The position numbers and the translations under genes were made by a program. The notes under the pieces are model-generated. The model made no database searches. It was not told the origin of the DNA and saw nothing but the letters and a program-made list of their open reading frames with translations. Positions 1 through 64,000 of a stretch of DNA of 64,000 nt are shown in pieces; within the stretch, counting starts at the first letter, position 1; every line of letters begins with the position of its first letter. Source of the DNA: Zygnema cylindricum (Eukaryota > Streptophyta > Zygnematophyceae > Zygnematales > Zygnemataceae). The stretch lies in contig JBBHKE010002693.1 of NCBI GenBank assembly GCA_037447655.1, positions 64,001 to 128,000 on the forward strand, given 5' to 3'.

Positions 1-2
1 CG

Positions 3-644
3 TACAACAGTGCGGTGCACTCGTCTACGAATGCTACGCCATTCTCCCTCAAATGACGACAACCCACCCTTCCACAAAACTTATTGGTAGCGGACTGCCC
101 TACGCCGGCAGCTCTAGATTTTTCCAAAACAATGCACGTAAACCTAGAAAAGGCGGCGAAGGCGCTCTAGCTGGCAAAAGATCGTCAAAAGTCGCAGGCC
201 AACCCTCAACGGAAGGAAACCGTTTTCAGCGTGGGCAATAAGGTTCGCCTTAATATGGCAAACCTCTCCTTACCGGGTGCCCTCTCTAAGAAATTGGCAC
301 CAAAATTCACGCACCCATTCGCAGTTCTATCACGTGTGGGTGAGGTGGTGTATAAGTTGGATATTCTGAAGAAGTGGCATATCCACAATGTCTTCCATGT
401 TATCCTTCTTAAACCATTTCGCGACCCTGATTTGATGTTTCCTAATCGACAGTGGAATACTCCTTTACCACTTGTTTGGGGTACCTCGGACGAGTATGAG
501 GCGGAAGAGATCCTTCAGTCGCACAGCTCTCGGAATTCCAACTCTAGCCAATATCTGGTGCGTTGGAAGGGCTACGGAGCTGAGGACGACTCTTGGGTGG
601 AAGAGGAGGATGTGCATGCCCCTGAGTTGTTGCGCCGGTTTTAG
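3..644 (+). pseudogene. Ty3/gypsy integrase C-terminus with chromodomain (G1, upstream copy)
   Basis: This is the 3' end of a gypsy pol gene entering from the left edge. The frame reads the end of the integrase core, then the C-terminal domain (key stretch NMANLSLPGALSKKLAPKF) and a chromodomain near 495-640. The chromodomain keeps EYEAEEI, the RWKGY block and DSWV, so the aromatic residues that bind methylated histone H3 tails in this family are present. Such domains guide chromovirus integration to heterochromatin. In-frame TGA (54-56) and TAG (about 170) codons interrupt the frame before the chromodomain, so it is a pseudogene. The first 251 bases recur at 8367-8617 with one difference, both stops included. 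I am confident of the family; activity is excluded. Confidence 0.88.
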
Positions 645-1260
645 AAGAGTGAGGACACTCGGCTTTATCGGAGGGGCAAGCGCAGCAGCCACGGTAAAGG
701 AGCGAATCGCAGTGTCGCAATCATCGCAATTTTATTTAGGATGAGGCCAAAAAATGCAACGACGATTTTACCGCACCGTAGCGTTATAGCAGCGCAGCCA
801 CCGCAACGCAGCATGGTTACGGTGCCGTCAGAAGAACGCAGTGTCGTTGCTGCGCTGACACGAAAGCGCAACGGCGCAATTGTGTTTCACCATATTGGTG
901 ACAACAAACCCTCGGTTTCACTGCCTCAGCCATTTACCACCCGTGGGATGTCCGTCTGCATGACATCATCTCTCACGCGGAGGTCACCCTCGAGGTACAG
1001 GCACTCAAGCTGGCCCAGAAGAATGCTCTGCAATGGGCCTGAGCCGCCAGGAAACACGTTTCCTTCAAATTAAGGAAAGTACCGCGGTGGGAACCGGCAG
1101 GGGGGGTGGCGAAAGCGGGAGAGCAAACCAATTGACCAGAATCTGCCCAAGTTCTGGCACCAGAAAAACGAGTACTGGCGACCATTCCACCGCAACTTGA
1201 GGCACCAGCGGAGGTACCGAAGGAAGGGAAGGACCAAGTTCGAGAGCAAACACTCGAAGA

Positions 1261-1404
1261 CGCTTGTCAGCGACAGACCATCATATTGTGCTATTGGAGA
1301 CTCGTTGTAAGCAGCTCCAAAATCAAATTGACACCCTGCGACAAGAATTCGAGGAGTACCGTGAGGAGATATACGGCATGCTCCGGAAATTACAGTCTCT
1401 TTGA
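1261..1404 (+). other. Short coiled-coil reading-frame remnant
   Basis: A 47-codon open stretch without an ATG ends at TGA 1402-1404. It contains the heptad-like stretch LETRCKQLQNQIDTLRQEF, followed by further E/R/L-rich residues that would form an amphipathic coil. It may be the tail of a longer frame carried downstream of the chromodomain in this gypsy lineage. No family was recognised, and it may be chance. Confidence 0.25.
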
Positions 1405-1821
1405 GTAAGCAAATTTAACCGGGACGCTAAATCCTTAGTGGGAGACACCGAAACAGGGCTACCAGGTTTAGTACTTAGTGGCTAGAAACTAGGCTGCTAT
1501 AGTTGCGGTGGCAGAGCAGCGCAGCTGCGATTCCAGATCAGCGCAACATAGCAGCATAGCACTTTAGTAAAAAAGCGTAGCGCAACATAGCAACGCAGCG
1601 TGGAAGTATAGCAACGCGGCAGAATGTAGATGTAACGCAATAGTTCTAAAAAGATACTTTGGATAGATCTCGGTTGACCGCGATGGTCCACATGTACATT
1701 TGTACAGTAGTGGGTTGACTAGCAGCTAGTTAGTTGAAATAGTGGGACAAACGTAGTAGGAGACACTCTTCGAGTAGACCTTTGCAGTGAGCTGCCAACT
1801 TGTAATCTTTCTCTTGTTTAA

Positions 1822-1827
1822 TAAAGC
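1822..1827 (+). promoter_or_regulatory. Probable LTR poly(A) signal
   Basis: AATAAA follows a T-rich stretch about 120 bases before the primer-binding site, where the R/U5 part of the G1 LTR is expected. Confidence 0.45.
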
Positions 1828-1942
1828 CTGACATTCAATTGTGAGTGCTGTGTACTCTTGATGTTGCTACGTGGAGTTCATTGGTGTCTTTCCGCTGTGC
1901 ATTATAGCGTATTGTGGGCTATTATACGTGTCCCTTTTACGC

Positions 1943-1955
1943 TGGTATCGGAGCC
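1943..1955 (+). other. Primer-binding site of gypsy G1
   Basis: TGGTATCGGAGCC matches the complement of the 3' end of plant initiator tRNA-Met (TGGTATCAGAGCC) at 12 of 13 bases. It lies 21 bases before the gag start, so it marks the 5' LTR boundary of the second G1 internal region. Confidence 0.75.
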
Positions 1956-1975
1956 ACTCTTTGTGACTCGATAGC

Positions 1976-2893
1976 ATGGGCGAACACGGCGTATCCACTA
2001 CAGAAATGTTAGCGCAAGTTTTTAGGGAGTTGGAAAACGTTAGATTACAGAACGCGCAGCCAAGCAACACCGTCGCAACTTTGGAATCTCGTGTTGGTGA
2101 GCGACCTCATGGAGGCATGGAGAGGGACTACAGAAGACCGAAATTAAGACTTCCCGACGAGTTTGACCCTGCAAGGCACAAAAACTTGGACACGTGGCTA
2201 TTCTCTCTGGCGAATTATCTCGAGAATTTTCCTAGCCTATCAGACCGTGAGAAGATTCACTACGCGGGTGGTCTTCTCAAAGGGGCAGCGAGAGCATGGT
2301 GGAGGATATTGGTGGAGAATTATGAGATACTGACCGTTTGGGCTCTCTTCATTCAATTCCTCCGTGACGCTTGGCAGCTTGTCAATAGGGTTAAGGCTGC
2401 AAGAGAAAAGATTGCAATGTTGAAGCACCGAACTTCGGTGTTGGAGTTTACGCAACGGTTTTTGGAGTGGAAGGTTCAAATACCTACGATGACGGAGGAT
2501 GAAGCTGTGGATCGCTACGTGAAGGGGCTTAAATCATCCATTCGTAGGGATGTGGAACAATGGCTTGCTAGAGAAAGCACAACTCCTAGTCTCTCGGCAA
2601 TCATTCAGTTTGCTGAGCAGAACGATTCAGTCGACTTCAACTTCCGTAGACCTTATCATTATGGGTCGAATAGCGGCGGAGGGGGTCGATGAGACAATGG
2701 TCCAACTCCCATGGAGCTCACAACAATTGATGAGGACAAGGAGGTGGTCAATATGCTGCGGAAAAAGAAGAAAACTATCAACGCCAATGCCAACAACTTG
2801 TCCTCCGAGGAGCTCCAATGGAGGAGGCAAAATGGCCTGTGCTTCCAGTGCGATTCCCCGGACCATATGGCCCGAGAATGTCCAAAACGGTGA
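1976..2893 (+). pseudogene. Ty3/gypsy gag (G1)
   Basis: This encodes the capsid and nucleocapsid precursor of G1. Reading starts at the ATG 21 bases after the primer-binding site. The retrotransposon gag core is recognisable by the block around WLFSLANYLENFPSLSDREK and the following AARAWW and RFLEWK motifs. A C-X2-C-X4-H-X4-C zinc knuckle (CFQCDSPDHMAREC) lies at about 2840-2885. The frame stays the same from 1976 into the protease but is cut by TGA at 2690-2692 and at 2891-2893. The gene is therefore nearly full length but inactive. Confidence 0.85.
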
Positions 2894-2920
2894 AATCCAG
2901 GAAAGAGGAACATTAACATC

Positions 2921-3436
2921 ATGAGGTTAGCTAGTGAAGGAGGAGACCCTTTGGTATTTCGGGATCAAATCGAAGTGAGCGCAACTAGCTTCATGGTGGA
3001 CTTCAGAGAATCGGGAAATTTCATCAACGAGGCGACGGTGAAAAGGTTGAAACTTCCTCTCATGGTGCTTAAAGATCATCAGTCGGTACAATTGGCAGAC
3101 GAAAGTTCCTTATCCATTACCCATCGTACTCCGAGGTTACGCGTCGGAATCGGGAAATTTCGATGGTTTGACACTCTTCATGTATTACCTCTTGGGGACC
3201 ATGAGGTAATCTTGGGGAAGCCGTGGCTACAAAAATGGAATCCGACGATCGATTGGAGAAGTGGGGCCATGAGAGTGAAGAGGGGTGAAGAAGAGTTTGA
3301 GGTAAAAGCGGGAGCGGCTAGTAAAGGAGCGGAAGAGGGACGCCTATTTTCGGCCTTATAGCTTAAGAGGGCACTCAGAAAAGGGGAAATTATTTGTATA
3401 GCGGTCGTCCACTCCATGGAGGAGGCGAAGGAGGAG
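2921..3436 (+). pseudogene. Ty3/gypsy aspartic protease region (G1)
   Basis: This continues the gag frame. It shows the retropepsin pattern: FMVDFRESGNFINEA near 2985-3020, then HEVILGKPWLQKWNPTIDW, the typical GMPWL-type block of gypsy proteases. The active-site triad D-S/T-G reads D-F-R; both substitutions can arise by single transitions, so catalysis is lost. A TAG stop falls at 3359-3361, after which the frame continues to about 3436, where a copia LTR fragment interrupts the element. The pol frame resumes at 4371. Confidence 0.75.
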
Positions 3437-4370
3437 ATTTCGTGAGAAACTTCACCCCTGTGAAGGCAAGAATCCCTTAAGTGGATAGCAAAAAGAATCT
3501 CTCAATTTGCTCCCTTGAGCAGTAAATAATGGAAGGTTAAGGTTGACCTTTTGTACAGCAGCTCTTTGGGAGAGAGGGTCCTATCTTCTTATTTTTCTAA
3601 GTGCTATCTCTCTCACAGACTCTATCTACTGATGTACGGAGCCAACCAGATTACAGTTTAGTACACAAAAGTACACCTGCCGGTGTACTTTCTGTACGGA
3701 TAGTGTACGACATGGCCTAAATGGCAACACGTGGTATGTCCGTATTCGCTCCCTTAATCCTCAGAGATGTTGCGATCCAATGTCAATCCGCCACGTGTCA
3801 TCCAATGTGGCGATGACCACAAACCGCCGAAATCCTCTTGCGCGATCTCGGCGTTAATTCCGGCCGTCCGATTAAATTAACATTTAATCGTAGCCATAAT
3901 AAATACATGCGCGGTATTCGTTTCATTAAAGAAATAAATGCACGGTATTGGTTTCTTATCCGTACCGTAATCCGTACTTTTACATTACAAGATCTATGTA
4001 TCCCGTAAACAATTACAGTTAAATGAATTATCCTACCTCATAATGTTTAATTAAATATCAAACCATATAGTACGTACTAGACATAACGGCTAAGGCTACC
4101 GGCTACTGGCTGTCTGCCGTCCGGTAGGTAGCAGGATCAAATCCTGTGGCCGGCACTTACCTTTTAGTAAATAAACCCCTAACTAATATATATTTCCCGT
4201 AAACCTCTGGATAGCCTAGGTAGCCATGGCTCTAGCTCCCTCTCCAATTTCTCAGTGACTGCGACAAGTTTGAGAGTTGGAGAGAGAAGTTAGAGGTAGA
4301 CTGCCTCGGCTTCTTTCTATATTTCTATTTAGACCTAGAAAATACTTTAAATGGACCATTAATTTCTACA
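3437..4370 (-). mobile_element. Truncated copia LTR inserted in gypsy G1
   Basis: Its right edge is the reverse complement of the type A LTR start (TGTAGAAATTAATGGTCC), ending exactly at 4370, where gypsy pol resumes in frame. Its left part lacks the usual terminal block (reverse of ...GAGTTTCA) and starts instead near the stretch that normally lies about 130 bases inside the LTR. No clear target-site duplication is visible, consistent with deletion at the left edge. Confidence 0.75.
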
Positions 4371-5589
4371 GAAGGACCCGACTTCAACTCAAAAGAAAGT
4401 GACGACACCGGAAAGACTTCCGAAGAGGCCCCAGAAGTCGTGACAAAACTTCTCGAGGAGTACGTAGATGTTTTTCCACCCAAGCTCCCCGAGGGCTTAC
4501 CTCCGAAGCGCGAAGTAGACCACAAGATAGAGCTTGTTCTCGGAGCGGTACCCCCGGCTAATTGGATGTACAAGATGAGTTACACCGAATTGGACGAACT
4601 CAAAAAGCAACTCGCGGAGTTGGTCGATGCCGAAGCTATAAAACCGAGCAAGTCACCGTATGGAGCCCCCGTTCTCTTCGTGAATAAAAAATATGGAGGT
4701 TTTCGTATGTGTGTGGACTACCGAGCGCTAAACAAGTTAACGGTGAAGAATGCCTACCCTTTACCGAGAATAGACGAATTGTTGGATCGACTTCGAGGTG
4801 CTAAATATTTCTCAAAAATAGATTTGCGGAGCGGTTATCACCAGATTAGAATTGCAAAGGAGGATGTGGAAAAGACGGCGTTTAGAACTCGTTATGGCCA
4901 TTTCCAGTTTCGAGTAATGCCCTTCGGGTTGACCAATGCGCCGGCGACTTTTATGCATCTGATGAACTCCATCTTTCGGCAATATGTGGATGCGTTTGTA
5001 ATCGTTTTTCTAGACGACATCTTGGCGTATAGCCGAACGCTGGAGGATCACATGAAGCACCTACGGACGGTCCTACAAGTCTTTCGGGAAAATAAGTTGT
5101 ACGCTAAGAGGAGTAAATGTGACTTCTTGAAGGAGAAAATTGATTTTCTGGGCCATGTGGTGAGCCGGGACGGAATCGCAGTGGATCCAAACAAAACGAG
5201 GGCCGTAAGGTGTGGCCGCAGCCAGGGAATATTACGAAATTACAGAGCTTTCTAGGATTATTCTCCTACTATCGTTGTTTCGTCGAAGGTTTCGCAAAAA
5301 TCGCTGCACCATTCACGGAATTACTCAAGAATGACGTGCCCTACGAGTGGAAATCGGCGCAAGGGGCAGCTTTTAACACGCTAAAGGAGCGGTTGGTTAC
5401 TACCCCAGTGTTAGCTGTTCCCGACCAGGACTTACCCTGGACGATAATTTCAGACGCTAGCGATACGGCTATTGGAGCGATCCTTATGTAGGATCAAGGA
5501 AAACGCCTACAACCCATTGCCTACGACAGTCGAAAACTAAAAGCATCGGAGCTGAACTGGGCCACCCATGAAAAGGAGACAATTGCGAT
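4371..5589 (+). pseudogene. Ty3/gypsy reverse transcriptase and start of RNase H (G1)
   Basis: This is the RT domain. Landmarks in order are the entry block [62 protein letters not shown] and the catalytic FLDDILAYS, with both aspartates kept. A frameshift near 5210-5250 moves the reading into the frame carrying [16 protein letters not shown], followed by the RNase H start (SDASDTAIGAILM) and a TAG. RNase H is cut off at 5589 by insertion of a gag-only copia derivative; the rest of RNase H and the integrase N-terminus are missing. Confidence 0.88.
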
Positions 5590-5719
5590 TGTTGAAATTT
5601 ATGTATTTTCTAGGTCTGTATTGGAAAAATAAATAGAGTGTTGAAAAGAGGTGACTAATAGTTCACTTCTATATTTTAGTTAGAATGTAAAGAGAGAGAA
5701 AGAGAGGACCAAAGGCACG
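5590..5719 (+). mobile_element. 5' LTR fragment of gag-only copia copy
   Basis: It starts TGTTGAAATTTATG and matches, almost base for base, the first 130 bases of the LTR at 29993. It then joins directly to gag sequence. The join has a short shared AAAGG/GG stretch, suggesting deletion between LTR and gag at microhomology. Confidence 0.75.
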
Positions 5720-5725
5720 GGAGCT

Positions 5726-6730
5726 TTGAAAAAAGGGGTTTGCTTCTTTTGTAGGGAACCAGGTCATTATATGGAGGAATGCCCTTGTTTGGAAAAACTT
5801 AGAAGTTGGAATGTGGATGAGGAGGACGAAGAGGAAGAGGAGAAAGAGGATGAAGAAAAATTGGAGCTTCTTCACATCGGTAGAATGGGGAAGAGAGAAA
5901 AGTACACAGAAATAGGACGAAGGCAACAGTGTGCTTTTGGAGGTATAAGGGAAGTAAAGAGAGAGGAGATACTTGAGGATGTCAAGGAGTGTAGAGTATA
6001 TGATTTAGAAATGAGGAAGTCAGATCTAGGATCCATAAGTGAAAACGGGAAAGATAAAATTAATGAGGATAATTTTATACACAATAGGGAAACAGAAAAC
6101 TGGTCGGAAAGGGAGACTTCAACGGATTCCGAGGAAAGGGGAGAAGTGAAACTCGAAGAGGTTTTAAAGGATAGGGGAGAAGAGAAATATTTGATTAAAG
6201 GTTTAGGGGAGAAGAAATATTTATTGGGAACTAAATTAGAAAGTAATAGTGGAAAGAATTCCATGGAAGAGAGTGAGGGAAGTTCAGAAAATGGGGTAAT
6301 TATCATGGATAAAAATATGAGTACGAAAGATATAGATCTTATGAGGAACTTAGTGGGGACTAGTGGTTTTTGGGAATATTTGGGGGTGGATGGATTTGAC
6401 ATCACTACTTGGTGTGACGAAGATGTGCCTGTAAAAGGGTTAGCATCTAGGTGTATGTTGCAGATTGGAAATGGGGCTGGCTATTTGGATCGCAAGAGGG
6501 AAATCGGTTTGTGTGTGGATGAAAGAGTGATGAAGTGGATAAAATCTTTGCTTGAATTTAAGAAAAATGGGATGTTAAATAAAATGTGTGATATAATTAT
6601 CATTTCAGTTCATTTAATGCACTGTGTTAAATACTTAAGTTTTATGAAAGGAAAAGGAAAAAGGAAAAAGAAAAGGAAAAAGGGGAGGGGATGTTTGTTT
6701 ACTTGTTTGTGGGAGTTGAAAGAAAAATAG
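5726..6730 (+). CDS. Gag-only copia derivative: zinc knuckle plus collapsed RT/RNase H relics (truncated copy)
   Basis: This 334-codon open frame is homologous to the C-terminal half of the long frame at 51707-53737. It opens just before the zinc knuckle CFFCREPGHYMEEC and passes through acidic, Lys/Glu-rich sequence. Stretches that still resemble pol follow: KYLLGTKLESN recalls the RT block KYILGIQVE, NLVGTSGFWEYLGVDG recalls the RNase H entry YLVGTSEFWLHLGG, and VMKWIKSLL recalls LMWVKSLL. No catalytic residues remain. The frame ends in a Lys/Arg tail at TAG 6728-6730, just before polypurine tract and 3' LTR. The gag N-terminus was deleted, so this copy is probably not functional although it is open. 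Confidence 0.7.
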   Translation: MKKGVCFFCREPGHYMEECPCLEKLRSWNVDEEDEEEEEKEDEEKLELLHIGRMGKREKYTEIGRRQQCAFGGIREVKREEILEDVKECRVYDLEMRKSDLGSISENGKDKINEDNFIHNRETENWSERETSTDSEERGEVKLEEVLKDRGEEKYLIKGLGEKKYLLGTKLESNSGKNSMEESEGSSENGVIIMDKNMSTKDIDLMRNLVGTSGFWEYLGVDGFDITTWCDEDVPVKGLASRCMLQIGNGAGYLDRKREIGLCVDERVMKWIKSLLEFKKNGMLNKMCDIIIISVHLMHCVKYLSFMKGKGKRKKKRKKGRGCLFTCLWELKEK

Positions 6731-6748
6731 ACTAGAAAATAAGGGGAG

Positions 6749-7941
6749 TGTTGGAATTCAAGTATTTTCTAGGTCTAGAGATTGCAAAATAAAAAGCAAA
6801 ATAGTAGATATTGACAGCCTGCCTCTAACTCCTCCTCAAGTCCCCACACTTGTCGCAGTCACTGAAGACTGAAGGAGGAGTTAGCCATGGCTGCCTGTGC
6901 TGTCTAGAGGGAGACAGACAGTTGTTTTATAGGGGGTTTTCTGTAAAAGATAGTTTCGCCAGGTCCAGGATTTGATCCTGGTACCTGCCACTTGTCAAAC
7001 CGACAATAGCCGGTAGTCTTATCCAGATAGTCTTAATAATATTAAATATTAGGAGGTATGATATTTATTTAAATAGTTACTATAAGAATAATTCATTTAA
7101 CTAGAACTATATGGATACTGCATAGAAACAGTTGTGGAAAGTACGACGTACGGTACGATTACGAAATAAATACCGCGCGGTTTGTTTGACGCCGGAAAGA
7201 ATACCGCGCAGGTATTTATGACGGCCACGATTGAAATCCAAATTGATCGGACGGCCGCGAAGGATGCCGAGATCGCGGCGTACGATTTTGGCGGTTTGCG
7301 ATCACCGCCACATTAAGTGACACGTGGTAACACTACATTGGATTGCGGCAACTCCGGAGATTACGGGAACAAATCCGGATATGACACGGGTCGACATTTT
7401 TGCCATGTTGTACAATGGCCGTACATAAAGTACACCGGCACCTGTACTTTTATGTACGATACAGTAATTTGATTGGTGCCGTACTTCAGTAGATAGAGTT
7501 TTAGAGAGGGAATAGGACTTAGATAAATTTTGGGTAGGCAGCTGCCTCTCCCAGAGAGCACCCTGTATAAATGGCAAACTTTGGCCAGCCATAACTATCA
7601 ATTTACTTGACCATTTTCAGTGATTCTTTTTGCTGCGGACTCAGGGGAGTCTAGGCTACACAGGGGTGTAGTCGGTCAGAGTTTTTGTCTGCCAGGGTGG
7701 CTGTATTTCTAAGGGAAAGTCAAAGTGGGTGAATGTGTCCAAATCTCATATTCTAACTTTGCATTCTGTGGTGGAACTGAGCACACAGAAAGTGTTATTT
7801 CACAGGGGTGAATCTATATTGGGGTTCTGACTGTCAAGGGGTCAGTCACTTGGGTTTATATTAACTTGGAGTCGGCACTATCTAGATTAGCTTCTTTTGG
7901 ATCTGCATACTCTGAGGGCCAATGGAGGTCTCAGAGTTTCA
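6749..7941 (+). mobile_element. 3' LTR of the gag-only copia copy
   Basis: It is preceded by the polypurine tract AATAAGGGGAG, starts TGTTGGAATTC and ends ...GAGTTTCA; length is 1193 bp. It carries a TATA box (TATAAAT, 7566-7572) and a CACGTG G-box at 7321-7326. Gypsy integrase sequence starts immediately after. The start differs from the 5' LTR fragment at 5590 and no duplication matches across the element, so the present copy is a recombinant with loss of flanking gypsy sequence. Confidence 0.85.
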
Positions 7942-8617
7942 GATATTGCGGAGTATGTTTGGACGTGTGACTCATGTAATAAGAACAAATCCGAATCAGG
8001 ACAGCAAGGTTTGTTACAACCCCTTCCCTTACCATCTGTTCCTTGGGAGGCGATCTCGATGGATTTCATCGTAGCTCTTGCGCTGACTAAGGAGGGCTAT
8101 GACTCAATCTTCGTCGTCATGGATTATTTGACGAAAATGGCGCATTTCCTACCCACGTCAACCACAGCCACTGCGCAAGATGTCGCGGACTTATTCTTTT
8201 GGGAGATATTTCGTCATCACGGACTTCCGACGAGGATCGTCAACGACCGTGATCGGAAATTCGTGAGCCGGAAAAAGGGTGAATCGGACTTTCGAGGAGG
8301 CGTTGCGGGCTTATATCTCGGTGCACCAAACGGATTGGGTGAACCATCTAACAACGATTGAGGTGGCGTACAACAGTGCGGTGCACTCGTCTACGAATGC
8401 TACGCCATTCTCCCTCAAATGACGACAACCCACCCTTCCACAAAACTTATTGGTAGCGGACTGCCCTACGCCGGCAGCTCTAGATTTTTCCAAAACAATG
8501 CACGTAAACCTAGAAAAGGCGGCGAAGGCGCTCTAGCTGGCAAAAGATCGTCAAAAGTCGCAGGCCAACCCTCAACGGAAGGAAACCGTTTTCAGCGTGG
8601 GCAATAAGGTTTGCCTT
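7942..8617 (+). pseudogene. Ty3/gypsy integrase core (G1, second copy, part 1)
   Basis: This holds the end of the zinc-binding region (VWTCDSCNKNKSES) and the catalytic core: SMDFIVAL with the first Asp, VVMDYLTKMAHFLPT, and VNDRDRKFVS with the second Asp. A frameshift follows near 8270. From 8367 the sequence repeats window positions 1-251 with one difference, including the same TGA and TAG stops. The frame is then split at 8617 by a TRIM element with a GCCTT duplication and resumes at 10537. Confidence 0.85.
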
Positions 8618-8677
8618 TGTTGGATTGGCACGTGAAGCCGGTCCAATACGCGGTAGAATATGGAAATATCCCTACTC

Positions 8678-10076
8678 TGTTGTTCTTTGGTCTAAAATAG
8701 ACCGCAGAAGCGACCAAAACTATCATGCAAGAAGCTAAGCAAAAATAGGTCGACGAACAATCATTTGAAATGCATCCTCCATATGCGTACACAGACGCAA
8801 CAAACAACATTTAGGGTTTCATGGAATAATCAACATAAATAAACCCTATGACAACATCTAAGGTTTGATGGAATAATCAATATAAGCAAACCCTAGGACA
8901 AATGCATAAATAATGCATATGAAACAAACATAAAATAACATAAATAAATAATAACAAATAGAGTGCAATCTCACATAAACATTAGATAAACAAAAGTATA
9001 TCAATAAACATATTACTCAAATGCATGACCTAATCGGCAACCCTAAAAGTTTACATCTTCGGTCCCCACTTTACTAACCAGCATTGATTATTAATTTCTA
9101 ACAAAGCTCATTCCTATATATACACTTGTGAGCTGTCAATGAATTGCTACATGTCAAAATAGCCAACGTACCTTCCACTAAGTAGTATTACATCATGAGA
9201 ACCTATTACGACAAATAATCCTAACTGTAAGTGTACACCTGAAAGTCAACCAATCATAAGCGTACACTTGTCTCCAAGTACGACACTGCATACACACAAA
9301 TTAAAATACCGAAACCCTAATTGACCACCTAAATAGAAACTATAATAATCAACAATAAAATATTAATTCACGTAAGACAAAACAATGTTGTTTCAAATAT
9401 TTATACCGACGCGTCCGCAAAATACGCGTCATAAGCGAGAACTCGCTTAGTCACTCGCAGATAATTCCACGTAGTGAACCGACATCGTATATGTACGGTC
9501 CACCTAATAATACGTCATTAAAGATAATGAGATCCCTTGAAAATATCGGCGGACGCCATCCGCCTTCCACGTGTACCACGAATCACTTGTCAAACAATCC
9601 GGAACGTCCAAAAATAAATATTGTGTGATTGACGCGATTTCGCGTCACCACTACATAAAAATCTCGGCGGCCTATTTCCGCCGTCCGTCGCTCTTAATCG
9701 GCACCCTTGATGTCGCGCCGCGTGGTCATAAAAATCCACTTGTCGAAACCTCGTACAATCGAAATCATTTTCGTACCGCAAGCGCGTCCCTTGTAATAAA
9801 TGCGCTTGTCGCATTTTGTTTCGTACGCCATGCGTACATTTTCACACTTCGAAAATTTCAAATCGGATCGCTTCGCTATCCGCCGTCCATTTACATTGCG
9901 CATTCCGCGCCACTCAATTAGTCCTTCACGTACATTTAATTTTCTTCGTACATTTACTCCCCCAATCCGCAAATCTATTCGAACCTCCACACTACATCAC
10001 GTAAATGCGCACACACGCGAACACGCGCACGCACGAAACGCTCCGTACGCACGAAACTAAGTTTTCAAAAACAACA
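8678..10076. mobile_element. Solo LTR nested in the TRIM 5' LTR
   Basis: This 1399-bp block begins TGTTGTTCTTTGG and ends CAAAAACAACA, giving TGTTG/CAACA ends. It is flanked by TACTC on the left and AACTC on the right, a 5-bp duplication with one mismatch. No coding capacity is visible. The last 700 bases resemble 28970-29467, another remnant of the same family. Confidence 0.82.
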
Positions 10077-10126
10077 AACTCGAGCCGCCCGTAATAAATG
10101 GGTACGGACCCGCCAGTCTCAACATC

Positions 10127-10198
10127 GAGCTAGTGGCACAGTGGTAGTGCGTTGGCAGCTGAAGTGAAAGGTCCCAGGTTCGAACCCTGGCCGGCTCA
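10127..10198 (+). tRNA. tRNA-like cloverleaf in TRIM 5' LTR (probable tRNA relic or Pol III promoter)
   Basis: It has an A box (TGGCACAGTGG) and B box (GGTTCGAACCC) at tRNA spacing. The D stem GCAC/GTGC and T stem CCAGG/CCTGG pair fully, and the acceptor stem pairs at six of seven positions. The anticodon loop AGCTGAA lacks U33 and this copy has one mismatch in the stem, so decoding function is unlikely. Confidence 0.55.
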
Positions 10199-10250
10199 AT
10201 TTTCCCAAGTGTGGGACATGCCGAATCCCGGATTTCTAGGAAATCTAACA

Positions 10251-10263
10251 TGGTATCGGAGCC
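10251..10263 (+). other. TRIM primer-binding site
   Basis: TGGTATCGGAGCC directly follows the 5' LTR end ...CTAACA. It is complementary to the 3' end of initiator tRNA-Met with one mismatch and is identical to the site used by gypsy G1. Confidence 0.85.
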
Positions 10264-10412
10264 AGCGGGATTGCGGATGGTTTGATCGGCTTTCCCGTGA
10301 GAGGGGGTGTTGGATTGGCACGTGAAGCCGGTCCAATACGGGGTAGAATATGGAAATATCCATACTCGAGCCGCCCGTAATAAATGGGTACGGACTTGCT
10401 AGTCTGAACATC

Positions 10413-10484
10413 GAGCTGGTGGCACAGTGGTAGTGCGTTCGCAGCTGAAGTGAAAGGTCCCAGGTTCGAACCCTGGCCGGCTCA
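10413..10484 (+). tRNA. tRNA-like cloverleaf in TRIM 3' LTR
   Basis: All stems form. The acceptor GAGCTGG pairs with CCGGCTC (one G-T), D stem GCAC/GTGC, anticodon stem TTCGC/GTGAA (one G-T), a 5-base variable loop, T stem CCAGG/CCTGG with loop TTCGAAC, and discriminator A. The loop AGCTGAA would place CTG as anticodon but has G instead of U33. No encoded CCA or Pol III T-run directly follows. Confidence 0.6.
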
Positions 10485-10536
10485 ATTTTCCCAAGTGTGG
10501 GACATTCCGAATCCCGGATTTCTAGGAAATTTAACA

Positions 10537-11107
10537 GCCTTAATATGGCAAACCTCTCCTTACCGGGTGCCCTCTCTAAGAAATTGGCACCGAAATTCAC
10601 GGGCCCATTCACAGTTCTGTCACGTGTGGGTGAGGTGGCGTATAAGTTGGATATTCTGAAGGAGTGGCATATCCACAATGTCTTCCATGTTATCCTTCTT
10701 AAACCATTTTGCAACCCTGATTCGATGTTTCCTAATCGATAGCGGAATACTCCTTTACCACCCGTTCGGGGTACCTCGGACGAGTATGAGGCGGAAGAGA
10801 TCCTTCAGTCACACTGCTTTTGGAATTCCAACTCTATCCAATATCTGGTGCATTGGAAGAGCTACGGAGCTGAGGACGACTCTTGGGTGGAAGAGGAAAA
10901 TGTGCATGCCCCTAAGTTGTTGCGCCAGTTTCAGAAGAGTGAGGACACTCGGCTTCACCGGAGGGGCAAGCGCAGCGGCCGCGGTAAAGGAGAGAATCGC
11001 AGTGTCGCAACCATCGCAATTTTATTTAGGATGCGGCGAAGAAACGCAACGAGGATTTTACCGCACCGTAGCGTTATAGCGGCGCAGCCACCGCAGCGCA
11101 ACATGGT
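10537..11107 (+). pseudogene. Ty3/gypsy integrase end and chromodomain (G1, second copy, part 2)
   Basis: The integrase C-terminus resumes after the TRIM and runs into a second chromodomain (DEYEAEEILQSH, VHWKSYGAEDDSWVEEE), then a basic tail rich in R/G/K. A TAG falls near 10740. Against window positions 252-640 I count about 27 differences in 390 bases, mostly transitions. Homology with the first copy ends at about 11107, where an unrelated copia fragment begins. Confidence 0.85.
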
Positions 11108-11328
11108 TAGAATTGTACCACTCCCATGGACTTCAAAAAAGTAAATGATGGGAGTGTAGAAGGAGGAGTGATGATCTTAGATGATCAGATGAGTCCAGAG
11201 GAGAGAGAGTTTATGAAGTTTATCCTTTCTAAACAAGTAGTAAGAAGTTTGATCTATTTTATGAATTGTAACAGGTCGGACATAGCCGCAGCGGTTCGAG
11301 TACTTTGTAGGAGTCTTAATGATCCTAG
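11108..11328 (+). pseudogene. Copia RT C-terminal fragment
   Basis: The frame reads from the RT thumb region (VMILDDQMSPEEREFMKF) to the block SLIYFMNCNRSDIAAAV. It most resembles type B copia at 49250-49450. Its 5' side is cut at the join with gypsy G1 and its 3' side by the solo LTR at 11329; the same gene resumes at 12494. Confidence 0.8.
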
Positions 11329-12493
11329 TGTTGAAATGTATGTATTTTCTAGATCTGGAAAAAGGAAATCAATAAGAGGAAGTCTGCAAAGGCAGCTTGC
11401 CTATCGCTCCACTCTCCAAACCCCTACACTTGTCGCAGTCATTGAAGGTTGGAGAGGAAGACAGAGCCATGGCTGCCCATGCTGGCCTTAGAGAGAGACA
11501 AGTTGTACTATTTGGTAGGTTTACCAAAAGGATCATTAACGGATCCAGGATTTGATCGTGGTACCTACCGTCGGTCAAGAATCCGATAGCCGGTAGCTTT
11601 ATCCTGTAGACTACGATCACTGTTAGAGAACATGGGGTACGATAGTTATATAAATCTGAACACGCAGTATCTTACATTTAACTGCTTACAAAACGAGCTA
11701 TACACGGAAACGCATTAGATCACACAAATTCTAGACCGCACAGAATTAACGAAATGATATTTTATTTAGATGGCCAAAGTTAAATGTCGGTCTTCATCGA
11801 ACAACCGTGGTGTGACCTAGGATTCCTAAGTGGACGATTTGGCGTTTTCCAGCACCGCCACTCCAAATGACACGTGGCAAGATCCGGGAGGATCGCCGGA
11901 TTTGCGGAATGCAAGATAATAATTATGGATGTGACAAATGTCACATTATGGCGATGTCATACATTGACCAAACAGAAAGTACGACAATACTTGTAATTTC
12001 TTGTACAATACAGTCTTACGATTAGACTCAACCTCAATACTAGGAAGCTTAAAGAGGGGTTTTAGGACTTAGAAGAATTTTGGTAGGTAGTCGCCTCTCT
12101 CCCAGAGAGCATCTGTATAAATAGGCAAACTTTTCCATTTAATTAAAACTCACTCAGTGGACCATTTTCAGTGATTTTTTGTGCAGCGCACTCAAGGGAG
12201 TCCATGCTACACAGGAGTGTAGTCACTCATAGTGTTTGCCTGCCAAGGTGGCTGCATTTCTAAGGGAAAGTCAATATGGGGAATGTTATCCAAAAGTCAT
12301 ATTCTAACTTTGCATTCTGTAGTGGAACTGAGCACACAGAAAAGTCTTATTTCACACGGTTGTAGCTATTATGGGGTTATGAATGTCAAAGGGTCAATCA
12401 TTTGGGTTTAAAATCAGCTTGAAGTCGGCACTATCTAGATAAGCTTTTTGTGAGTTGCCTACTTTGAGGACCAATGGAGGTCTCAGAATTTCA
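11329..12493 (+). mobile_element. Solo copia LTR
   Basis: This 1165-bp LTR starts TGTTGAAATGTATG, ends GAATTTCA and is flanked by CCTAG (left) and CCTAC (right), a 5-bp duplication with one mismatch. It holds a TATA box (TATAAATA, 12116-12123). It splits a copia RT/RNase H gene. Confidence 0.87.
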
Positions 12494-13063
12494 CCTACGA
12501 AGAGAGATTGGGAGGCAGCCAAGAGAGTCATGAGATATTTGGTGGGAACAAGCGAGTTTTGGTTGCATTTGGGAGGGGAGCTCAGTAACATCACTACTTC
12601 GAGTGATGCCAGTTATGGGGATGCAACTATGAAAAGATACACTTATGGTTATGTGTTTTATGAGGGGGAAGGTGTTTGGTGTTGGAGCAGTAAGCAAAAA
12701 AAGGTGGTTGTTGTGTCTACTATGGAGAGTGAGTACATGGCCTTTTGACCTGCTGTGAAAGAGTTGATGTGGGTCAAGTCCTAGTTGCAAGAACAGGGGT
12801 ATATGAAGAAGGGGGTGCATGAAGTGTTTTGTGATAATCAAGCTGCCATTGCAATTGAAGCTAATCCAAAACATCATTTCAAAGCTAAGCATATGGACAT
12901 AAGGTTGAGTTTTGTGAAAGAAAAAGTTGAGAATAAGATTGTGAATCTTCTATATAAAGCATATGAGGAAATGGTGGTTGATATGATGACTAAACCAGTG
13001 CCTTCTCCAAAGTTCAAATATTATAGAGAAAAGTGTAGACTAAAGTTAGAGTTAGGCTAGAAA
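12494..13063 (+). pseudogene. Copia RNase H, C-terminal part
   Basis: This continues the fragment at 11108-11328. It shows KRDWEAAKRVMRYLVGTSEF, SDASYGD (as DASYGD), KKVVVVSTMESEYMA and the C-terminal block HHFKAKHMDIRLSFVKEKVE, ending at TAG with the polypurine tract AATAAGGGGAG just before the 3' LTR. A TGA at about 12747 and a TAG at about 12782 interrupt it. RNase H removes the RNA strand during copying. Confidence 0.82.
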
Positions 13064-13073
13064 ATAAGGGGAG

Positions 13074-13769
13074 TGTTGAAATTATTAGATTTTTATGGTA
13101 TTTTCTAGGTCTAAATAGTTCAGTACAAGTAGGAAAAAAAAAGGCAAACAGCCTATCTCCACCTCCTCTCTCTACACACCTTACTTGATGTAGTCACAGA
13201 GGGATAAAGAGGGTGGTTGAGCCATGGTTGTCCTAGCTCAACATGCAGGACTAGAGAGTGACTTATGTCACTCTCAACAAAAGTTTGAGTCCGGCAAGAC
13301 TTGAACCTCTGACCGGCAGAGCGCGGCGTAGCCATTAGCTCTATCCAGTCTGTCGTGAAGTCTGTTAATATACATTGGGTTTGATAAATATTTAAACAGT
13401 GTTAAGACCATGAATTCGATTAATAGAATGACGAACGAAAAGACATAAAACTAAGTATTATATAGTGTGAACTTTATCTCGCACGAAACAAATGAATCCG
13501 ACATTTGTTTCAACGGCCGACATTTAATCTCAGATTTAATCCCACGGCGTATATGGATCGCGTAATGGTCACTTTGGCGTTTATGGATGTGGCATGACGT
13601 GGCCCCACGTAGAGGGATAACATTTGGTCGCAAGAATTTCGGGTAACATAATGACGAGTTAAAAGTGGACACGCGTCCACTCAATCGCCTTGTCGTACAC
13701 AAGCTGTACAGAAAGTACATCGGTCGTAGTACCTTTCTGTACCCTTGAGTTATTTGATTGGTTCATACA
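13074..13769 (+). mobile_element. 3' LTR (truncated) of the preceding copia
   Basis: It starts TGTTGAAATTATTAG right after the polypurine tract and matches the type B LTR at 44667 through about two thirds of its length. It is cut at 13769 by the start of a - strand element. Confidence 0.82.
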
Positions 13770-14832
13770 TGAAACTCTTAGACCACCATAAGTCCTCAAA
13801 ATGGACAGCTTCTAAGGAGCCTCTAGGATAACCCTGACCCCTTTGTGTTTCAGCAAGAACAATTGCCTCTCTGGCAGACAAAAACTCTGACCACCTTCAC
13901 GCTTGTGAAGGCAAGACTCCCCTGAGTCAATAGCAAAAAGAATCTCTGAATTTGCTCTCGTAAACAGTAAGTTATGGAGGGTCAAAGTTGACCTTTTGTA
14001 CAGAAGCTACGTGGGAGAGAGGGTCCTATCTACTATTTTTTCTCATTCCTATCTCTCTCAAAGACTCTTTCTACTAATGTACGGAGCCAATCAGATTACA
14101 GTTTTGTACACAAAAGTACAGCTGCCGGTGTACTTTATGTACGGACATTGTACGACATGCCCTAAATGTTGACACGTGGTATATAAGGATTTGCTCCATT
14201 AATCCTCGGAGATTCCGCAATCCAATGTTATTTTACCACGTGTCATCCGATGTGGCGATGACCAAAAACCGTCAAAATCCTTTTCCGCGATCTCGGCATT
14301 CATTTCGGCCGTCCGATTAAATGCACATTTAATCGTAGCCGTAATAAATTCCTGCACGGTATTCGTTTCGCTATTGAAACAAATGCGCGGTACATGTTTC
14401 TTGTCCGTACCTTGATTCTTACTTTTACATTCCTGGATTTACGAATCCCGTAAACAGTTTCAGTTAAATGAATTATCCTACGTGGTAATGTTTAACTAAA
14501 TATCAAACCTAATAGTATGTATCTCTAGTTCTAAACTTAACAGATAAGGATACCGGTTACCGGCCTACCGTCAAGCAGGTACGAGAAACAAATCTTGGAT
14601 GCAACATATATCCTTTTAGTAAATAAACCCCTAACGGTAAATAAACTAATATATTTCCCGTAAACCTCTGGAAAGCCTAGGTAACCATGGCTCTAGCTTC
14701 CTCTCCAATTTCTCAGTGACTTCGACAAGTTTGAGAGTGGGAGAGAGAAGTTAGAGATAGACTTTCTCGGTATCTTTCTATATTTCTATTTAGACCTAGA
14801 AAATACTTAAAAACGGACCATTAATTTCTACA
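13770..14832 (-). mobile_element. 3' LTR of a minus-strand copia element
   Basis: On the - strand it starts TGTAGAAATTAATGG (right edge 14832) and ends ...GTTTCA (left edge 13770). It is followed on the right by the reverse of the polypurine tract and by RNase H coding sequence, so it is the downstream LTR of the element ending at 16084. Confidence 0.85.
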
Positions 14833-14881
14833 CTCCCCTTATTTTCTAGTCAATCTTTTATTTCAGACCACACTTCTCCCA

Positions 14882-16084
14882 TCAGAAAATTAGCTTGGGG
14901 GAAAGCACAGGTTTGGTCATCATATCTACTACCATTTCACTATGTGGTCGGTACTCTAAACTGATTATTTTGTTTTCTACTTTCTCTCTGACAAAGCTGA
15001 GTCTAATGTCCATTTGTTTGGCTTTAAAATGATTTTTAGGATTGGCAGAAATAGCGATTGCTGCCTGATTATCACAAAAAAAATTATGCACACCACTCTT
15101 AAGGTGACCAAGCTCACCAAGCAAAGACTTGACCAACATCAATTTTTTTCGAGCAGAGTAAGAGGCCATATACTCAGCCTCCATGGTGGACTAAGCAATA
15201 ACTTTTTGTTTTTTGCTACTCCAACAGCAAGCCCCATCACCCACATATAATACATATCCAGAAGTACATCTCCTCATCGCAACATCACCATAAGTGGCAT
15301 CACTCCAAATAGTGAAGTCAGTGTTCTCCCCACCCAAATGCAACCATAGATCCCTAGTTCCTATCAAATATCTAAGGACACTCTTACCTGCCTTTCAATC
15401 CCTCTTAGTGGGAGCATTTAGACTTCTTCTCAGCACTCCTACAGCTGCAGCTAAATCCGGCCGAGTACAATTCATAAATAGATTAGACTTCCCACTACTT
15501 GCCTGTAACGAATAGTTTGCATGAACTTCTCTTCATCAGAAGATAATTCCTCGTCTAAGACTATGAGTCCTTCTTCCTCACTCCCCTCACTTCCCTTCTT
15601 CAACTCCATTGGAGTTGTACAACTATTAGCTTTATCCATCTGAAATTTTTCAAGCATGTTCCCTATTGCTTCTTTTTGAGTCAATTCTATAATCTTTGTT
15701 TTTTCGGTCTATTTCTACTTGAATTCCCAAAATATATTTTGCTTCCCCCATATCCTTCAGTTCAAATCTCCCCTTAAGATTGGTTTTCAGTTTATTAATT
15801 TTTTTCATTGATTTACTTAAAACAAGCAAAATCATCAACATAAATTGCAATAAATATAAAACCTTCCTCATCTTCAAAAACATAGATTGAGTGATCTGAG
15901 CTGATCTAGATATATCCCAGACCGGTAAGAAACTTATCAAACTTCTTATTCCACTGTCGAGGCGCCAATTTCAAACCATAAAGAGATTTAATCAACCGGC
16001 ATGCTTTACTCTCCTCTCCTTCCTCCACAATTCCTTCCGGTAGTCGCATGAAGATCTCCTCTTCCAATTCTCCATGCAAGAAGG
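14882..16084 (-). pseudogene. Minus-strand copia RT and RNase H fragment
   Basis: Reading leftwards from 16084: the RT block FLHGELEEEIFMRLPEGI, IKSLYGLKLAPRQWNKKFD, the region of the YVDD active site (frameshifted near 15840), AKYILGIQVEIDRK, VVGSLIYL, then RNase H with MEAEYMASYSARKKLM and HFKAKQMDIRLSFVREKVE. Stops and several frameshifts break it. The upstream half of the gene was replaced by insertion of another copia LTR at 16085. Confidence 0.82.
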
Positions 16085-17141
16085 TGTAGAAATTCATGGA
16101 ACATTTTAAGTATTTTCTAGGTCTAAATAGAAATATAGATAGAAGCCGAGGCAGCCTACCTCTAACTTCTTTCTCCAACTCTCACACTTGTCGCAGTCAC
16201 TGAGAAGTTGGAGAGGGAGCTAGAGCCATGGCTACCTAGGCTATCCAGAGGTTTACCGGAAATATATATTAGTTAGGAGATTTATTTACTAAAAGGTATG
16301 TGCAGGCCAAAGGATTTGATCCTGGTACCTACCGGCCGGCAAACAGCCGTTGGTCAATAGCCTTAGTCGTTAAGTCTACACATAGTGTTACGTATTATAG
16401 AGTTTGATAATTAATTAAACATTAATAGGTATGATAGTTCATTTAACTCGAACAGTTTTATGAGAGACATAGATACAGTAATGTAAAATTACGGATTACG
16501 GTACGGAAAAGAATCCATTACCGCGCATTTATTTCTTTAATGAAACGATTATCGCGCATGTATTTATTACGGCTATGATTAAATGTGAATTTAATCGGAC
16601 GGCCAGAATTAACGCCGAGATCGCGGAAGAGGATTTCGGTGGTTTGTGGTCATCGCCACATCGGATGACACATGGCGGAATGACATTAGATCGCGGCATC
16701 TCCGAGGATTAAGGGAGCGAATCCGGACATACCACGTCTCGACATTTAGGCCATGTTATATAGTGTCCGTACAAAAAGTACACCGGCAACTGTACTTTTG
16801 TGTACGGAACTGAAATCAGATTGGTTCCGTATATCAATAGATAGAGTCTATGAGAGAGATAGGACTTAGAAAAATTAGGAGATAGGACCCTCTCTCCCAG
16901 AAAGCTTCTGTACCAAAGGTCAACTTTGACCCTCCATAACTTATTGCTCAGGGGAGCAAATTCAGAGATTCTTTTTGCTATCTACAGAGCGGAGTCTTCC
17001 CTTCACAGGGATGAATTTGGTCAGAGTTATTCTCTGTCAGGGTGGCAGCTATTTTTGCTGAAACACAAAGGGGTCAAGGTTATCCTAGAGGTTTCTTGGA
17101 AGTTGTCCACTCTGAGGACTTATGGAGGTCTCAAAGTTTCA
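16085..17141 (+). mobile_element. 5' LTR of a type A copia element
   Basis: This 1057-bp LTR starts TGTAGAAATTCATGG and ends CAAAGTTTCA, with the half-tRNA primer-binding site directly after it. It is inserted into the minus-strand copia RT gene. Confidence 0.88.
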
Positions 17142-17852
17142 GGTTATGGGCCCACCATCTAGGGTACCAATCTTTAATGGAACTGGCTTCATATACTGGG
17201 AAAGTATGATTATAGGAGCTCTATGCGAAAAAAGGTTTTGGGGGATAGTGAGTGGACGGTTAGGGCGTCCATCAAGTCTTGGAATTCCTCCACGGTTTGG
17301 AGGAACGGATTCACCAAGAAAAAAGGATCCACCTTCAACGGAGGAAACAAAAAAGGAGAGGTGGTGGACAAAGGAAAGGAGAAGGAGGCGACCACACCAA
17401 TAGTAACTAGTTCGGCATTCATGTCACCTATTCACAGGAACGAGGAGAATGATACTGAAACCAGGGACTTCAACATTATGGCGGCAAAGCACTTCATCCT
17501 ACGCCATCTCACTCAAGGACTTACATGTCCTCATTTGGAGGTAGAAAGGGCATCCGATCTTTGGATGGCTCTCATAGAGATGTACCGAAGTGGTACGATT
17601 AAGCAACAACAGTTGGCTGATCAAAAAGTTAAGGAGAATGTATACAAAGGGGGGAAGATGTTCGATTTTTGCAATGAGCTTGCTACACTCTTCATGGAGG
17701 TAGAGAGTGCGGGAAAAGATTTTAGTGAAAAAGAAAAGGTTAACTGTCTACTGATAAAGTTACACGATGAGTTCGAGAACATAGTCAACCGTGTGCAGGA
17801 CTTGCCGGACTTAAGGTGGATATGGAACTCAGTGGTAGGGATGATTCTCGTT
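17122..17852 (+). pseudogene. Type A copia gag N-terminal region
   Basis: The gag starts with an ATG 20 bases inside the LTR (reading MEVSKFQVMGPPSRVP) and passes through the primer-binding site. After the block FIYWESMIIGALCEKRFWGIV a frameshift near 17300 shifts into the frame carrying the UBN2/gag core: MAAKHFILRHLTQGL, WMALIEMYRSGTIKQQQLA and YKGGKMFDFCNELATLFME. The gene is cut at 17853 by a minus-strand LTR before the zinc knuckle. Confidence 0.85.
17142..17157 (+). other. Half-tRNA primer-binding site
   Basis: GGTTATGGGCCCACCA directly follows the LTR end TTTCA. It is the exact complement of 16 bases of the plant initiator tRNA-Met anticodon arm, ending at tRNA position 39. Confidence 0.82.
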
Positions 17853-18906
17853 TGAAACTCAAAGACCTCCATAAGTCCTCAGAGTGGACAGCTTCCAAGA
17901 AGCCTCTAGGATAACCTTGACCCCTTTGTGTTTCAGCAAAAATAACTGCCACCCTGGCAGACAAAAACTCTAACCAACTTCACCTGTGTGAAGACAAGAC
18001 TTCCTAGAGTCGATAGCAAAAAGAATCTTTGAATTTGCTCCCCGAGCAGTGAGTTATGGAGGGTCAAAGTTGACCATTTGTATAGAAGCTCTCTGGGAGA
18101 GAGGGTCCTATCTTCTAATTTTTCTAAGTCCTATCTCTCTCACAAACTCTATCTACTGATGTAGAGAACCAATCAGAATACAGTTTCGTACGCAAAAGTA
18201 CAGCAGCTGGTGTACTTTATGTACGGACATTGTACGACATGGCCTAAATGTCGACACATGTCATATCCGGATTCGGTGCTATAATCTCTGGAGATTCCAC
18301 GATCCAATGTAATTGCGCCACGCGTCATCCGATGTGGCGATGGCCACAAACCGCCGAAATCTTCTTCCGCGATCTCGGCGCTAATTCCGGCCGTCCGATT
18401 AGAATCAAATTTAATCGTAGCCGTAATAAATACATGCGTGGTATTCGATTCACTTAAGAAATAAATGCGGGGTATTGATTTCTTGCTCGTACCGTATTCC
18501 GTACTTATACATTACCAAATCTATGTATACCGTAAACAATTACAGTTAAATGATTTATCATACGTTTACGTGTTTAAATAAATATCAAATTATATAATAC
18601 GTGGTGTTATTCCTAGATTTAACGCCTAAGGCTACTGGCTACTTCTAGTTTGCCGGCCGGTAGGTACAAGGATCAATTCCTGTCGCCGGCACATTCCTTT
18701 TAAACAAATAAACCCTAACTAATATATATCTCCCGTAAACCTCTGATATCCTAGGTAGCCATGGCTCTAGCTCCCTCTCCAATTTCTCAATGACTGCGAC
18801 AAGTTTGAGAGTTTGGAGAGAGAAGTTAGAGGTAGACTGCCTCGGCTTCTTTCTATATTTCTATTTAGACCTAGAAAATACTAAAAATGTACCATTAATT
18901 TCTACA
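17853..18906 (-). mobile_element. 3' LTR of a minus-strand copia element cut by the assembly gap
   Basis: Its left edge TGAAACTCAAAG and right edge ...AATTTCTACA are the reverse of the type A LTR ends; length is 1054 bp. It interrupts the gag at 17122-17852, and RNase H coding sequence follows on the right. Confidence 0.87.
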
Positions 18907-19118
18907 CTCCCCTTATTTTCTAGTCAATCTTTAATTTCAGACCGCACTTCTCCCTGCAGAAAATTAGCTTAGGGGAAGGCACAGGTTTGGTCATCATATC
19001 TGCTACCATCTCACTATCTGGTCTGTACTCTAAACTGATTATTTTGTTTTCTACTTTCTCTCTAACAAAGCTGAGTCTGATGTCCATGTGTTTCGCTTTA
19101 AAATGATGTTTAGGATTG
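18907..19118 (-). pseudogene. Copia RNase H C-terminal fragment next to the gap
   Basis: On the - strand this reads the conserved RNase H tail around KHMDIRLSFV and EYRPDSEMVADMMTKPVP, matching 60690-60860 closely. It stops at the run of N, so the rest of the element is lost in the assembly. Confidence 0.8.
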
Positions 19119-19128
19119 NNNNNNNNNN
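19119..19128. other. Assembly gap (10 N)
   Basis: Ten N characters mark a scaffold join of unknown true length. Sequence character changes completely across it, from copia to AT-rich non-coding. Confidence 0.98.
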
Positions 19129-19613
19129 AAAAACCAAAAACCCGGAGACTAGTATTTCATGTGATGTGGCGCTTAGCATTAATCTCATTTAATGAGATTA
19201 AGCCAGCGAGCTTTAAAGCTGAGATACTGTAGTTTATCTCATTTACTAAGATTAAAAAAGTAATAAGATTAAATCCATTCAAATTATTCGCATTGTCTTA
19301 ACATTATATCCAAGCAAAATTTATCACACCTCATGCCTACTGCAAGCTGGCACGTTTTGACATTTATTAAACTTACCTAAATTAGAATAATGAAAAAATT
19401 AGAATCATTTACTCTATTTGATGTCATAGAGTCGAAATTTCGAGCGACCGAATTAGAGTAATTTACTCTAATTACGATTCGCGGTGTAGTGTACTTTATG
19501 ATCAGAGGCCCAAAAACCAAAAAAAAATAAAAACGATTGACACTGTTCACCATAAATCGCTATTAGCGTTAATAACACTTATTCTCCCCCGGTTTTATTT
19601 GTCCTCGAACAGA

Positions 19614-19637
19614 ATATATATATATATATATATATAT
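19614..19637. repeat. TA microsatellite
   Basis: About 12 uninterrupted TA dinucleotides, followed by a second short TA run near 19642-19650. Confidence 0.9.
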
Positions 19638-20050
19638 TCTTTATATATATTTACAATAGTTCACATCATTTTGGACAGCGAAACAAATTATTAACAGTAC
19701 TACAGTCGTCAAACTAATTGTTTCTTCATGCTAATATCGATTCAGGGTGTAGTTTCACGCCCAACTTCAAAAGAAAAACTGAAGGAGTGTGAGAGGCATT
19801 TCTTTCTAGGCTTACAATTCTTAACCTAAAACACCATCAAAGTTTTAAAGCGTTTCAAACCCAAAACCTCAACATCGAAGACCTTATACCCATAATAACC
19901 ATACTAATATATATAAACTTATATAAAAGCCATAATAAACGGCCATAATACCTTTCACGATAAAGATCAAGAAATCACCGAATGGCCCATTGAAACCCTC
20001 GATGATAATATCCTAGAATTAGACTTTTGGAAAATTTTGGGTTTTAGAGG

Positions 20051-20177
20051 TTCTGCCAATAATACAGCGGTAGGATTTTTGACGATTCAGGATTCATAAT
20101 TCTGCCAATAAGACAACGCACCCTAGGATTTTTGACGATCCAGGATTCATAATTCTGCCAATAAGACAACGCACCCT
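20051..20177. repeat. 53-bp tandem repeat (two full units and a partial)
   Basis: Units 20072-20124 and 20125-20177 both run from AGGATTTTTGACGAT to GACAACGCACCCT, with one or two differences. A related partial unit (TTCTGCCAATAA) precedes them at 20051. Confidence 0.85.
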
Positions 20178-20497
20178 GACTTCAGCCCTCGGTACTGGCG
20201 TCCCGGCTTCATGTGTGTGATAAAAGCATGATGTTTGAGAGAGCAAACTCGTATGGTTTCACAGGTAGTAGGGACTTCTATATTGGAATGCATACTTTTT
20301 TCCGGAGCAAGTCTTTTACCAGTTGACTTAAAACGTTTTTGTCTTGACAGCTCATGCTGAGTGCCTCATAAAGTGACGCGCTTTGTCAGAGTGCCCCTTT
20401 GGTTTTGTAAATTGTTTTGTTTTTTTAATTAAAGTAACAGCAAGATCAATGGGATGCAGATTGTTGGCCGTATGTCGTAAAACTAGAGTACGAAATT

Positions 20498-20695
20498 GTC
20501 GTGCATGAAGGCAATCAAGAGCGAACATGCATTATTACCAACGAAGTCATGCGTCAAACGCATATAAAAAAAAAATGATACTGGACGAACATAGACCAAC
20601 AAAAATATATACACAATGAGAAAGTAGGAGTGTAAATATGACAAAAGAAAGAAAAGGAAAGAATACTCCCCTAACGTGGAGTGACCCCTATAATT
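20498..20695 (-). repeat. 200-bp direct repeat, left copy
   Basis: It runs from TGTCGTGCATGAAGGCAA to GTGACCCCTATAATT and recurs at 21834-22034 with about 90% identity. On the - strand the copy starts TGTAAATTATAGGGG, which looks like an LTR start. Confidence 0.75.
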
Positions 20696-21833
20696 TACAC
20701 TAAGCCACGAGGTAGCCACTAGGCTCTTGGGTCTCTATCGTATTCTCTACAAGAGTCATCTCGAAAAGGCAACAAAACAAGTAAATAATTCCAACCAAAA
20801 ACAAGGAAAACTCCAAATTCGGCCAAGATTCACTTTTCCATTCCCAACCGAAATACAAACAACACAAATACAAATGCCCCAAACCGTTCAGCTGTCCGTG
20901 GGAGGCGTAGCTAGATTCGGATGCTTCTCCACACGAACTCCAATCCACCACTTCCTAAAAATGACACAAGTTGGAGGGAAACCTTCCGGACTTGGCTTTG
21001 AGCCGCGTGGATTAAAAAGCGTGGGCTGAAACACAAGGAAGAATACACGTGAACTATATAGCCTCTACAGCTAGCTAGCAAAAGAAAAAAAGAAACTTGA
21101 GCAGTTAGTGAGAGAGAGAGCAAGAGAAAAGCTCCGTTGCCAAGAGAAAATTCTTGTCCAAAAGTTAGCAATTCTAAGTCTGAAAATAGACTAAGTATTA
21201 GCCACGCTATGCCTACGCAAACCCTTACCTAAGTCTAGGCTAGTTCACATGAACGAACTACTTAAGTTGTTTGGGCAATAGGCGACCAACATCATCTGGC
21301 GTACGCATTACAAAATCCACTGTTCGAGGGTAAAAACCCTCCCTAACTACATGCGTGCGCGAACCTACATGGGTTCGCCACTTAAATAAATGAAATGTAT
21401 CGCAGCGTCTCCAATATGCCAAGGGATCGCGATTCGTCGCCAAACAATACTCGGCGTCTATACTCGAAAATCGCGTGCATACGCACGAAACGAAACATAC
21501 CGCACGAAATACTTAGAAAATCGCGACCCGTCGCCCAAACGATATTCGCGTCTATACTCCAAAATCCCGTACCTAAGAACGAAACAACACAAGTCGCACT
21601 AAATTAGTACATGTTCCATTTGATGTGTACGCGAATTGCGTTTACGTCACAAAAAACTGAACTGACGGTGCCACATAAGTGACGTGAGCGAAAATCATAT
21701 GTGCGTGCATCATATCTTGCGCGCGTGGCAAAAATCGTGCGTGCGTGCGGAATATCGTACATGGGTTCAAAATATCGTAAGTGCGTGCAAATATCGTGCG
21801 AGCGTGCTAACCGACATCATTCGGCATGACAGC
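20696..21833. other. Non-coding sequence between the 200-bp direct repeats
   Basis: No gene was recognised. It contains an imperfect tandem duplication of about 90 bp at 21420-21590 (both units with TCGCGACCCGTCGCC-like and CGTCTATACTC motifs) and a cluster of short repeats around CGTGCGTGC at 21690-21810. It may be the body of the G2 3' LTR. Confidence 0.4.
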
Positions 21834-22034
21834 TGTCGTGCATGAAGGCAAGCAAGAGCGAACATGCATTACAACCAGCGAAGTCATGCTTGCAAACGCA
21901 TATCCAAAATAAAATGATACTGGACGAACATAGACCAACAAAAATATATACACAATGAGAAAGTAGGAGTGTAAATATGACAAAAGAAAGAAAAGGGAAG
22001 AATACTTCCCTAATGTGGAGTGACCCCTATAATT
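21834..22034 (-). repeat. 200-bp direct repeat, right copy; probable start of the G2 3' LTR
   Basis: This is the second copy of the repeat at 20498-20695. On the - strand it follows the purine-rich tract GGAGCTGGGCGGGGG at about 22035-22050, just downstream of the G2 integrase end, which is where the polypurine tract and 3' LTR start are expected. Confidence 0.55.
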
Positions 22035-22086
22035 CCCCCGCCCAGCTCCTTAGCCTGCGGAGGAGCTGGTCAAAACCGCCGACAGC

Positions 22087-23506
22087 TCACGACAGCCATG
22101 GCAGAACCAATAGCCAGATGGCACAGCCGTCAATGGAGGAACTAAGCACTCCATGTGGATACCCTGGTTGCAATGGTCGCACAAGAGCATGGAAGTCTCG
22201 CTGTCTGCTCGCCTTCAGATGGTACACTCCGTCGCCTCGGTGATCGGCATTCGCATCGGGCCCATATCCTGTGACAAATGAGGTAAAGTAACAAGGTGCA
22301 CAGTTTTTTGAATGTTCTCGCATCGTCCTCGTATCCGCACCCTGCAAACCGAACATCTCGTTGGCATCCATTTCCACCACACGAAGAATGTGTGGTGAAA
22401 CATTTGTGTCCAAAGTATCGAACGACTGGCGTCGGAGGTACACGTAATCGCCGACCCGGTAGGATTTCTGTTGTGGCTTGTAAATGCCACTCCGCGTGGT
22501 GGCAAACCTTAAAGTATCCCGATGTTGGGCAATCTGCAAATTATCAAAAGCCATGGGCATCTCACGAGCAAAAAGCAAAGCATGGCGAGTCAGTTAATCC
22601 AAAAATATGGTGTTAGACATTAGAGGCAAAGGTAAACTTACTGCTTTCTGAATATTCCAACCGAGCAAGGGTGCTCGACCGAAGAGAATATTTTACGGGC
22701 TGAAATTAGCCAAGCTAGCCTATGCGGACATCCGGTAGCCCATGGTGATATAACCCTAGGATTTGTCCCAGACTGAGATGTGTTTCTCCAAACAATGCTT
22801 TTGGAGAGCCCGCTTGAAAGTTTGGACAGCTCGTTCCGCCAAGCCATCGGCTTTTGGGTGATCACGACTCGTCCGACGATGATCAATTAAAGCTTCATCC
22901 ATTATCTCTTGAAATTCCCCTCGGAACTCTGTACCCTAGTCCGTGAGAACCTTAAGGCATGAGAACGTGCTCTTTAAAAGCAGTGGTGGTCAATTTAGTG
23001 GTATTGTGGGGAAGAGCGACCACCTCTACCCACTTGCTAAAATTTTCAATCATTATCATGATGCATTATTTCCCCTTTCGAGATAAGGGATACGGTTCGG
23101 CATGGTCCACGGACCAGCGATAAAACAATCCTCTAATGGGCAATGGCTGTAGAGACACTAGCCGATTAGAGAAAGAGGTGCGTAACCGGTCGAATGAGGC
23201 GAATTTGTGGAGATTGGCCGCCACATCCGCTTGCATTCCGGACCACCAATAGCGTGCCTGTACAAGGCTCAAAGTACGCTCGGTGCCGTAGTGGCCGAGC
23301 TCGGTATGTATCTGCTCAATCAAGGACAAGCGCTCGGTTCGCCAGGGGACATGCAGATGACTGCAGTCCGCCAGCAATCGAACTAAAGATCCGCCGAGCC
23401 ACAGATAATTTTTGGCTCGTTTTTTACTTGGTCTTCCTCCTTGGCGGTAGTTCCAGGCCGAAAGGTTTGAATGGAGAGGAAGAGGATTAATGGGCCGTCG
23501 CACCAC
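22087..23506 (-). pseudogene. Ty3/gypsy integrase (G2)
   Basis: Reading leftwards: the zinc-binding region has both His (HTELGHYGTERTL) but the two Cys positions read FASF, so metal binding is lost. The core has VDHAEPYPLSRKGK with the first Asp, a stop, ENFSKWVEVVALPHNTTKLT, and the final catalytic Glu block HPKADGLAERAVQTFKRAL near 22830. The C-terminal part reads SYRVGDYVYLRRQ, HILRVVEMDANEMFGLQGAD and HSKNCAPC. No chromodomain is visible. Several stops and frameshifts make it inactive. This NCAPC-type C-terminus differs from G1, so G2 is a separate gypsy lineage. Confidence 0.87.
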
Positions 23507-23599
23507 GGATCTGTGGTCGGCCGAGGGTGAGGAATAGAAGAGAGATGGTAAGTGATATACGAACTAGCCGACATGGCAGGTACCTTGTCCTTGTTGAAA

Positions 23600-24350
23600 T
23601 CTTGCCGGACACCGTTATCGGTGGTCCGAGATAGTGGATTCCGCGAAATCCCGTCAACGTTCAAGCTTAACAAACCGGGCCGATGGATGATCTCAACGTC
23701 GTACTCTATTAAAATTAAAGCCCATCGGGCAAGCTTCCTTGAAAGCTTATCGTTGGTCATCAATTAATGAAGGGGTTGATGGTCAGTTAGGAGCGTGAAT
23801 GGCTTACCGTCAAGATAATGTCGAAAATGAACAATACCCCATACCGAGGCAAGACATTCACCCTCGTAACTAGTGTTATAAGATTCAGCTAGGTTATTGC
23901 TCCGGCTGGCGTATGCCACTAGGTATTCCTCTCCATTCAACTAGTTATTGCTACGACTTGCGTATGCCACTATGTATACCTCTCCATTCAACTCTCTTTG
24001 CTTTAAAATGGCCGCAATGCCAAGCTTCCCGAATCGGTTTGAAGGCAAAGGGGAAGCTTGTGGTTAGGAGGTCGAAGAATGGGAGCGCTTGAAAGGGCGG
24101 TTTTCAGTTTTTGAAACGCTTCTACTTGAGCGGGTCCCCAAACAAAAGGCACTTCATTTTTGAGAAGGCCATTGAGGGGAGAAGCAATCGTACTAAAATT
24201 CAGTACAAAACGACGGTAATAATAGGCTAGTCTAAGAAAAGCCCTCAGACTAGTGAGATCGATGGGGGCAGGCACTTTGGTGATCGCCTCTACCTTAGCT
24301 TCCAAGGGAGTGATGCCCTTAGCTGAAATAAAATGGCCGAGATAGGGCAC
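23600..24350 (-). pseudogene. Ty3/gypsy RNase H and linker (G2)
   Basis: It starts MPYLGHFISAKGITPLEAKV and LAYYYRRFVLNFSTIASPL (RT connection), then the RNase H region with LQTDSGSLALRPF, YLVAYASRSNN, EGECLASVWGIVHFRHYLDG and the linker EYDVEIIHRPG. A frameshift near 24010 and a TAA near 23765 break it. About 50 bp around YLVAYASRSNN are duplicated in tandem (23892-23942 and 23943-23992). Confidence 0.82.
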
Positions 24351-25180
24351 TCCCTCCGCACAAAGTACACTTAGCTGGGTGATACTTCAACCCGACTTTC
24401 TTTAACTCGGTGATAACCCACTCAATATGGCGGGCGTGCTCCTCAACCGTGGCGGAAGCGATTATCAAGTCATCGATTTTGCACCGTGCAAATTTACATC
24501 TACCCAACATCGAATCCATGAGTTTTTGAAACACGGCGGGTGCGTTTTTAAGACCGAAAGGCATGACTGCCCATTCCCACCGACCATCACTGTCCCAAAA
24601 TGCAGTTTTATGTCGATCTCTTTCCTCGATTTCAATCTGGTTAAACCTTTGACTTAAGTCAAGCATGCTAAAAAACTTCGCACCACCTACATGGTCAAAT
24701 ATTTCCTCCGCTAGAGGCATAGGGTGGCGGTCTTTAACGGTCAGGGCATTGAGCTTTCGGTAGTCCCCACACATTCTTCGCTCAGTAAAATTTCCGTCGG
24801 AATCTCTCTTCCTAGGCATGACTTTGGGGGCAGCAAAGGTGGAATCCGACCGATAGATAAGACCGGCTTCTTCTAATTCTGCGCATCTTTTGTCCACCAT
24901 CTCCCATTTCATTTCAGAGAGACGGTGTTTCGGCTTAAAGATACGTTGATCATCCTCAAGATCGATTGACATTTTGTAAATAGAATGACGTCCAAGGTCA
25001 TTCATGGAGAAAGCAAACCCGTCTATATAACATAAAACTGTGTCACTAAGCAATTCATGTTCCGAAGGGGCCAAACTAGTACCAAATTTCCACTTCGGGG
25101 CCTCCGAGCTTTTAATGGTTAAAGTTTCCATGGCTTGAGAAAATGCCAGTTGTTCATCGGCAATGAGATATTTGCCTAAT
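24319..25180 (-). pseudogene. Ty3/gypsy reverse transcriptase (G2)
   Basis: This 270-codon open stretch holds the RT fingers and palm. In order: SDSTFAAPKVMPRKRD, RMCGDYRKLNALTVKDRHPM, FFSMLDLSQRFNQIEIEE, WAVMPFGLKNAPAVF and the active site CKIDDLIIAS. The last retains both Asp but has Lys in place of the usual Tyr, and QGFNQ-type Gly is Arg, so activity is doubtful even though the stretch is open. It follows the methyltransferase domain with about 320 bases of linker. Confidence 0.85.
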
Positions 25181-25499
25181 TCATACGATATCGGTGCTTG
25201 CTAAAGGCAATTCACTCGTGGTGCCTGCTACGCGTCGGAAATGCAACTGTCCAGTGCGGTGCCGGACTGGGAAACGATGAAATTGTGGATTGAATGGCTG
25301 TAGAGGCCGGGATTTCTCAAGATATATGATTGGGGTTGAGGAAATCATGGATAGAGATGTCCTTAACTTCAGGTGTGAGAGAAGGGAAGAGAAAAAACTG
25401 AAATAGATTTCCCTTGAGACTAGGAGAGGTGCGAGAGGGAACATGACGTGAAGGAGCCGGCGTATCCCCCCCCCCAACTGGTTGCACGGGTTGATTCTG

Positions 25500-26470
25500 T
25501 GCATAGCGACCAGCTGCAAGGCTGAGACCTAAGACAAATGATAAAGAGTGAGGATCCATGACCCTACCCAACAAAATGCAACGCTGTCTATCCGTAAGGC
25601 CGGAGGACGCATTAGTGCTTGGAATAAAATACATGAGATGCTCCCGTTCTGTGGCCGTAGGCTCCTCTAACTCTCCAATGACATTATTCCGGAGCGTGCT
25701 TGGACCGTTATGAGAGTATGCATGGGAATTAGGGTAAGACACTAAAGTAAGAAGGACCTTGACTAGTTTGCCAAGTACATTGATGTTGTAATTCGGAGGG
25801 TAGTCAGTTTGGACACATGATTGGACTAGGTGAATGGGAAGCAAAGCGGTCGTAATGTCTTTAGTGGGAGGTCTTACAAACAAATTAGCCTCACGAAGAC
25901 GACCAACATCGATTAGGTTTGTCCATTTGGAGAGAACCGATGTGCCAAGGACCCCTGCCGAGCGACATCAATAATTTGCGGGGGTCCGATAAGGTGTTCT
26001 ATACGCTTATAGTGAGCCAAAACTGTAAGGCGAGGATCATTATAAGCGGCGACGTTCTCTTAAATGTATCCGACAAGCTTAGCCATGGTTTGAAGAAAAT
26101 GAAAGACCCTCAAAAGCTCAAAAACAATTTGGTACGGGGATTTGCCAAACCAAAACCTTTGCCTGTCCGAGACATACCTTGACACTCCCACCCCCCGAAA
26201 ACAAGGTCTATCGGTTTGACATCCCGTAGATGATGATTACTAAAGATGCGGATGTCTTGTGGAAGAGCAATGTGCATGTGTAGAAAGGCTGACTTTGGAA
26301 ACAACTGTGGATACTGTGAATGTAGGAGATTACAGTGGTGCAATTGTGCTTTTTTAGCTAATGCATCAATTTCTACTGCATAGTAGTGACGGATGGGGAG
26401 ACCATTCCGTAAACATGACAATAGTAATGTCTCGTCCTAGCGAATAAATCTAAAATAAAGACCACGTTTG
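25500..26470 (-). pseudogene. Cytosine-5 DNA methyltransferase domain within gypsy G2 polyprotein
   Basis: C5 methyltransferases move a methyl group from S-adenosylmethionine to cytosine. In order on the - strand: motif I as FILDLFA (26440-26460, then a one-base frameshift before TLLSCLRNGL), motif II-like YYAVEID, PQDIRIF, motif IV IDLVFGGWECQGMSRTGKG (about 26150-26200, catalytic Cys kept, Glu where Pro is canonical) and NPRTKLF. Motif VI ENVAA follows near 26050 after a TAA, then DPRLTVLAHYKRIEHLIGP, ARQGSLAHRF and a C-terminal block EPTATEREHLMYF with LGRVMDPHSLSFVLG. The order is not permuted as in plant DRM enzymes. Motif I is in the same frame as the upstream protease, so this was part of the polyprotein. 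Stops and frameshifts show decay. Confidence 0.82.
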
Positions 26471-27230
26471 TATGAGGGCTCGGCTGTACGGGCTTCGAAT
26501 TGATAGGAAGGAAACCCAAAGGATCGAATGCAACTTTAGGTATAGGAGGGATGGTTGTTAATGGAATAGATAATATGGACTTATAAATATTGTTAAATGT
26601 GTGAGAATTGATATGAAAGTCGGGCTCCGCAAAGAGCTCGGTTAAAGGAGAAATATCTCGCAAGATTTTTTCGGCCGACAAGGAGTGGAAAATCTCCTCC
26701 CTAACGGAGTTCCTTGAAAAAACGGGAAGAGCCGAAGCCGAATGGGCCATGGTGGGAAAAGCTCCGCGGGCGGAAATGAGAGAGAGACATATTTTGTGCT
26801 CCGAAAAGTGTGTCAATCGATAAGAAAATGTTTGGTCGTGCATGTCCACACCACCACCGACTCGAAATATAACATCTTGGCCCACTAAACACTTGTAATC
26901 GTTGTATTTAGTGACTAATGCATGAAAAGAAATTTGAACGGACTCATTTTCGGTTCTTGTTTGAAACCGAAAAATGAGCGGGTCCTTTTTGATTCCCAAG
27001 ACCGGCTCCGTAGTCTCAGCCGAAGTGAGGAGTCGGGTGGCTGAAGCTTGAAGCTTGTCTGTTGTTTGACAAAGCTTCATGGCAAATCCGGATCCGAGGA
27101 TCACGGGTTTGGCCCTAGTGTCCATGGGAGGAAGAGTGGGGTAAACACCGTTCACCGAGAATGATCCGCGAGATTTATCAAGGAAACTGATTTGTGGATC
27201 GAGATAACGACGCTCTTCCGTAGTAACTGG
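26471..27230 (-). pseudogene. Ty3/gypsy protease and linker to methyltransferase (G2)
   Basis: The open stretch from 27155 has a retropepsin-like pattern: LPPMDTRAKPVILGSGFAMK, then CLVGQDVIFRVGGGVDMHDQ, the GxxFLxxxGAxVDxxD-type block. The catalytic D-T/S-G reads D-T-R, one G-to-A change from DTG, so it is inactive. About 150 residues of linker follow (FDPLGFLPINSKPVQPS) and lead without interruption into methyltransferase motif I. This continuity is the main reason to treat the methyltransferase as part of the element. Confidence 0.7.
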
Positions 27231-28330
27231 TTAAACCGCTAAAAGACTGCGGTTTAACTGCAGAGCCTTCAAAGCGGCTGCTGCTGCGACCTCATCAACG
27301 ACGGGAAGGGCTTTCCGTACATCCTTGATCATTGCTGAAAGAATACTGAATCGCTCCTTCACCCGATGAGCCTCATGAATAGTGCCATCCAATATGGTCA
27401 GTGCCTCCGCCGCGATGGTAGAAGTTGTTTCTTGTAGGGGAGCCAAAGACTCTGTTGCAAATGAGAGTGGGACACGCGAATTTTGTAATTTGCCCACTCA
27501 GTTATAGTCTGCTGAGCCTTTTTCAAATGTAGCCACCCGTTGTTGGACGGTGGAATCCCGAAGGGTTCGCCCGGCCAACGACGGCATGTGGACAACGGTC
27601 ATAGCCATCTTAGTAAATTGGGGTTTCATTTTCGCCATGAAAGCCGCAAATTGTCTTTCATCATGGCCGCCATTGTGGCTTGATGCTCGACCTTCTCTCT
27701 CTCTTTGCGAGAGATCTTAAGAGGAGCTTCCTCCTTCTCGGTGTCCTTAGGCGGAGTGACTGGTTTTGCGAAACGGGCGCGAATTCCGCCGTTCTTTATC
27801 TGATTTTGATAAGCAAAATTAGTGTCCTTGATGTGGTACCAATGGACATAATGTCCCTTTTGGTGGCAATGAGTGCAACTGGCCGCCTTGTCAGGACACA
27901 TGCGGGCATCGTGCTCGGTTTTTCCACATCGGAAACACATTCGGCTTCCTGGACTAATGGGTGGAGTTCCCATGGCTGGCGTCTTCTGGGGCCTATTAGG
28001 AGGCCATGGGTTTTTAGGTGGAGAAAGAGATGGATTAGCCAGTTCCCTGTGTGGAGGTTTGGCCTGCTCATGGGCGTCCCACCACGATGTCTGCATCTCA
28101 TACTCTACCACGTATTGAGAGCTTGCTCAAAGGTGAATTTTAGTCCATAAATCTGGTTGAGGTGGTTTTGGATAAACCTCTTTGATGGACCTAGAAATTG
28201 TCTCAAAATTTTTTGGACAGCCTCCGCATCGAACATGAGGTCTGGTAATGCCTCCCGCATGTTGTCCATAGCCTATTTCAGCCATGGAATACTCTCGGAA
28301 GCACCACAAAATTTCTAGACAGCCTCTGCA
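27231..28330 (-). pseudogene. Ty3/gypsy gag with two zinc knuckles (G2)
   Basis: Reading leftwards: a capsid-end region (MREALPDLMFDAEAVQKIL, FIQNHLNQIYGLKFTFEQAL), a stop, a Pro-rich linker, then zinc knuckle CFRCGKTEHDARMC and a second one, CTHCHQKGHYVHW, whose last Cys is Tyr. A charged region and an Ala/Leu helix (EVAAAAALKALQLNR) end at TAA near 27232. At least two frameshifts separate these pieces. The N-terminal part is disturbed by a 102-bp tandem duplication. Confidence 0.78.
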
Positions 28331-28410
28331 TCGAACATGAGGACTGGTAATGCCTCCCGCATGTTGTCTATAGCCTATTTCAGCCATGGACTACACTCGG
28401 AAGCACCACA
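28216..28410. repeat. 102-bp tandem duplication in G2 gag
   Basis: Units starting at 28216 and 28318 share GACAGCCTC(C/T)GCATCGAACATGAGG through CGGAAGCACCACA with only a few differences. They duplicate the gag stretch around MDNMREALPDLMFDAEAV, preserving frame (102 = 34 codons). Confidence 0.85.
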
Positions 28411-28969
28411 GACTACCCCTCAAACAGCTGTGTTTCAGACAGCACAGATTACTTCACAATAAAAAAAATCCCCTCAAACTGCACCAATAGGCAGTATATT
28501 ATAGACACTCTAATCTCCCAAAGTTATAACCAAATTCACCAAGGAATCTAGAAGATATAAGTTCCAGAGTTTCACAAAAACAACTGACAACTTCACAACC
28601 TAACCACTTAGACCTCTCACACAATCTTACACAAATACCATAATAGAATGAAACTGCACACACATATAGATTATATATCATAAAATAACTTAACAAAGTT
28701 TCACATGAAAATACCAAACAAGGTGATCACAGCAACAGGTCAAAGATGCAGAAAACAGTTTGCCATTGCTTTGATAAACTTGACTGTGATAATTAAAATA
28801 TTCTAAGTCCTACAAGTTTTACTCAAAGAGTTCACTAATGAATGTACGGAGGCATACCAGTCGTATGGTATCTACCATCTACCTAAACTATTGTGAGTAT
28901 ATCCGAATAACTCGAGATATGTCAGATTGAGCAAATCTACACTAATAAACTTATTAGCAAAAAAACAAA

Positions 28970-29467
28970 ACGATGTTGAACATAATATTTACACCGACAT
29001 CTTTGCAACCTTCTTACGTAAAAAAAAACAAGCTACCACTCAGCTACCACTAAGCAACTATTACCGTACAATCATCAATACTCAGAATCTATACTAGTCA
29101 TATTATCCGCAGCTGCGTTGTCTTATCTACGCAGCTGCGTTGTCTTATCTGCGCCGCAGCTACTCCGTATCGGCGGCGCATATTCATCCAAAGTAATCGC
29201 AGCTGCGTTGTCTTATCTGCGTCGGTGCTGCGCCGTACCGGCGGTGCCTATTTCAACATTTTGATTATTCACATTGGATCGCTTCGGGATCCACCATCCA
29301 GTTCTCAATGCTTGTTGAGCCACTCAATGAGTCCCTTAATTCAATGTAGGTATATCCGTACGTTCGCTCCCCCAACCCATGAATCAATTCTAACCTCCAT
29401 ATTAAATGCAATTAGCAATTACTCACAAACTGTCACGTTCGCACGAAACTGACTTTTCAAAACAACA
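28970..29467. mobile_element. LTR remnant related to the solo LTR at 8678-10076
   Basis: It shares, in the same order as 9380-10076, ATTTACACCGACATC, GGATCGCTTCG, CCACTCAATGAGTCC, TTCGCTCCCCCAAC and the end CACGAAACTGACTTTTCAAAACAACA. The left end could not be fixed. Confidence 0.65.
29108..29218. repeat. 21-bp GCAGCTGC repeat, three copies
   Basis: CGCAGCTGCGTTGTCTTATCT occurs at 29108-29128, 29130-29150 and 29198-29218. Each unit contains the palindrome CGCAGCTGCG. Confidence 0.9.
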
Positions 29468-29519
29468 CTACTCCCAAAATTTAGTTTCGTGCACCCGAAA
29501 AATATGTAGCGTGTATATG

Positions 29520-29680
29520 TATGCTGCTATACTGCGCTAGTTCGACACCGCAACCAAGTATGAATATGAAATGCAACATGTACTGCTATGCTGCTATGAT
29601 GCGCTACTTTGACATCGCAGCCCAATTTGGATATGAAATGCAACGTGCAATATTATGCTGCCTTGTTGCGCTACTTTTCC
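29520..29680. repeat. 67-bp tandem repeat (2.4 units)
   Basis: Units begin TATGCTGC at 29520, 29587 and 29654 and include TGCGCTA and GAATATGAAATGCAAC-like stretches. The GCTGCTATG-type words recall the repeats in the G1 LTR region near 1500-1620, in reverse. Confidence 0.8.
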
Positions 29681-29992
29681 CTTATCTTTTTTTTTTCAGC
29701 CTCATCTACAGAGAACTAAAGCTTTCAAATTCAACACTCCCCTAAAGCTTTAGACTCAGTACTCCAGTCTGTCTATAAATCTTTATACTCTAATGGAGGT
29801 ACATGCAAAAGCAAGGATGTAAAAATATTTAGAGATTGAAGAATCTCTTTCATAACTTCCACTACTCATCATGCAAAGACTTAGCAACAATAACACATCA
29901 CCAGTGCTTCCGCTACGAGCTACCATTTCCCAACCTCCGCCTTCTTAAAAATTTCGTCCTGTACTAGCTCCCCCTTTGCCATAAACGCCAAA

Positions 29993-31090
29993 TGTTGAAA
30001 TTTATGTATTTTCTAGGTCTCTATTGGAAAAATAAATAGAGTGTTGAAAAAAGGTGACTAATAGTTCACTTCTATATTTTAGTTTGAATGTAAAGAGAGA
30101 GAAAGAGAGGACCAAAGGCACGCCATGGTTGCCGCATCATTTAGAAGGAGGCAGAATGAATTAGAAAGTATTTTACTTGTTTTAGCAAAATATTGCCCTT
30201 GGCCGGATTTGAACTGGGTCTGTAGGCTACTAAATAGACCAAGGTCTTATCCATTTTGTCGCTAACGAAACGATACACGTGGAACTTTTCACGCATATTT
30301 AGATTTTGATTCAAAGGACTAATTCGCAGCAGACTAACGAAAACGCTCATTAATCAATTCATGCATGGAAGCGAATCGAAGCCCTATAAATACAAGTGAT
30401 CGGACGGCCACCATTACAGCCGCCACCCGCAATAAGATTTCGGCAGCCTTTGGGGATAGCGTCACGTGGTGCCACGTGGCGCCACATTATTTGACACCGG
30501 AGAAGATGGGAGGAGGAACCATGGCTCCCGATTTGGCACATGTCACCTTGTAGACCATGTCGTACAATGGCTGTACAATAAGTACATCGCCCATCGTACC
30601 TTCTTCTACTATATAGTGTTCCTATTGGACTAGGGTTTAGTAGCAGGTAGTCATGAGTAGGCAGACTAAGACTTAGTGATATTTCGGTACCTCTCTGTAA
30701 GAGAGCTTGTAACTATAAAGGTCATCTTTGACCAGCCATAACTTAATGCTCGGGTGAGCAAATTTCAGTGATTCTTTTTGCTGCGGACTCAGGGGAGTCT
30801 AGGCTACACAAGGGTGTAGTCGGTCAGAGTTTTTTGCGTGTCAGGGTGGCACTTATTCTGTGGGAAAGTCAAAGTGGGGAATACTGTCCAAAACACATAT
30901 TCAAGCTTTGCATTCTGCGGTGGAACTGAGCACATACAAGGTCTTATCTTCACAGGGGTGAAGTTGTATTGGGGTTTTGATTATTAAGGGATCATTCATT
31001 CGGGTTTATATGAACTTGGAGTCGGCACTATCTAGATTAGCTTCTTTTGGATCTGCAAATTCTGTGGGCAATGGAGCCCATGGAATTTCA
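29993..31090 (+). mobile_element. 5' LTR of a second gag-only copia copy
   Basis: This 1098-bp LTR starts TGTTGAAATTTATG and ends TGGAATTTCA, followed directly by the half-tRNA primer-binding site. It is the full-length relative of the fragment at 5590-5719. Confidence 0.87.
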
Positions 31091-32139
31091 GGTTATGGGC
31101 CCACCATCTAGGGTGCCTATGTTCCATGGAACAAACTTCACTTAATGGGAGTTTACGATGGAGTGATTGCTTTTCGAAAAGCATTTGTGGGGAATTGTTT
31201 TGAGGTAAGTGAGGTGTCCGCCACCCGGCTTTGGTGGAACTCATTAGAGAGAATCATCTGGGGCTTCCCAGAAAACTAATTGGAGTTCAGATGTAACGGG
31301 AGGTGAAGGAAAAATTATTTCCAAGGAAGGGAAAAAAGGGGAGAAGGATAAAGGGACACTTATGGTGAGGGGAGCTATGCTCTCCGCCCCAGCTCCACTT
31401 AGAGGGGTTATAAGTAAAACTGAAGAAAATGATAGTAAAATTTGGGAGTATAAAAACACTATAGCAAAACATCTAATACTTAGATATGTGTCTAAGTCCA
31501 TAGCTATCACTCTTTTAAGTGTAACCAAGTCTTCGGAAATCTGGGAAACACTAAGTCAGATTTATAAGAGTGAGACTATTCAGAGGCAGCAGTTAGTAAA
31601 ACAGGAAATAGAGGCCTATGTTTATAAAGGCGGTAACATTATAAAGTTTTGTAATGATATTGCTGCGTTATATGTTGAGCTTGCTACTGCATGATATGTA
31701 GAATCCGAGGAGAGAAAGATTAATACACTACTCATGAAACTCCCAGATGAGTACGAAAACATCACTTATCGTATGCAGGCAATGGATCGCTCCTCATGGA
31801 CTTGGAGCTTTACCATGGGGATAATTCTTGTGAGGGAAAGCACTTTGGAGCTTCGTAGGGAAGTGACAGGGTGAATGCATTTACAGCTGGTGGTGATTGG
31901 CGGAAAAGGGTGATGAGAGGAACGGCTGTGACGAGCGGAAGTGTGGTGAGAGGAAGAAAGACGAAGGTAAACCTTATATGAACTTTCGTGGAAAGAGAGG
32001 GAGAGGAAAAGAAAGGGGAGCTTTGAAAAAGGGTGTTTGCTTCTTTTGTAGGGAACCGGGTCATTATATGGAGGAATGCCCTTGTTTGGAAGAACTTAGA
32101 AGTTGGAATGTGGATGAGGAGGAAGAAAGGGAAGAGCAG
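31091..32139 (+). pseudogene. Gag of the gag-only copia family (third copy, truncated)
   Basis: It opens with the primer-binding site GGTTATGGGCCCACCA (31091-31106), then MGPPSRVPMFHGTNF, several stops, the gag core YKNTIAKHLILRYVSKSIA and ETIQRQQLVKQEIEAYVYKGG, and the zinc knuckle CFFCREPGHYMEEC near 32040-32085. It breaks off at about 32139, where minus-strand LTR sequence begins. It matches the intact frame at 51707-53737 throughout. Confidence 0.83.
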
Positions 32140-32573
32140 CGCCTTTGAAACAAAATGCACGGTATCCGTTACAGTTGTGCCGTACGCTGTACATTACAAA
32201 CTGTATCTATGTCTAAATATCTCGTTGAATGAAGATAGCCAACGTGTAAACATTTAAATAACTATCATACGCTATATCATACATCTGTGGTTTAGACTAG
32301 TTGGCTAAGGCTACCGGCTACTAGCTACCTTGACGGGCGGTAAGTACCCGGTTCAAATCTTGGGCCCGTCAAATCTATTTTGGTAAAATCTACTTACCTA
32401 ATATCTATCCCCATCTAGATAGCATAGGCGGCCATGGCTCTATCTCCCTCTCCAACTTTCAATGACTACGGCAAGTGTGGGAGCTGAGAGAGGAGTTAGA
32501 GGCAGACTGCCTTAGCTTCTTTTTTGCATTTTACAAAACCTAGAAAATACTAAAATAACCTTTAATTTCTACA
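32140..32573 (-). mobile_element. 3' LTR (truncated) of the minus-strand copia element 32140-39141
   Basis: Its right edge is the reverse of the LTR start (...TTAATTTCTACA). It matches 38705-39141, the partner 5' LTR, but lacks everything left of GCCTTTGAAAC, where it is fused to gag of the neighbouring element. Confidence 0.83.
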
Positions 32574-32586
32574 ATTCTTTTATTTT

Positions 32587-34230
32587 CTAGTCACTCTTTA
32601 TTTTAAGACCACACTTCTCTCGGCAAAAAATTAGTTTAGGGGAAGGAACAGGTTTGGTCATCATATCTGTTACCATTTCACTATGTGGTTTATACTCCAA
32701 ACTGATTATCTTGTTTTCTACTTTCTCCCTAACAAAGCTAAGTCTGATATCCATGTGTTTGGCTTTAAAGTGATATTTAGGATTGGCAAAAATGGGAATG
32801 GCAGCCTGATTATCACAAAACACTTTTTGGACACCACTCTTAAGATGACCAAGCTCACCAAGCAAAGACTTGACCCACATTAATTTTTTTTTAGCAGAGC
32901 AAGAAGCTTTGTACTCAACCTTTATGGTGGACTGGACAATGACCTTTTGCTGCTGCTGCTCCAGCAACAAGCCCCATCACCCTCATACAACACATATCGA
33001 GATGTGCATCTCTTCATAGGAGCATCCCCATAGCTGGCATCACACCAAGTGGTGATGTCAGTATTGTTCCCACCCAAATGTAACCATAGATCCCTAGTTC
33101 CTATGAGATATCTAAGGACTCTCTTAGCTGCCTCCTAATCTTTCATAGTGGGAGCATTCAAACTCCTACTTAGTACTTTAACAGCTGCGGCTATGTTTGG
33201 ACGGGTACAATTCATGAAATATATTAGGCTGCCCACTACTTGTCTATAAGGGATGGTCTGCATAAATCTTTTCTCTTCCGGGCCTATTTCATCATGTAAT
33301 ATTATAACTCCCTCTTCCTCACTCCCCTCACTTCGTTTCTTTAATTCCATAAGAGTGGTAAAACTATTAGCCTTGTCCATTTGGAATTTTTCTAACATGT
33401 TTCCAATGGCCTCTTTTTGAGTTGATCTTATTATCTTTCTATCTTTGTCTCTCTCTACCTGAATTCCCAAAATATACCTTGCTTCTCCCATATCTTTCAT
33501 CTCAAATCTTCCTTTTAAATCATTCTTCAATTTATTTATTTTATCCATAGATTTACTTAAAACAAACAAATCATCAACATAAATTGCAATAAAAATAATT
33601 CCTTCCTCATCTTCAAACAAATTAATTGAGTGATCTGAGCTGATCCGAATATATCCCAAACCTGTAAGAAACACATCGATTTTCTTGTTCCATTGCCGAG
33701 GCGCCTGTTTCAGCCCATACAAAGATTTGATCAATCGGCATACCTTGCTTTCCTCCCCTTGCTCTACAAATCATTCCGGCTTTCGCATAAAAAATTCCTT
33801 TTAACTCTCCATGTAGGAAGGCTGTCTTGATGTCCATCTGATGCACTTCCATGTCTTCTGCTGCCGCCATACTCTGAAGTATCCGAACCGAAGGAAACCT
33901 GACGACCGGGGCAAAAGTCTCCTCATAGTCAATTCCCTCTTTCTGGGTAAATCCCTTTGCCACTAACCGAGCCTTGTAGTGCTCAATGGTGTTATCCGGG
34001 TTGAGTTTCAGCTTAAATACCCACTTACACCCAATTGGCTTTCTGTCTGCAGGACAATCTACCAATTTCCATGTATCGGCCGCCATAATTGAGGCCATCT
34101 CCTTATTAATGGATGTCTTCCACCGGTTTCTTTCAAGACAAGTCATTGCCTCATTATAAGTTTGAGGTTCATCGGGGTGAGAAAGTTTGGTTACCTTATT
34201 GTTAACTTGTCTCTCTTGTAGTCTTTTGCT
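32587..34230 (-). pseudogene. Minus-strand copia RT and RNase H
   Basis: Reading leftwards: RT start with [20 protein letters not shown] and [71 protein letters not shown], active site IYVDDLFVLS (catalytic YVDD intact), ARYILGIQVERDKDRKI, VVGSLIYFMNCTRPNIAAAV. RNase H follows with KVIVQSTIKVEYKASCSAKK, VFCDNQAAIPIFANPKYHF and KHMDIRLSFVREKVENKI. Two long open stretches overlap with one frameshift near 33700, and a stop plus a frameshift separate RT from RNase H. Confidence 0.88.
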
Positions 34231-34245
34231 GCTTCTTCTTCCTCC

Positions 34246-35370
34246 CTAAAACTCGGTTGCCAGAAAAGATGGCTCTCTTAGATTTTTCCGGACAGTTTCT
34301 ACATCTCCCCTATTCTTTGATTGCGGTTTGATTTCCACCACGTCTTCCGCTTTGGTTGGAGTTATTAGTAGGGGTTCCACATTTGGGTCCTTCTCGATCT
34401 GATTCGTACCTGCAAAATCATCATCTTTTTGACATCCTAGATAGTTAGGAAGCACAAAGTCATCAGAATTTTCTGACTCAAATCTGATTGTGACTGTCTT
34501 TGTATGCTTAAAGTGATCTATAGATTTTCTTTCATCCATAACCACTAGATGCTTCACTAGGATAATATCCTCTCTTTTGAGATCATAGACTCTGTATCCT
34601 TTTACATCTTTATCATATCGTAGTAGATATCCTGGTTTTCTTTTTAGATCTAACTTCCAGTTTGACCGATCTGTGTCTAAACTGAACACTTGATTTCCGA
34701 AAACCTTTAAGTGTGAAACATTTTGTTTTCGGCCTGTCCATCTCTCATAGGGTGTTTGGCCTTTTACTATTGAAGTAAGAACTCTATTCTTGAGATAATT
34801 TGCAAAGTTCATTGCTTCGGCCCAAAACTTCTTTCCTATCTTCTTATCTGACAGCATACTCCTAGCACTATCACTAAGTGTTCTATTTAATCTTTCAGCT
34901 ACACCGTTCTGCTCAAGATTTTCAGGAACTGCCTTTTGGTGGTGCACTCCATCTTCTCTCAAAAAATCTTCAAACTGGTTCGAGGTATTCTCTCCACCAT
35001 TGTCACTCCTTACTCTCTTGATGGAGGTTTAATGGAGTTTTTCACTCCATGCTTTATATTGTTTAAAACATTCCTAAGCCTCTAACTTAATTTTCAAAAA
35101 ATACACCTTGGAATACCGAGACCAATCATCGATGATAGTCATCATAAATCTCTTCCCCCTGGGTGATGGCACTCTGGCCGGCCCCCAAATATTTGTGTGT
35201 ACTAAATCTAGAATCTTTTCTCCCTTATAGGTGGAAATTTTTGGGAAGGGTAACCTGTGTGCTTTACCTTGAGCACATCCACTACAATCACTTAGATTCT
35301 CACTTTCACCAAACTGAATCCCTTCCACTACTCCCATCTTTTTCTTCTCTCTTAACTTATCTAGATTCAC
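34246..35370 (-). pseudogene. Minus-strand copia integrase
   Basis: Reading leftwards: GAG-pre-integrase tail, zinc-binding Cys pair CSGCAQGKAHRLPFPK, core DLVHTNIWGPARVPSPRGKR (first Asp), TIIDDWSRYSKVYFLK, then after a stop the catalytic Glu block NLEQNGVAERLNRTLSDSAR. The C-terminal part has FWAEAMNFANYLKNRVLTS, VSHLKVFGNQVFSLDTDRSN and KPGYLLRYDKDVKGYRVYDL. Stops near 35030-35090 separate the two open parts, and the second Asp region is damaged there. Confidence 0.86.
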
Positions 35371-36092
35371 ATGCCTAGCCTCTTATGCCACAACATTATA
35401 TCATGAACACCAACATAATAAAGTTTCTTCTTTTCATTACTTAAAATCAGCCTAAACATCCCTTGGCTACCTTTTTCAGCAGTGAAATAAACTTCCTCCT
35501 CAAAACTAGCAGTAAAGACTCCTTTCTTAGTGCTAGTATCAAAACCCTTATCATCTAATACACACGTAGAGATGAGGTTTTTGTTCAGCTCCAGAATAAA
35601 CAATACATCAGAGAATGTAATTATAGATGTCTTTCCTTCTACTAACACTTTTAGATCTACCGATCTTACAAGAGTAGTAGTGACTATCCTCCTATCCACA
35701 TACTCTATCTCAACGCTGGGAATCTTTCTTATCTTAGTGAACAGGTGTTTACCTTTACACATGTGCATGGATGCACCTGAATCTACAACTAGCCTGCTTC
35801 ACCTTTCAATCCATCGAAAGCACATTTTGTGCTTTCGTGGAATTTCGACCTCGTTTTTCGCTTCCAACTCCTCATCCAATAAGAGTTCATCGTCCTCGTC
35901 CTCGGATTTTGCCTCATGTACCTGTGTCACAAGGGCCTTTTTCTTTCCTCTCGAGGATCCACCGGGGTGCCCCTTTTTTAACCGCAGCTCAATTAACTTA
36001 GTGCATTCAGCCATATAGTGCTTTGGTTTCTTACAAAAATGGCACAAACCCTTGGGAGTCCTTGGTCCGAACTCCTCGGTCAGATTTTTCTG
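35371..36092 (-). pseudogene. Minus-strand copia gag end, protease and pre-integrase
   Basis: From the right: zinc knuckle CHFCKKPKHYMAEC, an acidic stretch (EDEDDELLLDEELEAKNEVE), then the protease region that normally reads WIVDSGTSMHM, here interrupted by stops just before MHMCKGKHLFTKIRKIPSV. The protease body (IITFSDVLFILELNKNLIST) and GAG-pre-integrase (YYVGVHDIMLWHKRLGM) follow. The gag is split at 36093-36097 by a solo LTR and continues at 37278. Confidence 0.83.
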
Positions 36093-36097
36093 CCCCT

Positions 36098-37272
36098 TGA
36101 AACTCTGAGACCTCCATTGGCCCTCAGAGTATGTAGATCCAAAAGAAGCTAATCTAGATAGTGCCGACTTTAAGTTGATATAAACCTAAGTGACTGACCC
36201 CTTGAGAGTCAGAACCCCAATATAGATTCACCTCTGTGAAATAACACTTTCTGTGTGGTCAGTTCCACCACAGAATGCAAAGTTAGAATATGAGATTTGG
36301 ATACATTCACCCACTTTGATTTTCCCTTTGAAATGCAGCCACCTTGGCAAACAAAAACTCTGACCGACTACACCCCTGTGTAGCCTGGACTCCCCTGAGT
36401 CGACAGGAAAAAGAATCACTAAAAAAGGTCAAGTAAATTGATAGTTATGGCTGGCTAAAGTTTGCCATTTATACAAGGTGCTCTCTGGGAGAAAGAGCTA
36501 CTTACCCAAAATTTTCTAAGTCTTATTCCCTCTCTAAAACTCTATCTACTGAAGTACGGCACCAATCAAATTACTGTGTCGTAAAGAAAAGTACAGGTAC
36601 TGGTGTACTTTCTGTACGGCCATTGTACGACATGGCCAAAATGTCGACACGTGTCAAATCAGGATTAGTTCCTGTAATCTCCGGAATTCCCGTAATCCAA
36701 TGTTATCACGCCACGTGTCATCTGACGTGGCAAACACCGTAAAACACCAAAAGTACCTTTTCCGTGATTGCGGCGCCTATTGCGGCCGTCCGATCAAAAC
36801 CGGCTATAATCCTAGCCGTTGAAATTTGACGCGCGGTATTTGTTTCGCTATCGAAACAAATGCGCGGTATCCGTTCTGTCCCCATACCGTACTGAGTACT
36901 AATTCAAACTGTATCTATGCACTAAGTATCTATTCGCCGTTAAACGAATTAATATACATAAGACGATTTATATATTTATCAAACCCTATATATCGTAATA
37001 TTGTCCTAGACTTAACGACTAAAGCTAACGGCTACGGCGACTTGACGGACGGTAGGTACCACGATCAATTCTTAGGTCCGTCAAGTACCTTTTGGTAAAT
37101 CTACCTAATCCACCCCCTGCCTTCTCTAGTGAGCTTAGGCAGCCATGGCTCTAGCTTCCTATCAAGCCTCTAGTGACTACAACAAGTGTGGGGGGCTTGG
37201 AGAAGGGAGTTAGGGACAGACTGCCTTTGCTCTTTTTCTATAAAGACCTAGAAAAATACTCAAATATCAACA
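36098..37272 (-). mobile_element. Solo LTR of the gag-only copia family
   Basis: It is 1175 bp, the same length and ends as the LTRs of the intact element at 50120-54892, and is flanked by a perfect CCCCT duplication (36093-36097 and 37273-37277). It carries CACGTG at 36648-36653 and 36712-36717 followed by TGACGTGG. It interrupts a copia gag gene. Confidence 0.92.
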
Positions 37273-37277
37273 CCCCT

Positions 37278-38105
37278 CCCCTCGATAATTTCCAGCCTGT
37301 TTTTTTTCTAGAATCATTGTTTCTCCAATCGGTCCCAGGTGCTAAAGCTTGCCCACTCTTTCCTCCCCTTCGGATCTCAATTGTATTCTCCTGAACGAGA
37401 ATCATCCCTACCATTGAATTCTAAATCCACCTTGAGTCCACCAAGTCCTGCACACGGTTGACTATATTCTCAAACTCATCAAGTAACTTCATCCGTAAAC
37501 AATTAACTTTTTCATTTTCACTAAATACTTTTCCAGCACTCTCTAGTTCCATGAAAAGTGTGGCAAGCTCATTGCAAAAATCCAACATCTTCCCTCCTCT
37601 GTATACATACTCGTTAATTTACTGATCAGCCAACTGTTGTTGCTGAATTGTACCACTTTGGTACATCTCTATGAAAGCCACCCAAAGATCGGATGCCCTC
37701 TCTACCTGAAAATGGGGAGATGCAAGCCCTTGAGTAAGATGGCAGAGGATGAAGTGCTTAGCTGCCATATTGTTGTAGTAACAGGTATCCATATCATTCT
37801 CTTCGTTTCTCGCAATAGGTGACATGAATGCTGAACCGGTTGCTATTAGTGTGACTGTCTCCTTCTCCTTTCCTTTGTCCACCACCTCTCCTTCCTTTAT
37901 CTCCTCCGTTGAAGATTGATCTGCATCTCTAGTGAATGTGCCTCCTGTAAACCCTGGAGGTATCCCAAGACTGGATGGACGCCTCACCCGTCCACTCACT
38001 ATTCCCCAAAACCATTTCTCACGTAGAGCTCCTGTCATCATACTTTCCCACTATATGAATCTAGCTCCATTGAATATGGGAACCCTAGATGGAGGGCCCA
38101 TAACC
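37278..38105 (-). pseudogene. Minus-strand copia gag N-terminal part
   Basis: Reading leftwards from the 5' LTR: the primer-binding site (38090-38105, one base changed), a damaged start, MMTGALREKWFWGIVSGRV, the variable region, MAAKHFILCHLTQGLASPHF, VAFIEMYQSGTIQQQQLADQ, a stop, then EFENIVNRVQDLVDS-type sequence down to the solo LTR. It is clearly the N-terminal part of the gag continued at 35799-36092. Confidence 0.83.
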
Positions 38106-39141
38106 TGCAACTCTGAGACCTCAATAGGACCTCAGAGTAGAAAGCTCACACGAAGCCTCTAGGATAACCCTGACCCCTTTGTGTTTTAGCAAGAATAACT
38201 GCCACCCCGACAGACAAAAACTCTAATCACCTTTACCTTTGTAAAGGGAAGACTCCCTTGAGTCGATAGCTAAAATAATCTTTGAATTTGCTTTCCTAAG
38301 CAGTAAGTTATGAAGGGTCAAAGTTGACCTTTTTGTATAGCAGCTCTTTGGGAGAGAAGGTTTAGTTTATCAAATTTTTCTAAGTCGTATCTCTCTCTAA
38401 AAATCTATCTATTGAAGTACGGCACCAATCATAATAGTGTATTGTACATAAAGGTACACGTGATATTGTACTTTATGTACGGCCATTGTACGACATGGCC
38501 AAAAGTCGACACATGTCATTTTTGGATTTGTTCTTGGAATCCCTGGAGATGCCGTAATCCCATGTGATTGTGCCACGTGGCGATTGATGTGACGTCGAAC
38601 GAAAACCGCCAAAAACCTCTTGCGCGATCTCGGCATGCTTCGTGGCCGTCCGATCAAGATGGATTATAATCGTGGCCATCTTAAATACTTGCGCAATATT
38701 TGTTTCGCCTTTGAAACAAAATGCGCGGTATCCGTTTCGGATGTGCCGTACGCTGTACATTACAAATTGTATCTATGTCTAAATATCCCGTTGAATGAAG
38801 ATAGCCAACGTGTAAACATTTAAATAACTATCATACGCTATATCATACATCTCTGGTTTAGACTAGTTGGCTAAGGCTACCGGCTACTAGCTACTTTGAT
38901 GGGCGGTAGGTACACGGTTCAAAACTTGGGCCTGTCAAATCTATTTTGGTAAAATCTACTTACCTAATATCTATCCCCGTCGGGATAGCATAGGCGGCCA
39001 TGGCTCTATCTCCCTCTCTAACTTTCAGTGACTACGACAAGTGTGGGAGCTGGAGAGAGGAGTTAGAGGCAGACTGCCTTAGCTTCTTTTTTGCATTTTA
39101 CAAAACCTAGAAAAATACTAAAATAACCTTTAATTTCTACA
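38106..39141 (-). mobile_element. 5' LTR of the minus-strand copia element
   Basis: This 1036-bp LTR has left edge TGCAACTCTGAG (one change from TGAAACTCTGAG) and right edge TTAATTTCTACA. The primer-binding site abuts on the left. It inserted into a type D copia fragment whose sequence starts at 39142. Confidence 0.86.
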
Positions 39142-39367
39142 CTGGAGAGCAAAAATTTATGTTCCAAGTACCCTACTGACAAGTAGTAGGAAGTCTGATT
39201 TACTTTATGAATTGCACTAGGCCCGATATAGCTACATCTTTTGGTGTGTTGAGCAGAAGTCTACAAAATACACGAAGGAGAGACTGGGAGGCAGCAAAAA
39301 GGTTTTTTAAGACATCTTATTGGGGCCATAAATCTTTGGCTTACCTTAGGAGCCCGAATTTTTAGAG
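39142..39367 (+). pseudogene. Type D copia RT fragment joined to LTR
   Basis: It covers the RT/RNase H junction region (QVPYRQVVGSLIYFMNC-type, then AINLWLTLGAR) and breaks off at the join GCCCGAATTTTTAGAG|TGTAGATATT, the same kind of join seen at 43939. Confidence 0.78.
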
Positions 39368-39720
39368 TGTAGATATTCTTACTTGACAAATCTGGTCCAA
39401 GTACTTTGATTTTTGTTAGTAGATTTTTTAGTGAACCCTCTACATACGTTTTTGATGTTTTCTACATATTTTTGGTATTTAGTTCAATTAGGAACAATCA
39501 AGTTGACACACAATGTACATTCTACACAGAGTTAAGGAAATGAGAGCACTAAGTGCACTTTTAGGTGTGCTCTGTTCTATTATTTTTCATTTGGTTGTGG
39601 TATATGTTTGACTGGTTGAAAGACCTCTCTCATTTGAAGTTACATATCGTACAATATAAATCTACTCTACTAGGTATTTCTATATATAATAATAACATAT
39701 AATTTCTATATATAATATAG
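39368..39720 (+). mobile_element. Type D LTR fragment
   Basis: It starts TGTAGATATTCTTAC and matches 43013-43330 and 43939-44250, ending in an AT-rich TATATATAATAATAAC stretch before a different LTR tail. Confidence 0.75.
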
Positions 39721-39979
39721 GTAGCACCCTCTCTCCCAGAGCGCTTTTGATTAAAAGGTCATCTTTGACCATTGATAATTTACTGCTCAAGGGAGCAAAT
39801 TCAAGGATTCTTTTTGTGGCAGACTAAGAGGAGTCAGCTCTACCAAGGGGTTTAGTATGGTCATTGTGTATTTTGTTAGAGTGTCAGCAATACTCACACA
39901 AAACTAAGGAATTGAGGTTATCCTAACGGCTTCTGGTAAGCTGCCTACTTTGAGCACCAATGGAGATCTCAGAGTTGCA
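39721..39979 (+). mobile_element. LTR 3' tail of the type A family
   Basis: This corresponds to the last 260 bases of type A LTRs (CCCTCTCTCCCAGAG through GGAGATCTCAGAGTTGCA). Type D integrase coding sequence follows immediately, so this is a recombinant or deleted insertion. Confidence 0.72.
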
Positions 39980-41170
39980 ATCAGTGATTGTGATTTATGG
40001 CATAAACATTTTGGACATGTGAATTATGATAGATTAGCAAAGATAGTAAATCAAAAAATGGTGGAAGGTGTAAAAATTAGTCAAAAACAGCATCAAATGT
40101 ATGTGATGGTTGTGCAATGGGAAAGATTCATAAAATGCCTTTCCGTTCGCAAATTGATCATACAAGTAGAAGGGTGCTGAAACTGATTTATTTAGATGTA
40201 TGGGAGACATCTAGATATAAATCTGCGGGAGGTGTAAGATTGTGCTTACTTTTACTGATGACAATAGTAGATTTACTACAGTTTAATTTTTGAAAAGTAA
40301 AGATAAAACTTTGCAAAAATTAAGGAGTATAAGGCTTTGGTTGAAAATATGCATGAGAGAAAAATAGCAAAATTCACATCTAATAATAGAGGGGAGTACA
40401 TTTCTAATAAGTTTGCAGAATTCCTAAAATTGCATGGAATCTCAACTCAACTAACCGTTTTTTATTCTCCGAAACAAAACGGTGTTTCAGAGAGGATGAA
40501 TGAGACCATAAAAGAGTGTGCTAGGACAATGATGTCTGATAAGGACATATATTTCTAATTTTGGGGTGAGGCTTTGAATTGTGCAGCTTATGTGAGAAAC
40601 AAGCTAGAAATAAAGGCAGTAAAAGATAAAACTCCCGACGAAATGTGGACAAAATATAAACTAGATGTAAGTCACTTTAAAGTTTTTGGAAGCAAGATAT
40701 TCATGCTAGATAATGTTCCACAAAAATGGAAATTAGAGCTAAAAGGCATACCACGGAAATTTCTAGGGTATGATGATCATGCCTCAGGTTATAAAATATA
40801 TGACACTAAGAGAAATAGAGTCGTGGTAGCCAAAAACATCATAGTGAAGGATGAGGGAAAAGGAGTAGATGTATTTAGTCAGCGTACAGATGAAAAGAAA
40901 GATCGAAGTGTTGATTATATCTTTTTAGAGGAAAATCCTATTTTTTTTAAGAAAAAAAATATATAAAATGCATCTATATCAACTAAAAATGACTTGCAAT
41001 CATCTTCACCACAAGAAACAGGAAATGTTATGTGCGAAAGAGTTGCAAACTCTCCTCTACCTCAAGCCGAAACTGAATCACAAAAAGAATCACATGTATC
41101 GAAGAGGAGGACCCAACTATCTGTACAAGCGATAGAATTTCCAGGTGGAGTTAGGCAAAGTGCATGACTC
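39980..41170 (+). pseudogene. Type D copia integrase
   Basis: GAG-pre-integrase (DLWHKHFGHVNYDRLAKIV) is followed by a frame-broken core. The second half is open with SNNRGEYISNKFAEFLKLHG, the catalytic Glu block QNGVSERMNETIKECARTMM, FWGEALNCAAYVRNKLE, VSHFKVFGSKIFMLD and FLGYDDHASGYKIYD. It differs clearly from types A and B, so this is a separate lineage. TAA and TAG stops interrupt it at several points. Confidence 0.85.
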
Positions 41171-41199
41171 AGGGGAGAAAATCTAGCCTTTGCTCACTA

Positions 41200-42795
41200 A
41201 GCACACACAGAAGAGCCTCTAATGTTGACAGAAGATTTTTCGAGTAATGAAATGGAACACTTGTTGGAAGCAGTCATTGAAGAAATGAAGTCCATCATGG
41301 AGGCCCAAACATGCGATCTGGTGGGATTTCCTTTGAAAGAAAGGCTATTGGAAGTAAATGGGTGTTTAAATTAAAATTGAACCCAGATAATACCATAGAA
41401 AGGTATAAGGCTCACTTGGTTGCTAAGGGGTATAATCAAAAGGAGGGGATAGATTATGAATAAACGTTTTCACCGGTTGTAAGGTTTCCATCCGTCCGCA
41501 TCTTACGTATATTAGCCGCCTTAGAGGATTTTGACATCCACCAAATGGATGTCAAAACTGCCTTTCTGCATGGTGATTTAGATGAGGTCATTTATATGAA
41601 GCAGCAAGAGGGTTATGAGGAAGCAGGAAAAGAAAATCTTATGTGCAGACTTTTAAAATCTTTGTATGGCCTAAAATAGGATCGTAAGCAATGGAACCGA
41701 AAGTAAGATGAGTTTTGATAAGATTACGATTAACTAAAATTAGCTCTGATCATTTAGTATATGTGATGGGTGGTGATAATTTTGATGAGGTGATATTCAT
41801 TGCTATGTATATTGATGATCTCCTATTAATTAGTAGGAACAAAGAAAGAATTGCTAGAGTAAAACACGCTCATAATTCACAATTTGAAATGAACGATTTG
41901 AATGAGGCTAAATACATCTTTGGAATACAAGTTGACAGGGATAGAGAATTGAAAATCATTAGGCTAACTCAAAAAAAAGCGATAGGATATATATTCAAAA
42001 GATTTGGCTTGGCTGATGCCAAAGGTTGTGCAACTCCTATGGAGTATAAGCAAAAACTTGAAGGAATGGGGCGTGAGTTTGGAGTCATTATAGGTGAGGA
42101 ACTTAGTGCAGAAGAGCAAAAAATTATGTCTCAAGTACCCTACAGACAAGTAGAAAGAAGTTTGATTTACTTCATGGATTGTACTAGGCTCAATATAGAT
42201 GCAACTGTTGGTGTGTAGAGCAAAAGTCTACAAAATCTACGAAGGAGAGACTAGGTGGCAACAAAAAAGGTCTTAAGATATCTTGTTGGGACCATAAATC
42301 TTTGGCTTACTTTGGGAGGGGAGAAGGTTAGCATCAATACTTGGAGTGATGCTAGCTATGGCGATGTGCTTAGTAGGAAGTCTACAACTGGGAATGTATT
42401 CAGTTAAAAAGTGGAACTTGTAGTTGGAGTAGAAAATTTCAAAAAGTCACGGCACAATCGACTATGGAAGCCGAATACATAGCTGCCAACGCAGCGTTGA
42501 AAGAGTAGCTTTGGATTAACGCATTTCTTTAAAAATTGGTCATTACACAACACGGGACACAACTAATATGGTGCGACAATCACGCAGCCATTTTTGTGGC
42601 TACAAACCCAACTCACCATTTTAAGAGTAAGCATATGGATATTCGGCTACATTTGGTTCGAGAAAAAATATTTGCAAGAGTGGTCAAACTTTGCTATTTG
42701 CTTGATGAGAAAATGGTTGCAGACATGTTGATAAAAGCCTTTCCATTTCCTAAGTTGAAGTACTGCAAAAAAGCATGTTGTCTAAGTGAGTAAGT
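41200..42795 (+). pseudogene. Type D copia RT and RNase H
   Basis: Landmarks: [69 protein letters not shown] (then TAG), active site MYIDDLLLIS (YIDD intact), AKYIFGIQVDRDRELKIIRL, SLIYFMDCTRLNIDATVGV, then RNase H SDASYGDVLSRKSTTG, WCDNHAAIFVATNPTHHFKS and a C-terminal end at TAA 42793. At least six stops and several frameshifts. The polypurine tract AGCTAAAGGGGAG follows at 42803-42815. Confidence 0.86.
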
Positions 42796-42815
42796 CTTTT
42801 AAAGCTAAAGGGGAG

Positions 42816-43348
42816 TATTGAAAAGTAAGCTTTAGTAAGTCTTAGTAATTTGAGTGTAGCAGTTATAATATTTTTATACCACCAAATATTCAATATTAGT
42901 TATATTTAGAATGGATTTTGTCGTATCTACACAAATAGTTATCTTTGAGAAAATTAGTGTGTACGGTCGCCTATGAATGTAGACGTGAAACATACCTCCC
43001 CGATTTTTCGGGTGTAGATATTGTTACTAGACAATTCTGGTCCAAGTACTTAGATTTTTGTTAGTAGTTTTTTTAGTGAACCCTCTACATACGTTTTTGA
43101 TGTTTTCTAGATCTTTTGAGTATTTAGTTCAATTAGGAACAATCAAGTTGACACTCAATGTACATTCTATAATGAGTTAAGGAAATAGAGCACTTAAGTG
43201 CACTTTACGGGGTACTCTGTTCTATTGTCCTTGATTTGGCTGTGGTATATGTTTGTTTGGTTGAAAGACATCTCTCATTTAAAGTTACATATCATACAAT
43301 ATAGATCTAGTCTACTAGGTATTTCTCTTTTGGTTTCCTTCAGCTTTT
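42816..43348 (+). mobile_element. Type D copia LTR
   Basis: It begins TATTGAAAAGTAAGC directly after the polypurine tract (probably a changed TGTTGAAAAG) and runs through the block TGTAGATATTGTTACTAG to just before a gag start. Only its second part (from 43013) recurs at 39368 and 43939. Confidence 0.65.
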
Positions 43349-43938
43349 ATGTCTACTAATGGCTCTATTCCCGCATGTGCAAGTGTGACTCCTAGTAGGA
43401 GTGGATCACAGCTAAGTCAAAATGCCCATGACTTTAATTAGAAGAAAAAAAAGAAGGTATTGCTAGAGTAAAACACGCTTTTAATTCAAAATTTGAAATG
43501 AAGGATTTGGGTGAGGCAAAATATATTTTGGCATACAAGTTGAAAAGGATAGAGAGAAGAAAATCATTAGGCTAACTCAAAAAGAAGTGATAAGAAATAT
43601 GTTGGAATTTGGCTTGGTTGATGCCAAAGGTTGTGCAACTCCTATGGAGTATAAGCGAAAACTTGAAGGAATGGAGCATGAGTTTGGAGTCATAATAGAT
43701 GAGGAACACAGTACAAGAGAGCAAAAATTTATGACCCAAGTACCCTACAGACAAGTAGTAGGAAGTCTGATTTACTTTATGAATTGCACTAGGCCCGATA
43801 TAGCTACATCTCTTGGTGTGTTGAGCAGAAGGCTACAAAATCCACGAAGGAGAGACTGGGAGGCAGCAAAAAGGTTCTTAAGATATCTTGTTGGGGCCAT
43901 AAATCTTTGGCTTACTTTGGGAGCCCGAGATTTTAGAG
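43349..43938 (+). pseudogene. Type D deletion unit 1: gag start fused to RT
   Basis: A gag N-terminus of 30 codons (MSTNGSIPACASVTPSRSG...) ends at TAG and is followed at once by RT sequence (IARVKHAFNSKFEMKDLGEA-type, LVDAKGCATPMEYKRKLEGM, QVPYRQVVGSLIYFMNCTRP), so nearly all of gag, protease and integrase is deleted. The unit ends at LTLGARDFRV where LTR sequence restarts. Confidence 0.8.
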
Positions 43939-44666
43939 TGTAGATATTGTTACTAGACAATCCTGGTCCAAGTACTTAGATTTTTGTTAGTAGATTTTTT
44001 AGTGAACCCTCTACATATGTTTTTGATGTTTTCTAGATCCTTTCAGTATTTAGTTCAATTAAGAACAATCAAGTTGACAAAAAATGTTCATTCTACACAG
44101 AGTTAAGGAAATGATAGCACTAAGTGCACTTTAAGGTGTACTTTGTTCTATTGTTTTTGATTTCGTTGTGGTATATGTTTGACTCGTTGAAAGACCTCTC
44201 TTATTTGAAGTTACATATCATAGAATATAGATCTAGTCTACTAGGTATTTCTCTTTGGGTTTCCTTCTGTTGTCATATCTACTAATGGCTCTATTCCGCA
44301 CGTGTAAGTGTGACTCATAGTAGGAGTGGATCAGAGCTAAGTCAAAATGCCCATGATTTTCAACAATTAGTGGAAACAAATAAGGAATTGCTAGTGTAAA
44401 ATACGCTCTTAATTTACAATTGAAATGTAGGATTTCGGTGAGGCAAAATATATTGTTCGCATACAAGTTGAAAGAGATACAGAAAAGAAAATTATTAGGC
44501 TAACTCAAAAAGAAGTAATAGGAAATATGTTGGAAAAAAGGTTGTGCAACTCCTTCGGAGTATAAGAAAATACTTGAAGGAATGGAGCATGAGTTTCGAG
44601 TCATAATAGATGAGGAACTCAGTGCTGGAGAGCAAAAATTTATGTTCCAAGTACCCTTTAGAGAAG
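43939..44666 (+). pseudogene. Type D deletion unit 2: LTR, gag start and RT
   Basis: This repeats the unit starting at 43013, 926 bp further on: the same LTR part from TGTAGATATTG, a frameshifted gag start (near 44278) and the same RT segment with further small deletions. It is cut at 44666 by a type B element. The interrupted RT continues at 55096. Confidence 0.8.
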
Positions 44667-45701
44667 TGTTGAAATTAATAGATTTCTAGAGTATTTTCTA
44701 GGTTTAAATATGTTAGTATAAAAGGAAAAGAAAAGGACGGACAGCCTGCCTCCACCTCCTCTCTCTATCCCCATACTTGTTGTAGTCACTGAAGGATAGA
44801 GAGAGTGGTTGATCCATGGCTACCTTAGTTCAACAGGGAGTTATTTTTAGTAGGTTACTAAAAATATATCTGACGGACCCGGGATTTGATCCCCATACCT
44901 GCCATTCATTAAGTTGGCAAATAGCGGTCAGCTTTATCCTATTAGACTAGGACCATTGCCAAATGCTATAATATGTGATAATTATATATCTATTTAGGAA
45001 GGAACAAATTCATTTAGCTGAAACTCTATACGGCATGCATAGATACGGTTTTGTAAAGTACGAAGTACGTTACTACTTTGAAACGCATACCGCACATTTT
45101 GTTTCGACAGCGAAACAAATATCGCGCAAGTATTTATGACGGCTGAGATTGCATTTCAAGTCAAATCCAATGGCGCACATCATCGCCTAAATCACGAAAT
45201 GGTCATTTTGGCATTTAGTGACGTGGCATGACCTGGCGCCACATGGAGAGATAACATTCGCGCGGGAATTCTGGGGAACGTACGGACGAGTGGAAAATGG
45301 ACACGCGTTCGCTCAATGGCCTTGTCGTACAAAGGTTGTACAAAAAGTACATAGTCAGTAGTACTTTTATGTACTTTATAGTATTTTGATTAATTCGTAT
45401 AGTTAGTAGATAGGGGTTGTGAGTGGGAGCTAAGACTTAGAAAAATCTTGTATATGGTCTTCTCTCTCTTTTAGAGGTTGTATAAATTGGCATTTCTGCC
45501 GCCTTATAATTTATCGCCTTGTTGGGCGTTTTCAGAGATTCTTTTTCCTACAGACTTAGGGGAGTACAGGCTGCACAAGAGTGCAGTCAGATTTTCTGCT
45601 TGTCTGCTTAGGTAGCAGTGGTTGCCATTGAAAGTGGGTTAGTTAATAACTATCTAGAGGCTTCTTGTACTTTGTAGTCTAATGGAAGACACAAAGTTTC
45701 A
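44667..45701 (+). mobile_element. 5' LTR of type B copia element
   Basis: This 1035-bp LTR starts TGTTGAAATTAATAG and ends ACAAAGTTTCA, with the half-tRNA primer-binding site GGTTATGGGCCCACC at 45702-45716. A TATAAAT box lies near 45480. Confidence 0.9.
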
Positions 45702-45707
45702 GGTTAT

Positions 45708-47148
45708 GGGCCCACCCATTAGGGTGCCTACCTTCAAGAGATCTGGGTTCATCTATTGGGAAGCCATGATGATGGGAGCTTTGAGGCAAAAACGATACTA
45801 GGATATCGTTAGTGGACAAGTGAAACATCCACCTTCAAGAACTCCACTAAGGTTTGGAGGAGTAAGATTTCTTACAACAACATCTGGATCAAAGGAGGAG
45901 TCAGATGATGGGGACGCGAGTGTGTCTGAAAAGGGGAAAGAGAAGGAGACACCCCTCACTTCTATTGCCACAGTATCGGGAGCGGCGACCGTGAAGACCG
46001 CGAAAAACGATACCCAAATGTGGGAGGATGTAAACATGGCTGTGAAGAATTTCATTCTAAGGCACCTCACTCAAGTTTTGGCCACCCCTCATCTACACAT
46101 TTAGAAGGCCAAGGAGTTGTGGGTGAGTTTGGTGGAGGTTTATAGAGCTGGAACTATTTAGGAGCTCCAGTTGGCTGAGCAAAAGCTAGTGAGTTACACT
46201 CACAAAGGAGGAAAGATGTTAGATTACTGTATTGATCTTTCTTGTTTGTATATGGAGATGGAAAGTGCTGGATGGACAGGTACAATGAAAATGAAAGTTA
46301 ACACTCTTATCATGAAGTTACCAGATGAGTTCGAGAACATAGTGTATCGAGTAGAGGAAATGCCTGATAGTTCATGGAAATAGAACAAAGTGGTCAGGAT
46401 GATACTTGTGCAGGAAAACAGAATAAAGATTAGGAGAGGAGGAAAAAGCATTCAAGCTCTTGCTGCAGGAGGGGACCGATGGGGGAAGGACTCAAACAAA
46501 CCGTACAAAAGGAAAAGAGATCATTCAGGAAGACCAAGGCCCCCAAAGGGTCTTTGTCATTTTTGCAAAAAGCAACGACACTTCATCGCAGATTGTGTCA
46601 AGCTATCAAAGCTGAGGGTTGAAGAGAACAGTAGAGGGGGTTTTTCCGGAGGGAAGAAAAAGGCACTTGTGGTTCCAAAAGTGATAGGAAAAACCGAGAA
46701 CGAGTCCTCTAAGGAGGATGGGAAGCTTCTTCTTTACGAGAGTCTGGAAAGGAAGGAGATCCCTCGGAGAGAAAAGTGTGCCCTGGGAGCAATTCGGGAA
46801 GCTCCACATGAAGGATGGATTATCGACTCAGGTGCATCCATGCATATGTGTCGTGATAAAGAACTCTTCACTAAGCTAAGAAAGATCCCTACTGTAGAGA
46901 TAGAGTATGGGGATGGGAGAGTGGTTAGTACAAATTTAGTGGGATAAGTAGATTTGAAAGTCTAAGTGGAAGGTAAGACTTCTATACTTACATTCTCAGA
47001 TGTACTCTACATTCCTCAACTAAGTAAAAATCCTGTCTCTACATTTATGTTAGATGACAAAGAGTTTGATACCCTCACTAGAAAGGGAGTCTTTACAGCT
47101 AAGTATGGGGATGAAGATTACTTCACGGCAGATAAGGATAGCTAAGGA
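45708..47148 (+). pseudogene. Type B copia gag and protease
   Basis: The frame starts at the ATG within the primer-binding site (MGPPIRVPTFKRSGFIYWEA) and keeps one frame for long stretches: MAVKNFILRHLTQVLATPHL, SYTHKGGKMLDYCIDLSCLY, zinc knuckle CHFCKKQRHFIADC, and the protease active site GWIIDSGASMHMCRD, with DSG intact. At least seven in-frame TAG or TAA codons lie between 45800 and 47145. Most replace Trp or Gln codons of related copies, the pattern expected from C-to-T or G-to-A change. The element is otherwise collinear. Confidence 0.88.
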
Positions 47149-48445
47149 ATGTTTAGGCTTAAGCTGAGTAATGAAAAGAAGAATGCTTACTATTTTGGTG
47201 TTCTTAAGTTGATGATTTGGCATAAGCGGTTGGGGCATGTGCATTTTGATAGGTTGAGGGAAATGAAAAAGCTTGGGGTAGTAGAAGGCATTCTGTTTGG
47301 GGATAATGAAATGATGGATGATTGTAGTGGCTGTGCTCAAGGTAAGGCTCACAGACTTCCCTTTCCCAAAGCCGCCACATATAGAGGTGAGAAAGTGTTA
47401 GATTTGGTCCACACAGATATTTATGAATTTGCAAAAGTACCTTCGGTTGGAGGAAAGAGGTTTATGATGACAATTAGCGATGACTTGTCTAGATACTCTA
47501 GAGTCTACTTTCGAAAACAGAGTCTAAAGCATCAACTTACTTCAAAGAATATGAAGCATAGAGTGAGAAGTTGCATGAAACCCCCATTAAGAGGATAAGG
47601 AGTGATAATAGGGGGGAATATACCTCTAACCAGTTTGAGGAATATGTGAGTGATGATAGAGTGCAACACCAAAAAACTGTACCATATAACCCGAAACAAA
47701 ATGGGGTTGCTTAGAGGTTGAATCGAACACTAGGAGATAGTGCATGCAGTATGTTGGCAGACAAAAAATTAGGAAAGAGATTTTGGGCAGAAGCAATGAA
47801 CTGTGCCAACTAAATTAAGAATAGAGTCCTTACCTCAGCTGTAAAAGGAGTGACACCTTATGAGAGACGGGTTGGAAGGAAACCAGATATCACACACCTT
47901 TAAGTATTTGGTAGCCAAGTTTACAGTCTTGACACGGATAGGAAAAACTGGAAACTAAATGCTAAGGGAAAACCTGGATACTTTATGGGATATAATGAAG
48001 ATGTTAAAGGATATAGAGTTCATGACTTAGCAAAAAGAGATATCATTCTGGTCAAACACTTAGTTTTCATGGATGAAGGGAACTCATTTGACCCCTTCAA
48101 ATATACATAGAAGATAAAAATCAGATTTGAGTCCGAAAGTGAGGAGAACTCGGTCGTTCCCGAAAGAGACATGAGTGAAACCGTGATTGCACATTCAAGG
48201 GAGATCCAGATACACGAGACTCACCGAAACCTCACATACTCTTATGGACTTCGAGGAGTTAGAAGAAGCGGGACAAGAACCGTCTTCTATGGACAGGGGA
48301 GCCGATGAGACAGTGAGAAGAAATCCAAGACTTCCATCCATTCCAGCTTCAGAGTTTGAGGGAGGAAGGAAGAGCAGCAAAAGGATACAAGAAAAACAAG
48401 CCGCTCATAAGGTAACTAAGCTATCTCATCAGATGAGCCTTAGTC
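47149..48445 (+). pseudogene. Type B copia integrase and linker
   Basis: GAG-pre-integrase (YYFGVLKLMIWHKRLGHVHF), Cys pair CSGCAQGKAHRLPFPK, core DLVHTDIYEFAKVPSVGGKR and TISDDLSRYSRVYF. The frame breaks near 47530 and continues with SDNRGEYTSNQFEEYV-type sequence, NPKQNGVA before a TAG, RLNRTLGDSACSMLADKKLG, then the C-terminal GKPGYFMGYNEDVKGYRVHD. The linker to RT contains NPRLPSIPASEFEGGRKSSK. It is inactive. Confidence 0.86.
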
Positions 48446-50027
48446 TTACTCGGAGGCATTAAATAGTCCAGAGAAAGAAAGATGGATTAGAGCCAGAAAT
48501 GATGAGATGGCTTCTATCATGGAAGCAAATACTTGGGAATTAGCAGATTGTCCTATAGACACAAAAGTTATTGGGTGTAAATGGGTATTTAAACTAAAAT
48601 TGAACCCAAATAATACCATTGAAAGATATAAGGCTCGATTGGTAGCGAAAGGGTTCACCCAAAAAGAGGGGATTGACTATGAGGAGACATTTGCTCCAGT
48701 TTTTTGGTTCCCATCAATAAGGATTCTACTCAGTCTGGCAGCAGCGGAAGACATGAAAATACACCAAATGGACATTAAGACTGCTTTTCTTAATGGTGAG
48801 TAAGAGGAAGAAATTTTCATGAGATAACTTGAAGGGTTCGTGGAAGAAGGAGAAGAGAGCAAAGTCTGCAAGCTCATAAAGTCCTTATATAGACTGAAGC
48901 AGGCTCCCCGATACTGGAATAAGAAACTAGATGAGTTTTTTACCGGTTTGGGATATATCCGTATCAACTCTGACCATTCTATCTATATGTTTGAAGATGA
49001 GAATGGTGTCATTTTTATTGCAATTTATCTGGATGATTTGCTTGTGTTGAGTAAATCTTTGAAAAGATCAATGAGTTAAAGAAGGATCTTAGAAGCAATT
49101 TTGATATGAAGGATTTAGGGGAGGCAAGATATAGTCTGGGGATTCAAATAGAGAGAGATAGGGGGAAAAAGATTATCAAACTTACTTAGAAGGAAGCAAT
49201 AGGTAATATGCATGAGAAATTTCACATGGAAAATGCTAACAGGTGTACTACTTCTATGGACTTGAAAAAAGTAAGTGATGGGAGTGTAGAAGGAGGAGTG
49301 ATGATCTAAGATGATCAGATGTGACCAGAGGAAAGAGAGTTTATGAAGTCTATCCCTTATAGACAAGTTGTAGGAAGTTTAATCTATTTTATGACCTATA
49401 CCAAGCCGCACATAGCGGCAACAGTTGGAGTACTCAATATGAGTCTTAATGATCCTAAGAAGAGAAACTAGGAGGCAACCAAGAGAGTCATGAGATATCT
49501 GGTGGGAACTAGAGAGTTATGGTTGTTTTTTGGAGGGGAGCACACTGACATCACTACTTGGAGTGATGGCAGTTATGGGGACACACCTATGTGAAGACGC
49601 ACTTCTATCTATGTGTTGTATATTGGGGAAGGTGCATGCTGTTGAAGCAGTACGCAATAAAAGGTGGTTGCTCAGTCTATTATGGAGGCTAAGTACATGG
49701 CCTCTTGTTTTGGTGTGAAAGAGTTGATGTGGGTCAAATTCTTGCTGCAAGAACTGGGGTATATGAAAGAGGGAGTGCATGAAGTGTTTTGTTATAATGA
49801 AGCTGCCATTGCAATTGCAGCTAATCCAAAACATCATTTTAAAGTTAAGCATATGGACATAAGATTGAGTTTTGTGAGGGAAAAAGTTGAGAATAAGATT
49901 GTGAATCTTGTATATAGATCTGAAGAGGAAATGGTGGCTGATATGATGACAAAACGAGTGCCCTCTCCTAAATTAAAATATTGTAGAGAAAAATGTGGAC
50001 TAGAACTGAAGGTAAAATTAGACTAAA
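48446..50027 (+). pseudogene. Type B copia RT and RNase H
   Basis: Landmarks: [51 protein letters not shown] (TAA), KSLYRLKQAPRYWNKKLDEF, active site IYLDDLLVLS (YLDD), then after a frameshift ARYSLGIQIERDRGKKIIKL, RNase H with SIMEAKYMASCFGVKELMWV, AAIAIAANPKHHFKVKHMDI and the end LKYCREKCGLELKVKLD. Around ten stops or frameshifts. The polypurine tract AAAATAAGGGGAG precedes the 3' LTR. Confidence 0.88.
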
Positions 50028-50039
50028 AAATAAGGGGAG

Positions 50040-50119
50040 TGTTGAAATTAACAGATTTCTAGAGTATTTTCTAGGTTTAAATATGTTAGTATAAAAGGAA
50101 AAGAAAAGGACGGACAAAC
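50040..50119 (+). mobile_element. 3' LTR of type B copia, left part
   Basis: It starts TGTTGAAATTAACAG and is interrupted after CGGACAAAC by the gag-only element; the rest resumes at 54898. Confidence 0.9.
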
Positions 50120-51294
50120 TGAAACTCTGAGACCTCCATTGGCCCTCAGAGTATGCAGATCCAAAAGAAGCTAATCTAGATAGTGCCGACTCCAAGTTAA
50201 TTTAAACCCAAGTGACTGACCCCTTGACAGTCAGAACCCCAATTTATATTCACCCCTGTGAAATAACACTTTCTGTGTGCTCAGTTCCACCACAGAATGC
50301 AAAGTTAGAATATGAGATTTGGACACATTCACCCACTTTGACTTTCCCTTAGAAATACAGCCTCCCTGGCAGACAAAAACTCTGACCGACTACACCCCTG
50401 TGTAGCCTAGACTCCCCTGAGTCCGCAGCAAAAAGAATCACTGAAAATGGTCAAGTAAATTGATAGATATGGCTGGCCAAAGTTTGCCATTTATACAGAG
50501 TGCTCTCTGGGAGAGGCAGCTGCCTACCCAAAATTTTCTAAGTCCTATTCCCTCTCTAAAACTCTATCTACTGAAGTACGCCACCAATCAAATTACTGTA
50601 TCGTACAGAAAAGTACAGGTGCCGGTGTACTTTCTGTACGGCCATTGTACGACATGGCCAAAATGTCGACACGTGTCAAATCAGGATTAGTTCCTGTAAT
50701 CTCCGGAATTCCCGTAATCCAATGTTATTACGCCACGTGTTATCTGACGTGGCAAAGACCGTAAAACGCCAAAAGTACATTTCCGTGATCGCGGCGCCTA
50801 TCGCGGCCGTCCGATCAAAACCGGCTATAATCCTAGCCGCTGAAATTCGACGCGCGGTATTCGTTTCGCTATCGAAACAAATGCGCGGTATCCGTTCTGT
50901 CCCCATACCGTACTTCGTACTAAATCAAATTGTATCTATGTACAAAGTATCTATAAGCCGTTAAACGGATTTATCTACATACAAAGATTTATATATTTAT
51001 CAAACCTTATATATCGTAATATCATTCTTAGACTTAACGGCTAGAGCTAACGGCTAATGCCGATTGACGGACGGCAGGTACCAGGATCAATTCCTGCGTC
51101 CGGCAGCCTACTTTTGGTAAGTCTAATTCTCCCCCTGTCTTCTCTAGAGAGCCTAGGCAGCCATGGCTCTAGCTCCCTATCCAGCCTTCAGTGACTACAA
51201 CAAATGTGGGGGCTTGGATAGGGGAGTTAGAGGCAGACCGCCTCAGCTCTTTTTCTATCCTAATACAGACCTAGAAAATACCCAAATATCAACA
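50120..51294 (-). repeat. 3' LTR of the gag-only element
   Basis: It runs TGTTGATATTTGGG to GAGTTTCA on the - strand and is almost identical to 53718-54892. Confidence 0.93.
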
Positions 51295-51357
51295 CTCCCC
51301 TTATTTTCTAGTCTATTTTCTTTCAACTTCCACAAACAAGTAAACAAACACCCCCTC

Positions 51358-51512
51358 ATTTTTTTTTTTTCCTTTTCTTTTTCCTTTTTTCTTTTCCTTT
51401 CATAAAACTTAAGTATTTAACACAGTGCATTAAATGAACTGAAATGATAATTGCATCACACATTTTATTTAACATCCCTTTTTCCATAAATCCGAGCAAA
51501 GATTTTATCCAC
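51358..51512. repeat. 155-bp direct repeat flanking a TRIM LTR, left copy
   Basis: It matches 51787-51941 nearly base for base (from the poly-T tract to GCAAAGATTTTATCCAC). The repeated sequence encodes the VMKWIKSLLGFMEKGMLN region of the gag-only protein. Confidence 0.9.
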
Positions 51513-51779
51513 CGGTCAAACCATCCGCAATCCCGCTGGCTCCGATACCATGTTAGATTTCCTAGAAATCCGGGATTCGGCATGTCCCACACTTGGGAAA
51601 ATTGAGCCGGCCAGGGTTCGAACCTGGGACCTTTCACTTCAGCTGCGAACGCACCACCATTGTGCCACCTGCTCGATGTTGAGACTGGCGGGTCCGTACC
51701 CATTTATTACGGGCGGCTCGAGTATGGATATTTCCATATTCTACCCCGTATTGGACCGGCTTCACGTGCCAATCCAACA
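51513..51779 (-). mobile_element. Single TRIM LTR plus primer-binding site inside the gag-only element
   Basis: On the - strand it is one 229-bp TRIM LTR (51551-51779, TGTTGGATTGG to ATCTAACA), then TGGTATCGGAGCC and about 25 bp of internal TRIM sequence ending GGTTTGACC. No second LTR exists. The flanks are a 155-bp direct repeat rather than a 5-bp duplication. Confidence 0.88.
51604..51674 (-). tRNA. tRNA-like cloverleaf in the reverse-strand TRIM LTR
   Basis: A third copy of the TRIM tRNA-like sequence: A box TGGCACAATGG, B box GGTTCGAACCC, T stem CCAGG/CCTGG. One acceptor position mismatches. It shows that the tRNA-like part is a stable component of this LTR. Confidence 0.55.
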
Positions 51780-53737
51780 CCCCCCTCTTTTTTTTTTTTC
51801 CTTTTCTTTTTCCTTTTTTCTTTTCCTTTCATAAAACTTAAGTATTTAACACAGTGCATTAAATGAACTGAAATGATAATTGCATCACACATTTTATTTA
51901 ACATCCCTTTTTCCATAAATCCGAGCAAAGATTTTATCCACTTCATCACTCTTTCATCCACACACAAACCGATTTCCCTCTTGCGATCCAAACAGCCAGC
52001 CCCATTTTCAATCTGCAACATACACCCAGATGCTAACCCTTTTACAGGCACATCTTCACAAGTGATGTCACACCAAGTAGTGATGTCAAATCCATCCACC
52101 CCCAAATATTCCCAAAAAACACTAGTCCCCACTAAGTTCCTCATAAGATCTACATCTTTCGTACTCATATTTTTATCCATGATAATTACCCCATTTTCTG
52201 AACCTCCCTCACTCTCTCCCATGGAATTCTTTCCACTATTACTTTCTAATTTAATTCCCAATAAATATTTCTTCTCCCCTAAACCTTTAATCAAATATTT
52301 ATCTTCTCCCCTATCCTTTGAAACCTCTTCGAGTTTCACTTCTCCCCTTTCCTCAGAATCTGTTGAAGTCTCCCTTTCTGACCAGTTTTCTGGTTCCCTA
52401 TTATCTATAAAATTATCCTTATTAATTTTATCTTTCCCGTTTTCACTTATGGATCCTAGAACTGACTTTCTCATTTCTAAGTCATACACTCTACACTTCT
52501 CAACATCCTCAAGTACCTCCTCTCTCTTTACTTCCCTTATACCTCCAAAAGCACACTGTTGCCTTCGTGCAATTACTGTGTGCTTTTCTTTCTTCCCCAT
52601 ACTACTAATCCGGAGAAGCTCTAAAATATCTTCATCCTTTTTCTCCTCTTCCCCTTTTTCCTCCTCATCCACATTCCAACTTCTAAGTTTTTCCAAAGAA
52701 GGGCATTCCTCCATATAATGACCCGGTTCCCTACAAAAGAAGCAAGCCCCCTTTTTTAAAGCTCCCCTTTCTTTTCCTCTCCCTCTCTTTCCACCAAAGT
52801 TCCGATAAGGTTTACCTTTTTCTTTCTTTCTCTCATCAAGCTTCCGCTCGTCACCACCGTTCCTCTCATCACGATTCCGCTCGTCACCGCCGTTCCTCTC
52901 ATCACGCTTCCGCCAATCACCACCAGCTGAAAATGCATTGACCCTGTCCTTTCCCCTACGAAGCTCCAAAGTGCTTTCCTTCACAAGAATTATCCCCATG
53001 GTAAAGCTCCAAGTCCATGAGGAGCCATCCATTGCCTGCATACGACAAATTATGTTTTCGTACTCATCTGGGAGTTTCATAATCAGTGTATTAATCTTAC
53101 TCTCCTCAGATTCTACATATCCCGCACTAGTAAGCTCAACATATAACGCAGCAATATCATTGCAAAACTCTATCATGCTACCGCCTTTATAAACGTAGGC
53201 ATCTATTTCCTGTTTTACTAATTGCTGCCTCTGAATAGTCTCACTCTTATAAATCTGAGTTAGTGCTTCCCATATCTCTGAAGACTTGGTTAGACTTAAA
53301 AGAGTGATAGCTATCGACTTAGACACATATCTAAGTATGAGATGTTTTGCTATAGTGTTTTTGTATTCCCATATTTTTGTGTCATTTTCTTCAGTTTTAG
53401 TCCCTACATGTGGTACCATAGCTGAGAGCCTAGCTCCCCTCACCATAGGTGTCCCTTTTTCCTTCTCCCCTATTTCCCCATCCACGGAAAGGTTTTTCCC
53501 TTCACCTTCCGTTACATCTGAACTCCGGATGATATTCTGGGCAGTCTCAGATGATTCTCCGTAGTAAGCTCCTCCAAAGCCAGGTGGCGGACATCTCACT
53601 TGTCCCGCAACAATTCCCCATAAGTGCTTCTCGAAAAGCAATCCCTCCATTGTAAACGCCCAATACGTGAAGCCTGTTCCATCAAACATAGGCACCCTAG
53701 ATGGTGGGCCCATAACCTGAAACTCTGAGACCTCCAT
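51707..53737 (-). CDS. Gag-only copia protein, 676 codons, fused to RT/RNase H relics
   Basis: The start ATG lies 20 bases inside the 5' LTR (MEVSEFQVMGPPSRVPMFDG), so the frame crosses the primer-binding site. Residues about 120-260 are the UBN2-type gag core (YKNTIAKHLILRYVSKSIA, ETIQRQQLVKQEIDAYVYKG, KLPDEYENIICRMQAMDGSS). A charged DERNGGDERN repeat follows, then the zinc knuckle CFFCREPGHYMEEC at about residues 330-345. The last 300 residues are Glu/Lys/Ser-rich, with relics of pol (KYLLGIKLESN, NLVGTSVFWEYLGVDGFDIT, VMKWIKSLL) but no catalytic residues. The final 40 codons run into the TRIM insert; the native end would be near 51310. It is probably a virus-like-particle protein. Confidence 0.85.
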   Translation of the reverse strand: MEVSEFQVMGPPSRVPMFDGTGFTYWAFTMEGLLFEKHLWGIVAGQVRCPPPGFGGAYYGESSETAQNIIRSSDVTEGEGKNLSVDGEIGEKEKGTPMVRGARLSAMVPHVGTKTEENDTKIWEYKNTIAKHLILRYVSKSIAITLLSLTKSSEIWEALTQIYKSETIQRQQLVKQEIDAYVYKGGSMIEFCNDIAALYVELTSAGYVESEESKINTLIMKLPDEYENIICRMQAMDGSSWTWSFTMGIILVKESTLELRRGKDRVNAFSAGGDWRKRDERNGGDERNRDERNGGDERKLDERKKEKGKPYRNFGGKRGRGKERGALKKGACFFCREPGHYMEECPSLEKLRSWNVDEEEKGEEEKKDEDILELLRISSMGKKEKHTVIARRQQCAFGGIREVKREEVLEDVEKCRVYDLEMRKSVLGSISENGKDKINKDNFIDNREPENWSERETSTDSEERGEVKLEEVSKDRGEDKYLIKGLGEKKYLLGIKLESNSGKNSMGESEGGSENGVIIMDKNMSTKDVDLMRNLVGTSVFWEYLGVDGFDITTWCDITCEDVPVKGLASGCMLQIENGAGCLDRKREIGLCVDERVMKWIKSLLGFMEKGMLNKMCDAIIISVHLMHCVKYLSFMKGKEKRKKKRKKKKEGGVGLAREAGPIRGRIWKYPYSSRP
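51787..51941. repeat. 155-bp direct repeat flanking a TRIM LTR, right copy
   Basis: Partner of 51358-51512. It joins the TRIM LTR start through a C-run (ACACCCCCCTC) that is also present at the left copy, a possible template-switch point. Confidence 0.9.
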
Positions 53738-54892
53738 TGGCCCTCAGAGTATGCAGATCCAAAAGAAGCTAATCTAGATAGTGCCGACTCCAAGTTAATT
53801 TAAACCCAAGTGACTGACCCCTTGACAGTCAGAACCCCAATATATATTCACCCCTGTGAAATAACACTTTCTGTGTGCTCAGTTCCACCACAGAATGCAA
53901 AGTTAGAATATGAGATTTGGACACATTCACCCACTTTGACTTTCCCTTAGAAATACAGCCACCCTGGCAGACAAAAACTCTGACCGACTACACTCCTGTG
54001 TAGCCTAGACTCCCCTGAGTCCGCAGCAAAAAGAATCACTGAAAATGGTCAAGTAAATTGATAGATATGGCTGGCCAAAGTTTGCCATTTATACAGAGTG
54101 CTCTCTGGGAGAGGCAGCTGCCTACCCAAAATTTTCTAAGTCCTATTCCCTCTCTAAAACTCTATCTACTGAAGTACGCCACCAATCAAATTACTGTATC
54201 GTACAGAAAAGTACAGGTGCCGGTGTACTTTCTGTACGGCCATTGTACGACATGGCCAAAATGTCGACACGTGTCAAATCAGGATTAGTTCCTGTAATCT
54301 CCGGAATTCCCGTAATCCAATGTTATTACGCCACGTGTTATCTGACGTGGCAAAGACCGTAAAACGCCAAAAGTACATTTCCGTGATCGCGGCGCCTATC
54401 GCGGCCGTCCGATCAAAACCGGCTATAATCCTAGCCGCTGAAATTCGACGCGCGGTATTCGTTTCGCTATCGAAACAAATGCGCGGTATCCGTTCTGTCC
54501 CCATACCGTACTTCGTACTAAATCAAACTGTATCTATGTACAAAGTATCTATAAGCCGTTAAACGGATTTATCTACATACAAAGATTTATATATTTATCA
54601 AACCTTATATATCGTAATATCATTCTTAGACTTAACGGCTAGAGCTAACGGCTAATGCCGATTGACGGACGGCAGGTACCAGGATCAATTCCTGCGTCCG
54701 GCAGCCTACTTTTGGTAAGTCTAATTCTCCCCCTGTCTTCTCTAGAGAGCCTAGGCAGCCATGGCTCTAGCTCCCTATCCAGCCTTCAGTGACTACAACA
54801 AGTGTGGGGGCTTGGATAGGGGAGTTAGAGGCAGACCGCCTCAGCTCTTTTTCTATCCTAATACAGACCTAGAAAATACCCAAATATCAACA
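53718..54892 (-). repeat. 5' LTR of the gag-only element
   Basis: It is the partner of 50120-51294. The primer-binding site GGTTATGGGCCCACCA (reverse of 53702-53717) abuts its downstream end. Confidence 0.93.
54087..54350 (-). promoter_or_regulatory. LTR promoter of the gag-only element
   Basis: On the - strand TATAAAT (54087-54093) is preceded by CACGTG G-boxes at 54268-54273 and 54332-54337 and by the ACGT-core motif in TGACGTGG (54343-54350). These motifs are typical bZIP/bHLH sites. The same arrangement recurs in sister LTRs, suggesting that it is the U3 promoter. Response to light, ABA or stress is inference only. Confidence 0.55.
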
Positions 54893-54897
54893 CAAAC

Positions 54898-55095
54898 TGC
54901 CTCCACCTCCTCTCTCTAGCCCCCATACTTGTTGTAGTCATTGAAGGATAGAGAGGGTGGTTGATCCATGGCTACCTTAGTTCAACAAGTTGATATTTTT
55001 TGTAGGTTACTAAAAATGTACCTGACAGACCCAAGATTTGATTCCTATCTAGAGGCTTCTTGTACTCTCTAGTCCAATCGAGGACACAAAGTTTT
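54898..55095 (+). mobile_element. 3' LTR of type B copia, right part (internally deleted)
   Basis: It continues the LTR from 50119 (TGCCTCCACCTCCTCTC) but loses about 680 bases between GATTTGATTCC and CTATCTAGAGGCTTC, then ends ACAAAGTTTTA. Type D copia sequence follows. Confidence 0.82.
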
Positions 55096-55494
55096 AAGTA
55101 GTAGGAAGTCTGATTTACATTATGAATTCCACTAGGCCCGATATAGCTGTAGCTGTCGGTGTGTTGAGCAAAAGTATAGAAAATCCACAAAGGAGATACT
55201 AGGAGGCAGCAAAAAAGTTCTTAAGATATCTTGTTGGGACCATAAATCTTTGGCTTACTTTGGGAGGGGACAAGGTTAGCATTAATACTTCGAATGATGC
55301 TAGGTATCGTGATGTGCCTAGTAAAAAGTATACAACTGGGTATGTTATTCGTATTGGAAGTGATACTTGTAGTTGGAGGAGTAAACTTCAAAAATTCATA
55401 GCACAATCGACTATGGAAGCCGAATACATGGCTAAGAGCGCAGCCTTGAAAGAGCTACTTTGGATTAAGGCATTTCCTCAAGAATTTGGGTTTA
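55096..55494 (+). pseudogene. Type D copia RT end and RNase H (continuation of 44666)
   Basis: It resumes with VVGSLIYIMNSTRPDIAVAV-type sequence, then the open stretch GGDKVSINTSNDARYRDVPS, WRSKLQKFIAQSTMEAEYMA and KELLWIKAFPQEFGFM. It was the right half of the gene cut by the type B insertion and is itself ended by a type A LTR at 55495. Confidence 0.83.
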
Positions 55495-56549
55495 TGTAGA
55501 AATTAATGATCCATTTAAAGTATTTTCTAGGTCTAAATAGAAATATAGAAAAAGTCGAGGCAGTCTACCTCTAACTTCTCTCTCCAACTCTCAAACTTGT
55601 CGCATTCACTGAGAAATTGGAGAGGGAACTAGAGCCATGGCAACCTAGGCTAACCAGAAGTTTACGGGATTATATATTAGTTAGGGGTCTTTTATTGCTA
55701 AAAAGATAGTGCCGGCTACAGGATTTTAGCCTTGTACCTACCGGCCGGCAGGCAGACGGTAGACGGTAGCCTTAGCCGTTAAGTCTTCATTGAATGTTAC
55801 GTAATATAGGGTATGATATCTAATTAAATGTTATTAAGTAGGAAAATTCATTTAACCATAACTGATTACGGGAGACATAGATCCATAATTGTAAAAATAC
55901 GGATAGCGGTACGGATAAGAATCCAATACCACGCATTTGTTTCTTTATAGAAAAGAATATCGCACATACATTTATTATGGCTATGATTAAATATGAATTT
56001 AATCGGACGGCCGGAATTAACGCCGAGATCGCGGAAGAGGATTTTGGTGGTTTATCGACATCGCCACATTGGATGACACGTGGCGGAATAACATTGGATC
56101 GCGGCATCTCCGAGAATTACGGGAAGGAATCCGGACATACCACGTGTCGACATATAGGCTATATCGTACGATGTTTGTACCGAAAGTACACCGGCAGCTG
56201 TACTTTTGTGTACGGAGCTGAATTTTGATTGGCTCCGTACATCAGTAGATAGAGTCTGTGAGAGAGATAGGACTTAGAAAAATTAGGAGATAGGACCCTC
56301 TCTCCCGGAGAGCTTCTGTACAAAAGGTCAACTTTGACCCTCCATAACTTACTGCTCAGGGGAGCAAATTCAGAGATTCTTTTTGCTATCGACTAAAGGG
56401 AGTCTTGTCTTCAGAGGGGTGAAGTTGGTCAGAGTTTTTGTCTGCGAGGGTGGTAGTTATTTTTGCTGAAACACAAAGGAGTCAAGGTTATCCTAGAGGC
56501 TTCTTGGAAGCTGTCCACTCTGAGGACTTATGGAGGTCTCAGAATTTCA
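55495..56549 (+). mobile_element. 5' LTR of type A copia element
   Basis: This 1055-bp LTR runs from TGTAGAAATTAATGATCC to AGAATTTCA, with primer-binding site GGTTATGGGCCCACC at 56550-56564. It inserted into type D RNase H. Confidence 0.9.
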
Positions 56550-56952
56550 GGTTATGGGCCCACCCTCTAGGGTACCAATCTTTAATGGAACTGGCTTCAT
56601 ATACTGGGAAAGTATAACGATAGGTGCTCTATGCGAAAAAAGGTTTTGGGGGATAGTAAGTGGACGGTTAGGGCGTCCATCAAGTCTAAGAATTCCTCCA
56701 GGGTTTGGAGGAAGCAGATTCACTAGAAAATAGGATCCACCTTCAACGGAGGAAACAAAAGAAAGAGAGGTGGTGGACAAAAGAAAGGAGAAAGAGGTGA
56801 CCACACTAATAACAAATGGTTCGACATTCATGTCACCTATTCCGAGGAACGAGGAGAATGATACTGAAACCTGGGACTTCAACAATATGGCGGCAAAACA
56901 CTTCATCCTACGCCATCCCCTCAAGGACTTGCATGTCCTCATTTGCAGGTAG
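56530..56952 (+). pseudogene. Type A copia gag, N-terminal part
   Basis: The ATG lies 20 bases inside the LTR (MEVSEFQVMGPPSRVPIFNG). FIYWESITIGALCEKRFWGI follows, then a TAG near 56731, then MSPIPRNEENDTETWDFNNM and KHFILRH. A frameshift near 56930 moves the gag core to the frame of the next feature. Confidence 0.85.
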
Positions 56953-58121
56953 AAAGGGCATCCGATCTTTTGATGGCTCTCATAGAGATGTACCGAAATG
57001 GTACGATTCAACAACAACAGTTGGCTGATCAAAAAGTTAAGGATTATGTATACAAAGGGGGGAAGATGTTGGATTTTTGCAATGAGCTTGCTACACTCTT
57101 CATGGAGCTTGAGAGTGCAGGAAAAGATTTTAGTGAAAAAGAAAAGGTTAACTGTTTACTGATGAAGTTACCCGATGAGTTCGAGAACATAGTCAACCGT
57201 GTGCAGGACTTGCCGGACTCAAGGTGGATATGGAACTCAGTGGTAGGGATGATTCTCGTTCGGGAGAATACGATTGAGATCCGAAGAGGAGGAAAGAGTG
57301 GCCAAGCCTTGGCAACTGCGACCGATTGGAGGAACAAGGATTCCCGGAAACCGGTCGGAAACTATGGGGGGAGGGAGCATAAAAATCAGACCGACGAGTT
57401 CGGACCAAGGGCTCCCAAAGGTTTATGTCATTTTTGTAAGAATCATGGGCACTATATGGCAGAGTGCACTAAGCTAACCGAGCTTCGGTTAAAAGTAGGG
57501 CAGGCCGGTGGTACCCCGAGAGGAAAAAAAAAGGCCCTTGTGACACAGTTACATGATGCGGAATTCGAGGACGAGGACGATGAGCTTCTTTTGGATGAGG
57601 AGTTGGAGGCGAAAAACGAGGTCGAAATACCACAAAGGCATAAATGTGCTTACGGTGGATTGAAAGGTGAAGCAGGCTGGATTGTAGATTCAGGTACCTC
57701 CATGCACATGTGTAAGGATAGGCACCTGTTCACTAAGATAAGAAATATTCCCACCGTAGAGATAGAGTACAAGGATGGGAGGATAGTCACCACTACTCTT
57801 GTAGGATTGGTAGATTTGAAAGTGTTAGTAGATGGAAAGACATCCATAGTAACGTTCTTTGATGTATTGTTTATTCAGGAGCTGAACAAAAACCTCATCT
57901 CTACATCCGTATTAGATGATAAGGGTTTTTTAACTAGCACTAGGGAAGGAGTCTTTACTGCTAGTTTTGAGGAGGTTGTCTATTTCATTGCTGAGAAAGG
58001 TAGCCATGGGATGTTTAGGTTGGTTTTAAGTAATGAAAAGAAAAAACTTTATTATGCTGGTGTTTATGATATTATGATGTGGCATAAGAGGCTTGGGCAT
58101 GTGAATCTAGACAAGTTATAA
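56943..58121 (+). pseudogene. Type A copia gag core, zinc knuckle, protease and pre-integrase (392 codons open)
   Basis: This is the longest undamaged part of the element. It contains LADQKVKDYVYKGGKMLDFC and LPDEFENIVNRVQDLPDSRW (gag core), zinc knuckle CHFCKNHGHYMAEC (about residues 163-176), an acidic spacer, the protease site GWIVDSGTSMHM (Asp-Ser-Gly at 57687-57695, intact), TFFDVLFIQELNKNLISTSV, and GAG-pre-integrase YYAGVYDIMMWHKRLGHVNL. It ends at TAA 58119-58121; reading resumes in frame at 58125. Confidence 0.88.
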
Positions 58122-58124
58122 GAG

Positions 58125-59379
58125 ATGAACAAGATGGGAGTGGTGGAAGGGATTAAGTTTAGTGAGAATGATAATATAAGTGATTGTAGTGGATGTGCTC
58201 AAGGTAAAACACACAGATTACCCTTTCCTAAAACAGCCACCTATAAGGGAGAAAAAATTCTAGATCTAGTACACACAGATATTTGGGGACCAGCTAAAGT
58301 GCCCTCACCGGGGGGGAAGATATTTATGATGACTATCACTGATGATTGGTCTCGGTATTCTCGAGTGTATTTTTTGAAAAACAAGTCCGAAGCTCAGGAT
58401 TGTTTTAGACAATATAAAGCATGGAGTGAAAAACTTCATGAAACTCCAATCAAGAGAATAAGGAGTGACAATGGTGGAGAGTATACTTCTAACTAGTTTG
58501 AGGATTTTCTGAGAGAAGATGGGGTCCAACACCAAAAGACAGTTCCAGAAAACTCGGAACAAAATGGGGTAGCAGAAAGGTTAAATAGAACACTAAGTGA
58601 TAGTGCTAGAAGTATGTTGTCGGATAAGAAGATAGGAAAAAGGTTTTGGGCAAAGCAATGAACTGTGCTAATTACCTCAAAAATAGAGTTCTTACTTCAG
58701 CTATAAAAGATCAAACACCTTATGAGAGATGGACAGGCCGGAAACCAGACTTATCTCACTTAAAGGTTTTCGCAGTCAAGTATTCAGTCTAGATACAGAT
58801 CGGTCTAATTGGAAGCTAGATCCTAAAGGAAAACCGGGATACTTATTAGGATATAATGAGGATGTTAAAGGATATAGAGTTTATGATCTAAAAAGAGAAG
58901 ATATAATATATCAAAAGCATCTAGTAGTTATGGATGAAGGAAAGTCTGTGGATCCCTTCAAATATACAAAGTCAGTAAAAATCAGATTTGAGTCAGAAAA
59001 TTCCGATGACTTTGAGCTCCCTAACTATCCGGGTTTTAGAGAAGATGACATTCTTGCAGATACAAATCAGACCGAAAAGGACTCGGCTGTGGAAACTCCA
59101 GTGACAACTCTACCCGAAGCGGAAGACGTGGTGGAAATTGATTCGGAATCAAGGGATAGGGGAGAAGCCGAGTTTGTTCGAAAGAATCCACGAGAACCAT
59201 CTATTTCGGCCTCAGATTTTGAGGGGGGAAGGAGAAGTAGCAAAAAACTACAAGAAAAACAGGTTAATAACAAGGTAACTAAACTATCTCATCAAGATGA
59301 ACCTCAAACTTATGGAGAGGCGATGACTTGGCCAGAAAAAAATCGGTGGAAGACACCCATTAATGAGGAGATGGCCTGA
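58125..59379 (+). pseudogene. Type A copia integrase and linker
   Basis: CSGCAQGKTHRLPFPK, core DLVHTDIWGPAKVPSPGGK (first Asp), TITDDWSRYSRVYFLKNKSE, RSDNGGEYTSN (second Asp), a TAG, then the Glu block NSEQNGVAERLNRTLSDSAR. A frameshift near 58655 precedes NCANYLKNRVLTSAIKDQTP, and another near 58765 precedes SQVFSLDTDRSNWKLDPKGK and KPGYLLGYNEDVKGYRVYDL. The linker holds NPREPSISASDFEGGRRSSK. All three catalytic residues are present but the frame is broken. Confidence 0.88.
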
Positions 59380-59382
59380 ACC

Positions 59383-60230
59383 ATGGCAGCCGATACTTGG
59401 GAGCTGGTGGATTGTCCACCTAACCGAAAACCAATCGGTTGTAAGTGGGTTTTTAAATTAAAACTGAACCCAGATAATAGAATCGAGCGCTATAAGGCCA
59501 GATTAGTGGCAAAGGGATTTACACAAAAGGAGGAAATTGACTACGAGGAAACCTTTGCCCTAATGGTCAGATTTCCCTCCGTCCGCATGCTTTTCACCCT
59601 CGCAGCAGCGGAAGACATAGAAGTGCACCAAATGGACATCAAAACAGCCTTTTTGCATTGAGAATTGGAAGAGGAGATCTTCATGCGGCAACCGAAAGGT
59701 TTGTGGAGGAATGAGAGGAGAGTAAGGTATGCCGGCTGATTAAATCTCTTCATGGTTTGAAACAGGCCCCAACAGTGGAATAAGAAGCTTGATGAGTTTC
59801 TTACCGGTCTGTGATATATTCGGATCAGCTCAGAACACTCAATCTATGTTGTCGAAGATGAGGAAGGTTTTATATTTATTGCAATTTATGTTGATGATTT
59901 GCTTGTCTTAAGTAAATCAATGGAAAAAATTAATAAACTGAAAAACGATCTTAAGGGGAGATTTGAAAAGAAGGATATGGGAGAAGCAAAATATATTTTG
60001 GGAATTTAAGTAGAGAGAGACCGGAAAAGAAAAATTATAAGATTGACTCAAAAGGAAGCAATAGGGAACATACTTGAAAAATTTCAAATGGTTTTAGCTA
60101 ATAGTTGTCCAACTCCAATGGAGTTGAAGAAGGGAAGTGAGGGGAGTGAGGAAGAAGGAGTCATAGTCTTAGACGAGGAATTATCTCCTGAGAACAGAAG
60201 TTCATGCAGACTATTCCTTACAGGCAAGTA
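59383..60230 (+). pseudogene. Type A copia reverse transcriptase
   Basis: [69 protein letters not shown] then TGA, frameshifted thumb region, active site IYVDDLLVLS (YVDD intact, near 59885-59910), AKYILGI before TAA, RKIIRLTQKEAIGNILEKFQ and SEEEGVIVLDEELSPE. About five stops and three frameshifts. Confidence 0.87.
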
Positions 60231-60873
60231 GTGGGAAGTCTAATCTATTTTATGAATTGTACCCGTCCGGATTTAGCAGCAGCTGTAGGAGTGCTGAGTA
60301 GAAGTCTAAATGCTCCCACTAAGAGGGATTGGGAGGCAGCTAAGAGAGTCCTTAGATATTTTTTGGGATCTATGGTTGCATTTGGGTGGGGAGAATACTG
60401 ACATCGCTACTTGGAGTGATGCCAGTTATGGTGATGCTCCGATGAGGAGATGCACTTCTGGATATGTATTATATGTGGGTGATGGGGCTTGCTATTGGAG
60501 TAGCAAACAGCAAAAAGTTATTGCTCATTCCACCATGAAGGCTGAGTATATGGCCTCTTGCTCTGCTGTAAAAGAATTGATGTGGGTCAAGTCTTTGCTT
60601 GGTGAGCTTGGTCATCTTAATAGTGGTGTGCAGAAAATATTTTGTGATAATCAGGCAGCAATTGCTATTTTTGCCAATCCTAAACATCATTTTAAAGCCA
60701 AACACATGGACATCAGACTCAGCTTTGTTAGAGAGAAAGTAGAAAATAAAATAATCAGTTTAGAGTACCGACCAGATAGTGAGATGGTAGCAGATATGAT
60801 GACCAAACTTGTGCCTTCCCCTAAGCTAATTTTCTGCAGGGAGAAGTGTGGTGTGAAATTAAAGATTGACTAG
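60204..60873 (+). pseudogene. Type A copia RNase H
   Basis: QTIPYRQVVGSLIYFMNCTR, a frameshift near 60360, GGENTDIATWSDASYGDAPM, SSKQQKVIAHSTMKAEYMAS, KIFCDNQAAIAIFANPKHHF, KHMDIRLSFVREKVENKIIS and the end REKCGVKLKID. The polypurine tract AATAAGGGGAG lies directly before the 3' LTR. Confidence 0.87.
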
Positions 60874-60886
60874 AAAATAAGGGGAG

Positions 60887-61668
60887 TGTAGAAATTAATG
60901 GTCCATTTAAAGTATTTTCTAGGTCTAAATAGAAATATAGAAAATGTCGAGACAGTCTACCTCTAACTTCTCCCTCCAACTCTCAAACTTGTCGCAGTCA
61001 CTGAGAAATTGGAGAGGGAGCTAGAGCCATGGCTACCTAGGCTAACCAGAAATTTACGGGATTATATATTAGTTAGGGATTTTATTGCTAAAAAGATAGT
61101 GTCGGCTACAGGATTTGAGCCTTGTACCTACCGGCCGGCAAGCAGACGGTAGATGGTAGCCTTAGCCGTTAAGTCTTCATCGAATGTTACGTAATATAGG
61201 GTATGATATTTAATTAAATGTTATTGAGTAGGAAAATTCATTTAACTATAACTGATTACGCGAGACATAGATCCATAATTGTAAAAGTAGGGATAGGGGT
61301 ACGGATAAGAAACCAATACCACGCATTTGTTTCTTTATAGAAAAGAATATCGCACATGCATTTATTACAGCTACGATTAAATATGAATTTAATCGGACGG
61401 CCGGAATTAACGCCGAGATCGCGGAAGAGGATTTCGGCGGTTTATGGACATCGCCACATCGGACGACACGTGGTGGAATAACATTAGATCGCGGCATCTC
61501 CGAGGATTACGGGAACGAATCTGGACATACCACGTGTCGACATTTAGGCCATATCGTACGATGTTCGTACAGAAAGTACATCGGCAGCTGTACTTTTGTG
61601 TACGAGCTGAATTTTGATTGGCTCCGTACATCAGTAGATAGAGTATGTGAGAGAGATAGGACTTAGAA
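60887..61668 (+). mobile_element. 3' LTR of type A copia, truncated
   Basis: It starts TGTAGAAATTAATGGTCC after the polypurine tract and matches the 5' LTR at 55495. It stops at GAGAGATAGGACTTAGAA, leaving off the last quarter; a minisatellite begins at the next base. Confidence 0.88.
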
Positions 61669-62387
61669 TGTTACCTAACTTACACAAATTGTTAGCGTTA
61701 ACAAGAATTGTTGTCTAACTTACACAAACTCTTAGCAATAACAAGAATTGATACCTAAATTACACTAGCTGTAAGCGATTACAAGAATTGTTATCTAACT
61801 CACACAACCTATTAGCTCTAACAAAAAGGGTTACCTAACTTACACAAACTGTTAGCGATAAGTGGAATTGTCACCTAAATTACACAAATTGTTAGCGATA
61901 ACCAGAACTGTTACCTAAATTACACAAACAGTAAGCGATAACAAGAATTGTTACCTAAATTACATAAACTGGCGCTAACAGGAATTGTTATCTAACTTAC
62001 ACAAACTGTTAGCGCTAACAATAATTGTTATATAACTTACACAAACTGTTAGCGCTACCAAGAATGGTCACCTAACTTACAAAAACTGTTAGCGATAAGA
62101 GGAATTATTACCTAACTTACACAAATGTTAACGCTAACAGGAATGTTTATCTAACTTACACAAACTCTTAGCGATAAGAGGAATTGTCACCTAAATTTAA
62201 AACTGTTAGCGATAACAAGAATTGTTACCTAAATTACACAAAGAATTAGCGATAAAAAGAATTGTTACCTAAATTACACAAAGAATTAGCGTTAAAAAGA
62301 ATTGTTACCTAAATTACACAAACAGGTAGCGATAACAGGAATTGTACCTAAATAACACAAACTGTTAGCGATAACAAGAATTGTTAC
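61669..62387. repeat. 40-bp minisatellite, 18 units
   Basis: The consensus begins TGTTACCTAACTTACACAAA and continues CTGTTAGCGATAACAAGAAT. I count 18 units (most exactly 40 bp, a few 37-39) plus six bases. Some units contain the perfect palindrome TGTTAGCGCTAACA. The array replaces the end of one LTR and abuts the first base of the next. Confidence 0.93.
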
Positions 62388-63433
62388 TGTAGAAATTAAT
62401 GGTTTTTAAGTATTTTCTAGGTCTAAATAGAAATAAAGAAGCCGAGGCAGTCTACCTCTAACTTCTCTCTCCAACTCTCAAACTTGTCGGAGTCATTGAG
62501 AAATTGGAGAGGAAGCTAGAGCCATGGCTACCTAGGCTATCCTCAGGTTTACGGGAAATTTATATTAGTCTAGGGATTAATTACTAAAAGGTATGTGCCG
62601 GCGGCAGGATTTGATCCTGGTACCTGCCGGCCGACAGATAGTAGATAGCCGGTAGCCTTAGCCGTTAAGTCTAGAGGTACTGTTACATAGTATATAGTAC
62701 GATATTTATTTAAACATGTACACGTAGGATAAATCATTTAACTATAACTGTTAACGGGATACATAGATATGGTATTGTAAAAGTACGAATTGCGGTACGG
62801 ATAAGATATCAATACCGCGCATTGATTTCGTAAGCGAAACAAATACCGCGCATGTATTTATTACGGCTACGATCAAATGCGAGTTTAATCGGACCGGAAT
62901 TAGCGTCGAGATCGCGGAAGGAGAATTCCGCGGTTTGTGCGCATCGCCACATCGGATGACACGTGGCGATGTAACATTGGAGCGCAGCATCTCCGAGGAT
63001 TAAAAGAGCGAATCCGGTTATTCCACGTGTGGACATTTAGGCCATGTCGTACAATGTCCGTACATAAAGTACACCGGCAGCTGTACTTTTGCTTACGCAA
63101 CAGTAATCTGATTGGTTCCGTACATCAGTAGATAGAGTATGTGAGAGAGATAGGACTTAGAAAAAATTAGAAGATAGGACCCTCTCTCCCAGAGAGCTTC
63201 TGTACAAAAGGTCAACTTTGACCCTCTATAACTTACAGCTCAGGGGAGCAAATTCAGAGATTCTTTTTGCTATCGAACTAGGGGAGTCTTGCCTTCACAA
63301 GGGTGAAGGTGGTCAGAGTTTTTGTCTGCCAGGGTGGCAATTATTTTTGCTTAAACACAAAGGGGTCAGGATTATCCTAGAGGCTTCTTGGAAGCTGTCC
63401 ACTCTGAGGACTTATAGAGGTCTCAGAGTTTCA
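62388..63433 (+). mobile_element. 5' LTR of a second type A copia element
   Basis: This 1046-bp LTR runs from TGTAGAAATTAATGG to TCTCAGAGTTTCA, followed by primer-binding site GGTTATGGGCCCACC at 63434-63448. CACGTG is present near 62960 and 63025. Confidence 0.9.
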
Positions 63434-63437
63434 GGTT

Positions 63438-64000
63438 ATGGGCCCACCCTCTAGGGTACCAATCTTTGATGGAACTGGCTTCATATACTAAGAAAGTATG
63501 ATGATAGGAGCTCTATGCGAAAAAAGGTTTTGGGGGATAGTGAGTGGATGATTGGGGCGTCCATCAAGTCTTGGAATTCCTCCAGGGTTTAAAGGAAGCA
63601 GATTCACCAGGAAAGAGGATTCACCTTCAACGGAGGAGACAAAGGAAGGAGAGGTGCTGGACAAAGGAAAGGAGAAGGAGGCGACCACACCAATAGCAAC
63701 TGGTTTAGCATTCAAGTCACCTATTCCGAGGAACAAGGAGAATGATACTGAAACGTGGGACTTCAACAATATGGCGGCAAAGCACTTCATCCTACGCCAT
63801 CTCACTCAAGGACTTGCATGTCCTCATTTGCAAGTAGAGAGGGCATCTGATCTTTGGATGGCTCTCATAGAGATGTACCAAAGTGGTACGATTCAACAAC
63901 AACAGTTGGCTGATCAGAAAGTTAAGGAGTATGTATACAAAGGGGGAAATATGTTGGATTTTTGCAATGAGCTTGCTACACTCTTCATGGAGCTAGAGAG
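63438..64000 (+). pseudogene. Type A copia gag, cut by the window end
   Basis: The LTR-internal ATG used by sister copies is ATAG here, so only the ATG inside the primer-binding site remains (MGPPSRVPIFDGTGFIY). Stops follow where FIYWES and SGRLG stand in relatives. The rest is open: MAAKHFILRHLTQGLACPHL, ASDLWMALIEMYQSGTIQQQ and YKGGNMLDFCNELATLFMEL, continuing past 64000. Confidence 0.85.

Follow-up and report, generated by a model that had tools for sequence, protein, structure and literature searches.

A 64,000-nucleotide stretch of DNA from the alga Zygnema cylindricum (the window) contains, between sequences resembling the protease and the reverse transcriptase (RT) of a Ty3/gypsy retrotransposon, the motifs of a cytosine-5 DNA methyltransferase. 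This locus raises the question of whether the methyltransferase is a genuine part of the retroelement, to which class of enzymes it belongs and which role it could play there.

The window contains a broken Ty3/gypsy element with methyltransferase motifs

The analysis confirmed that a broken Ty3/gypsy element occupies positions 28287 to 20497 of the window on the minus strand and that a C5-methyltransferase lies within it, flanked by protease and RT (Table 1). When positions were rechecked, all motifs quoted in a preliminary description of this DNA were present on the minus strand, in the order given there and between protease and RT. Its statement that motif I shares one open frame with the protease region was likewise borne out.

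The methyltransferase of the window copy is interrupted: its pieces occupy three frames, the shifts lying near 26.44, 26.12 and 25.95 kb, and positions 26062-26060 form a stop in frame. The piece carrying HYYAVEID and GGWECQG (frame 26436-26110, minus strand) matched the Pfam family PF00145 with E 4.6e-4 and 20.2 bits, and the domain read through with X at the breaks scored 17.9 bits, slightly below the single piece. Both scores lie below the cut-off of 22 bits. The two other methyltransferase pieces matched no Pfam family, and the best solved relative of the read-through was DNMT3A (E 0.069). Taken alone, the window copy is weak, suggestive evidence for a methyltransferase, and its relatives decide. 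In protein databases the read-through query found 5 of 4533 candidates at E ≤0.1, all PF00145 proteins (best 1.9e-58), and a longer query found 8 of 4540 (best 4.9e-66, 41% identity). Because of these matches, and of many more in the algal genome itself, the similarity is not due to chance.

Other parts of the element are decayed as well. The protease frame had no Pfam match and reads GSG at 27095-27087, where the database protein P0006 has DTG; the active site of aspartic proteases is normally D-T/S-G. No PHD family match was obtained with Pfam for the window's own piece of the C-terminal PHD finger. Repeats B1, A2 and B2 are kept, whereas the 5' end (repeat A1, 5' UTR and start of gag) was not found, and no primer-binding site was identified in the element. 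A genomic copy, C449, is 87-89% identical to the window over 28259-21679 and 83% over 21510-20497. The window feature is a dead, 5'-truncated member of an abundant Ty3/gypsy family, the Pol of which includes a DNMT3-like enzyme ahead of RT and, behind the integrase, a C-terminal PHD finger.

Table 1. Features of the element in the window. Numbers are window positions.
Feature	Position	Strand	Evidence or remark
Ty3/gypsy element remains	20497-28287	-	Match to C449; protein match starting at 28287
gag part with zinc knuckle	27629-28287	-	Homologous to P0006 and C449; zf-CCHC below cut-off in window copy
Open frame: aspartic protease region and methyltransferase motif I	about 26373-27230	-	35% to P0006 protease
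DNMT3-like cytosine-5 methyltransferase domain, broken	25458-26495	-	Pfam piece, protein matches, motifs
Motif I, FILDLFA	26459-26439	-	
HYYAVEID	26388-26365	-	Read in window translation
Motif IV, GGWECQG (catalytic Cys; E for usual P)	26196-26176	-	Open genomic copies identical in ECQ
Motif VI, ENV	26059-26051	-	
Motif VIII, AHRF	25945-25934	-	AHRVR in most open copies
Motif IX/X region, EREHLMYF...LGRVMD	25649-25554	-	EREHLMYF 25649-25626; LGRVMD 25571-25554
Reverse transcriptase	24319-25200	-	RVT_1 5.1e-24
RNase H region, broken	23599-24386	-	RT_RNaseH_2 7.5e-9; P0008 match 23937-23599, 52%
Integrase: zinc-binding domain and broken DDE core	22255-23497	-	Integrase_H2C2 6.4e-12; P0007, P0012 and P0013 matches
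C-terminal PHD finger remains	22092-22286	-	Match to P0012 residues 865-929, 37%
Polypurine-like tract	22035-22052	-	Not purely purine in window copy; adjoins B1
Split repeat B1	21834-22034	-	94.0% identity to B2
Repeat A2, GC spacer at its start	20696-21833	-	Junction CATGCACGACA-GC-TGTCATGCCG, same as in intact copies
Split repeat B2	20497-20695	-	3' end ...GCACGACA

Further repeats were noted elsewhere in the window. A young copia element (50116-54893) has LTRs of 1180 bases with 99.5% identity and an open frame of 678 aa (51710-53743, minus strand); when 677 residues of this frame were used as a query, none of the 8000 candidates scored reached E 1e-20. Repeated DNA also contains three tRNA-Gln(CTG)-like sequences (10127-10198 and 10413-10484, plus strand; 51603-51674, minus strand); two sit in a tandem, and the third is enclosed by copia LTRs. 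Gypsy pieces at 171-641 and 4236-5252 (plus strand) include, judged by eye, a chromodomain-like end, YLVRWKGYGAEDDSW, and a 339-aa frame with RT-like motifs and RT similarity. At 61665-62387 a unit of about 40 bases is repeated in tandem.

The methyltransferase is part of an abundant family in the host genome

The host genome (353 Mb, 2689 contigs) was searched with the methyltransferase piece of the window. At least 150 matches including the piece itself were obtained (150 scored of 1033 candidates), the others with 65-89% identity. Pooled with the matches of a type B query (see below), this list gave at least 234 distinct methyltransferase places on 197 contigs, decayed places included. Twenty places were fetched from the methyltransferase match list, most of them picked for long frames. 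A protease lies upstream on the same strand in all 20, and RT follows downstream on the same strand in 18 (only in part in L108); L099 and L102 have no RT downstream. One copy, L089, is a single 2395-aa frame extending from gag to the PHD finger. In this frame Pfam recognized zf-CCHC (3e-5), DNA_methylase (PF00145; 8.9e-13, 48.8 bits), RVT_1 (2.4e-28), H2C2 (4.5e-16), rve (6.9e-13) and PHD (5.5e-12), while Asp_protease_2 (3.8e-4, 21.6 bits) stayed below its cut-off of 24.3. The proposal that a C5-methyltransferase forms part of a Ty3/gypsy polyprotein is thus upheld: the fetched relatives (n = 20) do not lack the segment, which follows a protease in all of them and precedes RT in 18, and an open relative exists in the same genome.

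The broken window copy, with its Pfam score below the cut-off, could also have suggested a host gene or unrelated sequence hit by a gypsy insertion. This explanation is refuted by the open genomic copies; the same order recurs in 20/20 (protease) and 18/20 (RT) fetched copies, once in a single frame. Protease and methyltransferase also occur together in one database protein in P0006 (protease above the Pfam cut-off) and in P0011 (methyltransferase by Pfam, protease below the cut-off). By tblastn, the protease region of the window is matched by P0001 and P0009 as well. The C-terminal stretch of P0006 resembles, by eye, the start of the RT frame of the window. The chance that an insertion created the arrangement is negligible.

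Using RT as the query, a listed methyltransferase was found upstream in 65 of 135 rows, mostly about 0.9 kb away. Ten of the other 70 rows were read, and nine of these hold methyltransferase remains (short ones in L114 and L118); the tenth, L109, has no methyltransferase, protease or gag. The PF00145 profile gave at least 123 matches in the genome, all above the cut-off (123 scored of 782 candidates). While 39 of them are in the lists of the window family, 84 are outside, and these may include host enzymes. In a search with a 116-aa segment of human DNMT3A, which can overlook exons, no host DNMT3 ranked ahead of the element copies among the 150 rows scored (of 513 candidates), a minority of which were assigned individually.

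The preliminary description had called the copy land-plant-like. This label is not supported. The GRAS profile had 27 matches on 12 contigs of the host genome, and the AUX_IAA and radial-spoke profiles had none, zeros that are weak and do not show absence. Given the distribution of these families, the combination fits a zygnematophycean alga better than a land plant; it suggests a streptophyte that lacks flagella and the auxin repressors of land plants.

The enzyme is DNMT3-like by sequence

The class of the enzyme was assessed by comparison with solved structures. For the unchanged domain of L089, chains of DNMT3A, DNMT3B and DNMT3C made up the 29 best of 44 rows, starting at 9.1e-11; HhaI (0.0024) came next, and DNMT2 reached 0.19. 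A profile built from the window and five relatives gave DNMT3A with 1.6e-21, followed by 4onj, presumably a DRM (2.6e-9), DRM2 (5.6e-9) and HaeIII (1.7e-6). Chains of DNMT1 and CMT exist in the PDB; no row named after either was among the 56 of this profile search. The motif order I-IV-VI-VIII-X is canonical in the window and in the open copies, and no DRM-type rearrangement was seen. Motif IV reads ECQ in the window and in 12 of 12 open rows (10 distinct copies), so the proline expected of DNMT3 is absent, and PCQ is present in the relatives P0002, P0003, P0004, P0005 and P0009. Because this proline is missing, we name the methyltransferase of the window family DNMT3-like, after its nearest class by sequence.

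Methylation of RNA has been proposed for another retroelement class, SymbioLINE, in the accessible text of de Mendoza et al. (PMC5890265). For the window family, an activity on RNA (the genomic RNA or the tRNA primer) instead of DNA appears improbable, given that the solved enzymes closest to it, DNMT3A/B/C, act on DNA and that the RNA enzyme DNMT2 hardly scores.

Related elements carry the enzyme at two positions

In the window family the full gypsy Pol set (protease, RT, RNase H and DDE integrase) was found, with RT before integrase, which is the gypsy order, and with the methyltransferase before RT. A second arrangement (type B) was met among the database relatives. P0008 has the order RT, RNase H, methyltransferase, integrase, and in P0007, P0012 and P0013 the methyltransferase precedes the integrase (in P0007 and P0013 recognized by alignment, not by Pfam). 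P0012 and P0013 include a PHD finger. P0004 and P0010 contain only PF00145 by Pfam, and visual inspection of their flanks placed them in type B. The tag of P0010, Chrzof1, is taken here to denote a gene model of Chromochloris zofingiensis. All six type B relatives share with the window family a related DNMT3-like domain, and P0007, P0008, P0012 and P0013 also a gypsy-type integrase. These four differ in the position of the enzyme, which lies before the integrase (in P0008 between RNase H and integrase) and not before RT.

In a tree of 15 rows, the before-RT rows together with P0002 were separated from the before-integrase rows, including P0010, together with P0003 (split support 100/99); for P0002 and P0003 no place of the enzyme within an element was read. 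P0005 and the DNMT3A segment were left out of this tree because of very long branches and, for the segment, very partial coverage. An earlier tree that included P0005 and the short DNMT3A segment gave a split of 80/96, with P0005 on the before-RT side. Either a separate insertion at each position or a single move from one to the other would agree with the split. Clades that follow position point to long retention of the enzyme.

A type B methyltransferase query gave at least 122 matches in the host genome (122 scored of 1611). Among the 38 that overlap the list of the window family, a listed RT is downstream in 22 and upstream in none, with no RT listed for 16. The 84 outside this list include 31 with a listed RT downstream, none with one upstream and 53 with no RT listed. 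The RT spacing in those 31 is 560-715 bases in 29 and 324-328 in two, the latter being usual for the window family. Because the spacing differs, a second abundant family that also has the enzyme before RT is probably present in the same genome. As the matches listed are lower bounds, some of the 84 probably belong to the window family. Examples of the putative second family (in G000, C1374:27017-29338, C544:127654-129990 and C1920:169189-171514, among others) place the DNMT3-like domain some 0.6 kb upstream of RT and have frames of up to 1525 aa. Separately, at G000 C961:71638-72384 (minus strand) an RT match lies inside a 5743-aa open frame, unusually long for a retroelement.

Phage relatives were also considered as elements of the same kind and rejected. 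The 80 loci kept (123 confirmed, on viral contigs) were 22-35% identical to the methyltransferase, and the RT query matched none of the 80 at E 0.01.

Integrated copies have split repeats and target duplications

Intact copies are organized as A1, internal region, polypurine tract, B1, GC, A2 and B2. Six copies were tested for these repeats. The complete series A1-B1-A2-B2 was seen in C1344, C829, C2602 and C449; C1915 showed A1, the end of B1 and A2 (the stretch ends there), and A1 was not found in C1407. In C1344, A1 and A2 are 100% identical over 931 bases and B1 and B2 99.6% identical over about 243 bases; hence, this insertion looks young. The outer ends of intact copies are TGTCATGCC and GCACGACA, i.e. 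TG...CA. Target duplications of 4 bp are exact in three of the four copies with both ends read (TTGG, AAGG and CCCC), and the more diverged C449 is flanked by TCAT and GCAT.

Since the polypurine tract precedes B, standard reverse transcription would yield LTRs of the form B-A; the integrated form instead has A first and B last. The junction between B1 and A2, GACA-GC-TGTC, is palindromic. We infer that a circle with two LTRs, if opened at this inner junction, would yield exactly the integrated form.

Purifying selection and CpG content

Selection was analyzed across three subfamilies, consisting of L089, of L091 and L092, and of L093, L094 and L107 (L093 without a methyltransferase row). Between them the methyltransferase is 79-84% identical and pS is 0.76-0.82, near saturation. 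The pN/pS ratio of the methyltransferase is 0.14-0.18, compared with 0.17-0.24 for gag, 0.17-0.24 for protease, 0.10-0.17 for PHD, 0.06-0.11 for integrase and 0.04-0.05 for RT. Within subfamilies the values for the methyltransferase are noisier (median 0.21, 12 of 66 pairs), and this set of 12 rows counts two copies twice (L083 lies in L092 and L084 in L091). The methyltransferase is under purifying selection, which is real yet not exceptional, as gag and protease evolve similarly or slightly faster and RT and integrase more slowly.

The observed/expected ratio of CpG is 0.78-0.94 in eight fetched copies and 0.94 in the window element (20497-28260); in the flanks it is 0.90 on the left and 0.59 on the right, copia-rich side (30001-64000). 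The copies are not depleted of CpG and so show no mutational trace of heavy CG methylation, which argues, weakly, against such methylation of these copies. This observation bears on the idea that host chromatin is the main target of the enzyme. After release by the protease, the enzyme would methylate de novo at the insertion site or genome-wide and thereby restrain the element or its competitors. Such an activity would suit a family with at least 234 distinct places, as well as the finding that an element copy, C10, is the best genome row of the human DNMT3A segment among the 150 rows scored (of 513 candidates; assigned in part). Against it, no sign of heavy methylation appears in the CpG content, and Klebsormidium nitens harbors such elements yet has a land-plant-like methylome according to the accessible text of PMC5890265. 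We consider a main action on host chromatin unlikely, if still worth weighing.

A putative role in methylation of the element's own cDNA

The likeliest role of the enzyme, in our view, is methylation of the element's own new cDNA. The enzyme would be released by the protease or would remain in Pol inside the particle, and would act on freshly synthesized double-stranded cDNA ahead of integration, probably at CG. Each new copy would thus arrive in the genome pre-marked, which may help it escape recognition as foreign, reduce harm to the host or protect the cDNA. Integration may be guided to a histone mark by the PHD finger, in the way of the chromodomains of chromoviruses. The domain order, the similarity to DNMT3, purifying selection, the clades by position and the CG methylation achieved by SymbioDIRS-Dnmt3 enzymes (see below) speak for this role; the undepleted CpG of the copies, the ECQ of motif IV and the silent K. 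nitens relative speak against it. As a whole, the best explanation of the locus is a decayed copy of an abundant family that would methylate its own new cDNA, to which we assign a probability of about 0.5.

Alternatively, the protein could have lost catalysis and contribute to Pol structurally or by binding DNA, a reading that the ECQ in place of PCQ in motif IV would favor. It also draws on the relative from K. nitens: in yeast, the KnitGypsy-Dnmt3 domain gave no de novo methylation, but neither did human DNMT3B, and the authors regarded the result as inconclusive, whereas de novo methylation of CG was obtained with two SymbioDIRS-Dnmt3 enzymes, which come from a dinoflagellate element (accessible text of PMC5890265). 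The silence of the K. nitens enzyme lowers our confidence in self-methylation and raises that in an inactive enzyme. The open copies (12 rows, 10 distinct), however, keep the catalytic Cys, EN, AHR and motif X, apart from L101, which is changed in EN and AHR, and L102, changed once after AHR, and the methyltransferase is under purifying selection. On balance, loss of catalysis has a rather small chance of being correct.

A more speculative extension of self-methylation combines several of these features. The PHD finger would read a histone mark and pick the site, and the DNMT3-like enzyme would write 5mC on the cDNA. The integrated form A-internal-B-GC-A-B would arise by opening of a two-LTR circle at the palindromic B/A junction within the LTR rather than at the cDNA ends. 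The elements may, in addition, be the main source of DNMT3-type activity in the host, as the scored candidates included no host DNMT3 with a stronger match. We regard this combined scheme as doubtful.

DNA methylation is usually directed at transposons; in this case the methylating type of enzyme belongs to an abundant transposon family and is under selection. The open copies can be used for biochemistry, and the alga provides a second host for methylome work. The before-RT and before-integrase forms offer a natural comparison of which step of the life cycle uses methylation.

Comparison with known systems

According to the accessible text of a 2019 paper (PMC6338049), methylase-bearing retrotransposons occur in green algae, charophytes and other groups, and land plants such as tracheophytes lack them. 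DNMT3 in LTR elements (there called Copia) and in DIRS elements is cited as previously reported in that of a 2025 paper (PMC12344493), which also describes a ChloroDNMT group in chlorophytes and charophytes. Apart from KnitGypsy-Dnmt3, no other report of such an element in a streptophyte was found in the open-access literature, which leaves most subscription papers outside.

The parallel with a charophyte retroelement drawn in the preliminary description is real. As described in PMC5890265 (de Mendoza et al. 2018; accessible text), KnitGypsy-Dnmt3 of K. nitens is an LTR gypsy element with a DNMT3-type enzyme in Pol, a Ka/Ks below 0.2 and repeats arranged as in DIRS elements (A-coding-B-A-B). 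It agrees with the window family in gypsy domains, an unrearranged DNMT3-type enzyme in the Pol frame, purifying selection, A-B-A-B repeats and the lack of introns. It differs in its host and in that the window family has many copies, K. nitens having fewer such copies than Symbiodinium; the window family has a PHD finger, a term absent from the main text of PMC5890265.

SymbioDIRS-Dnmt3 of Symbiodinium, as far as the accessible text of the same paper describes it, likewise combines a DNMT3-type enzyme in Pol with RT and A-B-A-B repeats. It is not a gypsy element and uses a tyrosine recombinase, whereas the window family has a DDE integrase, TG...CA ends and 4-bp duplications; in the scanned pieces of the window element and of L089 (part of the element) rve and H2C2 were found and no tyrosine recombinase. 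Cellular DNMT3 and plant DRM enzymes belong to the same catalytic domain family as the window enzyme. However, DRM is rearranged and DNMT3 genes are cellular, whereas the enzyme of the window family is canonical in order and lies inside a retroelement frame.

The closest known system is KnitGypsy-Dnmt3, compared by description, as no K. nitens sequence was identified among the matches, and the element type itself is already known. Beyond what the accessible text of these papers reports, the family described here and its relatives add the PHD finger, two positions of the enzyme in two clades and target duplications.
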